NCBI GenBank assembly: GCA_023663685.1
Contig: JAMPHB010000003.1
Location: 77,874-125,490 of the forward strand
DNA length: 47,617 bases
Direction: 5' to 3'
Origin: Blautia sp.
GTDB lineage: Bacteria > Bacillota > Clostridia > Lachnospirales > Lachnospiraceae
Shown piece by piece: positions 1 through 47,617 of this stretch (the first letter of the stretch is position 1; each line of letters begins with the position of its first letter). The position numbers and the translations under genes are program-made. The notes below the pieces were generated by a model. It saw nothing but the letters and a program-made list of their open reading frames with translations, was not told the DNA's origin and did not search any database.

Positions 1-63
1 ACGAACCAGGCGGACAGCATCGACGAGATGGTGAACGAGATGGAGAAGCTTCTGGGGGAATAG
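1..63 (+). CDS. C-terminal tail of a probable methyl-accepting chemotaxis protein (partial)
   Basis: Only the last 20 codons are in the window, ending in TAG. The residues (TNQADSIDEMVNEMEKLLGE) are helical and acidic. They align by eye with the ends of the two receptors at 202-1673 and 45805-47280, which close with the pattern T-x-E-Q-x-x-G-[ML]-E-x-I-[LV]-x-S-M. A third tandem receptor is therefore the best guess. The stretch is too short for certainty; any protein ending in a coiled coil would look similar. Confidence 0.4.
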   Translation, partial: TNQADSIDEMVNEMEKLLGE

Positions 64-93
64 GCGGGTACTGGCATTAAAATTTCAGAATTT

Positions 94-148
94 AGCGAAA
101 AATGACGAAAAACACAGAATATACTTGTGCTTTTTGTCATTTTTTGCT
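94..148 (+). terminator. Long AT-rich hairpin between two receptor genes
   Basis: Two 23-base arms (94-116 and 126-148) are imperfect inverted repeats around a 9-base loop. The left arm starts AGCGAAAAATGAC and the right arm ends GTCATTTTTTGCT. Two of the non-identical positions can form G-U pairs in RNA and one is a mismatch. It lies 30 bases after the stop at 63 and about 50 bases before the next start. The position suits a terminator of the upstream gene, although the U-run is inside the stem rather than after it. Confidence 0.45.
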
Positions 149-201
149 AACATGGGATTGCTATACAAACTAAAAGGCATAAGTTTAGGAGGAACAGTAC
201 C

Positions 202-1673
202 ATGAATTTAGAGATTTTACAAAACGAAGAGCGGCGGATGAACATGATTTTCTTTATTTTTGATCTGACGATACCTGTCGTCGCTTTGTTGTATGTGTTG
301 TTTTTTAACGGGGCTTCCCTGCGGGATATTGTCGTTCTTTTGATGCCTCTCTCGGGGGGGTAATTAAGCTATTCGAGAAAGCTCTTGGGAAGTATGCAAA
401 ATACCTGTATGCATGTGTGTTGCCGGTAGTTGGAGCGGTGACGATCGTGGTCGGTACTCCGGCGTGTTATGGCGCTATGGTAGAGGCATATTTCCTTGTT
501 TTGTTTATGACTGTTCCTTATTATGATTATAGTCTTGTCAAGGTATGCACCATTGTCACAATCGGCGTGAATTTTGTCGGTCTGCTGATTTTCAGGGATG
601 CATACCTTTCTATGTATACGTTTCCAATCTGGATATTTGCGTGGATGGTGTATGTACTGGCTGTCGCGGTTGCCTTCCTCATTATTAACCGGGCGAGATC
701 TTTGTTCATGGAGGTGGAGGAGAAGGAGAAGCGGGTGGAATCCGTGCTTAAGGACGTAGAGAGTACCTTTGAGGGTCTGCAGTCCGCTTCCGATTCCATC
801 TACAATTCCCTGCACAGCTTCGAGGAGAGCACCTCGGGAATCGCCGCCTCCACCGAAGAAATTTCCAACAGTGCGAACCAGCAGATCGCGCATGTGGAGG
901 GATCTCTTGAGATATTCAACGATTTGAGCAGCCGGATTTTAAGCTCCGAGGAGCGGGTGGCGCAGACAGTTGCGAATATGCAGCAGCTCAAGGCGAAGAA
1001 CGACGAGGGTATTGTTGCCATCGGAGAGCTCTCCAAGAAGTTTGATGAGAATATCAGATCCACGCAGGTGGCTTCCGAGGGTGTGGTTTCGCTGGCGCAG
1101 AAATCCAGCTCCATCGGCGAGATTATCGAGAGCATCAGCCAGATTGCCAAGCAGACGAACCTGCTGGCATTAAACGCGGCCATTGAGGCGGCGCGTGCGG
1201 GCGAGGCAGGAAAAGGTTTCGCGGTGGTTGCCGATGAGATTAACGGTCTGTCCGCAGAGTCGGCGGCGGCGACCCAGAAGATTAACGCTATCCTTAAGGA
1301 CGTGATCGCGACTGTGCAGGATACCAACACAGTCATTGATAAAAATAATTCCATTGTGCAGGAATCCAATGTACAGCTGGATGACACGGTAAAAATCTTT
1401 GAGACGATGCTTCACTCCTCCGAGGAGGTGCTGGCGGTTGCCGATGTGCTTAAGCAGGAGCTGGCGGATATCGTCGCATTAAAGGAGCGCCTGCTGTCCG
1501 CGATGGAGCAGGTGGAGGATATCTCCCAGAAATCCGTACAGAACACCTCGGAGATCAGCACATCCACGCAGGAGCAGTCGCTTGGCATGGAGAAGATTCT
1601 GGAATCCATGGAGCGGGTGCAGGAGGGCATGAACCAGCTTTCCCGCGTGCTGAACGGGGAGGAGCCACGCTAA
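202..1673 (+). pseudogene. Methyl-accepting chemotaxis protein, frameshifted at a 7-G run
   Basis: A chemoreceptor gene starts at the ATG at 202, behind a good ribosome binding site (TAGGAGG, 186-192), and reads 53 codons of membrane-type sequence before a TAA at 361. The reading then continues in another frame ([20 protein letters not shown]) to the stop at 1673. Adding one G to the run of seven at 354-360 joins both parts into a 490-residue protein. The intact paralogue at 45805-47280 has 491 residues and aligns across the junction (LGKYAKY against LGGYAKY). The rebuilt protein has about six membrane helices in the first ~170 residues, no HAMP domain and no evident large extracellular domain. 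A long coiled-coil signalling domain follows, with the receptor hairpin [18 protein letters not shown] near 1153-1206. As read it is broken: either a real pseudogene, a phase-variable gene, or a sequencing error in a homopolymer. Confidence 0.8.
354..360 (+). repeat. Run of seven G at the frameshift site
   Basis: Seven consecutive G directly precede the premature TAA (361-363). Eight G, or five, would restore the receptor frame. At least four other 7-G runs in the window (15623-15629, 20983-20989, 45463-45469, 45990-45996) lie inside open frames as Gly-Gly codons, so the run itself is not rare here. Confidence 0.8.
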
Positions 1674-1686
1674 GAAGGCTAATATA

Positions 1687-1717
1687 GGCATACCGCTTGT
1701 CCGGTATGCCTTTTTTG
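1687..1717 (+). terminator. Rho-independent terminator after the receptor gene
   Basis: A perfect 9-bp stem (GGCATACCG at 1687-1695, CGGTATGCC at 1702-1710) with a 6-base loop is followed by six T. It separates the receptor from the pyrE cluster. Confidence 0.9.
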
Positions 1718-1764
1718 TGGATTTCTGTGGTCTGCTGTTTTTTGTGAATCTGCGAATTCCGCAA

Positions 1765-1793
1765 TTGAAAAAAGCGAAAAGGCATGGTAGAAT
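1765..1793 (+). promoter_or_regulatory. Promoter of the pyrE cluster
   Basis: TTGAAA at 1765-1770, a 17-base spacer, and TAGAAT at 1788-1793. A TG one base before the -10 element gives an extended -10. The likely transcript start is near 1800, about 30 bases before pyrE. I see no riboswitch or attenuator in the short leader. Confidence 0.7.
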
Positions 1794-1832
1794 AGGAGGG
1801 AATGCATAGATAATAAAGGAGCTTTGACGGAT

Positions 1833-2510
1833 ATGGAACAATACAAGCAGGAATTTATTGAGTTTATGGTGGAGAGCGACGTGCTGAAATTCGGTGATTT
1901 TACGCTGAAAAGCGGCAGGAAGTCTCCATTTTTTATGAATGCGGGGGCATATGTGACCGGAAGCCAGCTCATGCGGCTGGGTGAATATTACGCGCGGGCG
2001 ATCCACAAGAGCTTTGGCGACGACTTTGACGTGCTGTTCGGGCCGGCATACAAGGGCATTCCCCTTGCCGTGGCCTGCGCGATTGCTTATGCAAAGCTGT
2101 ACGGGAAGGAAATCCGCTATTGCAGTAACCGCAAAGAGGAGAAAGATCACGGGGACGCCGGGATTCTGCTGGGAAGCAGCTTAAAGGACGGGGACAGGGT
2201 GGTATTCATTGAGGACGTGACGACCTCCGGCAAGTCCATCAGCGAGACGCTTCCGATCGTAAAGGCGCAGGCGAAGGTGGATATCGTCGGACTGATGGTA
2301 TCCCTAAACCGCATGGAGGTGGGGCTTTCCGGGAAACTGGGAGCGCTGGATGAGATTCAGCAAAGCTATGGCTTTCCCGCCCGGGCAATCGTTACAATGG
2401 AGGAAGTGGTGGAACACTTGTACAATCGCGAATGCCAGGGCAGAGTGGTGATCGACGATACGATGAAAAACGCAATCGATGAGTATTACCGACAGTATGG
2501 CTGCAGGTAA
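1833..2510 (+). CDS. pyrE: Orotate phosphoribosyltransferase
   Basis: Makes orotidine 5'-phosphate from orotate and PRPP, the fifth step of UMP synthesis, in the cytoplasm. The protein has 225 residues, normal for PyrE. It shows the N-terminal FGDFTLKSGRKSPFF block that binds orotate and the PRPP-binding loop VVFIEDVTTSGKS near residues 125-137. A TTG at 1824 in the same frame lies only two bases after AAAGGAG (1815-1821), while the ATG at 1833 is 11 bases away; I chose the ATG because the family usually begins MEQYKxEFIEFM. The gene overlaps the next one by 32 bases. It is separated from other pyr genes and heads a cluster with purine genes. Confidence 0.93.
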   Translation: MEQYKQEFIEFMVESDVLKFGDFTLKSGRKSPFFMNAGAYVTGSQLMRLGEYYARAIHKSFGDDFDVLFGPAYKGIPLAVACAIAYAKLYGKEIRYCSNRKEEKDHGDAGILLGSSLKDGDRVVFIEDVTTSGKSISETLPIVKAQAKVDIVGLMVSLNRMEVGLSGKLGALDEIQQSYGFPARAIVTMEEVVEHLYNRECQGRVVIDDTMKNAIDEYYRQYGCR

Positions 2511-2970
2511 GACAGGGAAACGCTATAAGACTTTATGGCGGATTTTGTTTGCAGCGTATCTGATCCTCCTTTTTTACTTTCTGTTCTTCTCCGAGGGGCT
2601 GGGCAGAAGACCCATGGAGGGGGAATACCGGTATAACCTCACTCTGTTCCGGGAAATCAGACGCTACATGGAGCACCATGAGCAGCTGGGAATCAAATCT
2701 GTGCTCTTAAATGTGCCGGGAAATGTGCTGGCGTTTCTGCCCTTTGGCTTTTGCTGGCCCCTGCTTTGGGAGCGCAGGGCGACCGGCTTTGTGACGACGC
2801 TGTGCGCGTTTTCCTTAAGCCTTCTGGTGGAAATCACCCAGCTGATGTTTAAGCTGGGCAGCTTTGATGTGGACGATCTGTTGCTGAATACCCTCGGGGG
2901 CTTCCTGGGGTATCTGGTGTGTATACTGTGCAATAAAACAAAACGAAAAAGGACGAAGAAGGAAACGTGA
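2479..2970 (+). CDS. VanZ-like membrane protein
   Basis: A 163-residue protein with about four hydrophobic segments: near residues 20-40, 75-95, 102-120 and 135-150. The pattern N-V-x-G-N-V-L-A-F-L-P-F-G, followed by E-I-T-Q and DVDDLLLNTLGGxLGY, is typical of the VanZ-like family. VanZ of the vanA cluster gives low-level teicoplanin resistance; most VanZ-like proteins have no known role. The start at 2479 lies inside pyrE without a clear ribosome binding site, so translation is probably coupled; an ATG at 2497 is an alternative. It stands about 9 kb upstream of a VanR/VanS-like pair in the same cluster, but no vanHAX genes are present. Confidence 0.85.
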   Translation: MSITDSMAAGKTGKRYKTLWRILFAAYLILLFYFLFFSEGLGRRPMEGEYRYNLTLFREIRRYMEHHEQLGIKSVLLNVPGNVLAFLPFGFCWPLLWERRATGFVTTLCAFSLSLLVEITQLMFKLGSFDVDDLLLNTLGGFLGYLVCILCNKTKRKRTKKET

Positions 2971-3299
2971 ATCGGAGACGAAGACGGCAGAGAGGCTACA
3001 AATTCACAGAGAAAACGCACTCGAAGAAGGGAGTCGCGGCGACCGTGCTGGCTACAGCGCTTTTAGTATTGTTCGCGGTCTTTTTCTATCTCTCCTTTTC
3101 GGGTGGGGGGAATCTGAACACATATTTTGGCAGTGCAGGCGTGTTTGCCATGCTCATCTCGGTGGTGGCAATAGCGCTTGCGGTGGGAAGTCTCGGGGAG
3201 GAAGATTCCTTTAAGCTCTTTCCGCGGCTGGGGCTCTTTTTGTCCCTGCTGGACGCTTTCTGCTGGATTGGCACTTATGTCGTTGGATTTATGCAATAA
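2967..3299 (+). CDS. Small membrane protein of unknown function
   Basis: A 110-residue protein starting at a GTG that overlaps the stop of the previous gene (GTGA). The N-terminus is very basic (MNRRRRRQRG). Three hydrophobic segments follow, near residues 23-42, 55-72 and 84-107, joined by short polar loops (SFSGGGNLNTYF, GEEDSF). The basic tail suggests the N-terminus stays inside the cell. It resembles small uncharacterised membrane proteins common in Lachnospiraceae; I recall a DUF6142-type family but cannot confirm it. The four-base overlap implies coupled translation with the VanZ-like gene. Confidence 0.7.
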   Translation: MNRRRRRQRGYKFTEKTHSKKGVAATVLATALLVLFAVFFYLSFSGGGNLNTYFGSAGVFAMLISVVAIALAVGSLGEEDSFKLFPRLGLFLSLLDAFCWIGTYVVGFMQ

Positions 3300-3319
3300 A
3301 ATAAAAGGAGATAAAAGTA

Positions 3320-5359
3320 TTGAGCAGTCAGAGTTTATTTCACGATACGAACGAGGAGCATAAGGAGCGGCTCGCCCTTGTGACAGAGCGTATGAAGGAG
3401 CTTGCAGCGCAGGGTGCGGACGCAGTTCCAGGACAGTACCGGCAGTATTTTGTGCAGACCGCAGAGCTGTTGCTTTTGCAGTCTGCGATTGCGCAGCGCG
3501 CGGCAGACGGGCTGTCGCAGCTGACGAAGGAGGAAGGGCAGGACTATAATCAGCGGCTGTTTTCGGATATTCAGGGAGAGGGATATGAAAAGAGCTATGC
3601 CAATCCCTCCTGTGCAGGTGCACAGCTCGGGGAGTATGCGCAGCTGCTTTGCGCGCTGAATGCGGAGATTCACGGCATTAGCCGCCGCGCTTTCGACGGC
3701 GATTACCGCTATGTCTGCATATATGCAGAATTGTTTGTGGAAATCTACAATTGCTTTGAGGCAGGGGCAGACAAAGAGGAGATCTCCGGCATCCTCTACT
3801 CCTTTATGCACGACTATGCGGATCTCTTCTGTGCGGAGAAAATCCGGCGCATGATTCTTCCTGCATATGACAGAATCCAGAGGCTGGTCATGGATTCCGA
3901 TTTGTCGGACACGGCGTATCTGTACCGGTACGGGCTTTATATCGGTGAGGACGAGAGGAAAATCAGCGAATTCCTGGCAGGCATGAAGGAGGAGGAGCTG
4001 CAGGCGATGGCGGATACCTTCACCGAGGGCTTCCGCATCGGCTTTATCACCACGGGAAAGGACATAAGCATCAAGTCTGTCGTGCAGATCAGCTATCCCA
4101 TCGGATTTGAGCGCATGGTGAGGGCGGCGGTGAAGAATTTTGCGAAACTGGGACTCAACCCGGTCATGGCGCCCTATTCCGCCTCCGCAGACCGGCAGTT
4201 TGCATACGACCACAAGGAGGACGAGGCGCTCTGGCTCGACAATGCGCTCATTCAGCGCAGGCTTGAGGTCAGGAGGCTCACCTGGGAAAAATACAAAGAG
4301 CAGGCGCCGCAGTACGCAGGCCCGGCAGTTGTTGAGACTTTCGGCATCCCGCCCTTTTCTCCCGAGCAGAAGCCCGGGCGGCTGTCTTACTCTGAGAAGC
4401 AGCAGGAGCTTACCGTCTATGAGACTGGCGAGGAGCTGCGCCTTTGCAACGAGGCAATCCACGGCGAGGAGAGAAGCTTCACCATCATCGCCTACCCGCT
4501 GCCCTCCATCGGGGAGCGTTTTGCGGAGATTTTTGCAGAGACCGTGAAGATCAATACCCTGGACTATAATCTCTATCAGACCATGCAGCAGAAGCTCATC
4601 GACCTCCTGGACACCGCCGACAGAGTGCATATCGTGGGCACCAATGGCAACCGCACGGATCTCTATGTCAAAATCCATGACCTTAAGGATCCTGAGAAAG
4701 AGACGGCATTTGAGAACTGTGTGGCGGACGTCAACATTCCGGTGGGAGAGGTCTTCACTTCCCCGACTTTAAAGGGGACGGAAGGGAAGCTCCATGTCTC
4801 GCAGGTGTATCTGAACGAGCTGAATTTCCTGAATCTGGAGCTGGACTTTGCGGAGGGGCAGATTTGTGCCTATAACTGTACGAATTTTGCTACGGAGCAG
4901 GAGAATAAGAAATATATCGAGGACAACGTGCTCTTTCACCACAAGACGCTCCCCATGGGCGAGTTTGCGATAGGCACGAACACGGCGGCCTACCGTATGG
5001 CGAGGGTGTATGACATTGCGGACAAGCTTCCCATTCTGATCGCGGAAAAGACGGGCCCGCACTTTGCCGTGGGAGATACCTGCTACACCTATGAGGAGGA
5101 CAATATGACCTACAATCCTGACGGCAAGGCGATTGTCGCCAGAGAGAACGAGCTGACAGCCCCGTGCAGGGAGGACAGGAGCAAGGCGTATTTTAATTGT
5201 CATACCGACATCACGATCCCCTACGACGAGCTGGGGGCGATTACGGTGATTCGAAAGGACGGCACGCAGGCAGACGTCATAAGGGACGGCCGTTTTGTCG
5301 TGGAGGGCACGGAGGCCTTAAATGAGCCCCTGGATGCGCTCCTGGAGAAAGGAGAGTAA
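3320..5359 (+). CDS. M29-type metallo-aminopeptidase with a long N-terminal extension
   Basis: Removes N-terminal residues from peptides in the cytoplasm, using two divalent metals. The C-terminal part matches family M29 (AmpS/AmpT). The expected metal ligands are in order: E477 in GEVFTSP, E548 in EFAIGTN, H581 in HFAVGD, and H628 and D630 in CHTDI, with a Tyr after H581. The protein has 679 residues, whereas classical M29 enzymes have about 410, so roughly 270 residues of mostly helical sequence lie in front. The start is a TTG with a strong AAAGGAG (3304-3310) nine bases upstream. It lies between the VanZ-like genes and purE with short gaps. Its presence may be accidental to nucleotide synthesis or may supply amino acids for it; that is inference. 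Confidence 0.85.
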   Translation: MSSQSLFHDTNEEHKERLALVTERMKELAAQGADAVPGQYRQYFVQTAELLLLQSAIAQRAADGLSQLTKEEGQDYNQRLFSDIQGEGYEKSYANPSCAGAQLGEYAQLLCALNAEIHGISRRAFDGDYRYVCIYAELFVEIYNCFEAGADKEEISGILYSFMHDYADLFCAEKIRRMILPAYDRIQRLVMDSDLSDTAYLYRYGLYIGEDERKISEFLAGMKEEELQAMADTFTEGFRIGFITTGKDISIKSVVQISYPIGFERMVRAAVKNFAKLGLNPVMAPYSASADRQFAYDHKEDEALWLDNALIQRRLEVRRLTWEKYKEQAPQYAGPAVVETFGIPPFSPEQKPGRLSYSEKQQELTVYETGEELRLCNEAIHGEERSFTIIAYPLPSIGERFAEIFAETVKINTLDYNLYQTMQQKLIDLLDTADRVHIVGTNGNRTDLYVKIHDLKDPEKETAFENCVADVNIPVGEVFTSPTLKGTEGKLHVSQVYLNELNFLNLELDFAEGQICAYNCTNFATEQENKKYIEDNVLFHHKTLPMGEFAIGTNTAAYRMARVYDIADKLPILIAEKTGPHFAVGDTCYTYEEDNMTYNPDGKAIVARENELTAPCREDRSKAYFNCHTDITIPYDELGAITVIRKDGTQADVIRDGRFVVEGTEALNEPLDALLEKGE

Positions 5360-5363
5360 GTAT

Positions 5364-5864
5364 ATGTCAAAAGTAGGAATTATTATGGGCAGCGATTCGG
5401 ATCTCAAGGTGATGAGCGCTGCAGCAAAGACCCTGGAGGAGTTCGGCGTGGAGTACGAGATGGTGATCATCTCTGCCCACCGCGACCCTGCCGCCCTCAC
5501 CGACTGGGCGCAAAATGCGGGGGAGAGGGGACTTAAGAGCATCATCGCGGGCGCGGGCATGGCAGCCGCCCTTCCGGGCATGTGCGCCGCCCTAAGCGCT
5601 CTTCCGGTCATCGGCGTGCCCCTGTCCGGCAAAAATCTCCAGGGCATGGATGCGGTATTTTCCATTCTGCAGATGCCCCCGGGAGTTCCGGTAGCGACTG
5701 TGGCGATCGACGGCGCGAAAAATGCCGCGATTCTGGCCGTGCGGATGCTGGCGGTCAGCGATGATGCGCTGCGGGAGAAGCTGCGGGCGTTCATGCGCAC
5801 CCAGAAGGAGCAGGTGGCGGCAAAGAACGAGAGGCTGCAGGAGGTCGGATATCAGCAGTATTAA
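5364..5864 (+). CDS. purE: N5-carboxyaminoimidazole ribonucleotide mutase
   Basis: Moves the carboxyl group of N5-CAIR to give CAIR in purine synthesis. It has 166 residues, a normal class I length, with the starting block GIIMGSDSDL and the conserved SAHR motif. The ATG at 5364 follows AAAGGAG (5348-5354); reading further upstream would overlap the peptidase gene. Two positions differ from the class I pattern I know: SAHRTP reads SAHRDP, and GGAAHLPGM reads GMAAALPGM, losing a His. No purK was found in this window. The next gene begins ten bases after the stop. Confidence 0.92.
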   Translation: MSKVGIIMGSDSDLKVMSAAAKTLEEFGVEYEMVIISAHRDPAALTDWAQNAGERGLKSIIAGAGMAAALPGMCAALSALPVIGVPLSGKNLQGMDAVFSILQMPPGVPVATVAIDGAKNAAILAVRMLAVSDDALREKLRAFMRTQKEQVAAKNERLQEVGYQQY

Positions 5865-5874
5865 GGAGGGAATT

Positions 5875-6900
5875 ATGGATTACAAGAATTCAGGTGTAGA
5901 TATTGAGGCCGGATACCGGTCGGTAGAGCTGATGAAGCAGTATGTGAAGGGCACGATGCGCCCGGAGGTGCTGGGAGGGCTCGGCGGATTTTCCGGCGCT
6001 TTTTCCCTAAAGGGGATACGGAATATGGAAAATCCGGTATTGCTGTCAGGGACCGACGGCGTGGGGACGAAGATTAAGCTGGCGTTTCTGCTGGACAAGC
6101 ATGACACCATCGGTATCGACTGTGTGGCCATGTGTGTCAACGACGTGGCATGTGCCGGGGGTGAGCCTTTATTCTTTTTAGATTATATTGCCTGTGGGAA
6201 GAATTATCCCGAGAAGACCGCCTCTATTGTCAGCGGTGTTGCCGAGGGCTGTAAGCAGGCGGGCTGCGCGCTGATCGGCGGGGAGACCGCAGAGCATCCG
6301 GGGCTCATGCCGGAGGACGAGTACGATCTGGCGGGCTTTGCCGTGGGCGTGGTGGACGAGAAGGACATCATCAGCGGGGACAGCCTTAAGGCGGGCGATG
6401 TGCTGGTCGGGCTGGCAAGCTCCGGCGTGCATTCCAATGGCTTTTCGCTCGTGCGCAACATTTTCCGCATGACGGAGCAGAGCCTGCGCACCTATGTGGA
6501 CGAGCTGGGGACGACGCTGGGGGAGGCGCTTCTGACGCCGACCCGCATCTATGTGAAGGCGCTCTCCTCCATAAAGGCGGCCGGCGTGACGGTGAAGTCG
6601 TGCAGCCACATTACGGGGGGCGGCTTTTATGAGAATATTCCCCGTATGCTCCCGGAAGGGCGGCACGCGGTGATCGAGAAAAACAGCTACCGTATTCCCG
6701 CCATTTTCCCGCTGATGCAAAAAGAGGGAAATGTGGAGGAGCATGTGATGTACAACACTTACAATATGGGGCTTGGCATGGTGCTGGCCGTTGCTCCCGG
6801 GGATGTGGATAAGACGATGGAGGCCGTAAAAGCCGCGGGGGATACCCCCTATGTGGTGGGACATATTACAGAGGGTGAGAAAGGTATAACATTATGCTAA
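5875..6900 (+). CDS. purM: Phosphoribosylformylglycinamidine cyclo-ligase (AIR synthetase)
   Basis: Closes the imidazole ring of AIR using ATP. It has 341 residues, as expected. Motifs of the PurM/SelD ATP-binding superfamily are clear: LLSGTDGVGTKIKLA near residues 58-72, CVNDVxCxGxEPLFFLDY near 89-106, GGETAEHPG near 138-146 and SSGVHSNGFSLVR. The ATG at 5875 has AAGGAGGG five bases upstream. It overlaps purN by seven bases, so translation is probably coupled. Confidence 0.95.
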   Translation: MDYKNSGVDIEAGYRSVELMKQYVKGTMRPEVLGGLGGFSGAFSLKGIRNMENPVLLSGTDGVGTKIKLAFLLDKHDTIGIDCVAMCVNDVACAGGEPLFFLDYIACGKNYPEKTASIVSGVAEGCKQAGCALIGGETAEHPGLMPEDEYDLAGFAVGVVDEKDIISGDSLKAGDVLVGLASSGVHSNGFSLVRNIFRMTEQSLRTYVDELGTTLGEALLTPTRIYVKALSSIKAAGVTVKSCSHITGGGFYENIPRMLPEGRHAVIEKNSYRIPAIFPLMQKEGNVEEHVMYNTYNMGLGMVLAVAPGDVDKTMEAVKAAGDTPYVVGHITEGEKGITLC

Positions 6901-7523
6901 AAATTGCGGTGTGTGTCTCCGGCGGGGGCACAAATCTTCAGGCAATCATGGATGCGATCGACAATGGAAGCATCGAAGATACCTCCATTGCGGTGGTGAT
7001 CAGCAACAATCCGGGGGCTTACGCGCTGGAGAGGGCGAATCGCCACGGTATCCCGACGGCTGCCATCAGCCCGAAGGATTATGAGAGCAGAGAAAGCTTC
7101 AATGCGGTCTTTTTGGAAAAACTCGATTCTTACGAAGTGGATCTGGTGGTGCTGGCGGGCTTTCTGGTGGTGCTGCCGGCGGAGATGATCGCGCGCTACC
7201 GCAACCGGATCATCAATATCCATCCCTCCCTGATCCCCTCCTTCTGCGGTAAGGGCTGTTACGGCTTAAAGGTGCATGAGGCGGCGCTGGCGCGGGGCGT
7301 GAAAGTCACGGGTGCGACGGTGCACTTTGTGGACGAGGGCACGGATACGGGGCCGATTATTCTGCAGCAGGCGGTGTGCGTGCAGGCGCAGGATACGCCG
7401 GAAATTTTACAGCGCAGGGTGATGGAGCAGGCGGAATGGGTGATTCTACCGCGGGCGATTGACTGGATTGCAAAGGGAAAAGTGTCCGTAACAGACGGAC
7501 ATGTACAGATAGAAGGAGAATAG
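6894..7523 (+). CDS. purN: Phosphoribosylglycinamide formyltransferase
   Basis: Transfers the formyl group of 10-formyl-THF to GAR. It has 209 residues, with VSGGGTNLQAI at the phosphate-binding N-terminus. The catalytic segment INIHPSLIPSFCGKGCYG carries the Asn-His pair, and the conserved Asp is in HFVDEGTDTGPII. The family usually reads HPSLLPxFxGxxA here, so this is a normal variant. It starts inside the end of purM and ends two bases before purD. Confidence 0.95.
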   Translation: MLKIAVCVSGGGTNLQAIMDAIDNGSIEDTSIAVVISNNPGAYALERANRHGIPTAAISPKDYESRESFNAVFLEKLDSYEVDLVVLAGFLVVLPAEMIARYRNRIINIHPSLIPSFCGKGCYGLKVHEAALARGVKVTGATVHFVDEGTDTGPIILQQAVCVQAQDTPEILQRRVMEQAEWVILPRAIDWIAKGKVSVTDGHVQIEGE

Positions 7524-7525
7524 TT

Positions 7526-8800
7526 ATGAAGGTTTTAGTGGTTGGAAGCGGAGGAAGGGAGCACGCGATCGTGTCAAGCGTGGCAAAGAGTAAGCGGGTG
7601 GACAAGATTTACTGTGCGCCGGGCAATGCGGGGATCGCTTCCCTTGCAGAGCTGGTGCCCATCGGGGCGATGGAGTTTGACAGGCTGGCGGCTTTTGCGA
7701 AGGAGAAGGAGATCGACTTTGCGATTATCGGCATGGACGATCCGCTGGTGGGCGGTATCGTGGACGTGTTCGAGGCGGAGGGCATCCGTGTGTTCGGGCC
7801 GAGGAAGAATGCGGCGATTCTGGAGGGCTCGAAGGCGTTTTCCAAGGATCTGATGAAAAAATACCATATTCCCACGGCCGCCTATGAGAGCTTTACCGAT
7901 CCGAAGGAAGCGCTCCGCTATCTGGAGACGGCGAAGCTTCCGATCGTGCTGAAAGCGGACGGACTGGCGCTCGGCAAGGGCGTTTTAATCTGCAATACCT
8001 TAGAGGAGGCGAAGGCGGGAGTCACCACAATCATGGAGGACAGGAAGTTTGGGGACGCAGGCAGTACCATGGTGGTCGAGGAGTTTATGACGGGACGGGA
8101 GGTGTCGGTGCTCTCCTTTGTCGATGGAAAAACCATTAAAATCATGTCCAGCGCGCAGGATCACAAGCGGGCGCAGGACGGCGATAAGGGCTTAAACACC
8201 GGAGGCATGGGAACCTTTTCCCCGAGTCCCTTTTACACGGAGGAGGTGGACACTTTCTGCAGAAAGCACATCTACCAGCCGACGGTGGACGCGATGGCGG
8301 CGGAGGGCAGACCCTTTACCGGCGTGATTTTCTTCGGGCTCATGCTGACGGAAAACGGGCCGAAGGTGCTGGAGTACAATGCGCGCTTCGGCGATCCGGA
8401 GGCGCAGGTGGTGCTTCCGAGAATGAAGAACGATATCATGGAGGTCATGGAGGCATGTGTGGACGGCAGGCTGGATACAGTGGATCTGCAGTTTGAGGAC
8501 AATGCGGCGGTCTGCGTGGTGCTGGCGTCCGACGGCTATCCGGTATCCTACGAGAAGGGGCTTCCCATCGCGGGGCTTGAGAGCTTTGACGGCAGGGAGG
8601 ATTATTTCTGTTTCCACGCGGGGACAGCGAAGGACGGCGGAGGACAGATTGTGACAAGCGGCGGCCGGGTGCTCGGCGTGACCGCCACCGGAAAGGATTT
8701 GAAGGAGGCGAGGGCGAAAGCATATGAGGCCACGGAGTGGGTGAAGTTTGACAATAAATATATGCGGAGCGACATTGGCCGGGCGATCGACGAGGTGTGA
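7526..8800 (+). CDS. purD: Phosphoribosylamine-glycine ligase (GAR synthetase)
   Basis: Joins glycine to phosphoribosylamine with ATP. It has 424 residues, full length, with the N-terminal VGSGGREHAI motif and ATP-grasp residues in KADGLALGKGVLIC. The metal-binding stretch is EYNARFGDPEAQVVLPR near residues 284-300. The start has AGAAGGAGAA just upstream. It is the last purine gene here: purE, M, N and D are present, while purC, F, L, H and B are not in the window. Confidence 0.96.
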   Translation: MKVLVVGSGGREHAIVSSVAKSKRVDKIYCAPGNAGIASLAELVPIGAMEFDRLAAFAKEKEIDFAIIGMDDPLVGGIVDVFEAEGIRVFGPRKNAAILEGSKAFSKDLMKKYHIPTAAYESFTDPKEALRYLETAKLPIVLKADGLALGKGVLICNTLEEAKAGVTTIMEDRKFGDAGSTMVVEEFMTGREVSVLSFVDGKTIKIMSSAQDHKRAQDGDKGLNTGGMGTFSPSPFYTEEVDTFCRKHIYQPTVDAMAAEGRPFTGVIFFGLMLTENGPKVLEYNARFGDPEAQVVLPRMKNDIMEVMEACVDGRLDTVDLQFEDNAAVCVVLASDGYPVSYEKGLPIAGLESFDGREDYFCFHAGTAKDGGGQIVTSGGRVLGVTATGKDLKEARAKAYEATEWVKFDNKYMRSDIGRAIDEV

Positions 8801-8805
8801 TTTGT

Positions 8806-9441
8806 ATGAGTAAGGGTATTATCTTTGATATGGACGGGACGCTCTGGGACAGTGCGCCGCAGGTGGCTGAGTCGTGGAATCTGGCGGTGGAAAGGTGCGG
8901 CTATCAGAGGAAGCCGCTGACGGCGGCGGACATACAGGGCGTCATGGGGAAAACCATGGACGATATTGCACGCCTGCTTTTTGCGGACGCGGACGAGGAA
9001 AAGCGGCAGGAGCTTTTGCGCACATGCTGTCAGATGGAGAACGACTATCTGCGGGAGCACGGCGGCAGGCTTTATCCAAAGCTGCGGGAGACGCTTGCAG
9101 CGCTTAAGAGGGATTACAGACTGTTTATTGTGAGCAACTGTCAGGCGGGCTATATCGAGGCGTTTCTAGATTTTTACAGTCTGCATGGGCTGGTGGACGA
9201 CATACAGTGCTACGGGGATAACGGCAGGCCAAAGGCGGACAATATCCGCATAATCTGTGAGCGCAACCACCTGGAGGACGCGGTCTATGTGGGTGATATC
9301 CAGGGAGATTACGATGCGAGCGCGGCCGCGGGCGTAAAGTTTATACACGCAGGCTACGGGTTTGGAACAGTGGATGCAGACGTGCCGGAGATACAGGCGC
9401 TTGAGGAGCTGGTGGAGCTTGTGCCGAATGTGCTTTGCTAA
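8806..9441 (+). CDS. HAD-family hydrolase, phosphoglycolate phosphatase-like
   Basis: A 211-residue phosphatase of the HAD superfamily. Motif I is DMDGTLWD with the nucleophile D8 and acid D10. Motif II is the Ser in LFIVSNCQ, motif III the Lys in GRPKADNI, and motif IV is VGDIQGDYDAS. A helical cap of the phosphoglycolate phosphatase/beta-phosphoglucomutase type sits between motifs I and II. The substrate cannot be told from sequence. A GTG at 8797 is in frame, but the ATG at 8806 is better spaced from GAGGTG (8792-8797). It follows purD by five bases. Confidence 0.88.
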   Translation: MSKGIIFDMDGTLWDSAPQVAESWNLAVERCGYQRKPLTAADIQGVMGKTMDDIARLLFADADEEKRQELLRTCCQMENDYLREHGGRLYPKLRETLAALKRDYRLFIVSNCQAGYIEAFLDFYSLHGLVDDIQCYGDNGRPKADNIRIICERNHLEDAVYVGDIQGDYDASAAAGVKFIHAGYGFGTVDADVPEIQALEELVELVPNVLC

Positions 9442-9453
9442 TGGAGGAAGGAC

Positions 9454-12168
9454 ATGGAAAAGGAGAACAGTATGGAAGGGAATGCGGGCCGGGAGCCCGC
9501 GCTTCAATATGATCTGCTAAAAGTGATTGCGGAGCAGAATGGGGAAAAGCTTTTGGAGTATGACGTGGCGTCGGACACGGCAGTGATCTATTATGTGAAA
9601 AACGGCCGCTTCGAGAAGGAGAATACGGTCGGAGATTATGTGAAGGGCAGGCATTTCGGGACGACCTTTATCCGGGAGGAGAGCCGTCCGGCCTATCTGC
9701 GCGCCTTTCGCGCCTGCTTAAAAAAGCCGTCCCACCGCATCGTGGATATCAAATGCGCTCTTCCGGGAAAAGCGGTGGAGTGGCACCGGCTTTACCTCGT
9801 CAGCATGGGGGAGGAGGAGACGCAGACCGTGCAAAAGGTCGCCGGGCGTTTCGTCTCTATCCAGAAGGACAGGCAGGAGTCTGAGCGGATTTTAAGGAAG
9901 GCGGAGCAGGACGCCCTCACGGGACTGTACAATCACAGGGCGTTTGAGGAGAAATGCAGGCAGGCCATCACCGCGGATTCTGCCTTTCTTATGCTGGACG
10001 TGGACGACTTCAAGATGATCAATGACTCACTGGGGCACGCGATGGGCGACAGTGTGATTGCCCAGACCGGAAAGATTTTACAGTCCATGGTAAAGGGGCG
10101 CGGAATCGCCGGGCGTATGGGCGGGGACGAGTTTGCCGCCCTTGTGAGCGGTTTTTCCGGCCTGCAGGAGGTCGCGGAATTCTGCAGAAAGCTGAGAAAA
10201 GCCCTGAAGACCATCACCTTTGACATCGAATACTGTGCCTCCATCGGCGTTTGCACCGCGGACGGGCGGGAAATGGCGTTTGAGGACATGTACTATGAGG
10301 CGGATCAGGCGCTCTATGCCGCGAAAAACGGCGGGAAGAACCAGTTTGTGCTCTATGCCCGGATGGATGAGCTTCCGGGGAAGGAGCAGGTGCAGGAGTC
10401 TCCGGCAGTGGAGGAGATTTTTGACCGGGCGGATTCGGCGGTGGTTCTGGGGCTGTTTGAAAAGTGCATGGAATATCTGCGGAAGGAGGATTTTTACACG
10501 GGAGCGTCTAAGGCGCAGGAGCTTCTTTTGGATTTCTTCGACGCGGACTGTATCGTGTGCATCCGCTGGCAGGAGGGCTGCTGTCTGGGGGTCGAGGAAT
10601 GCCATAAGGAGTCGGCAGGCATGACGGCGAGGCTTTTGACGGACGCGGCGGAGCGGCACAGCGATTTTTATCTGCGAAAACTCCTCACCGGGGGGCGTCT
10701 GTATGTGGACAATGTAAAAAGCATAAAGGAGAGCTATCCGAAGCAGTACGAGCGTCTGACGGGCTGCCGTGTCTGGTCGGTGATGGGACATGAGCTGCGT
10801 GCAGGGCTAAATAGCGAGGGTCTGCTTTTTGCGGCCAATCCCCGCAAGAATGTGGAGAACGGCGGGATTTTGCGTATGCTCGCGGACTATCTGGCGGCGC
10901 GGTGCAGATACCAGAGGCTTTTAGAGCAGCAGGAGTTTGACGCGACCCACGATCATCTGACCGGGCTTTGGAGCCGCAACAGCTATGTTCTCTTTTCAAA
11001 CCGGGGCAGTGACGAGGACTATGACGCCATGGGCATCGTGACGACGGACGTGGTAGGACTGGCCGGGTACAATAAGGAATTTGGTTATTTAAATGGAAGC
11101 AAGCGTCTGGTGGAGGCCGCGCGGATGCTGGAGGATATCTTTGAGGGCTACCGGATTTTCCGCTTTGACGAGGACGAGATGCTCGCCTTTTGCCCCAATG
11201 TGGATAAATCAGACTTCATGCTGATGGTCCGCTGTCTGCAGGAGAAGGCGGAGGAGCTGGCATTTCCTCTGGCTGTGGGCTACAGCTGGAGCAGCCATGT
11301 GGATATACACGGGCAGCTCGCGGAGTCCGAGGTGGTTATGAACAATGACAAAATTCGCCTGATGCGCGGCGTGCAGACCGCAGAGCGCGTGGAACAGTCG
11401 GTCATCGACGAGGTGACGAGAATGACGCGCGCAGGCCAGTATCTGGTATATCTGCAGCCGAAAGTCTCAGTGAGGGAGGGGCGCACCGTGGGGGCGGAGG
11501 CGCTGATCCGCCTGATGGATCCGGATATCGGGCTCGTGAGTCCGACGGTATTTATTCCGGTGCTGGAGCGCTACAATATTATTCACATGGTAGATCTGTT
11601 CGTGCTGGAGGAGGTATTTAAGTATCAGCGGAATGCTCTGGACGAGGGACGTCCGGCGGTGCCGATCTCGGTCAATTTTTCAAAGCTTACGATTTTACAG
11701 CCGGATTTGATAGAGCGGGTGCGTGAGCTGACGCTTAAGTACGACCTGCCGGAGGGACTGATCGTGATTGAGGTGACGGAGACCGTGGGAGACATGGATC
11801 ACGTCGTGGTGGACAGCGTGGCGAACAGTCTGCGAACGATGGGGTTTGCGCTGTCGATGGACGATTTCGGCTCCCATTACTCCAATCTGGCAACGCTGAT
11901 CCAGTATGATTTTGATTCGGCAAAAATTGACCGCTCCATGGTCACGGAGGTGACCACGAACCACAAGAGCCGGGTGGTGTTAAACTACATGACGGCGCTT
12001 ATCAGTGAGCTGGGAATCAAATGCATTGTGGAGGGAATCGAGACGAAGGAGCAGGTGGAGGTTCTTAAGGAGACAAAGTGCGATATCATTCAGGGCTTCT
12101 ATTTCGGAAAGCCTGTGCCCATGGGCGATTTTTTCCACCGGTTTATAAAGGAGAGCCATAGGGGATGA
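9454..12168 (+). CDS. PAS-like/GGDEF/degenerate GGDEF/EAL cyclic di-GMP protein
   Basis: A 904-residue cytoplasmic signalling protein without membrane segments. A PAS-like region (about 20-140) leads to a GGDEF domain (about 150-310) with an intact RMGGDEF motif at 221-227. A sensor-like region (about 320-490), possibly GAF, comes next. A second GGDEF-like domain (about 500-650) has FDEDE at 571-575 instead of GGDEF and should not make cyclic di-GMP. The C-terminal EAL domain (about 655-900) keeps the key residues: AEALIR with E682, NFSKL, EVTETV, DDFG, KIDR, VEGIET and IIQGFYFGKP. Loop 6 reads DDFGSHYSNL rather than the usual DDFGTGYSSL. It could therefore both make and break cyclic di-GMP. 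It overlaps the response regulator gene by four bases (ATGA), so all three may be one signalling unit. Confidence 0.9.
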   Translation: MEKENSMEGNAGREPALQYDLLKVIAEQNGEKLLEYDVASDTAVIYYVKNGRFEKENTVGDYVKGRHFGTTFIREESRPAYLRAFRACLKKPSHRIVDIKCALPGKAVEWHRLYLVSMGEEETQTVQKVAGRFVSIQKDRQESERILRKAEQDALTGLYNHRAFEEKCRQAITADSAFLMLDVDDFKMINDSLGHAMGDSVIAQTGKILQSMVKGRGIAGRMGGDEFAALVSGFSGLQEVAEFCRKLRKALKTITFDIEYCASIGVCTADGREMAFEDMYYEADQALYAAKNGGKNQFVLYARMDELPGKEQVQESPAVEEIFDRADSAVVLGLFEKCMEYLRKEDFYTGASKAQELLLDFFDADCIVCIRWQEGCCLGVEECHKESAGMTARLLTDAAERHSDFYLRKLLTGGRLYVDNVKSIKESYPKQYERLTGCRVWSVMGHELRAGLNSEGLLFAANPRKNVENGGILRMLADYLAARCRYQRLLEQQEFDATHDHLTGLWSRNSYVLFSNRGSDEDYDAMGIVTTDVVGLAGYNKEFGYLNGSKRLVEAARMLEDIFEGYRIFRFDEDEMLAFCPNVDKSDFMLMVRCLQEKAEELAFPLAVGYSWSSHVDIHGQLAESEVVMNNDKIRLMRGVQTAERVEQSVIDEVTRMTRAGQYLVYLQPKVSVREGRTVGAEALIRLMDPDIGLVSPTVFIPVLERYNIIHMVDLFVLEEVFKYQRNALDEGRPAVPISVNFSKLTILQPDLIERVRELTLKYDLPEGLIVIEVTETVGDMDHVVVDSVANSLRTMGFALSMDDFGSHYSNLATLIQYDFDSAKIDRSMVTEVTTNHKSRVVLNYMTALISELGIKCIVEGIETKEQVEVLKETKCDIIQGFYFGKPVPMGDFFHRFIKESHRG

Positions 12169-12860
12169 ATGCGAAAATACTGGTAGTGGACGACGAGCGG
12201 GAAATCGCGGATCTGGTGGAGCTCTACCTTGTGAACGAGGGTTTTTCGGTCGTGAAATGCTATGACGGGGAAAGTGCCAGACGGGAGTTTGCGGGGGAGG
12301 AATTTGACCTTGCCATTTTAGATGTGATGCTGCCGGACGCGGACGGCTTTGCACTGTGCAGGGAGATCCGCCAGGCTCACATATATCCGATCATCATGCT
12401 GACGGCAAAGGTGGAGGCAACGGATAAAATCGGAGGGCTGACCATGGGGGCGGACGACTATGTGACCAAGCCCTTTAATCCGGTGGAGCTTCTGGCGAGG
12501 GTCAAAAGCCAGCTACGGCGCTACCGGCAGTACAATAGGAGCGACGGGGAGCCGGAGGAGATTAAAGAGTACCATATCCGGGGACTTTCAATCTCGAAGG
12601 AGTCCCACCAGTGCAGCATGAACGGGGAGCTTCTCTCCCTGACGCCCATCGAGTTTGGGGTCATCTGGTATCTCTGCTCGCATCAGGGAAAGGTGGTTTC
12701 CTCGGAGGAGCTCTATGAGGCGGTCTGGGGCGAGCGCTACCTAAACAGCAACAACACGGTCATGGCTCACATTGCGCGGATTCGGGAGAAAATGCATGAG
12801 CAGGCGAGAAATCCAAAGATTATTCAGACGGTCTGGGGCGTGGGCTACACGATTGCATAG
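12165..12860 (+). CDS. VanR-like response regulator of the OmpR/PhoB class
   Basis: A DNA-binding response regulator of 231 residues. The receiver domain has the acidic pair D9-D10 (VVDDE), the phosphorylated Asp D53 in ILDVMLPDADG, and K102 in DYVTKPF. The C-terminal winged helix (about 130-230) has the usual TPIEFGVIWYLCSHQGKVVSSEELYEAVW region and ends GVGYTIA. The pattern DYVTKPFNPVELLARVKSQLRRY is typical of VanR relatives. It is coupled to the cyclic di-GMP gene by an ATGA overlap and lies 18 bases before the kinase gene. A VanR-box-like site is at 14636-14658, in front of the C39 peptidase gene. Confidence 0.92.
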   Translation: MNAKILVVDDEREIADLVELYLVNEGFSVVKCYDGESARREFAGEEFDLAILDVMLPDADGFALCREIRQAHIYPIIMLTAKVEATDKIGGLTMGADDYVTKPFNPVELLARVKSQLRRYRQYNRSDGEPEEIKEYHIRGLSISKESHQCSMNGELLSLTPIEFGVIWYLCSHQGKVVSSEELYEAVWGERYLNSNNTVMAHIARIREKMHEQARNPKIIQTVWGVGYTIA

Positions 12861-12878
12861 GGCGGGAGGTGCGTGCGT

Positions 12879-13958
12879 GTGAAAAAGAATCAGGCAAATC
12901 TGGCACAGCGTCTGGTGCAGCAGTATCTTCTCACGCTTCTGGCTCTCGCGGGAGTGTTGATTATATTTGCCTACGGTATGCGGCGGCTCTGCCTGTCCAA
13001 AATCTGGTATGGCAATGAGAGATGGTATCCGCTTCTTTCCCGCATTAACGACAACTTCATAGACATGATTGTAATCGTCTGCCTTGCGCTCTGGCTGCTT
13101 GTGACGATTGTGTTTGTGGTGCGCGTCTGGCTGTATCTGCGGGAGGTGATCATCGCCTCGGAGCGGATGGCGCTCTACACTGACAGACCCGTGCGCATGA
13201 GCGCGGGGCTCAAGGAGGTGCAGGACGAGCTCAACAATGTGCGGCTCATGGTGCAGGAAAATGAGCGGCGGGCAAAAGAGGCGGAGCAGAGAAAGAACGA
13301 CCTCATTGTCTATCTGGCACACGATTTAAAGACGCCCCTGACCAGTGTGATCGGCTATCTGACCCTGCTTAGGGACGAGCCACAGCTTCCGCCCAAGCTT
13401 CGGGCGCGCTATACCGGAATCGCTTATGAGAAAGCTCTGCGTTTAGAGCAGCTCATCCATGAATTTTTTGACATTACGAGATTTAATCTGACGACGATCG
13501 TGCTGGAAAAGCAGCCGGTGAAGCTCGACCGTATGCTGGAGCAGCTGGCCAGCGAATTTTTGCCGGTCATGGAGGAGAAAAAGCTGCGCTGGCAGCTTTC
13601 GCTGCAGCCGGAGGTGGTGATCTCCTGCGACCCGGATAAGCTGCAGAGGGTGTTCGATAACCTGATACGCAACGCCTGTTTTTATTCTTACCCGGACAGC
13701 GTGCTTTCGCTGCACATGGCAGTGGTGGAAGGCCGGGCGTTTATCCGGCTGGAAAATCCGGGGCGGACGATTCCGCCGGAAAAGCTTTCCCGCATCTTCG
13801 AACAGTTCTACCGCCTGGACGATTCCAGAAGCACCGCCACCGGAGGCGCCGGGCTCGGGCTTGCCATCGCAAAGGAGATCGTCGTCCTCCATGGCGGGCA
13901 CATCGAGGCGGAGAGCGAAAACGAGCGCGTGGTCTTCTGCGTGTGGCTGCCGCTGTGA
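12879..13958 (+). CDS. VanS-like sensor histidine kinase
   Basis: A 359-residue membrane kinase with two transmembrane helices, near residues 15-32 and 62-83, around a short loop of about 30 residues. A HAMP-like linker follows, then the phosphoacceptor H148 in DLIVYLAHDLKTPLTSVIGYL, a near-perfect match to VanS kinases. The ATPase domain has N (FDNLIRNACFYS), a G1-type region (RLENPGRTIP), the F box (IFEQFYRLD) and G2 (GGAGLGLAIAK). I chose the GTG at 12879, eight bases from GGGAGGT (12864-12870); a GTG at 12873 is too close. The loop is too short to be an obvious ligand domain, as in VanS. No vanHAX genes are present, so the output is probably something else. Confidence 0.92.
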   Translation: MKKNQANLAQRLVQQYLLTLLALAGVLIIFAYGMRRLCLSKIWYGNERWYPLLSRINDNFIDMIVIVCLALWLLVTIVFVVRVWLYLREVIIASERMALYTDRPVRMSAGLKEVQDELNNVRLMVQENERRAKEAEQRKNDLIVYLAHDLKTPLTSVIGYLTLLRDEPQLPPKLRARYTGIAYEKALRLEQLIHEFFDITRFNLTTIVLEKQPVKLDRMLEQLASEFLPVMEEKKLRWQLSLQPEVVISCDPDKLQRVFDNLIRNACFYSYPDSVLSLHMAVVEGRAFIRLENPGRTIPPEKLSRIFEQFYRLDDSRSTATGGAGLGLAIAKEIVVLHGGHIEAESENERVVFCVWLPL

Positions 13959-13964
13959 GAGCCG

Positions 13965-14273
13965 TTAATTAAAAAATAGTTTTGTATATTCTGTCTGTGT
14001 ATCTGCAATATGGTACACATACAGAGTTTCATAGATGATACGGTATATGGCAACATGTTTTTTACAGATTAGCATTCGATAGCCCTGCTCGTTCAGCCAG
14101 TCATCTGGTGTAAAAGAGCCGGAATTCGGAAATTGCTCCAGCCTCTCAATCGCATCTAAAATATGGTCGCTGACTTCCAGTGCCGTCTGTACATCAAACT
14201 GCAGAATATAATAATCTTCTATTTTTTTCAGATCTTCCCATGCGGAAGGTAAAATTTCTACTTTATATTTCAC
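13965..14273 (-). CDS. ParE/RelE-family toxin
   Basis: A 102-residue toxin of the RelE/ParE fold. It has the N-terminal KYKVEILPSAWEDLKKIEDYY helix-strand pattern, a central PNSGS motif, and C-terminal GYRMLICKKHVAIYRI with YVYHIADTQTEY. Members are either ribosome-dependent mRNA interferases or gyrase poisons; the sequence does not decide between them. The likely start is a GTG at 14273 behind an AGAGAAAGAG stretch, overlapping the antitoxin gene by 11 bases; the frame stays open further upstream but there reads through the antitoxin. The gene is convergent with the VanS-like gene, six bases away. Confidence 0.85.
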   Translation of the reverse strand: MKYKVEILPSAWEDLKKIEDYYILQFDVQTALEVSDHILDAIERLEQFPNSGSFTPDDWLNEQGYRMLICKKHVAIYRIIYETLYVYHIADTQTEYTKLFFN

Positions 14274-14529
14274 TGGCTCTTTCTCTGAGTTTTTTTCTCG
14301 CTTCTGATACACTGATAGTTGGTTTTCTGTCAATTCTTTCTTGTTCTGCCTGAAGTACTTTTGACCGGAGCTGTAAAATCTGTTCACGTTTCTCAAATGC
14401 ATCGATGCTCATCAGTACCAGATCACCTTCTCCGTTTTTAGTGATATAAATAGGCTCTTTTGTTTCCCTCGCCAGTGCAGATATGGAGGAATAATCATTT
14501 TCTAGTGCTGCGGATGCTTTTATAATCAT
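14263..14529 (-). CDS. Phd/YefM-family antitoxin
   Basis: An 88-residue antitoxin. The N-terminal half (IIKASAALENDYSSISALARETKEPIYITKNGEGDLVLMSIDAFE) is the DNA-binding Phd/YefM fold. The C-terminal half (ISVSEARKKLRE) is the likely toxin-binding helix. I chose the ATG at 14529, directly after GGCGGGAG; an ATG at 14550 would add seven residues. It should bind and repress its own promoter together with the toxin. Confidence 0.87.
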   Translation of the reverse strand: MIIKASAALENDYSSISALARETKEPIYITKNGEGDLVLMSIDAFEKREQILQLRSKVLQAEQERIDRKPTISVSEARKKLRERASEI

Positions 14530-14576
14530 AATCTCCCGCCTTTCGTTCATTTTCCATAGTCAATTTATCTAATATA

Positions 14577-14605
14577 ATTATACTGTTATAATGAAATGAA
14601 GTAAA
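14577..14605 (-). promoter_or_regulatory. Promoter of the ParE-type toxin-antitoxin operon
   Basis: On the minus strand, TTTACT (14605-14600), a 17-base spacer and TATAAT (14582-14577). The surrounding sequence is very AT-rich. This places the transcript start near 14570, about 40 bases before the antitoxin start. Confidence 0.65.
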
Positions 14606-14635
14606 GGTATATTTTTGAGTATCAAATTTAAGAAA

Positions 14636-14658
14636 TCAGTAAGAATTCGTAAGAAAAA
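14636..14658 (+). promoter_or_regulatory. VanR-box-like tandem repeat upstream of the C39 peptidase gene
   Basis: GTAAGAA occurs twice with a period of ten bases (14639-14645 and 14649-14655), inside TCAGTAAGAAT and TCGTAAGAAAAA. The second copy matches the VanR-binding consensus as I remember it, TCGTANGAAAN. The site lies just upstream of a promoter with a good -10 (TATAAT, 14687-14692) but no recognisable -35, as expected for a promoter that needs an activator. The VanR-like gene is 1.8 kb upstream. Confidence 0.55.
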
Positions 14659-14686
14659 ACGGAAGATTTACGAGCCTCTGTCCTGC

Positions 14687-14692
14687 TATAAT
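14687..14692 (+). promoter_or_regulatory. -10 element of the C39 peptidase gene
   Basis: A perfect TATAAT. The hexamer 17 bases upstream (AGATTT) does not resemble TTGACA. The distance to the ATG at 14778 leaves a leader of about 80 bases, which contains CGGGATTTATCCCGGCGG, a short inverted repeat near 14740. I see no other gene in 14530-14777. Confidence 0.5.
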
Positions 14693-14777
14693 TTATGCAG
14701 GATAAAGTATTCTGTTATCCGGTGTAAAGTTCTTCGGGATTTATCCCGGCGGAGACATATGATTAGGAGTGGTAAGA

Positions 14778-15770
14778 ATGAACAGGCAGAATGAGAACAC
14801 AGAAATTAAGCTGGTGACATGGAATGAGGAAGCGCGGCAGAGCGAAAGCAAAAAACGCCGCTTAAGAGAGGCGCGCAGGCGCAGGAGACGCCGCCGTCAG
14901 CTTGTGCTGACGCTTCGGTTTCTCGCGGCGGCGCTTGTGCTGGTTTTACTTGTCGGCTTTGTCAGTGGACGGGGGATTTTTGAGGGACGCGGCATGAGGT
15001 TTTTCGCAGGACGGGAAAGTACGGAAGCGGCATCCTACGCAAAGGCGGACGAGGCGGATCTGGCAGTTCCGACTCTCTACGAGGGGAATGCAATCAGGGA
15101 GAAGCTGAGGGGGCTTGCGGATTCTGACAAGGCTTATGAAGAAATCTATGAAAATTACGATGCTTACCCGGAGGCGCTGATGGCGGCGCTGTGCAGCAGC
15201 TCCGAGCTCCTTCCCTATGTGCAGGGCTATCTGACCTCGGACGGGCAGGCGCATGGAGCTGTCACGGACAAGGAGCTGGCGGAAGCTGTTCCGCTCTTTC
15301 TCCAGTGGGACAGCCGCTGGGGCTATGCGTCCTACGGGGACAGCAGCATAGCTCTCTCCGGCTGCGCGCCCACCTGCCTGTCCATGGTAATTGTCGGACT
15401 GACGGGAAATGCCGGGGCAACGCCCGCCGCTGTGGCAGAGTACGCACAGAGCGAGGGCTATTATCTGGAGGGAACCGGTACATCGTGGGCGATTATGACA
15501 GAGGGGTGTCAGCATTTTGGCGTTGTGGGGACAGAGCTGGCACTGGACGAGAGTGTGATTCGCAGGCATTTGCAGAACGGAGAGCCCATTATCTGCAGTA
15601 TGCGTCCCGGGGATTTTACCACGGGGGGGCATTTTATCGTCCTGACCGAAATCAGGGAGGACGGCATCGTGGTTCACGATCCCAACAGCGAAAAGCGCAG
15701 CGGAGTGCTCTGGAGCTATGATACACTGGCGGGGCAGATCAAGAATTTGTGGGGATTTACAAGAAAATAA
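14778..15770 (+). CDS. Membrane-anchored C39-like cysteine peptidase
   Basis: A 330-residue protein. The N-terminus is cytoplasmic and strongly basic, with a run of nine Arg around residues 30-40, followed by one transmembrane helix (about 46-65). The rest would be outside the cell. The catalytic domain (about 170-325) is of the C39-like type: Cys196 in SGCAPTCLSMV, His285 in TTGGHFIVL, and D301 or N303 in VHDPNS. C39 proteases of this stand-alone type are mostly uncharacterised; bacteriocin-exporter C39 domains cut Gly-Gly leaders, but no ABC domain is attached here. The ATG at 14778 lies eight bases after TAGGAGTGG. It stands between two toxin-antitoxin pairs and behind a VanR-like box, which suggests envelope-stress control (inference). 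Confidence 0.83.
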   Translation: MNRQNENTEIKLVTWNEEARQSESKKRRLREARRRRRRRRQLVLTLRFLAAALVLVLLVGFVSGRGIFEGRGMRFFAGRESTEAASYAKADEADLAVPTLYEGNAIREKLRGLADSDKAYEEIYENYDAYPEALMAALCSSSELLPYVQGYLTSDGQAHGAVTDKELAEAVPLFLQWDSRWGYASYGDSSIALSGCAPTCLSMVIVGLTGNAGATPAAVAEYAQSEGYYLEGTGTSWAIMTEGCQHFGVVGTELALDESVIRRHLQNGEPIICSMRPGDFTTGGHFIVLTEIREDGIVVHDPNSEKRSGVLWSYDTLAGQIKNLWGFTRK

Positions 15771-15794
15771 TGATGTATGTTTTTCTCTCTTTTG

Positions 15795-15823
15795 TTGACA
15801 TGCGCACAAATCAGGCGTATAAT
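15795..15823 (+). promoter_or_regulatory. Consensus promoter of hicAB
   Basis: TTGACA (15795-15800), exactly 17 bases, TATAAT (15818-15823): a perfect sigma-A consensus. The transcript would start about 15 bases before the hicA ATG. Such a strong promoter fits a toxin-antitoxin operon that its own antitoxin represses. Confidence 0.85.
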
Positions 15824-15845
15824 ATTTGTGACAGGGGGATGTGAA

Positions 15846-16031
15846 ATGACTGCGCGGGAGATACTAAAAATACTTCATAAAGATGGGTGGTATGAAATAG
15901 ATCAGGAAGGCTCCCATCTGCAGCTTAAGCATCCGAAAAAGCCCGGAAAAGTAACTGTGCCAAAGCATTCAAGTAAAGACATAGCGCCGGGTACACTCAA
16001 AAGAATATTAAAGCAGGCAGGGCTTAAATAG
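15846..16031 (+). CDS. hicA: HicA-family mRNA interferase toxin
   Basis: A 61-residue toxin with the double-stranded RNA-binding-like fold of HicA. The catalytic His is H24 in GSHLQLKHP, followed by VTVPKHSSKDIAPGTLKRILKQAGL, the normal family ending. HicA cuts mRNA when free of HicB. The ATG at 15846 has AGGGGG seven bases upstream. hicB follows after 35 bases. Confidence 0.93.
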   Translation: MTAREILKILHKDGWYEIDQEGSHLQLKHPKKPGKVTVPKHSSKDIAPGTLKRILKQAGLK

Positions 16032-16066
16032 TAAAATCTGAAAATGCTATGGAGAGGAGAAAAAAC

Positions 16067-16483
16067 ATGTCAAATCTGACTTATCTTGCAGTACTGGAAC
16101 CCGGCGAAGATGGAGGTTACAGCATTTCTTTTCCGGATCTTCCGGGCTGCTTTAGCTATGGGGACAGTCTGGAGGAGGCACAGAGCATGGCGGCTGAGGC
16201 TGTAAGTCTTCATGTATACGGAATGGAGCAGGACGGTGAGGCAATCCCTGCGCCCTCTGTCTGCCTGACGAAAGAGGATACGGAGGGCAACATCATCATG
16301 CCGGTGACCATACACCCGGATTTATACCGAATGAAGCGTGATAACGAACGTGTCAAGACAAACATTACCCTTCCGGCATGGCTGAAACGGATTGCCGAGG
16401 AGCAGAAGGTAAATTATTCCCGTCTGCTGGAGGCTGCCCTGATTGACTATCTTAAACTTCCTAAAGCTGGCGGTCAGAAATGA
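16067..16483 (+). CDS. hicB: HicB-family antitoxin
   Basis: A 138-residue antitoxin. The N-terminal half is the degenerate RNase H-like fold (YLAVLEPGEDGGYSISFPDLPGCFSYGDSLEEAQSMAAEAVSLH), which blocks HicA. The C-terminal part (VKTNITLPAWLKRIAEEQKVNYSRLLEAALIDYL) is a ribbon-helix-helix DNA-binding domain, so it can repress the promoter. The ATG at 16067 is seven bases from AGGAG; an ATG at 16049 would add six residues but would place the ribosome binding site inside the gene. Its last 23 bases overlap the end of the convergent hydrolase gene. Confidence 0.92.
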   Translation: MSNLTYLAVLEPGEDGGYSISFPDLPGCFSYGDSLEEAQSMAAEAVSLHVYGMEQDGEAIPAPSVCLTKEDTEGNIIMPVTIHPDLYRMKRDNERVKTNITLPAWLKRIAEEQKVNYSRLLEAALIDYLKLPKAGGQK

Positions 16484-17279
16484 GAAAATCTATAACCCGC
16501 GCATGAAAATCCTTTGCCTCTTCATACGCGGCATGGCCAAGACCGTTATAAATGTACAGCTCGCTCCCGCTAATTTTGCCAGCGATCGCAGGAGCGGAGG
16601 CGGGGCCGACGATCTTGTCGCAATCCCCGCCAATCACCAGTGTCGGGCATGTGATTTTATTTAGTTCACCGCAGGCATTGTGTTTCGCACAGGACGCCGC
16701 CTGAATGAGAAATCGCTGAAAACTTTTGGGCTTTCCTGCGATTCCAAGAAATGGGTAAAGCAGGCGGTATTTTTTTAAGTATTTCTCGGAATATGATTTT
16801 TCCGCAGTGTCTATCATCAGCTTCTTATAATTCCCCTGCTCTGCCATTTTAACCCAGCCGTCAATCACCTCTTTCGTGGTCTGGTCCGGTTTTGCGTTTG
16901 TCACCGCCAGTACAAGCTTATCGACCAGATCAGGATAATCAATCGCCAGATACTGCGCAATCATACCGCCCTGGGATATGCCTAAAATGTCTGCTTTTGT
17001 AATCCCAAGGCTCATCATGGCTTCTGCCTGGTCTTTTGCCATTTCCCTTGTGGAATACCCCTCTTTCAAATGATTTTTCCGGCTGAAAACATATACCGTA
17101 AATTTTTTAGCGTACACTCTGTACATTATTGAAAAAACAAATGCCATTCCTTTCACAGTAGACAGCCCGTCTCCCAGTCCGGGCAGCATAATCAGGTTTT
17201 TGCTTCCATTACCAAAGGAAATGTAATCCATTTCGGAATCTCCAACACGGACACTTCCGTTATGCGCGTGGTAAAACAT
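16461..17279 (-). CDS. Alpha/beta hydrolase
   Basis: A 272-residue cytoplasmic hydrolase. The nucleophile is S102 in GISQGG, the acid is D219 or D221 in GGDCDKIVG, and the base is H249 in GLGHAAYEEA. The oxyanion segment is MLPGLGDG near residues 31-38. The substrate is unknown; relatives are annotated broadly as esterases or hydrolases. The ATG at 17279 lies five bases after a strong AGGAGGT-type site (complement of 17285-17290); the frame stays open upstream, but that part is not protein-like. The 3' end overlaps hicB. Confidence 0.88.
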   Translation of the reverse strand: MFYHAHNGSVRVGDSEMDYISFGNGSKNLIMLPGLGDGLSTVKGMAFVFSIMYRVYAKKFTVYVFSRKNHLKEGYSTREMAKDQAEAMMSLGITKADILGISQGGMIAQYLAIDYPDLVDKLVLAVTNAKPDQTTKEVIDGWVKMAEQGNYKKLMIDTAEKSYSEKYLKKYRLLYPFLGIAGKPKSFQRFLIQAASCAKHNACGELNKITCPTLVIGGDCDKIVGPASAPAIAGKISGSELYIYNGLGHAAYEEAKDFHARVIDFLISDRQL

Positions 17280-17399
17280 GATGTACCTCCATATTTCTGT
17301 GCTGGTGCCGGTTGATTCTATGCCAGTTTCTCTCTCCCGGCCCATAATGCAATAGCATATCACATAAGAGAGGAAATTAGAATACTTGAAGTGAACCTG

Positions 17400-19184
17400 T
17401 TATTCCGGTATACTGTCCCTCACGCAAAGCGCCCCAAAGCCCACCTGCGGATTTGGGTACTCCGTAAATCCCGGCAGGGATTTTGCCCCGCGTCTTAAGT
17501 AAGCCTTTAGCTTTTCCCCATAGAGAAAAGGGTCGTTCCCCAGTACAATTCCCCATTGCATGAGGAGGGAGGCGCTTCCGGTGACGAAGGGGGTCGCCAT
17601 GGAAGTACCGCTTCTCGTCTCATAGCCGCCGCCGGGAGAGCTGCTTGTGATGTCCACGCCGGGAGCGACAAGATCAGGCTTCACCTGATTGGTGTTCCAT
17701 GTGAAGCCCCGCCCTGAAAAGGTGGCGAGAGTGTTCGAAAAGCTGTCGTATGCTCCCACCGTAACCACCCCGGGGGAAGTGGAGGGAATCGTCAGTGTGA
17801 TATCCGGCGTCGGGGTCAGAAACTGGGTGGCGAGGCCGCGGATGGAAAAAACCGGCATCCACAGATCGTAGATTCCCTCTGCGACTCTCTGTGCCGACAA
17901 TTGAAAACTCCAGATACCCGGGGCGATATAGCCGCGTCCCCCGAGGAGCTCCACATAGATTTCCTGATAAAGACTGTAGGGCGAGGGCTCTCCAAAATAG
18001 ACCAGCAGATCGGTGCTGTCTGCGCGGAAGCGGTAGCTTCCCGGATTGTAGGGAATCTCGACAGCCGCCCGGCCGGAGGGAGGCAGGAGAGACAGGCGTA
18101 TCTCGTCCCAGTAATCCTTCCATAGCTGAATACTCAGCGATTTTTCATATTCCCCTACGGAAAATTCCACACGGCGGGATTCGTTTTGCCGCAGGCGGCC
18201 TCCCGTATGGCCGGCCGAGCTTCCCTCGTTGCCGCTTCCTGCGATAATGGAGACATTTCCGAGACCGCTGACCGCATTCAGGTAGGTCTCAAGGAGGGAG
18301 GTGCCGCTGTGGCTTCCATAGGTATTTCCAAAACTTAAGTTGATGGCGATGGGACGCCTGAGTGCAACACTCCTGCGCACGCAGTAATCCACGGCCTGCA
18401 TGAGCTGTGTGGTGCTGGGAAAACCCGTGGGTTCCGGTGTGCCGAGCTTTATGATGATAAGACCCGCCTCGTATGCCACGCCCCGGTAGACGCCGTCGTT
18501 TCCTCTGCCATTTCCTGCGGCGATGCCTGCCACATGAGTACCGTGGCCGCTGGTGTCGCGGCTGGGACACAGCCGCTCCCTCTCGGCGGCGGGGGCTTTT
18601 AGGGCTTCATTGATCCGTTCCTCCGTGAAGAGGCTTCCAAGGGCATAGCCCTCCGGCGGAGGAGCCGCGCCGCTTATGGTCTGATCCCAGAGGTCGAGGA
18701 TCCGGGTGCTGCCGTTTTGGTTTCGGAAATCGGGGTGGGTAAAATCGATGCCCGAATCAATAATCGCAACGAGTGTATCCCGCCCGGTCAGCGTGACAGA
18801 GCCCGGACTTCCCGCAGAGGCATTCTGCAGGGGCGTGATGCAGGAGGCGCGTTTTCCGTTTAGGATTTCGAAAAACAGCCGTTTTGGTTTTTCCACATAG
18901 ATAATGAGGGGCGAGGAGGCAAGGGCATTGATAGCGCTTTGGGGAAGCTGTAAAATTGCATAGTTGAGCAGCAGAAAGGTAAAGCGGTACTGGGGAAAGG
19001 CGGCGGCAAGTCCTTCGGCGCTTCCGGCGTAAAGCACCACCACCTCCCAGAGCCCGGTGCTCTCAGAGACGCCGGTGTCTAAGCTTTCAGACTGGGCAAG
19101 CTCCTCCGGGGTGGCGCTTAAGGCGGCACGCAGGAGAGGCTCCAGCTTTTGGTTGGGGGTGTATTGATTCGTTGTAGTATCCAT
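17400..19184 (-). CDS. Subtilisin-like S8 serine protease, Csp-like
   Basis: A 594-residue subtilase. The catalytic triad is complete: D143 in VAIIDSGIDFTHPDF, H214 in SGHGTHVAG and S528 in SGTSMATPFVTG, with the oxyanion Asn in SGNEG. About 110 residues in front could be a prodomain. A large insertion between the Asn block and the Ser block resembles the jelly-roll of clostridial Csp spore-germination proteases. There is no signal peptide, as in Csp proteins. The frame stays open a further 222 codons upstream, but that part lies antisense to the hydrogenase gene. I chose MDTTTNQYTP at 19184; no clear ribosome binding site precedes it. A role in germination is possible but not shown; no other germination gene is nearby. 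Confidence 0.87.
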   Translation of the reverse strand: MDTTTNQYTPNQKLEPLLRAALSATPEELAQSESLDTGVSESTGLWEVVVLYAGSAEGLAAAFPQYRFTFLLLNYAILQLPQSAINALASSPLIIYVEKPKRLFFEILNGKRASCITPLQNASAGSPGSVTLTGRDTLVAIIDSGIDFTHPDFRNQNGSTRILDLWDQTISGAAPPPEGYALGSLFTEERINEALKAPAAERERLCPSRDTSGHGTHVAGIAAGNGRGNDGVYRGVAYEAGLIIIKLGTPEPTGFPSTTQLMQAVDYCVRRSVALRRPIAINLSFGNTYGSHSGTSLLETYLNAVSGLGNVSIIAGSGNEGSSAGHTGGRLRQNESRRVEFSVGEYEKSLSIQLWKDYWDEIRLSLLPPSGRAAVEIPYNPGSYRFRADSTDLLVYFGEPSPYSLYQEIYVELLGGRGYIAPGIWSFQLSAQRVAEGIYDLWMPVFSIRGLATQFLTPTPDITLTIPSTSPGVVTVGAYDSFSNTLATFSGRGFTWNTNQVKPDLVAPGVDITSSSPGGGYETRSGTSMATPFVTGSASLLMQWGIVLGNDPFLYGEKLKAYLRRGAKSLPGFTEYPNPQVGFGALCVRDSIPE

Positions 19185-19298
19185 GGTATATTTGTATGAT
19201 TTTTCTTGTTTTTTGATGAGTACATCTATAGATTTTTTAAAATGATTTTTGTACAATAGCATCACAAGTAAACGAAAAATAAAAAAGGAGAGAAGGAT

Positions 19299-20765
19299 AT
19301 GTACGCTGACGAAAATGTGATTACGATCAAACACGCGGTGTTGTATGAGGTGGCGAAACTGGCCTTTGAGGGGGAGCTGGATTCCCAGCGAGACCAGATC
19401 GCATTTCATCTGATTCCGGGACCGACCCCGCAGTTTCGCTGCTGCATCTATAAGGAGAGAGAGATTATCCGCCAGAGAGTGCGGCTGGCGGAGGGCAAGG
19501 CGCCGGGGCCGGTGGACGACGGCAATGTGATTCAGGTTATCAGCTCCGCCTGCGAGGATTGCCCGATCTCCAGTTACACCGTGACGGAGAATTGCCAGAA
19601 CTGTATCGGAAAGGCCTGCATCAACGCATGTAAGTTCGGTGCGATTACGGCGGGACGCCACAGATCCCACATTGACCCGCAGAAGTGCAAGGAGTGCGGC
19701 AAGTGTGCGTCGGCCTGCCCCTACAACGCTATCGCCCATTTGAAGCGCCCCTGCAAGTTTGCCTGCCCGGTGGACGCGATTACATACAATGAATTTGGGA
19801 TTTCTGTCATTGACGACAGCAAGTGTATCCGCTGCGGCAAATGTATCCACAGCTGCCCGTTCGGCGCGATCGGCTCAAAGACTTTCATTGTAGATGTGAT
19901 CAATGCGCTCAAGTCAAATAAGAAGGTTTACGCCATGGCGGCGCCGGCCACCGAGGGACAGTTTGGCCCCAATATTACGATGAAGAGCTGGAAGAAGGCG
20001 ATGCAGGACGTCGGTTTTAACGGCTTTATTGAGGTCGGTCTGGGCGGCGATATGACCGCTGCCGCAGAGGCAGAGGAGTGGGCGGAGGCCTACCGTGCCG
20101 GAGAAAAGAAGGTGACGAGCTGCTGTCCGGGCTTTGTCAATATGGTGCGCAAGCAGTTCCCGGATATGGCGGATAAGATTTCCACCACTGTATCCCCGAT
20201 GTGCGCGGTGTCCCGTCTGATCAAGGCGCAGGATCCGGACGCAGTTACCGTATTTATCGGCCCCTGCGTGGCGAAGAAGTCGGAGGTGGTAGACCAGAAG
20301 ATCGAGGGCAACGCGGACTATGTGCTGACTTACTCGGAGATCCGCGCGATCATGCGTGCGAAGAATGTGGAGCTCAAGGCGGCGGACACCGCTTCCTATC
20401 AGGAGGCATCTATTTACGGCAAGCGCTTCGGCAATTCCGGCGGTGTGACGGCTGCGGTTGTGCAGAGCATGAAGGAGAGGAACGAGGGTATCGAGCCGAA
20501 GGTCTGCAAGGCCAACGGAGCGGCGGAGTGCAAGAAGTTTTTGATGCTTATGAAGGCAGGAAAGCTGCCGGATGATTTCATCGAGGGCATGGCATGTGAG
20601 GGGGGCTGCGTCGGCGGACCAAGCTCTTACAACGACCAGCTTTCCACAAAGAAGTTCCGGGATGAGCTCATGGAGAAGGCGGATAAGAGAGGGATTCTGC
20701 AGAATCTGGAGCATTATCATATGGAAACATTTTCCATGCACCGCGAGCAGGAAAACGGTTTTTAA
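19299..20765 (+). CDS. Monomeric [FeFe] hydrogenase, group B-like
   Basis: A 488-residue iron-sulfur hydrogenase that exchanges electrons between ferredoxin and protons/H2. An N-terminal region (RCCIYKEREIIRQRVRLAEG) is followed by many cysteines: CEDCPISS (85-92), CQNCIGKACINAC (99-111), CKECGKCASAC (130-140) and CIRCGKCIHSC (176-186), which form several 4Fe-4S sites. The H-cluster motifs are TSCCPGF (273-279), GPCVAKKSE (321-329) in place of the classical MPCxxKKxE, and MACEGGCVGG (431-440). These variants fit the group B type rather than HydA. It is divergent from the S8 protease gene and has AAAAAAGGAGAGAAGG upstream. Codons are strongly biased (AAG, GGC), suggesting high expression. No hydEFG maturases are in the window. 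Confidence 0.92.
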   Translation: MYADENVITIKHAVLYEVAKLAFEGELDSQRDQIAFHLIPGPTPQFRCCIYKEREIIRQRVRLAEGKAPGPVDDGNVIQVISSACEDCPISSYTVTENCQNCIGKACINACKFGAITAGRHRSHIDPQKCKECGKCASACPYNAIAHLKRPCKFACPVDAITYNEFGISVIDDSKCIRCGKCIHSCPFGAIGSKTFIVDVINALKSNKKVYAMAAPATEGQFGPNITMKSWKKAMQDVGFNGFIEVGLGGDMTAAAEAEEWAEAYRAGEKKVTSCCPGFVNMVRKQFPDMADKISTTVSPMCAVSRLIKAQDPDAVTVFIGPCVAKKSEVVDQKIEGNADYVLTYSEIRAIMRAKNVELKAADTASYQEASIYGKRFGNSGGVTAAVVQSMKERNEGIEPKVCKANGAAECKKFLMLMKAGKLPDDFIEGMACEGGCVGGPSSYNDQLSTKKFRDELMEKADKRGILQNLEHYHMETFSMHREQENGF

Positions 20766-20820
20766 AAATATGGTTCAGCTTCCGCTTGGAAAATATGAAA
20801 ATTTTGTGAAAATCTTCCTA

Positions 20821-20849
20821 TTTACAAACCAATATTCACCATGTAATAT
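20821..20849 (+). promoter_or_regulatory. Promoter of the secreted Ig-like protein gene
   Basis: TTTACA (20821-20826), 17 bases, TAATAT (20844-20849). The leader is about 65 bases. Confidence 0.6.
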
Positions 20850-20922
20850 AGAAGTGGTGTGAGGCTTTTCCGTATTTTTTCGGAGAGGTCAAATATACAA
20901 TAAGAATGAGAGGATGAAGCGT

Positions 20923-21927
20923 ATGAAAAAAAGTGTTTCAAAGAGGGTCATTTCACTGGTACTGGCTCTCGCAATGGTAGTTGGGGGGGCGTTTTATAAT
21001 GTAACTCCCGCAAAGGCGGCGACCGTTACTCTGGCGACGGTGGATAGCACTTATGTAACGGCAGGTCAGGAGTATAAGATTGATTTTACTTTAACATCGA
21101 CCTCCAGCGTGGAAGTGGATATTATTGTCAGCAACCCATCTGCCACAGAGATTTGTGTATACAATAGTGCGGGAGTTCCGCTTGACTGGTCAGACAATCC
21201 GTTCTATATCAGCGCTACGGACTATATGCAGGTAGAATCTATTTATGGTTACGCAGATGTTTTAGATAACCTTTCACCGGGAGATTATACTTACGGTGTG
21301 AAGTTTGCGAGCGATACATACCTCATGGCTGAGGCATATGCGGCTACTGCAGATCCAAAGATCAGCCAGACATCTGCGACAGTTACTGTAGGCTTTACCA
21401 AGAAGCTTTCTGTTACTGACGGAACAGTAGAGAAGTGGAGCTCCAGCAAGACGAGCATTGCAAAGGTTGACAAGAACGGCAAGGTTACCGCTAAGAAGAA
21501 GGGTACTGCAACCATCACCGCTACACTGACAGACGGCACCAAGCTGAAATGTAAGGTAAAGGTAGTGGAGAATAAGTATACGGAGAGCAAGTATACAGTT
21601 AGCGATGTACCTTATGGCGACTGGAACATGCAGGTATACAAGGCTACCTTTGACAAGAACGGCAATCTGGTACTGAATGTCAATATTGTAAATGGTATGT
21701 ACAACAAGATTGTTCGCCTTGATAATCTGAAGATTACCGTAAAGGATGCCAATGGCAAGACGGTTGGCGTATACAAGGCAAGCAAGAAGAGCATCTCAGT
21801 TGGCGCCCGTTCTACAAAGACTACGACCTTTACGATTAAGAAGTCTGCATTGAAGAAGAAGAATGCGGATCTCAGAAATTGTACGATTTCTATTCCGACG
21901 AGTGTGACAGCAAGATATTATTACTAA
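20923..21927 (+). CDS. Secreted protein with a bacterial Ig-like (BIG2) domain
   Basis: A 334-residue exported protein. The signal peptide has a basic start, a hydrophobic core (VISLVLALAMVVGGAF) and a likely cut after PAKA. An all-beta region (about 30-140) is followed by a BIG2 domain (about 145-215: VTVGFTKKLSVT, WSSSKTSIAKVDKNGKVTAKKKGTATITATL). A final beta-rich domain (about 225-334) has no name I recognise. BIG2 domains occur in surface and adhesion proteins; no anchor is seen, so the protein is probably released. The ATG at 20923 is nine bases from GAGAGG; an ATG at 20914 is directly adjacent to it. Codon use is unusually biased, as in highly expressed genes. A strong terminator follows. 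Confidence 0.85.
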   Translation: MKKSVSKRVISLVLALAMVVGGAFYNVTPAKAATVTLATVDSTYVTAGQEYKIDFTLTSTSSVEVDIIVSNPSATEICVYNSAGVPLDWSDNPFYISATDYMQVESIYGYADVLDNLSPGDYTYGVKFASDTYLMAEAYAATADPKISQTSATVTVGFTKKLSVTDGTVEKWSSSKTSIAKVDKNGKVTAKKKGTATITATLTDGTKLKCKVKVVENKYTESKYTVSDVPYGDWNMQVYKATFDKNGNLVLNVNIVNGMYNKIVRLDNLKITVKDANGKTVGVYKASKKSISVGARSTKTTTFTIKKSALKKKNADLRNCTISIPTSVTARYYY

Positions 21928-21949
21928 TATGTCATTGTAAAGTGTATGA

Positions 21950-21977
21950 AGCAGGTGCCCGCGGGCACCTGCTTTTT
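21950..21977 (+). terminator. Strong terminator after the Ig-like protein gene
   Basis: A perfect palindrome of 22 bases (21951-21972; arms GCAGGTGCCC and GGGCACCTGC around a GC centre) is followed by five T. Confidence 0.9.
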
Positions 21978-22051
21978 CATGTTGCTTTGGGGTGTCGTAG
22001 TAAGAGAATCCATTTTATCAAAAAGATAAAAACTTCTATGTAAAAAAATAG

Positions 22052-22080
22052 GTGACAAATCAGAATATATATGATATACT
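22052..22080 (+). promoter_or_regulatory. Promoter of tRNA-Gly
   Basis: GTGACA (22052-22057), 17 bases, TATACT (22075-22080), with TG one base before the -10. The tRNA begins 16 bases later. Confidence 0.75.
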
Positions 22081-22096
22081 ATCAGAGTCGAAGCCT

Positions 22097-22167
22097 GCAG
22101 ATGTAGTTCATCGGTAGAATACCAGCTTCCCAAGCTGGGGAGGCGGGTTCGATTCCCGTCATCTGCT
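22097..22167 (+). tRNA. tRNA-Gly (anticodon CCC)
   Basis: The acceptor stem GCAGATG (22097-22103) pairs with CATCTGC (22160-22166), with discriminator T. The D arm is GTTC/GAAT. The anticodon stem CCAGC/GCTGG holds the loop TTCCCAA, giving anticodon CCC (22129-22131). The T arm is GCGGG-TTCGATT-CCCGT. The 3' CCA is not encoded. It reads GGG codons. Confidence 0.95.
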
Positions 22168-22197
22168 TTTATGATAAGTATGTTTTCTAATTAGAGG

Positions 22198-22246
22198 CCG
22201 TTTCAAGTTTTGTGTAAATGCAAAAAGCTTGAAACGGTTTCGTTTT
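22198..22246 (+). terminator. Terminator after tRNA-Gly
   Basis: Arms CCGTTTCAAG (22198-22207) and CTTGAAACGG (22228-22237) form a perfect 10-bp stem. A further TTTTG/CAAAA pairing can extend it inward. TTTCGTTTT follows. Confidence 0.8.
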
Positions 22247-22299
22247 CATTGTTTGTGAAATGATTGCGCAAATTTATGATAGGCAGGGAAGAAAATATA

Positions 22300-22308
22300 T
22301 GTTATAAT
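22300..22308 (+). promoter_or_regulatory. Extended -10 promoter of the hemerythrin-receiver gene
   Basis: TGTTATAAT: a perfect TATAAT (22303-22308) with the TGN extension. The -35 position (TAGGCA) is poor, which the extended -10 can offset. Confidence 0.55.
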
Positions 22309-22372
22309 AAAGAAATTGGAGAAGCATTTTTTACCAGACCCTGGCAATCAGGATAAGAGTGGAGGAAGCAGC

Positions 22373-23722
22373 ATGAGTCATATTGCGTGGGAGAGCATCT
22401 ATGAAATCGGTGTAGAAAGCATTGACAGAGAGCATAAGCAATTGTTTTCGACGATGAACAAACTGATTAAGCTTAGCGAGCAGGAAGAAAAAAGTGAATG
22501 GGTTTGTCGTGAGGGAATCAAATATTTAAAAAATCACGCCATCGTTCATTTTGAGAATGAAGAGAAATATATGCAGTCTGTTCAGTTCAGTGGCTATGAG
22601 ATACATAAGCGCCTGCATGATGATTTCCGTTATAATACGATTCCGGCTCTGGAGAGGGAGCTGGAAGAGAAGAAGTATTCCGAGGAGGCCGTCCGGCATT
22701 TTGTAGCAGTCTGTATTGGCTGGGTGATTTCCCATACAAAGACCGAGGATCAGGCAATCGGAGGGAAGGGCGGCACTTGCTGGGATGCGATTCCGCATGA
22801 GAAGGAAAAGGAAGCGCTGGAGCTTACGATTATCCAGCTGATTGAGGAGCTTACGAAGCTTAAGGCGAGACTGATCAGTGAGCAGTATGCAGGAGAGAAC
22901 TTTGGCAATGTCTTCTGCTTCCGTTATGCTTACCGTGGAGAGAACAAGGAGCGGTGGGAGGTCACGCTTATTTTTGAGGAGAGGCTTCTTCTCAAGCTGG
23001 TCAGCAACATGTTAAATACCAGCTATCCGAGGGTTGACGAAATGGTGCTCAATCTTACCCGCTATTTTTCACGCCAGTTTCTGGAGTCACTCAGGGAGCG
23101 TTTTCCGGCGATCAGCCTTTTGACCCTGGAGAATGAGTCGCTTCTGACATATGACCAGATGGTGAAATCGTTTGAGCGCGAGCATCCGGCCTACAGCCTC
23201 CTGTTTAGCACCGGGGAGGGGTATTTCGGATTCAGCACGATATCGGCGGAGCCGTTGAGCGGCAAGGTTACGCCGGAGTTTACCCATGAGACGGCGATGA
23301 ATGCGCTTAAGGATTATCTGGTCAGGGAAAAAGAGGAGAATGAGAGCCGGAAGTATAAGATTCTCGTGGTGGACGATTCAGATTTTGTGCTTGGCAGGAT
23401 GCGCAAGATTCTGGCGGAAGAGTACGATCTGATCGAGTCGCATTCCAGCATATCCGCGATCAAAAAGATTGTGGTGAACCGCCCGGATCTGGTGCTGCTG
23501 GATTATGAGATGCCGATTTGCGACGGCAAGCAGACACTGGAGATGATTCGCTCCGACGAAGACATTTCGGATATTCCGGTTATGTTTTTGACCGGCAGGG
23601 ACGACAGGGAAAGCGTAAAGAATGTGCGAACCTTAAAGCCGGAGGGATATCTTCTGAAAAAAATGTCCGATGATTTTATAAAAAAATATGTCGATGACTT
23701 CTTTGAGAAAAAGGCGATGTAG
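22373..23722 (+). CDS. Bacteriohemerythrin - CheX-like - receiver fusion
   Basis: A 449-residue cytoplasmic protein. Residues 1-135 are a bacteriohemerythrin with all seven di-iron ligands: H21 (DREH), H59 and E63 (HFENE), H78 and H82 (HKRLH), H121 and D126 (SHTKTED). It should bind O2 reversibly. The middle (about 175-310) has the alternating pattern of CheC/CheX-type domains (WEVTLIFEERLLLKLVSNML, VDEMVLNLTRYFSRQFLESL), but the ExxN phosphatase motif is not clear. Residues about 325-449 are a receiver domain: VVDDS, phosphorylatable Asp in LVLLDYEMPICDG, Thr in FLTGRDD, and a C-terminal Lys region. There is no DNA-binding output. It may link oxygen or redox state to chemotaxis or another phosphorelay (inference). 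The ATG at 22373 follows GGAGGAAG; no che genes are adjacent. Confidence 0.88.
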   Translation: MSHIAWESIYEIGVESIDREHKQLFSTMNKLIKLSEQEEKSEWVCREGIKYLKNHAIVHFENEEKYMQSVQFSGYEIHKRLHDDFRYNTIPALERELEEKKYSEEAVRHFVAVCIGWVISHTKTEDQAIGGKGGTCWDAIPHEKEKEALELTIIQLIEELTKLKARLISEQYAGENFGNVFCFRYAYRGENKERWEVTLIFEERLLLKLVSNMLNTSYPRVDEMVLNLTRYFSRQFLESLRERFPAISLLTLENESLLTYDQMVKSFEREHPAYSLLFSTGEGYFGFSTISAEPLSGKVTPEFTHETAMNALKDYLVREKEENESRKYKILVVDDSDFVLGRMRKILAEEYDLIESHSSISAIKKIVVNRPDLVLLDYEMPICDGKQTLEMIRSDEDISDIPVMFLTGRDDRESVKNVRTLKPEGYLLKKMSDDFIKKYVDDFFEKKAM

Positions 23723-23732
23723 AATGGAAAAG

Positions 23733-23766
23733 ACCGGAAGCGGGTGTCCCTGCTTCCGGTTTTTTG
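23733..23766 (+). terminator. Terminator after the hemerythrin-receiver gene
   Basis: A 9-bp stem ACCGGAAGC/GCTTCCGGT (23733-23741, 23752-23760), extended inward by GGG/CCC, followed by a T run. Confidence 0.9.
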
Positions 23767-23778
23767 CCTGCTTCTCTA

Positions 23779-23820
23779 AAAGATAAAATGGTTAAAACTA
23801 ACCGAAATATCTTTTAGGAT
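23779..23820 (+). repeat. 42-bp dyad repeat, copy 1, upstream of the AAA ATPase promoter
   Basis: Copy 1 of a repeat whose second copy is at 23850-23891 (39 of 42 bases identical, period 71). Each copy is itself a dyad: outer arms AAAAGATA...TATCTTTT and inner arms GGTTA-AAAC-TAACC. It ends exactly one base before the -35 element. Probable operator site. Confidence 0.8.
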
Positions 23821-23849
23821 TTGAAATTATATATTTTCCCTGATATAAT
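23821..23849 (+). promoter_or_regulatory. Promoter of the AAA ATPase gene, enclosed by two repeats
   Basis: TTGAAA (23821-23826), 17 bases, TATAAT (23844-23849) with a TG extension (23841-23842). The 29-bp core fills the gap between the two 42-bp repeats with no spare base on either side. Confidence 0.85.
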
Positions 23850-23891
23850 AAAAGAGAAAAAGGTTAAAACTAACTGAAATATCTTTTAGGA
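23850..23891 (+). repeat. 42-bp dyad repeat, copy 2, in the AAA ATPase leader
   Basis: Starts directly after the -10 element and so covers the transcript start and 5' leader. Its end, TTTTAGGA, runs into the ribosome binding site AGGAGGAG (23887-23894). In RNA the dyad could fold into a hairpin (TATCTTTT with AAAAGAGA) near the ribosome binding site. It differs from copy 1 at three positions (23856, 23861, 23875). Confidence 0.8.
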
Positions 23892-23901
23892 GGAGCTTTG
23901 T

Positions 23902-25161
23902 ATGGAAATAGAGATTAAGCGGGATTATTATTTGGAACAGATGATAAAGCGTAAAAATAATGGCCTGATAAAAATTGTGACCGGCATCCGAAGATGCGGA
24001 AAGTCTTATCTGCTGCGCACACTTTTTAAAAATTCCCTGCTTGCGGAGGGCGTGGAGGCCGACCATATTATAGAAATGGCATTTGATTTGTTTGAAAATA
24101 TGGAGTACCGTGACCCGAAGGTGTTTTATCCATGGATACAAAAACAGATGAAGAATAATGAAAAATACTACATTCTGCTGGACGAGGTGCAGATGCTTGG
24201 AGAGTTTGTCAGTGTACTGAACGGGCTTGCGGATAAAAAGAATTGTGATGTGTATGTATCCGGCAGCAATGCGAGATTTCTGTCAAAGGATATCGCTACG
24301 GAGTTTGGCGGCAGGGGTGATGAGATTCATATGTATCCTCTGAGTTTTTCTGAGTTTATGTCCGTGTACGATGGGAATAAGTATGACGGCTGGAATGAAT
24401 ATATCTCATATGGAGGAATCCCGCTGGTTGTCCTTGCGGACACGGAAGAACAGAAGGTGGCCCTGCTTGATAATTTGTTTAGGGAAACCTACATCCGCGA
24501 CATTGTAAAACGCAATAAAATCAGAAATGCCGGCGAGATGGAAGCATTGTTGGATATTCTTTCTTCAGCGATTGGTTCTCTCACCAATCCTAATAAGCTG
24601 AAAAATACATTTAAGAGCGTAGGTAACTCCAAAATTACTTCTACTACGATAACAAAGTATCTTGAGTATCTGGAGGACGCGTTTCTGGTGGAGGCAGCAA
24701 AGAGGTATGATATTAAGGGAAAGTCCTATATAGGGACGCCGCTCAAGTATTATTTTATGGATATGGGGCTTCGTAATGCGCGGATCAATTTCCGGCAGAT
24801 GGAGGTGACGCATTCGATGGAAAATGTAATATACAATGAGCTGCGTATGCGTGGCTACCGTGTAGATGTGGGCAAGCTGACAATTATGGAAAATGGCAGG
24901 GACACAAAGGCTGTAAAAAAGCACTTGGAGGTAGATTTCATATGTAGTAAAGGCTCGAAGCGGTATTATATTCAGTCAGCATACCTTCTTGAAACAGAAG
25001 AAAAGACAGCACAGGAGTTGCGGCCGCTTTTGAGGATTCAGGATTCCTTTAAGAAAATTGTGATTACATCGAATACTCCAAAACCATTTTATAATGAAGA
25101 CGGCATATTGCTGATGGGCGTATATGATTTTCTGTTAAATGCAAACGCATTGGAACTGTGA
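23902..25161 (+). CDS. AAA ATPase with C-terminal DUF4143-type domain
   Basis: A 419-residue ATP-binding protein of the AAA_14/DUF4143 type. Walker A is GIRRCGKS (28-35); Walker B is YILLDEVQ near residues 90-98; a sensor-like YVSGSNARFLS follows. The later RGR-type region (GGRGDEIHMYPLSFSEF) and YGGIPLVV are family hallmarks. The C-terminal half (about 210-400: ETYIRDIVKRNKIRN, MENVIYNELRMRGYRVDVGK, KHLEVDFI) resembles the DUF4143 part, which has an endonuclease-like E...VDF arrangement. Such ATPases are common in variable regions of Clostridia and Bacteroidetes and their role is unknown. The gene is lower in GC than its neighbours, which suggests acquisition. Regulation by the two flanking repeats is likely. 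Confidence 0.88.
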   Translation: MEIEIKRDYYLEQMIKRKNNGLIKIVTGIRRCGKSYLLRTLFKNSLLAEGVEADHIIEMAFDLFENMEYRDPKVFYPWIQKQMKNNEKYYILLDEVQMLGEFVSVLNGLADKKNCDVYVSGSNARFLSKDIATEFGGRGDEIHMYPLSFSEFMSVYDGNKYDGWNEYISYGGIPLVVLADTEEQKVALLDNLFRETYIRDIVKRNKIRNAGEMEALLDILSSAIGSLTNPNKLKNTFKSVGNSKITSTTITKYLEYLEDAFLVEAAKRYDIKGKSYIGTPLKYYFMDMGLRNARINFRQMEVTHSMENVIYNELRMRGYRVDVGKLTIMENGRDTKAVKKHLEVDFICSKGSKRYYIQSAYLLETEEKTAQELRPLLRIQDSFKKIVITSNTPKPFYNEDGILLMGVYDFLLNANALEL

Positions 25162-25210
25162 ATACTGTTATGCACATTGCACAAAATCCTTTTTAATTCC
25201 TATGATATTA

Positions 25211-25239
25211 TTGCAAATAAGCACAAAACTTGCTATAAT
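25211..25239 (+). promoter_or_regulatory. Promoter of the PAS-GGDEF-EAL gene
   Basis: TTGCAA (25211-25216), 17 bases, TATAAT (25234-25239) with a TG extension. An open frame continues through it from 25177, but that part is not coding. Confidence 0.8.
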
Positions 25240-25293
25240 ATACAGCGGTACGGTGAAAAGCCAAGGCTGGATTTTGGAAATAGAGGTATGCCT

Positions 25294-27042
25294 ATGAGTA
25301 AAGAGAATGCTTTTACATATGAGGATTACCGGAGTGTAATTGACAGATTTGCCCCCTGCATGAACGATTATCTGTATGTGGTGGATATCAAAAATGACAG
25401 ATATTACATTACAAAGCGGGCGCTCGGGCGCTTTGCATTGCCGGGAGAGGAGTTTGAGGGTGTGCTGGAAGGCCATCGGAAATTTGTCTACTCGGAGGAT
25501 CTGCCGCTGCTGGAAGCCGATCTGGATCTGCTGTTGAGCGGAAAGAAGGATTCCCACGATATCATTTACCGCTGGATCGGTGTGGAGAAGGAGCCAATCT
25601 GGATCAACTGTAAGGGCCGGATCATCCGGGACGATGAGGGCGAGGTTGCCTTTATGGTCGGGTGTATCAATGAGGTGGGCAAGCGCAATATTGCAGACAA
25701 CATCAGCGGCCTCATGGGCGATCATGCCATCTGGGAGAACTGGGAAAAGTTCGTGGAGCATATGCCCGGAGGTTTTCTGCTTCGCTTTGGAATCGACGAT
25801 TTCAAGGCTGTAAACGAGAAGCTTGGCGTGGCATACGGAGACCGTGTGCTAAGAGGCGTGGCAAAGTGTATCCTCGATGCGCTGCACCCGGGGCAGGAGG
25901 TGTACCGGACGATTTCCGACGAGTTTGTGGTGGTAGACTACGAGGGCGGTACGCCGGAGGATGCGAGGGAGCTGTACCAGAAAGTACGCGCGCTCAACGA
26001 CGTCCTCATTGAGCAGTCCGACTATGAGGCAGTGTACACAATCTCCGGCGGTGTGGTTACCGGGGCGGATGTGTGGTCGCTTTCTGCGGAGGATATCCGC
26101 AAAATTTCCCAGTTTGCGCTGAATCAGGCGAAGGCGATGGGGAAAAACCAGATATACAGCTTTCAGGAGAAGGACTACGATGCATTTCTGCGCAGGCGGG
26201 CAATCCTTGTGGAGCTGCGCCGGGCAGTGTCCCACAATTATGCCGGTTTTGAGCTGTTCTTCCAGCCGATTATCCGGGTGGGAGATCCGCAGCTGTATGC
26301 CGCGGAGAGCCTGCTGCGTTTTACGACGACAGCGGGGGAGCGCCTGTCTCCGGTAGAATTCATTCCGATTCTGGAGGAGAGCGGGCTGATTATTCCGGTA
26401 GGACGCTGGATCATTGATCAGGCGCTGTCCATGTGCGCTGAGAGCCGCCGGACATATCCAAATTTTAAAATCAGCGTGAATCTGTCCTATGTACAGGTGT
26501 TAAAGAGCAGCGTGTATGACGAGATCGTGGGCGCTCTGGAGAGGTATCATCTGTGCCCGGACTGTATGATCGTGGAGATGACAGAGAGCGGCTATATCGA
26601 GAATACGCCGACGGTGCGCAAGGTATGGGATAAGCTCCGGGATTACGGCGTGCTGATTGCCATTGACGATTTTGGAACGGGATACTCGAATCTGCAGTCC
26701 ATCAGCAGCATCATGCCCAATATCGTAAAGCTGGACAGGGGCTTTACGATGAAGGCTCTGCAGAATTACTATGAGCATCAGCTGATGACCCATATTATCC
26801 AGCTGGTGCACAGCATCGATTTGAAGATATGTGTCGAGGGTGTGGAGACAATGGACGAGCTGAGCGAGATCGAGAAGCTCTCGGCGGACTGTATCCAGGG
26901 CTACTATTACGGCAGACCCTGCAGCCGCGGCGAATTCTTAGAGGATTTTGTGCGGGGCGGCAAGGTGAAGGAAATCATGGAAGCCCAGCAGCAAAACGGC
27001 GGGGTGAAGGCGCTCACGGAAGCCCTGCAACATAGCGTTTGA
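25294..27042 (+). CDS. PAS - degenerate GGDEF - EAL cyclic di-GMP phosphodiesterase
   Basis: A 582-residue cytoplasmic protein. A PAS domain (about 10-130) contains LYVVDIKNDRYYITK and ends INEVGKRN. The GGDEF domain (about 140-300) reads ISDEF at 207-211 instead of GGDEF, so it is probably not a cyclase and may bind GTP as a regulator. The EAL domain (about 310-560) reads ESL (338-340) but keeps the metal-binding Glu. It also keeps NLSYVQ, EMTESG, DDFGTGYSNL, KLDR, CVEGVET and CIQGYYYGRP, so phosphodiesterase activity is expected. The ATG at 25294 is seven bases from AGAGG. Its last 29 bases overlap the convergent DtxR-type gene. Confidence 0.9.
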   Translation: MSKENAFTYEDYRSVIDRFAPCMNDYLYVVDIKNDRYYITKRALGRFALPGEEFEGVLEGHRKFVYSEDLPLLEADLDLLLSGKKDSHDIIYRWIGVEKEPIWINCKGRIIRDDEGEVAFMVGCINEVGKRNIADNISGLMGDHAIWENWEKFVEHMPGGFLLRFGIDDFKAVNEKLGVAYGDRVLRGVAKCILDALHPGQEVYRTISDEFVVVDYEGGTPEDARELYQKVRALNDVLIEQSDYEAVYTISGGVVTGADVWSLSAEDIRKISQFALNQAKAMGKNQIYSFQEKDYDAFLRRRAILVELRRAVSHNYAGFELFFQPIIRVGDPQLYAAESLLRFTTTAGERLSPVEFIPILEESGLIIPVGRWIIDQALSMCAESRRTYPNFKISVNLSYVQVLKSSVYDEIVGALERYHLCPDCMIVEMTESGYIENTPTVRKVWDKLRDYGVLIAIDDFGTGYSNLQSISSIMPNIVKLDRGFTMKALQNYYEHQLMTHIIQLVHSIDLKICVEGVETMDELSEIEKLSADCIQGYYYGRPCSRGEFLEDFVRGGKVKEIMEAQQQNGGVKALTEALQHSV

Positions 27043-27382
27043 TAGCGGAAAAGCTCTCAGCGCTGATGACATGTTCGATGCGGCAGGCGTCCTCGGCGGC
27101 GACGGCTGCATCGACTCCCAGACGAACCAGACAGTCCGACAGCAGCTCGTGGCGCTCGTAGATCATTTCGGCGATCGCCCGCCCCTCGTCGGTCAGATAA
27201 ATAAATCCGGCGTCCGTCACCGTGATGTGGTTTTTCTCCCGCAGATTTTTCATGGCGATGCTGACGCTGGATTTTTTAAAGCCCAGCTCGTTGGCGATAT
27301 CCACGGAGCGAACCACCGGGAGCTTTTTGCTCAGGATAAGGATCGTCTCCAAATAATTCTCTGCTGATTCATTGCTTCGCAT
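27014..27382 (-). CDS. DtxR-family metal-dependent repressor
   Basis: A 122-residue repressor. The N-terminal winged helix (about 5-65) has ENYLETILILSKK and the recognition region ANELGFKKSSVSIAMKNL. The metal-binding dimer domain keeps H78 (ERHELL), C100, E103 and H104 (ACRIEHVIS). A Cys at this place is found in the iron regulators DtxR/IdeR, whereas MntR differs, so Fe(II) is the more likely metal. The SH3-like third domain is missing. The ATG at 27382 is eight bases from GGGAGGT. Matching dyads lie in its own promoter (27413-27425) and in that of the divergent Feo peptide (27493-27510), so it probably controls both. Confidence 0.9.
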   Translation of the reverse strand: MRSNESAENYLETILILSKKLPVVRSVDIANELGFKKSSVSIAMKNLREKNHITVTDAGFIYLTDEGRAIAEMIYERHELLSDCLVRLGVDAAVAAEDACRIEHVISAESFSAIKRYVAGLP

Positions 27383-27412
27383 TTTTCTACCTCCCTGGGA
27401 GTTGTTCTAATT

Positions 27413-27425
27413 AGTATAGCATACT
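27413..27425 (-). promoter_or_regulatory. Operator over the -10 of the DtxR-type gene
   Basis: The dyad AGTAT-AGC-ATACT contains, on the minus strand, an extended -10 (TGCTATACT, 27421-27413). Its half-sites match those of the dyad at 27493-27510. Autoregulation is likely. Confidence 0.6.
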
Positions 27426-27477
27426 GGGTAAAAATGTTCCAGAAAAAATATTATTAAAAAAATTTTGATAATTGTTC

Positions 27478-27510
27478 TTGACATCTAATGAGAGTTAGTA
27501 TATACTAACT
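27478..27510 (+). promoter_or_regulatory. Promoter and 18-bp palindromic operator of the Feo-associated peptide
   Basis: TTGACA (27478-27483), 17 bases, TATACT (27501-27506). The perfect palindrome AGTTAGTATATACTAACT (27493-27510) covers the -10. This is the placement expected for a DtxR-type repressor. Confidence 0.8.
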
Positions 27511-27560
27511 TATGAATCAGAAAGGACGAATCGAATGACATTTAGAAAGGAGTAGTTTCG

Positions 27561-27695
27561 ATGGGTACAGCGATTGTATTACTTGTGCTTGCCGTGATTG
27601 TGTCTCTTGTGGTAAAAAGCATGATACGCGACAGAAAAAGCGGAAAGTCGATCTCCTGTGGCGGTGACTGCAGTCATTGCCATAAATGTTCTTAA
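27561..27695 (+). CDS. FeoB-associated Cys-rich membrane peptide
   Basis: A 44-residue protein. One transmembrane helix (about 4-19: AIVLLVLAVIVSLVVK) is followed by a basic stretch (MIRDRKSGKS) and a C-terminal metal-binding-like motif CGGDCSHCHKC (33-43). This matches the FeoB-associated Cys-rich membrane protein family, normally encoded directly after feoB of the Fe(II) uptake system. Here feoA and feoB are absent, so it is an orphan. The ATG at 27561 follows AAAGGAG (27546-27552). A terminator follows it. It is probably derepressed when iron is low. Confidence 0.85.
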   Translation: MGTAIVLLVLAVIVSLVVKSMIRDRKSGKSISCGGDCSHCHKCS

Positions 27696-27728
27696 GTTCA
27701 AGTTCTCCTCATTTTCGTATGCCAAAAG

Positions 27729-27752
27729 GACCGGTGAATCACCGGTCTTTTT
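27729..27752 (+). terminator. Terminator after the Feo-associated peptide
   Basis: Stem GACCGGTG/CACCGGTC (27729-27736, 27740-27747), loop AAT, then five T. Confidence 0.9.
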
Positions 27753-27756
27753 GTTG

Positions 27757-27785
27757 TTGCAAGCTCCCCGCCGAAATGCTATACT
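27757..27785 (+). promoter_or_regulatory. Promoter of the ABC exporter, possibly leaderless
   Basis: TTGCAA (27757-27762), 17 bases, TATACT (27780-27785) preceded by TG and C. The ATG at 27794 is only eight bases after the -10, so the mRNA would start at or next to the start codon. No ribosome binding site is present. Confidence 0.6.
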
Positions 27786-27793
27786 ATAAAACT

Positions 27794-29572
27794 ATGAAGA
27801 AATTATTGATTTATTTAAAGGAATACAAAAAAGAATGTGTGCTGGCTCCGCTGTTTAAGTTGCTGGAGGCCTCTTTTGAGCTGATCGTCCCCCTCGTTAT
27901 GGCGGCGATCATTGACCGGGGCATAGCAGCCGCGGACAGGCCGTATATATACCGGATGGGGCTTGTGCTTGTGCTGCTGGCGCTCGTCGGGCTTATCTGC
28001 TCGGTGACGGCACAGTATTTTGCGGCGAAGGCGGCGGTCGGCTTTGCGGCGAAGCTGCGCCATGCGCTGTTTTCCCATATTGAGAGCCTCTCCTTTCAGG
28101 AGATGGACGCGGTGGGGACGTCCACGCTGATCACCCGCATGACCAGTGACATCAATCAGGTGCAGTCCGGCGTCAATATGGTTCTCCGCTTGTTTTTGCG
28201 CTCGCCCTTTATTGTGCTGGGAGCCATGCTGATGGCATTTACAGTGAACGTGAAAGCCGCGCTGGTGTTTACGGTGACGATTCCGCTGCTGTCCATTGTG
28301 GTCTTTTCCGTTATGTTCTACAGCATTCCCATGTTTAAGAAAGTGCAGGGAAGCCTGGATACCGTGCTGGGGCACACGAGGGAAAATCTGGAGGGCGCCC
28401 GGGTGATCCGCGCCTTTAATAAAGAGGCGGAGGAGACAAGGGAATTTCATGCCGCCAATGACCGGCTGGCGCAGCTGCAGATGGTGGTGGGGCGCGTGTC
28501 CACGCTGATGAATCCGCTGACCTATATCATCATCAATGCGGCGACTCTGCTGGTCATCTGGATTGGCGGCAAAGAGGTGTATTCCGGCGTGATCACCACG
28601 GGCGAGGTGGTAGCGCTTGTCAACTATATGTCCCAGATTCTGGTGGAGCTGGTGAAGCTGGCGAATCTCATCATTCTGATAAACAAGTCCATTGCAGGCG
28701 GCAACCGCATTCAGGAGGTCTTTGAGGTGCAGCCCTCCATTGTCGGAAAAGAGGCAGGGTGCGGGGGAAAGACCGGGCGCGCAGGGGAGACCGGCGGGGA
28801 GGAGACGAAGGGCGCGAAGGAGGCGGCCGTTGTGTTTTCCCATGTGTGCATGACTTACAGCGGCTCCCCGGAGGAGGCGCTGACAGATATTGATTTTGTG
28901 GTCGGGCGGGGACAGACCGTGGGAATTATCGGGGGAACCGGCTCCGGCAAATCCTCCGTGGTGAATCTTATCCCCCGTTTTTATGATGTATCCTCCGGGG
29001 CAGTGCTGGTAAACGGCAGGGACGTGCGTGAGTACGAGCTTGCGGAGCTTAGGGAGAAGATTGGCGTCGTTATGCAAAAAGCGGTGCTTTTTGCCGGAAC
29101 GATTGCGGAGAATCTGCGCTGGGGCAGGCCGGAGGCCACCGAGGAGGAGCTGTGGCACGCGCTGTCCGTCGCGCAGGCAGAGGACGTTGTGAAAGAGAAG
29201 GGACTGGACGCCATGCTTGAGCAGGGAGGGAGAAATCTTTCCGGCGGACAGAGGCAGAGGCTGACAATCGCAAGGGCCATTGTCCGGGATCCGGAGATAC
29301 TGATTTTGGACGACAGTGCCTCTGCGCTGGATTTTGCCACTGACGCGAGGCTCCGGAAAGCGTTAAAAGAGCTGGAAAAAGATAAGACTATATTTATCGT
29401 ATCACAGCGGACGAGCTCTATCCAGTTTGCGGACAAGATTATTGTGCTGGACGACGGGCGTGCCGTGGGAATCGGCACTCACGAGGAGCTTTTGGCAGGG
29501 TGCGGGGTCTACCGGGAGATCTATGAGTCCCAGTTCAAAAAAGAGGATTTGCAGAGGCAGGAGGTGCGCTGA
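27794..29572 (+). CDS. ABC exporter subunit with a degenerate ATP site (TM287-like)
   Basis: A 592-residue half-transporter: six transmembrane helices (about 15-310) and an ATPase domain (about 350-580). Walker A is GGTGSGKS near residue 380 and the signature is LSGGQRQR. Walker B is ILILDDSASALD, with Asp where the catalytic Glu should be, and the switch His is Gln (IVSQRTSSI). These are the marks of the inactive-site half of heterodimeric exporters such as TM287/TM288. A Gly/Lys/Glu-rich linker (about residues 320-345) sits between membrane and ATPase domains. The start MKKLLIYLKEYKKEC has no ribosome binding site. The partner gene begins right after the stop. Substrates of such pairs are usually drugs, lipids or peptides; not decided here. 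Confidence 0.92.
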   Translation: MKKLLIYLKEYKKECVLAPLFKLLEASFELIVPLVMAAIIDRGIAAADRPYIYRMGLVLVLLALVGLICSVTAQYFAAKAAVGFAAKLRHALFSHIESLSFQEMDAVGTSTLITRMTSDINQVQSGVNMVLRLFLRSPFIVLGAMLMAFTVNVKAALVFTVTIPLLSIVVFSVMFYSIPMFKKVQGSLDTVLGHTRENLEGARVIRAFNKEAEETREFHAANDRLAQLQMVVGRVSTLMNPLTYIIINAATLLVIWIGGKEVYSGVITTGEVVALVNYMSQILVELVKLANLIILINKSIAGGNRIQEVFEVQPSIVGKEAGCGGKTGRAGETGGEETKGAKEAAVVFSHVCMTYSGSPEEALTDIDFVVGRGQTVGIIGGTGSGKSSVVNLIPRFYDVSSGAVLVNGRDVREYELAELREKIGVVMQKAVLFAGTIAENLRWGRPEATEEELWHALSVAQAEDVVKEKGLDAMLEQGGRNLSGGQRQRLTIARAIVRDPEILILDDSASALDFATDARLRKALKELEKDKTIFIVSQRTSSIQFADKIIVLDDGRAVGIGTHEELLAGCGVYREIYESQFKKEDLQRQEVR

Positions 29573-31339
29573 GTGGCAGATAACAAAGAAAAAAGGCAAA
29601 AGGCGAAGGGACAGCTTGTCACGCTGAACAAGGTATTTCGTTATATGAAGCGCTACCTTCCGCTGCTGGTGTTTTCCATTCTTCTCGCCACTGTCACAGT
29701 GGCACTGACCCTCTATTTCCCGATTCTGACCGGGCGTGCCATTGACCTGATTCTTGAAAAGGGGCAGGTGGATTTCGACGGGATATTTGCAATCATCCGG
29801 CAGGGGCTTGTGGTGATTGCGGGCACGGCGGCGGCGCAGTGGATTATGAATCTGTGCAACAACCGCATGACTTACAGCATTGTGAGGGATATCCGCAGGG
29901 ACGCCTTTGAAAAGCTGGAGCATTTGCCCTTAAGCTATCTGGACAGCCATTCCCACGGGGATCTGGTAAGCCGGATCATCGCGGATGTGGACACCTTCGC
30001 GGAGGGACTTCTCATGGGCTTTACCCAGCTTTTTACGGGGCTGGCGACCATTGTGGGGACTCTGCTTTTCATGCTGTCGATCGACGGGAAAATTACGCTG
30101 GTGGTCGTGGTTCTGACGCCCCTGTCGCTGTTTGTGGCCAGCTTTATCGCAAAAAAGACTTACTCCATGTTCCAGCTCCAGTCGAGCACGAGGGGAGAAC
30201 AGACGGCGCTGGTGGAGGAGATGGTAGGAAATCAGAAGGTGGTGCAGGCCTTTGGGCATGAGGACGAGGCGCTGGAGGAGTTTGATGAGATCAACGAAAG
30301 GCTCAGGGCCTGCTCTCTGCGGGCGATTTTTTTCTCCAGTCTGGTGAATCCCTGCACCCGCTTTATCAACTCGCTGGTTTATGCCTCGGTCGGAATCGTG
30401 GGGGCGGTGTCCGTCATTTTGACCCACGGAGTTTTTTCCGTAGGAAATCTTTCCTGCTTTTTATCCTACGCGAACCAGTACACGAAACCCTTCAATGAAA
30501 TATCCGGCGTGGTCACGGAGCTGCAGAATGCTTTAGCCTGCGCAGCCCGCATTTTTGAGCTGATCGAGGAGCCCCCGGAGACAGAGAAGGGCACGCGGCA
30601 GCTTGTGGCGGACGGGCATGTGGATATATCCCATGTATATTTTTCCTATGTGCCCGGCAAAAAGCTGATCGAGGACTTTACTCTGCAGGTGACGCCGGGG
30701 CAGAGGATTGCGATTGTCGGCCCAACGGGCTGTGGCAAGACGACGCTCATCAATCTGCTGATGCGCTTTTACGATGTGGATTCCGGGAAGATTCTGGTGA
30801 GTGGGCAGGACATTATGGACGTGACGAGAAGCAGCTTAAGGAGCTGCTATGGCATGGTGCTTCAGGAGACGTGGCTGAAAAAGGGCACGATCAGGGACAA
30901 TATCCGCATGGGAAAGCCCGGGGCTGCGGACGAGGAGGTCGTTGCGGCGGCGAAGGCGGCTCACGCCCACAGCTTTATCAAGCGTCTTCCGCAGGGCTAT
31001 GATACGCAGATTGGTGAGGATGGCGGTAATCTGTCGCAGGGGCAGAAGCAGCTTTTATGCATCGCAAGGGTGATGCTCTGCCTGCCTCCGATGCTGATTC
31101 TGGACGAGGCGACTTCCTCCATAGATACCCGCACGGAAATCCGGATTCAAAAGGCGTTTCTCGCGATGATGGAGGGGAGAACCAGTTTTATCGTCGCCCA
31201 CCGTCTCTCCACGATACGGGAGGCGGACGTGATTCTTGTGATGCGCGACGGAAAAATCATCGAGCAGGGAAACCACGAGACGCTGCTTGCGCAGAATGGG
31301 TTTTATGCAAAGCTCTACAACAGCCAGTTTGCCTCGTAG
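29573..31339 (+). CDS. ABC exporter subunit with a canonical ATP site (TM288-like)
   Basis: The 588-residue partner half-transporter, also with six helices (about 25-325) and an ATPase domain (about 345-580). Walker A is GPTGCGKT and the signature is LSQGQKQLL. Walker B is LILDEATSSID with the catalytic Glu, and the switch His is present (IVAHRLSTI). With the previous gene it forms an asymmetric exporter with one active site. The GTG start at 29573 directly follows the TGA of the first gene and has AGGAGGT seven bases upstream. The cluster ends in a hairpin that meets the convergent L,D-transpeptidase gene. Confidence 0.93.
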   Translation: MADNKEKRQKAKGQLVTLNKVFRYMKRYLPLLVFSILLATVTVALTLYFPILTGRAIDLILEKGQVDFDGIFAIIRQGLVVIAGTAAAQWIMNLCNNRMTYSIVRDIRRDAFEKLEHLPLSYLDSHSHGDLVSRIIADVDTFAEGLLMGFTQLFTGLATIVGTLLFMLSIDGKITLVVVVLTPLSLFVASFIAKKTYSMFQLQSSTRGEQTALVEEMVGNQKVVQAFGHEDEALEEFDEINERLRACSLRAIFFSSLVNPCTRFINSLVYASVGIVGAVSVILTHGVFSVGNLSCFLSYANQYTKPFNEISGVVTELQNALACAARIFELIEEPPETEKGTRQLVADGHVDISHVYFSYVPGKKLIEDFTLQVTPGQRIAIVGPTGCGKTTLINLLMRFYDVDSGKILVSGQDIMDVTRSSLRSCYGMVLQETWLKKGTIRDNIRMGKPGAADEEVVAAAKAAHAHSFIKRLPQGYDTQIGEDGGNLSQGQKQLLCIARVMLCLPPMLILDEATSSIDTRTEIRIQKAFLAMMEGRTSFIVAHRLSTIREADVILVMRDGKIIEQGNHETLLAQNGFYAKLYNSQFAS

Positions 31340-31357
31340 GGAGGGGTATCCCTCCCT
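31338..31357. terminator. Hairpin between convergent genes
   Basis: AGGGAGGG (31338-31345), loop GTAT, CCCTCCCT (31350-31357): a GC-rich 8-bp stem between two convergent stops. There is no T run on either strand, so it may slow polymerase but is not a classical terminator. Confidence 0.4.
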
Positions 31358-31365
31358 GCGCCGCA

Positions 31366-32841
31366 TCAGTCTTCCTTTTCTGGATCGACATAGGAATACG
31401 CGTTGGAAATCTTCGCGTTCTCCGCGGTGAGCTTCACAGGCTCTCTGTAATAGGCAATCACCGGCGTTCCCAGATCAATGGCGTCAATGATGGTCTTTGC
31501 AGCTTTCTCCGGCACATTGATACAGCCGTGGGAGCCGCTGGTCTTGTAAATCTCCCCGCCGAATTTGTTGCGCCAGTCCGCATCGTGAATGCCTACATTG
31601 TAGGCGAAGGGCATGAAATACTTCACGCTTGAAGCGTAATCTTCGCCTATCAGCGTAGCGTCTCTCTGGCAGTAGACAATCTTGAACACACCGTCAGGGG
31701 AACCGTTGCCGCGGCTGACATTGCCGGAAACGATGTCCGTGTCCACCACAAGCTCCCCATCCTTGTAATACCATAGATGCTGGTTCGTGTAGTCAATCTC
31801 CACATAGGAATCGCCGATATCGTCCAGTCCGCTCTGGATGGCACGCTGTTCGTATACGGGTTCGCGGCTGACGGGCACGCCCCCCGCGAGATCGGCGAGA
31901 ATCTGCGCCTTTTCGCCGGTCTTGTTTATGACCCAGCCGTAGTCGCCGCCGCCGATTTTTACCGTGTCGCCCTCGCTGGTTTTAAATTCGCGGACGTCTC
32001 CGTAGGTGTTGTAGGTGCTGGCCATATACTGGACAAAGCGCTCGACCTTTTCCTCGTTCACCGTCACCCCGCCGTCCTCCGAGACCTCCAGCATGGAGAG
32101 AATCTTTGTGGAGGTCAGCTTCTCGTCCACCCCGTCGATCTCGTAGTGGATCGTGGAGGAGGTGTAGGTGTCGAGCTGTGCAATGGCGTTCTTCAGGCTC
32201 TCGTCCTCCGTCGTGATTTCGGGAGCCACATAACAGTCGTCGGATAAAAGCAGGGAGTCCTCCTGATTGTCGATCGCTTCTACAACGGCGGAGAGCACAT
32301 TTTCTGCGATGGGGGTGTTGCCCTTCTGCTCCTCCACCACCTGATAGCCGCTCTCGGTGATGTCCAGGTAGGCATTTTGGGGAGCCTCAAGCAAATCCTC
32401 AGAAAAAAGAGCAAGACCATCCACCAGAGTCTTTAGCTTTGCACTGTCGTAGGTAAAGGAGCGTTCCATGTCATAATGATGGGGGCGGAAGAGCTCTGCC
32501 GGCCAGGCGAGAAATGACTGGCTGTTTAAAATGGCCAGTTCCTCGCCCTTTTTGTTGTATGCGTAGTCAAAATCCATGCCCGCGATGTGGTATTTGTCAC
32601 CTCTGCGGTCGAGGATCGTGAGCAGATAGTCGCTGCCGTTTGCAATGTTTTTGACCTCGACGCTGGCGGCTGTCTGGTTGCCGCAGGAGACGTCCCCCAC
32701 AGTAGTGTTCGGAAAGAAATGATTTTTGTAGTAGACCGCGCCTCCGATATAGCCGCCCAGCACCGCCGAGAGGGTCAGCGCCAGGGCGATAACGATTCCC
32801 CCCGGAACCTTCTTTTTTTTATGTGTAGATTTTGTAGCCAT
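31366..32841 (-). CDS. L,D-transpeptidase with peptidoglycan-binding region
   Basis: A 491-residue envelope protein that should form 3-3 cross-links in peptidoglycan or attach proteins to it. A basic cytoplasmic start (MATKSTHKKKK) and one membrane helix (about 13-37) anchor it. A large region (about 45-350) resembles the PG_binding_4/VanW-neighbour type modules found in Clostridia. The YkuD catalytic domain (about 365-475) has the motif H438-G-C440-INVP with SGSHG before it. The ATG at 32841 has GGGAG about seven bases upstream. It is part of a group of wall-remodelling genes in the next 10 kb. Confidence 0.92.
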   Translation of the reverse strand: MATKSTHKKKKVPGGIVIALALTLSAVLGGYIGGAVYYKNHFFPNTTVGDVSCGNQTAASVEVKNIANGSDYLLTILDRRGDKYHIAGMDFDYAYNKKGEELAILNSQSFLAWPAELFRPHHYDMERSFTYDSAKLKTLVDGLALFSEDLLEAPQNAYLDITESGYQVVEEQKGNTPIAENVLSAVVEAIDNQEDSLLLSDDCYVAPEITTEDESLKNAIAQLDTYTSSTIHYEIDGVDEKLTSTKILSMLEVSEDGGVTVNEEKVERFVQYMASTYNTYGDVREFKTSEGDTVKIGGGDYGWVINKTGEKAQILADLAGGVPVSREPVYEQRAIQSGLDDIGDSYVEIDYTNQHLWYYKDGELVVDTDIVSGNVSRGNGSPDGVFKIVYCQRDATLIGEDYASSVKYFMPFAYNVGIHDADWRNKFGGEIYKTSGSHGCINVPEKAAKTIIDAIDLGTPVIAYYREPVKLTAENAKISNAYSYVDPEKED

Positions 32842-32888
32842 AGTTTGCTCCCTTGCATTTGCTTGTAATATCAATATATGTCCCAAAA

Positions 32889-34124
32889 TCAGCTTTTAGG
32901 CTTTAAATGCGGTACCGGCATATAGCGTGGGATGCCGTCTTCATACTCCACAGCGGTCTCCCCCTGGATCAGGGGACGCAGATAGGAGAGCAGCTCCGGC
33001 GTAACGTCGTTTCCGGCCTCGTTGATCCACTCCCGCGGGATGGTCTTCGCCTCGTTGGCTATTCCGGTAATCGGCGCATGGGAGAAGCCCGTTGTGTAGG
33101 GCGAATCGGAAAGCCTCTGTATGGTTGCCATGGAGGCGGTGATGCCCTGTCTGGCGAGAGTCACGGCATACTCCCCGAGGGAAAAGCTCTCCTTTAGGTC
33201 TACAGCGCTCGCCATGTGGGCGGCACAGCGCTGGAGCACGTTGATCTCCACCGAGCGCACCTTGACGCCGAGATTCTCAGCCACCAGATATTCCAGCATC
33301 TTTCCCGCCCCGGAGAGCTGCCGGTGTCCGAACTGGTCGGCGGCGGCGCTGGCGGCAATATAATTGCCTGCGATATCCCGCACTCCTTCAGAGACGGCAA
33401 CGATCACATTGTTGTCTGTCGCAAAGCTTTCCCGGATATCCTCCAAAAAGCGGGCGGAATCGAAGGGAACCTCCGGCAGATAGAGGAGGTGGGGCGCCCT
33501 GTTGTAGCTGTTGCGCGCCAGTGCGCTGGCGGCGGTGAGCCAGCCTGCGTCCCTCCCCATAATCTCCACGATGGTGACGCTCTTCACCGGATAGATAAAA
33601 GTGTCGTGGGCAACCTCGAGCATGGTGCCTGCAATGTATTTTGCGGCGGAGCCAAAGCCCGGCGTGTGGTCTGTATTGCACAGATCGTTGTCGATGGTTT
33701 TGGGAACGCCGAGGATACGGATATCGCTTCCGGTCTCTGCAGCGTACTGTGACAGCTTTAGGACTGTGTCCATGGAATCGTTGCCGCCGATATAGAAAAA
33801 GGCTCCGATATCCAGTCTCTCAAGCTGGCCGAAAATCTGCCGGTAGGGAGCAGCGTCCACACGGTAATCCGGGAGACGGTGGCGGCAGGAGCCCAGATAC
33901 ATCGCCGGAGTGGAAATCAGGCGGTCCATGCAGCCGGCCTGGGCGATCGTCCCGGTGAGATTCAGGTAATTTTCATTTAAAATGCCAAGAATGCCGTTGA
34001 CCGCGCCATAGCAGACCTCGTAGCAGCCGGAGGAGGAGACGCCCGCGATGATCCCCGCAAGGCTCGCGTTGATGGCCGCGGTGGGGCCTCCTGACTGGGC
34101 AACCAGACAATTTTTGTGCTTCAT
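32889..34124 (-). CDS. 6-phosphofructokinase, pyrophosphate-dependent type
   Basis: A 411-residue enzyme phosphorylating fructose 6-phosphate in glycolysis. It has the sugar-phosphate and phosphoryl-donor motifs QSGGPTAAIN, YIGGNDSMDT (GGND at 113-116), PKTIDND (141-147) and MGRDAGW. ATP-dependent enzymes have GGDGS and PGTIDND; the Lys in PKTIDND is typical of PPi-dependent enzymes. The reaction with PPi is reversible. The ATG at 34124 is chosen from homology (MKHKNCLVAQSGG). AAAGGAC lies somewhat far upstream. Confidence 0.9.
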   Translation of the reverse strand: MKHKNCLVAQSGGPTAAINASLAGIIAGVSSSGCYEVCYGAVNGILGILNENYLNLTGTIAQAGCMDRLISTPAMYLGSCRHRLPDYRVDAAPYRQIFGQLERLDIGAFFYIGGNDSMDTVLKLSQYAAETGSDIRILGVPKTIDNDLCNTDHTPGFGSAAKYIAGTMLEVAHDTFIYPVKSVTIVEIMGRDAGWLTAASALARNSYNRAPHLLYLPEVPFDSARFLEDIRESFATDNNVIVAVSEGVRDIAGNYIAASAAADQFGHRQLSGAGKMLEYLVAENLGVKVRSVEINVLQRCAAHMASAVDLKESFSLGEYAVTLARQGITASMATIQRLSDSPYTTGFSHAPITGIANEAKTIPREWINEAGNDVTPELLSYLRPLIQGETAVEYEDGIPRYMPVPHLKPKS

Positions 34125-34163
34125 GGGAATATTCCGTCCTTTCTCGCTTCGTATGTATACATT

Positions 34164-34192
34164 ATTGTAGAGGTTTTGGCGGCCAAGTGCAA
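34164..34192 (-). promoter_or_regulatory. Promoter of the phosphofructokinase gene
   Basis: On the minus strand TTGCAC (34192-34187), 17 bases, TACAAT (34169-34164), leaving a leader of about 33 bases. Confidence 0.65.
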
Positions 34193-34249
34193 GAAAAACT
34201 GAAAAATCGGGCATGGAAATTTTTGTTGTTACTTTTTTTTAAGTCTTGC

Positions 34250-34278
34250 TTGCAGTATGAGGGATTTTCGTTTAGTAT
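34250..34278 (+). promoter_or_regulatory. Promoter of the LD-carboxypeptidase gene
   Basis: TTGCAG (34250-34255), 17 bases, TAGTAT (34273-34278). The leader is very short, with AAGGAGG just before the ATG at 34300. Confidence 0.6.
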
Positions 34279-34299
34279 GGGATATATAAGGAGGTAGCT

Positions 34300-35322
34300 A
34301 TGCGTTATCCACAATTTCTTCATAAAAACGGCACGATCGGTTTTGTCGCCCCCTCCTATGGGTGTGCCGTAGAGCCGTACTATACTGCGTTTATGCACGC
34401 AATCGACAAATTCCATGCGGCGGGCTATCAGACACAGCTCGGCCCCAACTGTCTGGTGGAGCTTGGCGTGGGAATCAGCAATACCCCGGAGCTCTGCGGA
34501 AAAGAGCTGAACGAGAGCTATCTGGGGGAGGAGAACGACGCCATCATCTCCTGCGGAGGCGGAGAGCTGATGTGCGAGGTGGTTCCCTACATTGATTTTG
34601 AGGCAGTCGCGAAAGCGAAGCCCAAGTGGTATATGGGATTTTCTGACAACACGAATTTTACCTTTCTTTCAACGACGCTCTGCGACACGGCGGCAATCTA
34701 CGGCCCCTGCGCATCGGCATTCGGCATGGAGCCGCTGCATCCGTCGGTGCAGGACGCTTTTGACCTGCTTTGCGGCAGGAAGGACACATTTTCTAATTAC
34801 GACCTTTGGGAGAGGGAGAGCCTTAAGACGGAGGAGGAGCCGCTTGCGCCCTACAACGTGACAGAGCCGGTGGTGATCCGTTCCTTCCCGGAGAAGGACG
34901 TGCATATGCAGGGGAGGCTGGTCGGCGGCTGCATGGACTGTCTGGTGAATCTTCTGGGCACGCGGTTTGACAGGGTAAAGGATTTCAATGAGCGATATGC
35001 GAAGGACGGCATCATCTGGTTTTTAGAGGCCTGCGATCTGAACGTCATGTCCATTCGGCGGGCTATCTGGGAAATGAAAAATGCAGGCTGGTTTTCCCAT
35101 CTGAGAGGCTTTCTTTTTGGACGCCCGCTGTGCTTTGGGCAGGAGATGTTCGGCATCGACCACTATGAGGCGGTGACAGCGCTTCTAAAGGAGTATGGGG
35201 TGCCCGTCATTATGGATCTGGACATCGGCCACCTGTCGCCGATGATGCCGGTGGTCAGCGGAGCCATGGCGGATGTTGCGTTTGAGGACGGGACATTTAC
35301 AATCCGCTACCGCTACGAATAA
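34300..35322 (+). CDS. S66-family LD-carboxypeptidase / MccF-like peptidase
   Basis: A 340-residue cytoplasmic serine peptidase. The nucleophile is S115 in MGFSDNT, the Glu is near residue 243 in WFLEACD and the His is H310 in DIGHLSPMMPV, the S66 triad. LD-carboxypeptidases trim the terminal D-Ala of muropeptide tetrapeptides during wall recycling; MccF relatives inactivate microcin C-like peptide-nucleotides. The GFSDNTNFTFLSTTLCDT region is closer to MccF-type proteins by memory, so either role is possible. AAGGAGG precedes the start. It is followed by a DUF1002 gene after 17 bases. Confidence 0.88.
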   Translation: MRYPQFLHKNGTIGFVAPSYGCAVEPYYTAFMHAIDKFHAAGYQTQLGPNCLVELGVGISNTPELCGKELNESYLGEENDAIISCGGGELMCEVVPYIDFEAVAKAKPKWYMGFSDNTNFTFLSTTLCDTAAIYGPCASAFGMEPLHPSVQDAFDLLCGRKDTFSNYDLWERESLKTEEEPLAPYNVTEPVVIRSFPEKDVHMQGRLVGGCMDCLVNLLGTRFDRVKDFNERYAKDGIIWFLEACDLNVMSIRRAIWEMKNAGWFSHLRGFLFGRPLCFGQEMFGIDHYEAVTALLKEYGVPVIMDLDIGHLSPMMPVVSGAMADVAFEDGTFTIRYRYE

Positions 35323-35339
35323 GAATGGGAGGAAAAACC

Positions 35340-36263
35340 ATGAAAAAGAGACTGTTTTCGCTGCTTTTGGCCGCGCTTATGTTCTGCGCGGCTCCGGCGG
35401 CGGCCTATGGGACGGAGATAGAGAATACCGCAGATGCGGGGGACGGAGTCATTATCACGCAGGAGGATAAGCCCTATCTTGCGCTGGGGGCGGATCTTTC
35501 GGCGGACGAGCAGCACACGGTGCTGGATCTGATGGGGATACGGGCGGAGGATTTTGACCTTTACGACGTAGCCTATGTGAACAATTCCGAGGAGCACACC
35601 TATCTGGATGCGTATGTGCCGAAGGAGAAGATCGGTACCCGCGCCCTTTCCTCTGTGTTTATCTGTCTGGAGGAGGAGGGGGCAGGCGTCAGCATCTCCA
35701 CCTACAATATCAATTACTGTACCGTGGGTATGTACAAAAACGCCCTCGCCACGGCAGGGATTGTGGACGCGAGCATCATCGTGGCGGGGCCTTTTCCGAT
35801 TTCCGGCACGGCGGCTCTCGTCGGAACCTTTAAGGCATACGAGGAGCTTACGGGGGAGTCGCTGGACGAGGCGGTCGTGGATGCGGCGATGGACGAGCTG
35901 GTGACTACCGGCGAGCTGGAGGAGAGCATCGGCGGGGACGCCGAGGATGTGGAGGCGATGATCGCCGACCTGAAAGGGCGTATCGCCAGAGGTGAGCTGG
36001 AGGGCACAGAGGATATACGGGCGGCTATCGAGGACGCCGCGAAAAATTATCACATTGAGATCACGGAGGCGGACAAGGAGAAGCTTTTAGAGCTTTTAGA
36101 GAAGCTTAAGGATCTGGATTTAGACTGGGATAAGATCGCGGATCAGGCGTCAAAGCTTGTAGACCAGCTTAACGATGCAGTGAAAAATAACGGGGGCTTT
36201 TTTGAGAGCATCAAGAACTTTTTTGAGAATCTTTTTAACACGATCCGGTCGTGGTTCAGTTAA
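35340..36263 (+). CDS. Secreted DUF1002-family protein
   Basis: A 307-residue exported protein. A signal peptide (MKKRLFSLLLAALMFCAAPAAA) is followed by a domain that matches the DUF1002 family (QEDKPYLALGADLSADEQHTVLDLMGI, YLDAYVPKEKIGTRALSSVFI, ITVASPFP-like IIVAGPFPISGTAAL). The rest is mostly acidic helices, ending in an amphipathic FFESIKNFFENLFNTIRSWF. The function of DUF1002 is unknown. The ATG at 35340 is behind GGGAGGAAAA; an earlier ATG (35325) would bury that site. It sits with wall-recycling genes. Confidence 0.87.
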   Translation: MKKRLFSLLLAALMFCAAPAAAYGTEIENTADAGDGVIITQEDKPYLALGADLSADEQHTVLDLMGIRAEDFDLYDVAYVNNSEEHTYLDAYVPKEKIGTRALSSVFICLEEEGAGVSISTYNINYCTVGMYKNALATAGIVDASIIVAGPFPISGTAALVGTFKAYEELTGESLDEAVVDAAMDELVTTGELEESIGGDAEDVEAMIADLKGRIARGELEGTEDIRAAIEDAAKNYHIEITEADKEKLLELLEKLKDLDLDWDKIADQASKLVDQLNDAVKNNGGFFESIKNFFENLFNTIRSWFS

Positions 36264-36281
36264 GGGGGACAGGTAGTACAT

Positions 36282-38078
36282 ATGAATGGTTTTACAATTA
36301 TCCTCTCCCTGCTTTCCGGGGTCGCGCTCTTTCTCTTTGGAATGTCCCTGATGGGGGACGGACTCAAGCGGGCGGCGGGAGATAAGCTTGAGCTTGTGCT
36401 CTACAAGCTCACCAACACGCCGCTCAAGGGAGTGTTGCTCGGCACGGTCGTTACCGCGATCATCCAGTCCTCCTCCGCGACTACCGTCATGGTGGTCGGC
36501 TTTGTAAATTCCGGAATGATGAAGGTCGCGCAGGCAATCGGAATCATCATGGGGGCGAACATCGGCACCAGCGTGACGGGCTGGATTCTCTGTCTGTCCT
36601 ACATCGAGGGCAGCGAGGGTGTTGCGCAGATGCTCTCCACAGCTACGATCTCAGCGATCGTGGCGATCATTGGAATTATTTTCAAGATGTTTACCAAGCG
36701 GACGGCCTACAAAAATGTGGGCGATATTATGCTGGGCTTCGCCATTCTGATGGTGGGGATGCAGACCATGAGCGGCGCGGTGGCTCCCCTCAAGGAGGAG
36801 GAGGCCTTTGTCAATATGCTGACCATGTTCTCCAACCCGTTCTTAGGAATCCTGGTGGGAATTCTGTTCACGGCGGTGCTGCAGAGCGCTTCGGCCTCTG
36901 TCGGTATTCTGCAGGCGCTGTCTGTGACCGGAAATATCACCTTTGCGGCGGCACTCCCCATCACGATGGGAATAGGCGTGGGTGCGGCCTGCCCGGTGCT
37001 TTTGTCCTCCATCGGGACGAACAAAAACGGTAAGCGCACAGCCCTCATCTATCTGCTGAACGACCTTTTTGGAATGCTGTTCTGGTCGGTCACATTTTAC
37101 ACGGTGAACGCCTTTGTGCATTTTACATTTTTGGATCATGTGATGCGCCCGGTGACGATCGCGCTGATGAATTCCGTGTTCCGTCTGGCGACGATTCTGC
37201 TTCTGATTCCCTTTATCCGTCAGATCGAAAAGCTGGTGTTTAAGCTGGTGAAGGATACCCCGGAGGATATGGAGGAGCAGGCGGATTTCGATCTTCTGGA
37301 GGAGCGTTTCCTGGTGTATCCCGCCCTCGCGATTGCCCAGAGCCACACAGCCATGAACGGCATGGCGAAAAAGTCAAGAAAAAATATCCTGCGGGCGCTC
37401 TCGCTGCTTGAGGATTACTCAGAGGACAAGTACCGCAAGGTGCAGGAGAAGGAGAACTTAATCGACAAGTATGAGGACAAGCTCGGCACTTATCTGATGC
37501 AGCTCACCGGACACGAGATGTCCATGACCCAGACGAAACAGGTGTCCAAATTTTTGCACACCATCAGCGATTTTGAGCGTCTGGGCGACCACGCGGTGAA
37601 TATTTCCGGCGTGGGGAAGGAGCTGGCGGAGAAAAAGGTATCCTTTTCCGATTCCGCCGAGTATGAGCTGGATGTACTGGAGAGTGCGGTGAAGGAGATC
37701 GTGGATCTGACGGTGGGAGCCTTCTGTGAGGACGATCTTTCGCTGGCGGCGCGTGTAGAGCCCCTGCGGGAGCTGATAGGCATACTCTGCAACGATCTAA
37801 AGAACCACCATGTCAAGCGTCTCCGGGAGGGAAAATGTGAGATCAAGCAGGGCTTTGCCTTCAACGATCTTCTGACTAATCTGGAGCGTATTGCCGCCCA
37901 CTGTTCCAATGTGGCGGTGGCGGTGATCGAATCCGAGATGACAGAGCTGGATACGCATGAATATCTGCGAAGTGTGCGGGAGATGAAGAACGAAAACTAT
38001 CTCGACTGTTTTGAGGAATATGCCACGAAATACAATCTTCGCGGCAGGGAGTCCAAGAAGGTCAAAAAGGGAAAATAA
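36282..38078 (+). CDS. Na/Pi cotransporter with C-terminal PhoU-like domain
   Basis: A 598-residue membrane protein of the NptA/PNaS type. Two inverted repeats carry the signature QSSSATT (62-68) and a second copy reading QSASASVG near residue 202. About eight to nine helices fill residues 1-310. The cytoplasmic C-terminal part (about 340-580) is helical and PhoU-like (KVSKFLHTISDFERLGDHAVNI, LLTNLERIAAHCSNVAVAVI). It takes up phosphate with sodium, or releases it. It follows DUF1002 by 18 bases and precedes the glucosaminidase-like gene by 20 bases. Confidence 0.93.
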   Translation: MNGFTIILSLLSGVALFLFGMSLMGDGLKRAAGDKLELVLYKLTNTPLKGVLLGTVVTAIIQSSSATTVMVVGFVNSGMMKVAQAIGIIMGANIGTSVTGWILCLSYIEGSEGVAQMLSTATISAIVAIIGIIFKMFTKRTAYKNVGDIMLGFAILMVGMQTMSGAVAPLKEEEAFVNMLTMFSNPFLGILVGILFTAVLQSASASVGILQALSVTGNITFAAALPITMGIGVGAACPVLLSSIGTNKNGKRTALIYLLNDLFGMLFWSVTFYTVNAFVHFTFLDHVMRPVTIALMNSVFRLATILLLIPFIRQIEKLVFKLVKDTPEDMEEQADFDLLEERFLVYPALAIAQSHTAMNGMAKKSRKNILRALSLLEDYSEDKYRKVQEKENLIDKYEDKLGTYLMQLTGHEMSMTQTKQVSKFLHTISDFERLGDHAVNISGVGKELAEKKVSFSDSAEYELDVLESAVKEIVDLTVGAFCEDDLSLAARVEPLRELIGILCNDLKNHHVKRLREGKCEIKQGFAFNDLLTNLERIAAHCSNVAVAVIESEMTELDTHEYLRSVREMKNENYLDCFEEYATKYNLRGRESKKVKKGK

Positions 38079-38098
38079 AGAATTAAGGAATACAGAGT

Positions 38099-39841
38099 AT
38101 GAGAAAGAACCTGAGAGTGCGCGTCCCGGCGATGCTGCTTGCGGCGGCGCTTATTCTTACAAGTGGGGCCTTCGGCTGGGGAGGTATGGCAAAGGCAGCC
38201 GATACTGCCTATATTTCGCAGCTGCAGGCGCTGGGATTTCCGGACAGCTATGCGGCAGGCCTGGCGGTTTTGCATGAAAAGTATCCAGCGTGGCAGTTCG
38301 AGGCGGTAAATACCGGGCTGGAGTGGAGCACCGTGGTACAGATGGAGAGCCGGAACGGCTTTAATCTGGTACCAAAGAGCGGGGACGACGCAAGGAAATC
38401 CACCACCGAGGGAGCCTATGACTGGTACACCAACACATGGACGGTGTACGACGGCTCCACATGGGTGGGAGCTGGCAGCGATTACATTGCCTACTGTATG
38501 GATCCGAGAAATTTTTTGGACGAGACCGGCATTTTCCAGTATGAGCGTTTAAGCTACAGCGATACGCAGACAAAGGAGGGCGTGGAGTCGATTTTAAAAG
38601 GTACCTTTATGGAGACTCCGGTGAAGGAAGCGGACGGCACGGTGCTGGATTACGCCGAGGCTTTTGTCGCGATTGGAAAAGAGACCGGCGTGAGTCCCTA
38701 CCATCTGGCATCCAGAGTCCGTCAGGAGCAGGGACTTAAGGGGACAAGCTCCCTGATCTCCGGCGTTTACAGCGGGTATGAGGGCTACTACAATTACTTC
38801 AATGTGGGAGCCTCCGGCGTGACCTCCTCCCTCGTTATTAAAAACGGGCTGGATTATGCGAAAAAGGCGGGCTGGGACAGCCGCTACAAGGCGCTTCTGG
38901 GAGGCGCGCAGATCCTTGCCAAAAACTATATATCCGTGGGGCAGGATACCCTGTATTTTCAGAAATTCAATGTGGTCAACACGGCCTCTCTTTATTCCCA
39001 CCAGTATATGACCAACGTGACGGCGGCCATCACCGAGGGGAAAAAGCTGGGCGAGGGCTACAGTGACAAACAGCAGGCATTTGTGTTCCGCATCCCGGTG
39101 TACAATAACATGCCGGAAAATGCGGTGGTTTTTACGGCTGTGGGGAATCCGAACAACTATTTAAAGACCCTTGTGGTCGCAGGATATTCGCTGACCCCGA
39201 GCTTTGACGGGGCGACGGAGAAATACTCGCTGGTTGTGGATGCGGGAGTGAAGTCAATCGACGTCTCCGCCTCTGCGGTGGCAGGCACTTCAAAGATTAC
39301 GGGAACCGGAAGCATCCAGCTGAATGCCGGAACCAACACGATAGAGATTGTCTGTACGTCGGGCAGCGGAAACGCAAAGACTTACACGCTTACAGTGGTG
39401 CAGCAGGAAGCGGCGGCAGCGCTCACCTCCGCGAAGTACAAAGTGGGAAGCAAATACATCACGGGACTTTCCCCCGGGGTAAAAGCGGCTGCGTTTCTCA
39501 AGAATGTGAGCGCCGCAAACGGGACAGTAAAGCTCACGGGAACAGACGGCGGGGAGGTCACCGGGAAGGTCGCAACCGGCAATACGCTGGAGGTGCTCGA
39601 CGCCAGCGGAAAGGTCACGGCTTCCTACAAGATCGTAGTGTACGGGGACGTCAACGGGGACGGCGAGATCAATGTGCTGGATATGATTAAGGTGAACCGG
39701 CACATTTTGGGACTCTCCAAGCTGTCCGGCTGTTATTTAAAGGCCGCGGACGCCAACCGTGCAAATGACGGCGTCAATGTGCTGGATATGATATTTATAA
39801 ACAGACACGCGCTGGGGCTTACCAAGATCAAGCAGGATTAG
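38099..39841 (+). CDS. Secreted glucosaminidase-like protein with cadherin-like and dockerin domains
   Basis: A 580-residue exported protein. A signal peptide (cut near AKAAD) leads to a region (about 38-330) similar to Lachnospiraceae beta-N-acetylglucosaminidases (FPDSYAAGLAVLHEKYPAWQFEAVNTGLEW; GVSPYHLASRVRQEQG with the likely catalytic Glu; YNYFNVGASG). A cadherin-like beta-sandwich domain (about 351-437) follows. The C-terminal 70 residues (511-580) are a type I dockerin: two calcium-binding repeats, DVNGDGEINVLDMIKVNRHILG and DANRANDGVNVLDMIFINRHALG. Dockerins bind cohesins; the next gene encodes a membrane protein with a cohesin-like region. It probably cuts peptidoglycan glycan strands at the cell surface. 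Confidence 0.87.
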   Translation: MRKNLRVRVPAMLLAAALILTSGAFGWGGMAKAADTAYISQLQALGFPDSYAAGLAVLHEKYPAWQFEAVNTGLEWSTVVQMESRNGFNLVPKSGDDARKSTTEGAYDWYTNTWTVYDGSTWVGAGSDYIAYCMDPRNFLDETGIFQYERLSYSDTQTKEGVESILKGTFMETPVKEADGTVLDYAEAFVAIGKETGVSPYHLASRVRQEQGLKGTSSLISGVYSGYEGYYNYFNVGASGVTSSLVIKNGLDYAKKAGWDSRYKALLGGAQILAKNYISVGQDTLYFQKFNVVNTASLYSHQYMTNVTAAITEGKKLGEGYSDKQQAFVFRIPVYNNMPENAVVFTAVGNPNNYLKTLVVAGYSLTPSFDGATEKYSLVVDAGVKSIDVSASAVAGTSKITGTGSIQLNAGTNTIEIVCTSGSGNAKTYTLTVVQQEAAAALTSAKYKVGSKYITGLSPGVKAAAFLKNVSAANGTVKLTGTDGGEVTGKVATGNTLEVLDASGKVTASYKIVVYGDVNGDGEINVLDMIKVNRHILGLSKLSGCYLKAADANRANDGVNVLDMIFINRHALGLTKIKQD

Positions 39842-39868
39842 TGCCCACACAAACGGAAAGGAAGACAC

Positions 39869-41434
39869 ATGAATAGAATACGAAGGAATATACATAGAAG
39901 TGGCGGTGGCATGGCGCTCCTTTTTGCGCTGGTACTGTTTGCCGGTATACTGTTTCCGGAGAGTGAGGTGCGGGCGGACTCTCTGTCCCTCTCTGTCAGC
40001 GCCTCCTCTGTGAAGATCGGGGACAGTGTAACGGTGTCCATCACAGTACCGGCAGGGGTGTCGGCCACCGTGAATGTGACCTACCCGAACGACATTTTTT
40101 CCTTTACATCTGCTTCGGAGACGGCCAATGCCAACGGCGGCACGGTGTCCATGACGCTGGGCGGCTATGGGAGCACCGACACCAAAACCACCGGAACCAT
40201 GAAATTTAAGGCGCAGGCGGCGGGCAACGCCACCTTTTCCGTCTCGGCTCCTGTGGCGGGCAACCAGGAGGGGGATCAGGTGACCCTCGGCGGGGCATCC
40301 GCCTCTGTGCGGGTCAAAAATGAGACGGGCAGTAATAATTCCGGCGGATCGACAAATAATAAACCAGACGAAAAAGACGACGGCAAAGAAAAGGACGGAG
40401 GGGAGAGCGGCAGTAAGTCTGCGGACAATTCCCTGTCCTCCCTGACACTCTCTGCGGGGAAGCTCTCGCCTGCGTTTCAGTACAATGTGGTCAATTATAC
40501 CGCCACGGTGGACTACAGCGTGACATCTGTGGTAGTCAGCGCAAAGACCAGCAATGCAAAAGCGACGATTACGTCCGTAGAGGGCGGGGAAAACTTAAAG
40601 GTAGGAGAGAACCGGATTCAGATTGTAGTGAAGGCGGAGAACGGCGTTACCGCGACTTACACCATCACGGTGACGAGAACGGCCGAGGGAGAGAGCGGGC
40701 CGGAGGACGCGCCGGAAGTGGAGGTTTCAGAGCCGGAGGGCGAGCCCTGCTATGTGGTAAATTCCCAAAACTTCTATCCCGCGCAGGAGATTCCGCAGGA
40801 AGCGGTTCCCGAGGGTTTTTCGGTGTCGGAGATTTCTCTGTGGGACAACATTTACCCCTGTCTGGTGGACAGCTTTGCGGGGGGAAGTCTGCGCCTGGTC
40901 TACCTGACACAGGAGGACGGCGGGCAGGGAAAACTGTACCTGCTGGGGGACAGTCCCTATGAGGCATACGATTATGTGTGTCTGCACGCGGAGGCCGGTT
41001 TTGTGATCGTGCTGCCGGAGGGGGATAAAAATGCGCCCGCAGGCTATACGATGGGAACCTGCAGACTGGCGGAGCGTGGGACGATAGACGCATGGTTTCC
41101 GGCGGAGGACGGGCGCGTGCTCTTTTACGGTGTGAACCAGTCGGGGACAGAAGGCTGGTATGAGCTGGACACGGAGGAGCTGACCTATATGCGCTATATA
41201 GAGAAGGAGACGCAGCAGGCTCCGGCGGAGACGGCAGAGCCCTCCACAGAGGCTGTGACAGCGCCGGAGGAGGATAACGGCGAGCTGGCACGGCTAAAGA
41301 CGCAGAATACATGGATACTGGGAATCGGGGCGATCGTGATCATCCTTCTGCTCATTGTCATTGCGGTGCTGGCAGTCCGCAGACGGGGCAGCGTGAAGGA
41401 GGAGGACGAGGATCTGGAATTTATAGATTTATAG
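39869..41434 (+). CDS. Membrane-anchored surface protein with cohesin-like and cadherin-like domains
   Basis: A 521-residue protein. A signal peptide (about 1-36) is followed by a cohesin-like beta domain (about 38-150: LSVSASSVKIGDSVTVSITV, VTYPNDIFSFTS, GTMKFKAQAAGNATFSV). A low-complexity Gly/Ser/Lys/Glu linker (151-187) comes next. A cadherin-like beta-sandwich (188-271) of the same type as in the preceding protein follows, then an unrecognised region (about 280-440) and one membrane helix (about 478-502). A short charged cytoplasmic tail ends it. The topology suits a surface receptor for the dockerin of its neighbour, 27 bases upstream. The cohesin assignment rests on pattern only. Confidence 0.8.
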   Translation: MNRIRRNIHRSGGGMALLFALVLFAGILFPESEVRADSLSLSVSASSVKIGDSVTVSITVPAGVSATVNVTYPNDIFSFTSASETANANGGTVSMTLGGYGSTDTKTTGTMKFKAQAAGNATFSVSAPVAGNQEGDQVTLGGASASVRVKNETGSNNSGGSTNNKPDEKDDGKEKDGGESGSKSADNSLSSLTLSAGKLSPAFQYNVVNYTATVDYSVTSVVVSAKTSNAKATITSVEGGENLKVGENRIQIVVKAENGVTATYTITVTRTAEGESGPEDAPEVEVSEPEGEPCYVVNSQNFYPAQEIPQEAVPEGFSVSEISLWDNIYPCLVDSFAGGSLRLVYLTQEDGGQGKLYLLGDSPYEAYDYVCLHAEAGFVIVLPEGDKNAPAGYTMGTCRLAERGTIDAWFPAEDGRVLFYGVNQSGTEGWYELDTEELTYMRYIEKETQQAPAETAEPSTEAVTAPEEDNGELARLKTQNTWILGIGAIVIILLLIVIAVLAVRRRGSVKEEDEDLEFIDL

Positions 41435-41461
41435 AAGAATGGAAATAGGAGGCATACCACT

Positions 41462-43906
41462 TTGAAATCATATACCGATAAGGCAAAAAAAGCCCTGAGC
41501 TTTGCAAACCGCCTGTCCCGGTCGATGGGCTGCAACTATGTGGGAACAGAGCACATTCTGGCGGGACTGATGAAGGAGGGAACCGGGGTCGCGGCGGAGG
41601 TGCTGATGGCCGCAGGCGTGGAGCTTTCAAGGCTCCTTGAACTCATCGAGCAGCTGATTTCCCCGGGAGATGCGGTGGCAGTAGAGGAGAGAGACGGCTA
41701 CACGCCCCGTACCCAGGCTCTTTTAGAGAGGGCAGGGGAGGAGGCAGAGCGTTTTCACAGCCGCGAGACGGGGACAGAGCATCTGCTCATTGCGATGGTG
41801 AAGGAGGGGGACTGTGCGGCCTCCCGGCTTTTAAATACCATGGGAGTCAATCCCCAGAAGCTGTTAGTGGAGATTCTGGCGGCGATGGGCGAGGATCCGG
41901 CGAGATACCGTGAAGAGATTGTGCGGGGAAGAATGGAGTCGGGAGCGGATTCCGCGACGCCGACGCTGGATCAGTTTTCGAGGGATTTAACCGCCATGGC
42001 GGAGGATGGCCTTTTGGATCCGGTGATCGGGAGGACGGCGGAGACGCAGCGCGTGATGCAGATTTTATGCCGCAGAGGGAAGAACAATCCCTGCCTGATC
42101 GGAGAACCCGGCGTAGGAAAAACGGCCATAGTGGAGGGGATTGCCCAGAGCCTTGTGAACAATACCGTGCCGGATATCCTTGCGGGAAAGCGTCTGGTAT
42201 CCCTTGACATGTCCGGGCTGGTTGCCCGCTCCAAATACAGGGGGGAATTTGAGGAGCGCATCAAGCGCGTCATCAATGAAGTGTCTGCCTCCGGCAACGT
42301 GCTTTTGTTTATCGACGAGCTCCACACAATCATCGGCGCAGGCGGCGCGGAAGGGTCGCTGGATGCCTCGAACATTTTAAAGCCTGCGCTTGCCCGGGGC
42401 GAGGTACAAGTGATCGGAGCGACCACCATTGAGGAGTACCGCAAATATGTAGAAAAAGATGCAGCGCTGGAGCGCCGTTTTCAGCCGGTGCAGGTGGAGG
42501 AGCCCACGGAGGAAGAATCCATAGAGATCCTGCGCGGCTTAAAAGGGCTCTACGAGCGGCATCACCATGTACAGATTACCGATGAGGGTGTGGAGGCGGC
42601 GGTGCGCATGTCCGCAAGGTATGTGGGCGACCGCTTTTTGCCGGATAAGGCCATTGACCTGCTGGATGAGGCCGCGGCGAAGGCGCGGCTGGGGCAGGTG
42701 CAGGGCAGCGGAGAGCGCGGCAGGCTGCGCGGAGAGATCGACCAGCTGGAGCTGGATATCGAGGCGGCTTTAAAGGACGGGGACATTGAGCTGGCAAGAC
42801 AGAAAAAAGAGCAGAGGGATGCACTGACCGGCAGGCTGGAAAAGCAGAACAAAAAGCTTTACCGCTCCCCCAGATCAAGAGCAACAGTAGTGGGAGAGAA
42901 TGAGATTGCGGATGTCGTGGCGGGCTGGACAAAGATTCCGGTAAACCGCCTGACAGAGAGCGAGGCGGTGCGCCTGCAAAAGCTGGAGGCGACACTTCAC
43001 AAGCGCGTCATCGGTCAGGAGGAGGCCGTCTCTGCCGTGGCAAAGGCTGTCAGGAGAGGGCGTGTCGGCCTAAAGGATCCACGACGGCCCATCGGCTCCT
43101 TTTTGTTCTTAGGCCCCACCGGCGTGGGCAAAACCGAAGTGTCCAAGGCGCTGGCGGAGGCGGTTTTCGGCAACGAGGAGGCCATGATACGGGTCGATAT
43201 GTCGGAGTATATGGAGAAGCACAGTGTCTCCAGGATGATTGGCTCGCCGCCGGGCTATGTGGGACACGAGGAGGGCGGACAGCTCAGCGAGAAGGTGCGG
43301 CGCAATCCCTACTCCGTGATTCTCTTTGACGAGATTGAAAAAGCGCACCCGGACGTGTTTAACATCCTGCTTCAGGTGCTGGACGACGGGCATATCACCG
43401 ACTCCCAGGGACGGAGGGTGGATTTTAAAAATACGATTATCATTATGACGAGCAACGCGGGAGCCCAGTCGATCGTCGAGCCGAAGAAGCTGGGCTTTGG
43501 AGCGGCGGAGGACGCCAAAAAGGATCACGAGATAATGAAAAACAGCGTGATGGAGGAGGTCAAGCGCATTTTCCGTCCGGAATTTTTAAACCGGATTGAC
43601 GAGACGATCGTGTTCCGCGCGCTGAATAAGGACGATTTGAAGCAGATCGTCACCCTGCTTGCGCAGGATATTATCCGCCGCTGCAGGGAACAGCTGCAGA
43701 TCGAGGTGTCCGTGCGGGATTCCGCGAAGGCGTGGATCGTAGAAAAGGCATACGACAAAAAATACGGTGCGAGACCGCTGCGCAGAAAGCTGCAGGAGGA
43801 AGTGGAGGATCGTCTGGCGGAGGAAATCATACAGGGGAATCTGGCCGCCGGGGACAAAGCTGTCGTGACCACGCGGGAAAAGAAAATCGTCGTGACAAAG
43901 GCATGA
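41462..43906 (+). CDS. clpC: ClpC-type AAA+ unfoldase
   Basis: An 814-residue ATPase that unfolds proteins for ClpP. It has two N-terminal Clp_N repeats (about 1-145), AAA domain D1 with Walker A GEPGVGKT near residue 217 and ClpC middle-domain coiled coil (about 400-480). D2 follows with GPTGVGKT near residue 551 and Walker B VILFDEIEKAHPDVF. The TTG start has TAGGAGG nine bases upstream. In most Firmicutes clpC is preceded by ctsR, mcsA and mcsB; none is present here, and the upstream neighbour is the surface protein gene. Confidence 0.93.
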   Translation: MKSYTDKAKKALSFANRLSRSMGCNYVGTEHILAGLMKEGTGVAAEVLMAAGVELSRLLELIEQLISPGDAVAVEERDGYTPRTQALLERAGEEAERFHSRETGTEHLLIAMVKEGDCAASRLLNTMGVNPQKLLVEILAAMGEDPARYREEIVRGRMESGADSATPTLDQFSRDLTAMAEDGLLDPVIGRTAETQRVMQILCRRGKNNPCLIGEPGVGKTAIVEGIAQSLVNNTVPDILAGKRLVSLDMSGLVARSKYRGEFEERIKRVINEVSASGNVLLFIDELHTIIGAGGAEGSLDASNILKPALARGEVQVIGATTIEEYRKYVEKDAALERRFQPVQVEEPTEEESIEILRGLKGLYERHHHVQITDEGVEAAVRMSARYVGDRFLPDKAIDLLDEAAAKARLGQVQGSGERGRLRGEIDQLELDIEAALKDGDIELARQKKEQRDALTGRLEKQNKKLYRSPRSRATVVGENEIADVVAGWTKIPVNRLTESEAVRLQKLEATLHKRVIGQEEAVSAVAKAVRRGRVGLKDPRRPIGSFLFLGPTGVGKTEVSKALAEAVFGNEEAMIRVDMSEYMEKHSVSRMIGSPPGYVGHEEGGQLSEKVRRNPYSVILFDEIEKAHPDVFNILLQVLDDGHITDSQGRRVDFKNTIIIMTSNAGAQSIVEPKKLGFGAAEDAKKDHEIMKNSVMEEVKRIFRPEFLNRIDETIVFRALNKDDLKQIVTLLAQDIIRRCREQLQIEVSVRDSAKAWIVEKAYDKKYGARPLRRKLQEEVEDRLAEEIIQGNLAAGDKAVVTTREKKIVVTKA

Positions 43907-43920
43907 AAAAATGTTATAAT
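43892..43920 (+). promoter_or_regulatory. Promoter of the small protein-radA pair
   Basis: GTGACA (43892-43897), 17 bases, TATAAT (43915-43920) with a TG extension. It begins inside the last codons of clpC. Confidence 0.75.
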
Positions 43921-43982
43921 TTTTGACAGGAAGAGACATCTTCTCATTTACATCAAGCACAAAATACAAAGGAGATTACAAA

Positions 43983-44399
43983 ATGGCGGCAATCAGCGAA
44001 CTAATTCGGACAGAGGAGAATGGAACGATCAGCTTTGGGGATTATACGCTTTCCTCCAAAGCGAAGCTGGACAATTACGAGTTTCACGGGGATATTTACA
44101 AGGTGAAGACCTTTAAGGAGATTACGAAGCTGGAGCGCAACGGACTGTTTGCCTACGAGTCTGTTCCGGGCACGTCAGTGACCGGATTCCGGCAGACGGC
44201 GGATGTGGTAGAGTTTGCGGTCGAGGGGCCGGAGGACGCACAGATCACGCTGGAGCTTTCCGAGGCGACAGAGTACGAGATCACCGTGGACGGGGCTTCC
44301 GCAGGCGTGATGAAGACGAATCTCGGTGGAAAGCTGAGTCTTTCCGTGGAGCTGGAGGGTGCAGATGCTGTCGCAATCCGGGTGGAGCGCAGATCGTGA
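43983..44399 (+). CDS. Small conserved protein of unknown function upstream of radA
   Basis: A 138-residue soluble protein, mostly beta. There is no signal peptide or helix bundle. It has a repeated strand pattern (GTISFGDYTLSSKAKLDNYEFHGDIYKVKTFKEITKLERNGLFAYESVPGTSV) and a second half (DAQITLELSEATEYEITVDGASAGVMKTNLGGKLSLSVEL) like a small beta-sandwich. Relatives in Lachnospiraceae are sometimes labelled endosialidase, as I recall, which this length does not support. The ATG at 43983 is eight bases from AAAGGAG. The stop overlaps the radA start by four bases (GTGA), so the two are translationally coupled. Confidence 0.8.
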   Translation: MAAISELIRTEENGTISFGDYTLSSKAKLDNYEFHGDIYKVKTFKEITKLERNGLFAYESVPGTSVTGFRQTADVVEFAVEGPEDAQITLELSEATEYEITVDGASAGVMKTNLGGKLSLSVELEGADAVAIRVERRS

Positions 44400-45760
44400 A
44401 AAAAAGCGTTTACTTTTGCCAGAGCTGCGGCTTTGAATCGGCAAAATGGATGGGGCAGTGCCCGGGCTGTAAGGAGTGGAACACCTTCGTGGAGGAGGTC
44501 GTGGAAAAAAAGAGCACGGGCGGCGCCGGAAAGATTAAGCAGGAGACGGAAGCTGTCCCGCTTCCCCTGTCAGCGATCCACGCAAGGGACGAGACCAGAA
44601 CCGGCACCGGGCTGCCGGAATTAGACCGGGTGCTGGGCGGGGGGATTGTGAAGGGTTCCCTTGTGCTGGTGGGAGGAGATCCGGGCATCGGAAAATCCAC
44701 CCTTCTGCTTCAGGTGTGCAGGAAGCTCTCAGCCCAGAGGCTTTCAGTATTGTACATATCCGGGGAGGAATCCCTGCAGCAGATCAAGCTGCGGGCGGAG
44801 CGTATCGGAGACTTTTCCGATTCCTTAGAGCTCTTATGTGAGACGAATCTGGAGCTCGTACAGAATGTGATCGAGAGGAAAAAGCCCGGTTTTGTGATCG
44901 TGGACAGTATCCAGACCATGTACAGCGAGGCAGTGGGCTCCGCGCCGGGCAGCGTCTCCCAGGTGCGGGAGGCAACCGGCGTGCTCCTTCGGATTGCGAA
45001 GGGGATGGGAATCTCGGTATTTATCGTCGGCCATGTGACGAAGGAGGGAGTGGTGGCAGGCCCCCGGGTCTTAGAGCATATGGTGGACACGGTACTCTAT
45101 TTCGAGGGAGACCGGCACGAGAGCTACCGGATTTTGCGGGGCGTCAAGAACCGCTTCGGCTCCACAAACGAGATCGGCGTGTTTGAGATGCGCACAGAAG
45201 GACTTGTGGAGGTGGAAAATCCCTCGGAATACATGTTGAGCGGCAAGCCGAAGGACGCCTCAGGCTCGGTGGTCGCCTGCTCCATGGAGGGCAGCCGCCC
45301 GATACTCATAGAGATACAGGCGCTTGTGTGCCACAGCTTTTTTAACAATCCGAGGCGCACTGCCACCGGGACAGACTACAACCGGATCAATCTGCTTATG
45401 GCAGTTTTGGAAAAGCGTCTGGGGCTGCAGCTCTCAGATTGCGACGCTTATGTAAATATCGCGGGGGGGATCCGCATGACGGAGCCCGCCATCGACCTTG
45501 GCATCGTGCTGGCGGTTCTCTCGAGCAAGCTGGATCTGACCATCGACGAGAGGACGATCTGCTTTGGCGAGGTAGGACTGAGCGGCGAAGTGCGGGGCGT
45601 CAGCATGGCGGAACAAAGAGTCGTTGAGGCAAAAAAGCTGGGCTTTGTAAGCTGTATTTTACCGCAGGTATGCGCGGACGCGCTGCGGCGGATTGACGGC
45701 ATCCGACTGATCGGCGTCAGCAACGTGAGGGAAGCGCTTACGGCAGTGCAGGGCATGTAA
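44396..45760 (+). CDS. radA: DNA repair protein RadA
   Basis: A 454-residue RecA-like ATPase and helicase for branch migration during recombination. The N-terminal zinc finger is [18 protein letters not shown] (8-25). Walker A is [10 protein letters not shown] near residues 93-102, the RadA motif KNRFGST follows, and the C-terminal part is Lon protease-like ([25 protein letters not shown]). The start is a GTG overlapping the previous stop. The position downstream of clpC agrees with common Firmicutes order. Confidence 0.95.
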
Positions 45761-45804
45761 CAGAAAATATTTACTCATTAAAAAGACAAAAAGGAGAAGG
45801 ACTT

Positions 45805-47280
45805 ATGCAGACAAGGAAGGCAGGAAACGAGGAGAAACTGATCAACACAATTTTATTTATCTACATACTGGTAGTAGGACTGGCAGGTTTTGGATTTGTA
45901 ATGATATTTTTAAATGGCGGAATCAGGGAGTGCATTTTCCTCTTTTCCTGCGTGGCGGCGGTCGTCACCAGGCTGCTCGAAAATAGATTGGGGGGGTACG
46001 CAAAGTATGTGTACGCCTGCATTCCTCCGGTCATGGGCGCGATTACAACGGCGGTCTGTAGTACCCCGACCAGCGACAGCTATGTCTGTCTGACACACTA
46101 CTATTTTGTAACGACGCTTCTTTTGGTGCCCTATTATTCACACCGGCTGCTTCGGACGAGCACCGTCCTGACCATCGTAATCAATGCGCTTTTGATGATT
46201 CTGTTTCCGGCGGGCTTTTTAAAGCTCCACAGCCTGATTGGCTGGATTTTTGTAGGGATTGTTTATGTCATCCTTTTTGCGGCATGTACTTTCATCGTCT
46301 ACCGCACGACGGCGCTCTTTCAGATTGTGGAAGGGCAGGGAAAAGAATCCGAGAATGTTCTGCAGAGCGTGCAGACCGCATTTGACAGTCTGGAAGAATC
46401 CTCTGAAAATATCTTTAATTCCCTGCGGGAGTTTGAGAGCAATACAGAAGATATTGCGACCTCTTCGCGGCAGATCAACGGAAGTGCAGACACGCAGATC
46501 AACGAAGTGGAGAGCAGTCTGCTCATCTTTAACGAGCTCAACGACAAGATCGCCATGTCTGAGGACAGGGTGAGCCAGACCGTGGAGACCATGAAGGAAC
46601 TGAAAGCCAAAAACGACGAGGGAATGCAGGCGATTCGCGCACTCTCAGAGAAATTCGAGGAGAATATCAAGACGACACAGGTTGCGGCGTCCGGCGTCGA
46701 GGAACTGTCCCGCAAATCCAGCTCCATCGGCGGCATAATCGAGAGCATTCGCGAGATTGCGCACCAGACCAACCTTCTTGCCCTGAATGCGGCAATCGAG
46801 GCGGCGCGGGCTGGCGAGGCTGGAAAGGGATTTGCCGTAGTGGCGGATGAGATTAACTCCCTCTCGGCGGAATCCTCCGAAGCTACCAAGAAAATCGATG
46901 CGATTTTAAAGGACATCATCGAGACCGTGGAGGAGACCCATCAGGCAATCGACCAGAATGGTGAAGTGGTCAATATCTCCAGCGAGCAGCTTAAGGATAC
47001 GGTCAAAATATTCCGAGTGATGCTGGAATTTTCCGAGGATGTTATTGGGACGACGAATCTGTTGAAGGAAGAGCTCGGGGACATTGTCGCGATCAAGGAG
47101 CAGCTGCTGGGAGCAATGAAGCGGGTGGAGGATATCTCACGAAGCTCCGTGACCACCACGGAGGGCATCAGCGCGGCGACAGAGGAGCAGGTTTCCGGTC
47201 TGGAGAGTATCGTAAAATCCATGAAAAATATGCAGTCCGGCATGGAGGAGCTCTCAGGCGTGCTTCACAGCAATTCGTAG
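45805..47280 (+). CDS. Methyl-accepting chemotaxis protein, membrane-sensor type without HAMP
   Basis: A 491-residue chemoreceptor. Six hydrophobic segments fill residues 15-185, with only short loops, so sensing probably occurs in or near the membrane. The rest is the coiled-coil signalling domain; the conserved hairpin [23 protein letters not shown] starts near residue 322 and should contact CheA/CheW. No HAMP domain and no C-terminal CheR-binding pentapeptide are seen. It is closely related to the broken receptor at 202-1673, including the motif [15 protein letters not shown] 7-G run (45990-45996) codes for Gly-Gly in LGGYAKY and is in frame here. The start is behind AAAAGGAGAAGG. Confidence 0.93.
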
Positions 47281-47334
47281 TAGGTGTGTGTTCCTTTGTG
47301 GGAGTTCATGCATAAGAAGCTTTGAAAATCATGT

Positions 47335-47363
47335 GCCCCGGGTGACAAAAAATCCCCGGGGGC
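47335..47363 (+). terminator. GC hairpin after the receptor gene
   Basis: GCCCCGGG (47335-47342) can pair with CCCCGGGGGC (47354-47363), leaving one bulged base. No T run follows. A weak terminator candidate. Confidence 0.35.
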
Positions 47364-47494
47364 GACTTCTATTTACGGGAAAACTTGTTGTATTTTATGT
47401 CATACTGTCTGATTTGTTTGAAATACATAGATTATTTAGATAATTAAGTGTTTTTGGGATAATTTAACTTCTTTTAGAAATGTCATTTTTTTGG

Positions 47495-47523
47495 TTGACT
47501 TAAAAAAAAACGCGTGCTATTAT
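47495..47523 (+). promoter_or_regulatory. Strong promoter, possibly of an rRNA operon
   Basis: TTGACT (47495-47500), 17 bases, TATTAT (47518-47523) with a TG extension, preceded by more than 100 bases of AT-rich DNA that could act as an UP element. The leader (47530-47617) contains GGAACCTTGATAACTGAACAG, which recalls the leaders just before 16S rRNA in Firmicutes. No rRNA sequence is inside the window. Apart from this and the hairpin at 47335, I see no gene in 47281-47617. Confidence 0.6.
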
Positions 47524-47617
47524 AAATAAGCTACGTCGAATAAGAATCGTTTGGCGTCAGCGGAACCTTGATAACTGAACAGTGAAAACCTTGAAAGATT
47601 CCAGAAGATTTTATTCA

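Follow-up and report, generated by a model that had tools for sequence, protein, structure and literature searches.

Twin conserved dyads flank the promoter of a DUF4143 ATPase gene in Blautia and probably form a private autoregulatory operator

Why should the promoter of a single gene be enclosed by two nearly identical dyads, and what might read them? The question is raised by a 47,617-nucleotide stretch of a Blautia sp. contig (hereafter the window), in which a preliminary description had noted two near-identical 42-bp repeats flanking the promoter of an AAA ATPase gene. The repeats are real, since inspection and a mechanical repeat search agree on them. The distal copy (copy 1; 23776..23817, + strand), recovered by both and by the 42-position model introduced below, is followed by a −35 element, TTGAAA (23821..23826, +), and, after a 17-bp spacer, by a −10 element, TATAAT (23844..23849, +). 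The proximal copy (copy 2; 23848..23889, +) lies over the expected transcription start and extends up to the ribosome binding site (RBS), AGGAGG (23888..23893, +); the promoter elements and the RBS were located by inspection. In this register the two copies are identical at 38 of 42 positions. The 39 of 42 reported earlier is recovered in the register 23778-23819 / 23850-23891, but the period is 72 rather than 71 (direct repeat D1 of the mechanical search). Likewise, the copies were said to abut the promoter, which is nearly exact on the −35 side and gives way to a 2-bp overlap on the −10 side. Indeed, the first two bases of copy 2 fall within the −10 element and its last two within AGGAGG, so that it overlaps the leader and touches the RBS as described.

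Each copy is also a nested dyad, with outer arms CTAAAAGA/TCTTTTAG and inner arms GGTTA/TAACC. In copy 1 the outer dyad occupies 23776-23783/23810-23817 and the inner dyad 23790-23794/23799-23803 (both +), and the mechanical search returns them together as inverted repeat I2 (arms 23776-23794 and 23799-23817, 79% complementary). The symmetry is less perfect in copy 2. When the 150 nt upstream of the gene were compared with 99 dinucleotide shuffles, the direct repeat reached the floor of p = 0.01 and the inverted repeat, taken alone, gave p = 0.07. It is conservation that carries the case for the dyads.

The gene served by this promoter (23902..25161, +) encodes a 419-aa ATPase, recognized by Pfam and PADLOC profiles. 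AAA_14 (E = 2.4e-32, 112.1 bits, cut-off 27) and DUF4143 (E = 8e-19, 68.4 bits, cut-off 28.1) both score above their curated cut-offs. The family assignment of what had been called an ATPase of unknown role thus stands, and the role can be sharpened: by profile, the protein is a member of PADLOC PDC-S01, matching PDLC04787 over residues 4-414 of 419 (E = 3.7e-121), and it is a candidate for phage defence. As far as the available text of PMC12988326 goes, PDC-S01 consists of an ATPase domain fused to a member of the PD-(D/E)XK superfamily and is the fourth most common defence across prokaryotes, its systems numbering 29,494 in bacteria and 9,986 in archaea in that dataset, with validation pending for most PDCs. 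The ATPase carries a Walker A motif (GIRRCGKS) and a Walker B motif (LLDEVQ). Toward its C-terminus, E307, E343, D345 and Q358 are invariant in 49 proteins, and there is no lysine at the motif end (YIQSA). A fold search returned AAA, STAND and Orc matches, mostly over residues 1-304, including the archaeal proteins PABY2304 (2qen) and SSO1545 (2fna) as well as Orc1/Cdc6, all at only 13-20% sequence identity. A sequence search of the PDB found no relative at E ≤ 1, and the PHROGs and NCBIfam profiles gave no match to the ATPase. A phage origin of the gene was considered and set aside, a pattern search of IMG/VR, whose reach is close relatives only, having returned no relative.

The neighbours of the ATPase gene are ordinary genes: an [FeFe]-hydrogenase (19299-20765), a Big_2-domain protein (20914-21927), a tRNA-Gly(ccc) (22097-22167) and a hemerythrin-response regulator fusion (22316-23722) on one side, and a PAS-GGDEF-EAL protein (25177-27042) on the other. 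An inverted repeat with a T run (I1; 23721..23772, +), the likely terminator of the hemerythrin gene, lies outside the operator. No regulator gene adjoins the ATPase gene.

Is the element peculiar to this gene? The 113-bp element occurs once in its own genome. A 42-position model, built in part from the window copies, was used to score 150 of the 1635 first-look candidates there; copies 1 and 2 were the only full sites, accompanied by one stray partial match (E = 0.42). Across 62 genomes of the genus, with the best 104 candidates scored in each, the model matched in seven. In six of these the match adjoins the ATPase gene; the seventh match (G064) is weak, partial and placed between unrelated genes. 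An interspersed repeat is rejected by the lack of further full sites among the candidates scored in the genome of the window and by the six of seven genus matches that adjoin the ATPase gene. The element thus turns up upstream of orthologues instead of scattered, and the earlier proposal of a two-site operator comes out of this search well supported.

To follow the element with its gene, we fetched 72 relatives and displayed 62 of them with the window, excluding 10 partial matches. The weight-matrix comparison was made on 50 close relatives plus the window, with 12 more distant or fragmentary loci excluded. A proximal copy is present in 50 of these 51 orthologous loci. Because the matrix had been trained on the proximal copies themselves, leave-one-out scoring was added, by which those 50 copies score at least 18 against a shuffled maximum of 4. 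The exception, L072, has its sole copy about 50 bp further upstream and was scored as having neither a proximal nor a distal copy. For the distal copy 49 loci were testable, the upstream sequence of L024 and L027 being too short. It scored above every mononucleotide shuffle in 30 of them, always 71-74 bp upstream, and a clear distal copy is missing in 19. In 29 of the 30 loci with both copies, the interval between them contains a −35-like TTG with A, C or T as the next base. The inner palindrome is altered in L051 and L064. Elsewhere in L051, at 2692-2780, an additional operator copy with an RBS-like stretch is followed by what appears by eye to be sequence like the gene's 3′ end; a second ATPase copy seems to have been deleted here, leaving this trace.

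These 51 loci represent about 47 neighbourhoods, as judged by blastn of the flanks (E 1e-10 and 100 bp), a comparison that strongly diverged flanks could escape. Common flanks were found for L010/L012, L019/L020, L042/L043 and L046/L054, with one 228-bp stretch common to L026/L029, and for no other pair. The motif therefore belongs to the gene and not to its neighbours. In short, symmetric sites over the gene's own promoter (p = 0.07 for the dyad of the window alone) are conserved with the gene.

Symmetry of this kind could act in double-stranded DNA or in the leader RNA. Out of 21 pairs, 13.2 are complementary in the proximal copies (n = 50) and 14.5 in the distal copies (n = 30), compared with 6.5 in shuffles. 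In a set of 26 copies that we chose from these 80 (50 proximal, 30 distal), the 20-pair dyad contains 79.4% standard pairs, as against 35-52% when the dyad is slid, and covariation is 0.122, as against 0.076 in shuffles and at most 0.050 when slid. In the same 26 chosen copies, pairs changed on both sides number 7 versus 5.8 in shuffles, with 132 of 500 shuffles as high. Since the symmetry is no weaker in the distal copies, upstream of the promoter, than in the proximal ones, it points to a site in double-stranded DNA.

The preliminary description had also allowed for control at the RNA level, and the proximal copy might be imagined as an RNA hairpin that hides the RBS. Copy 2 does lie in the leader and touch the RBS, and one of four leaders (L028, z = −2.2) folds better than its shuffles, as do three of 47 orthologous leaders at z below −2. 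The median z over those 47 is +0.29, however, and the leaders of the window, L023 and L046 fold no better than shuffles (z = −0.45, −0.30 and −0.66). Moreover, transcription is expected to start within the left arm, and the distal copy, though upstream of the promoter, is no less symmetric. No conserved structured leader was found among the 47. Control by RNA is not supported by these results, and we regard the hairpin as extremely unlikely.

Paralogues and more distant relatives carry differently spelled repeats at the same place. Among 141 family genes found, 140 with distinct upstream sequences (48 orthologues and 92 others) were tested at p ≤ 0.01 by comparing the 150 nt upstream of each gene with 99 dinucleotide shuffles, other genes of the same loci serving as controls; some of the 140 were fetched in part only, and their profile score does not measure distance. 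Direct repeats were significant in 61 of the 140 family genes versus 7 of 160 controls, inverted repeats in 40 versus 9, and one or the other in 85 versus 15 (9% of controls). By kinship, the 85 comprise 35 of the 48 orthologues and 50 of the 92 others. The remaining 55 family genes have no significant promoter repeat by this test. In the order to which G137 belongs (the source genome of L066, with a Prevotellaceae record), the test was passed by 13 of 23 family genes versus 2 of 22 controls, the 23 being the usable genes from the 29 best-matching loci listed. A set drawn from eight genomes of the fetched loci, partly genes already counted in the 140-gene test, gave 13 of 20 versus 5 of 33, and the window's own order, which overlaps that test, gave 32 of 68 versus 8 of 42. 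The loci of this last set, L176-L264, are the same as in the 140-gene test, where the genes of L278, L289 and L290, at least, had also been counted already.

The spacing of the repeats varies across the family. Significant direct repeats of 28 orthologues are spaced 71-75 bp apart. In 19 middle-scoring genes with unrelated motifs the spacing is 69-79 bp in 12, 86-90 bp in five and 40 bp in two, and in the 14 lowest-scoring genes it ranges from 32 to 114 bp. As regards the looping or clamping raised in the preliminary description, the 71-74 bp of the orthologues corresponds to about seven helical turns, but other members have 32-34, 39-40, 66-67 or 86-90 bp. The genome of the window itself holds four DUF4143 genes (the window gene, L081, L083 and L084), whose promoter repeats differ by eye. 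Two of the paralogues fail the test at p ≤ 0.01, with 0.13 and 0.13 for L081 and 0.02 and 0.07 for L084; L083, whose N-terminus looks incomplete, was outside the test.

How does the motif change as the protein changes? Operator similarity was computed over the 60 nt upstream of the start for the 7140 pairs of 120 of the 140 genes. Its medians are 25, 31 and 38 at protein identities in the 70s, 80s and 90s, and 8-10 below 70% identity, where shuffles give 6-9. As 1125 of the 1158 pairs at or above 70% identity come from the window's own orthologue group, it is one group that fixes where this drop falls. When non-orthologous pairs are considered by themselves, operator scores of at least 15 are attained by 10 of 13 at 80% identity or more, 7 of 20 at 70-79%, 37 of 418 at 60-69% and 35 of 738 at 50-59%. 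The site motif thus changes with the protein, the steepness of the drop near 70% coming mainly from one group. Such divergence would not be expected from a single common outside regulator.

These comparisons bear on the identity of the binder. A separate host transcription factor could bind the dyads and control the ATPase gene. Single genes are often under global regulators, and it is we who infer that the ATPase is the binder. Against a host factor, no full site was found elsewhere in the genome of the window when 150 of 1635 candidates were scored; motifs differ from one family gene to another, even within one genome as far as inspection shows; and the motif changes with the protein. A host factor seems to us quite improbable. 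We favour the ATPase itself, already suggested in the preliminary description, as the putative binder because the motif travels with its gene through unrelated neighbourhoods and changes with its protein.

If the ATPase reads the dyads, part of its sequence might track them. Sliding 15-residue windows were scanned over 83 proteins and 2651 pairs, which are not independent. Over all pairs, identity within 241-255 predicts operator similarity best once overall identity is allowed for (r = 0.205). The same stretch ranks first at 55-80% identity (r = 0.247); at 70-97% identity 244-258 and then 241-255 lead (r = 0.216 and 0.214); and at 45-72% identity windows within 181-201 come first, with 241-255 fourth (0.164). 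Two scans place residues 256-270 among the lowest stretches. Thus 241-255 or 244-258 is on top in three of four overlapping scans, with a modest signal (r = 0.21-0.25). Column-by-column association of operator letters with protein residues, which is confounded by descent, revealed no clear domain. The predicted structure (mean pLDDT 91.3) has helices at 210-222, 230-241 and 247-259, followed by two strands. We take these elements for a winged helix that separates the AAA module from the C-terminal domain. On that reading of the model, residues 241-258 (codons 24622..24675, +) would cover the third helix, the predicted recognition helix. In some structural neighbours, such as NB-ARC proteins, the winged helix is not known to read DNA.

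Overall, we consider it probable that the dyads are a private two-site autoregulatory operator, to both sites of which the ATPase binds and thereby represses its own promoter. In the mechanism that we propose, the ATPase, with its STAND/Orc-like AAA module, putative winged helix and candidate PD-(D/E)XK-like C-terminus, would occupy the dyads in dimeric or higher oligomeric form, with the winged helix probably making the contact and the two sites perhaps cooperating. Once bound, it would cover the promoter from both ends: the −35 flank at one site, and the −10 element, the transcription start and the RBS at the other. Its own expression would thereby be held low. Expression would then rise when the protein leaves its sites, be it by titration, through a nucleotide switch or in response to a phage signal.

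Simple promoter occlusion does not explain a further observation. At seven of the 51 orthologous loci (L010, L012, L036, L039, L047, L048 and L050) a third dyad copy lies within about 20 bp after the stop codon; that of L048 is half only, and five of the seven loci have no clear distal copy. L070 has a copy of its own, unrelated motif after the stop codon, and L106, which looks alike by eye, fails the shuffle test. The third copy may be an auxiliary site. Lac-type auxiliary operators offer one regulator more than one site at variable distance from the promoter; the likeness lies in the multiplicity of sites, whereas here two copies stand on either side of the promoter core. Two of the fetched loci have other features beside the ATPase gene. 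Upstream of it in L012, a C5 cytosine DNA methylase gene (1389-2477; Pfam DNA_methylase, 7.6e-70) overlaps a convergent ORF (536-1414) that has no Pfam match, and the two are possibly a restriction-modification pair. In L063, a CRISPR-like array of nine 38-nt repeats with 66-68 bp spacing (1468-2039) lies about 260 bp past the ATPase gene.

Copies beyond the stop codon would be at home in a different scheme, in which the dyads are target or sensing sites where the ATPase assembles as a decoy, licence or sensor platform in the manner of Orc/Cdc6, promoter control being secondary. Orc1/Cdc6 proteins bind origins, and the fold of the ATPase resembles both them and STAND proteins; the third copy right after the stop codon in seven of 51 loci and the 3′ copy of the unrelated motif in L070 speak the same way. 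Most copies, however, hug the promoter and the RBS, which transcription control fits best, and we think a sensing platform unlikely.

A dyad after the stop codon in some loci could also suggest that the ATPase gene is carried by a mobile element, with the dyads as its ends or as sites of recombination, the more so as the gene is variably present in near-identical surroundings and is spread over about 47 neighbourhoods. A near relative, G061 (contig C27, L154/L175), shares the hemerythrin and GGDEF/EAL genes, at about 94% DNA identity, but lacks the ATPase gene and has three bases in place of window positions 23724..25233 (+). In this one presence/absence pair, from which insertion and deletion are indistinguishable, the absent segment overshoots copy 1 by 52 bp and the stop codon by 72 bp, its ends thus lying away from the dyads, and target repeats are not evident at the junction. 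The other 20 loci of the upstream gene (L155-L174) contain neither the ATPase nor the downstream gene within the fetched stretch. Boundaries in the G061 comparison thus do not coincide with the repeats, and the two conserved copies flank the promoter rather than the gene, which makes a role as mobile-element ends very improbable.

The autoregulatory operator can be set beside known systems. Inverted-repeat sites are a feature of autorepressed defence, toxin-antitoxin and C-protein systems. In the available portion of PMC12255303, autorepressed defence and toxin-antitoxin operons, restriction-modification controller (C) proteins, BrxR/CapW and RptR all place a DNA-binding factor on the promoter of a potentially harmful gene. 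In those systems a dedicated regulator or antitoxin does this; by contrast, the ATPase here appears to be its own regulator. Its structural neighbours offer a second comparison. For SSO1545 we found no operator described. IniR of mycobacteria, according to the accessible part of PMC5760070, is a transcription regulator whose SSO1545-like ATPase domain is accompanied by a MalT-like domain and, at the C-terminus, by a DNA-binding domain of its own. It binds the iniBAC promoter, and in a reporter assay it induced transcription. The likeness is a transcription regulator built on such an ATPase domain; the differences are the MalT-like and separate DNA-binding domains of IniR and its induction of iniBAC. 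As far as the partly available text allows a judgement, no paper found on DUF4143, COG1373, PF13635/PF13173 or PDC-S01 deals with promoter repeats of the family, the PDC-S01 accounts in PMC12988326 and PMC13356809 included. The accessible part of PMC12988326 is silent on such repeats and on autoregulation alike.

These findings may be relevant in several ways. First, they provide a candidate gene-specific DNA ligand and a predicted reading helix for the very abundant, largely uncharacterised PDC-S01 family, which makes binding, repression and release directly testable. Second, they argue that, in contrast to systems relying on a separate repressor, a defence ATPase can regulate itself through a private operator that diverges fast. 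Finally, and more tentatively, the DUF4143/PDC-S01 superfamily as a whole might conceivably consist of self-reading STAND-like ATPases, each of them binding DNA in a sequence-specific way at a private palindrome placed at its own promoter and sometimes at its gene end, that sense invasion by staying silent while bound and being released or switched by phage DNA or proteins. If so, the operators would constitute a ready catalogue of DNA ligands for a largely unvalidated defence family.
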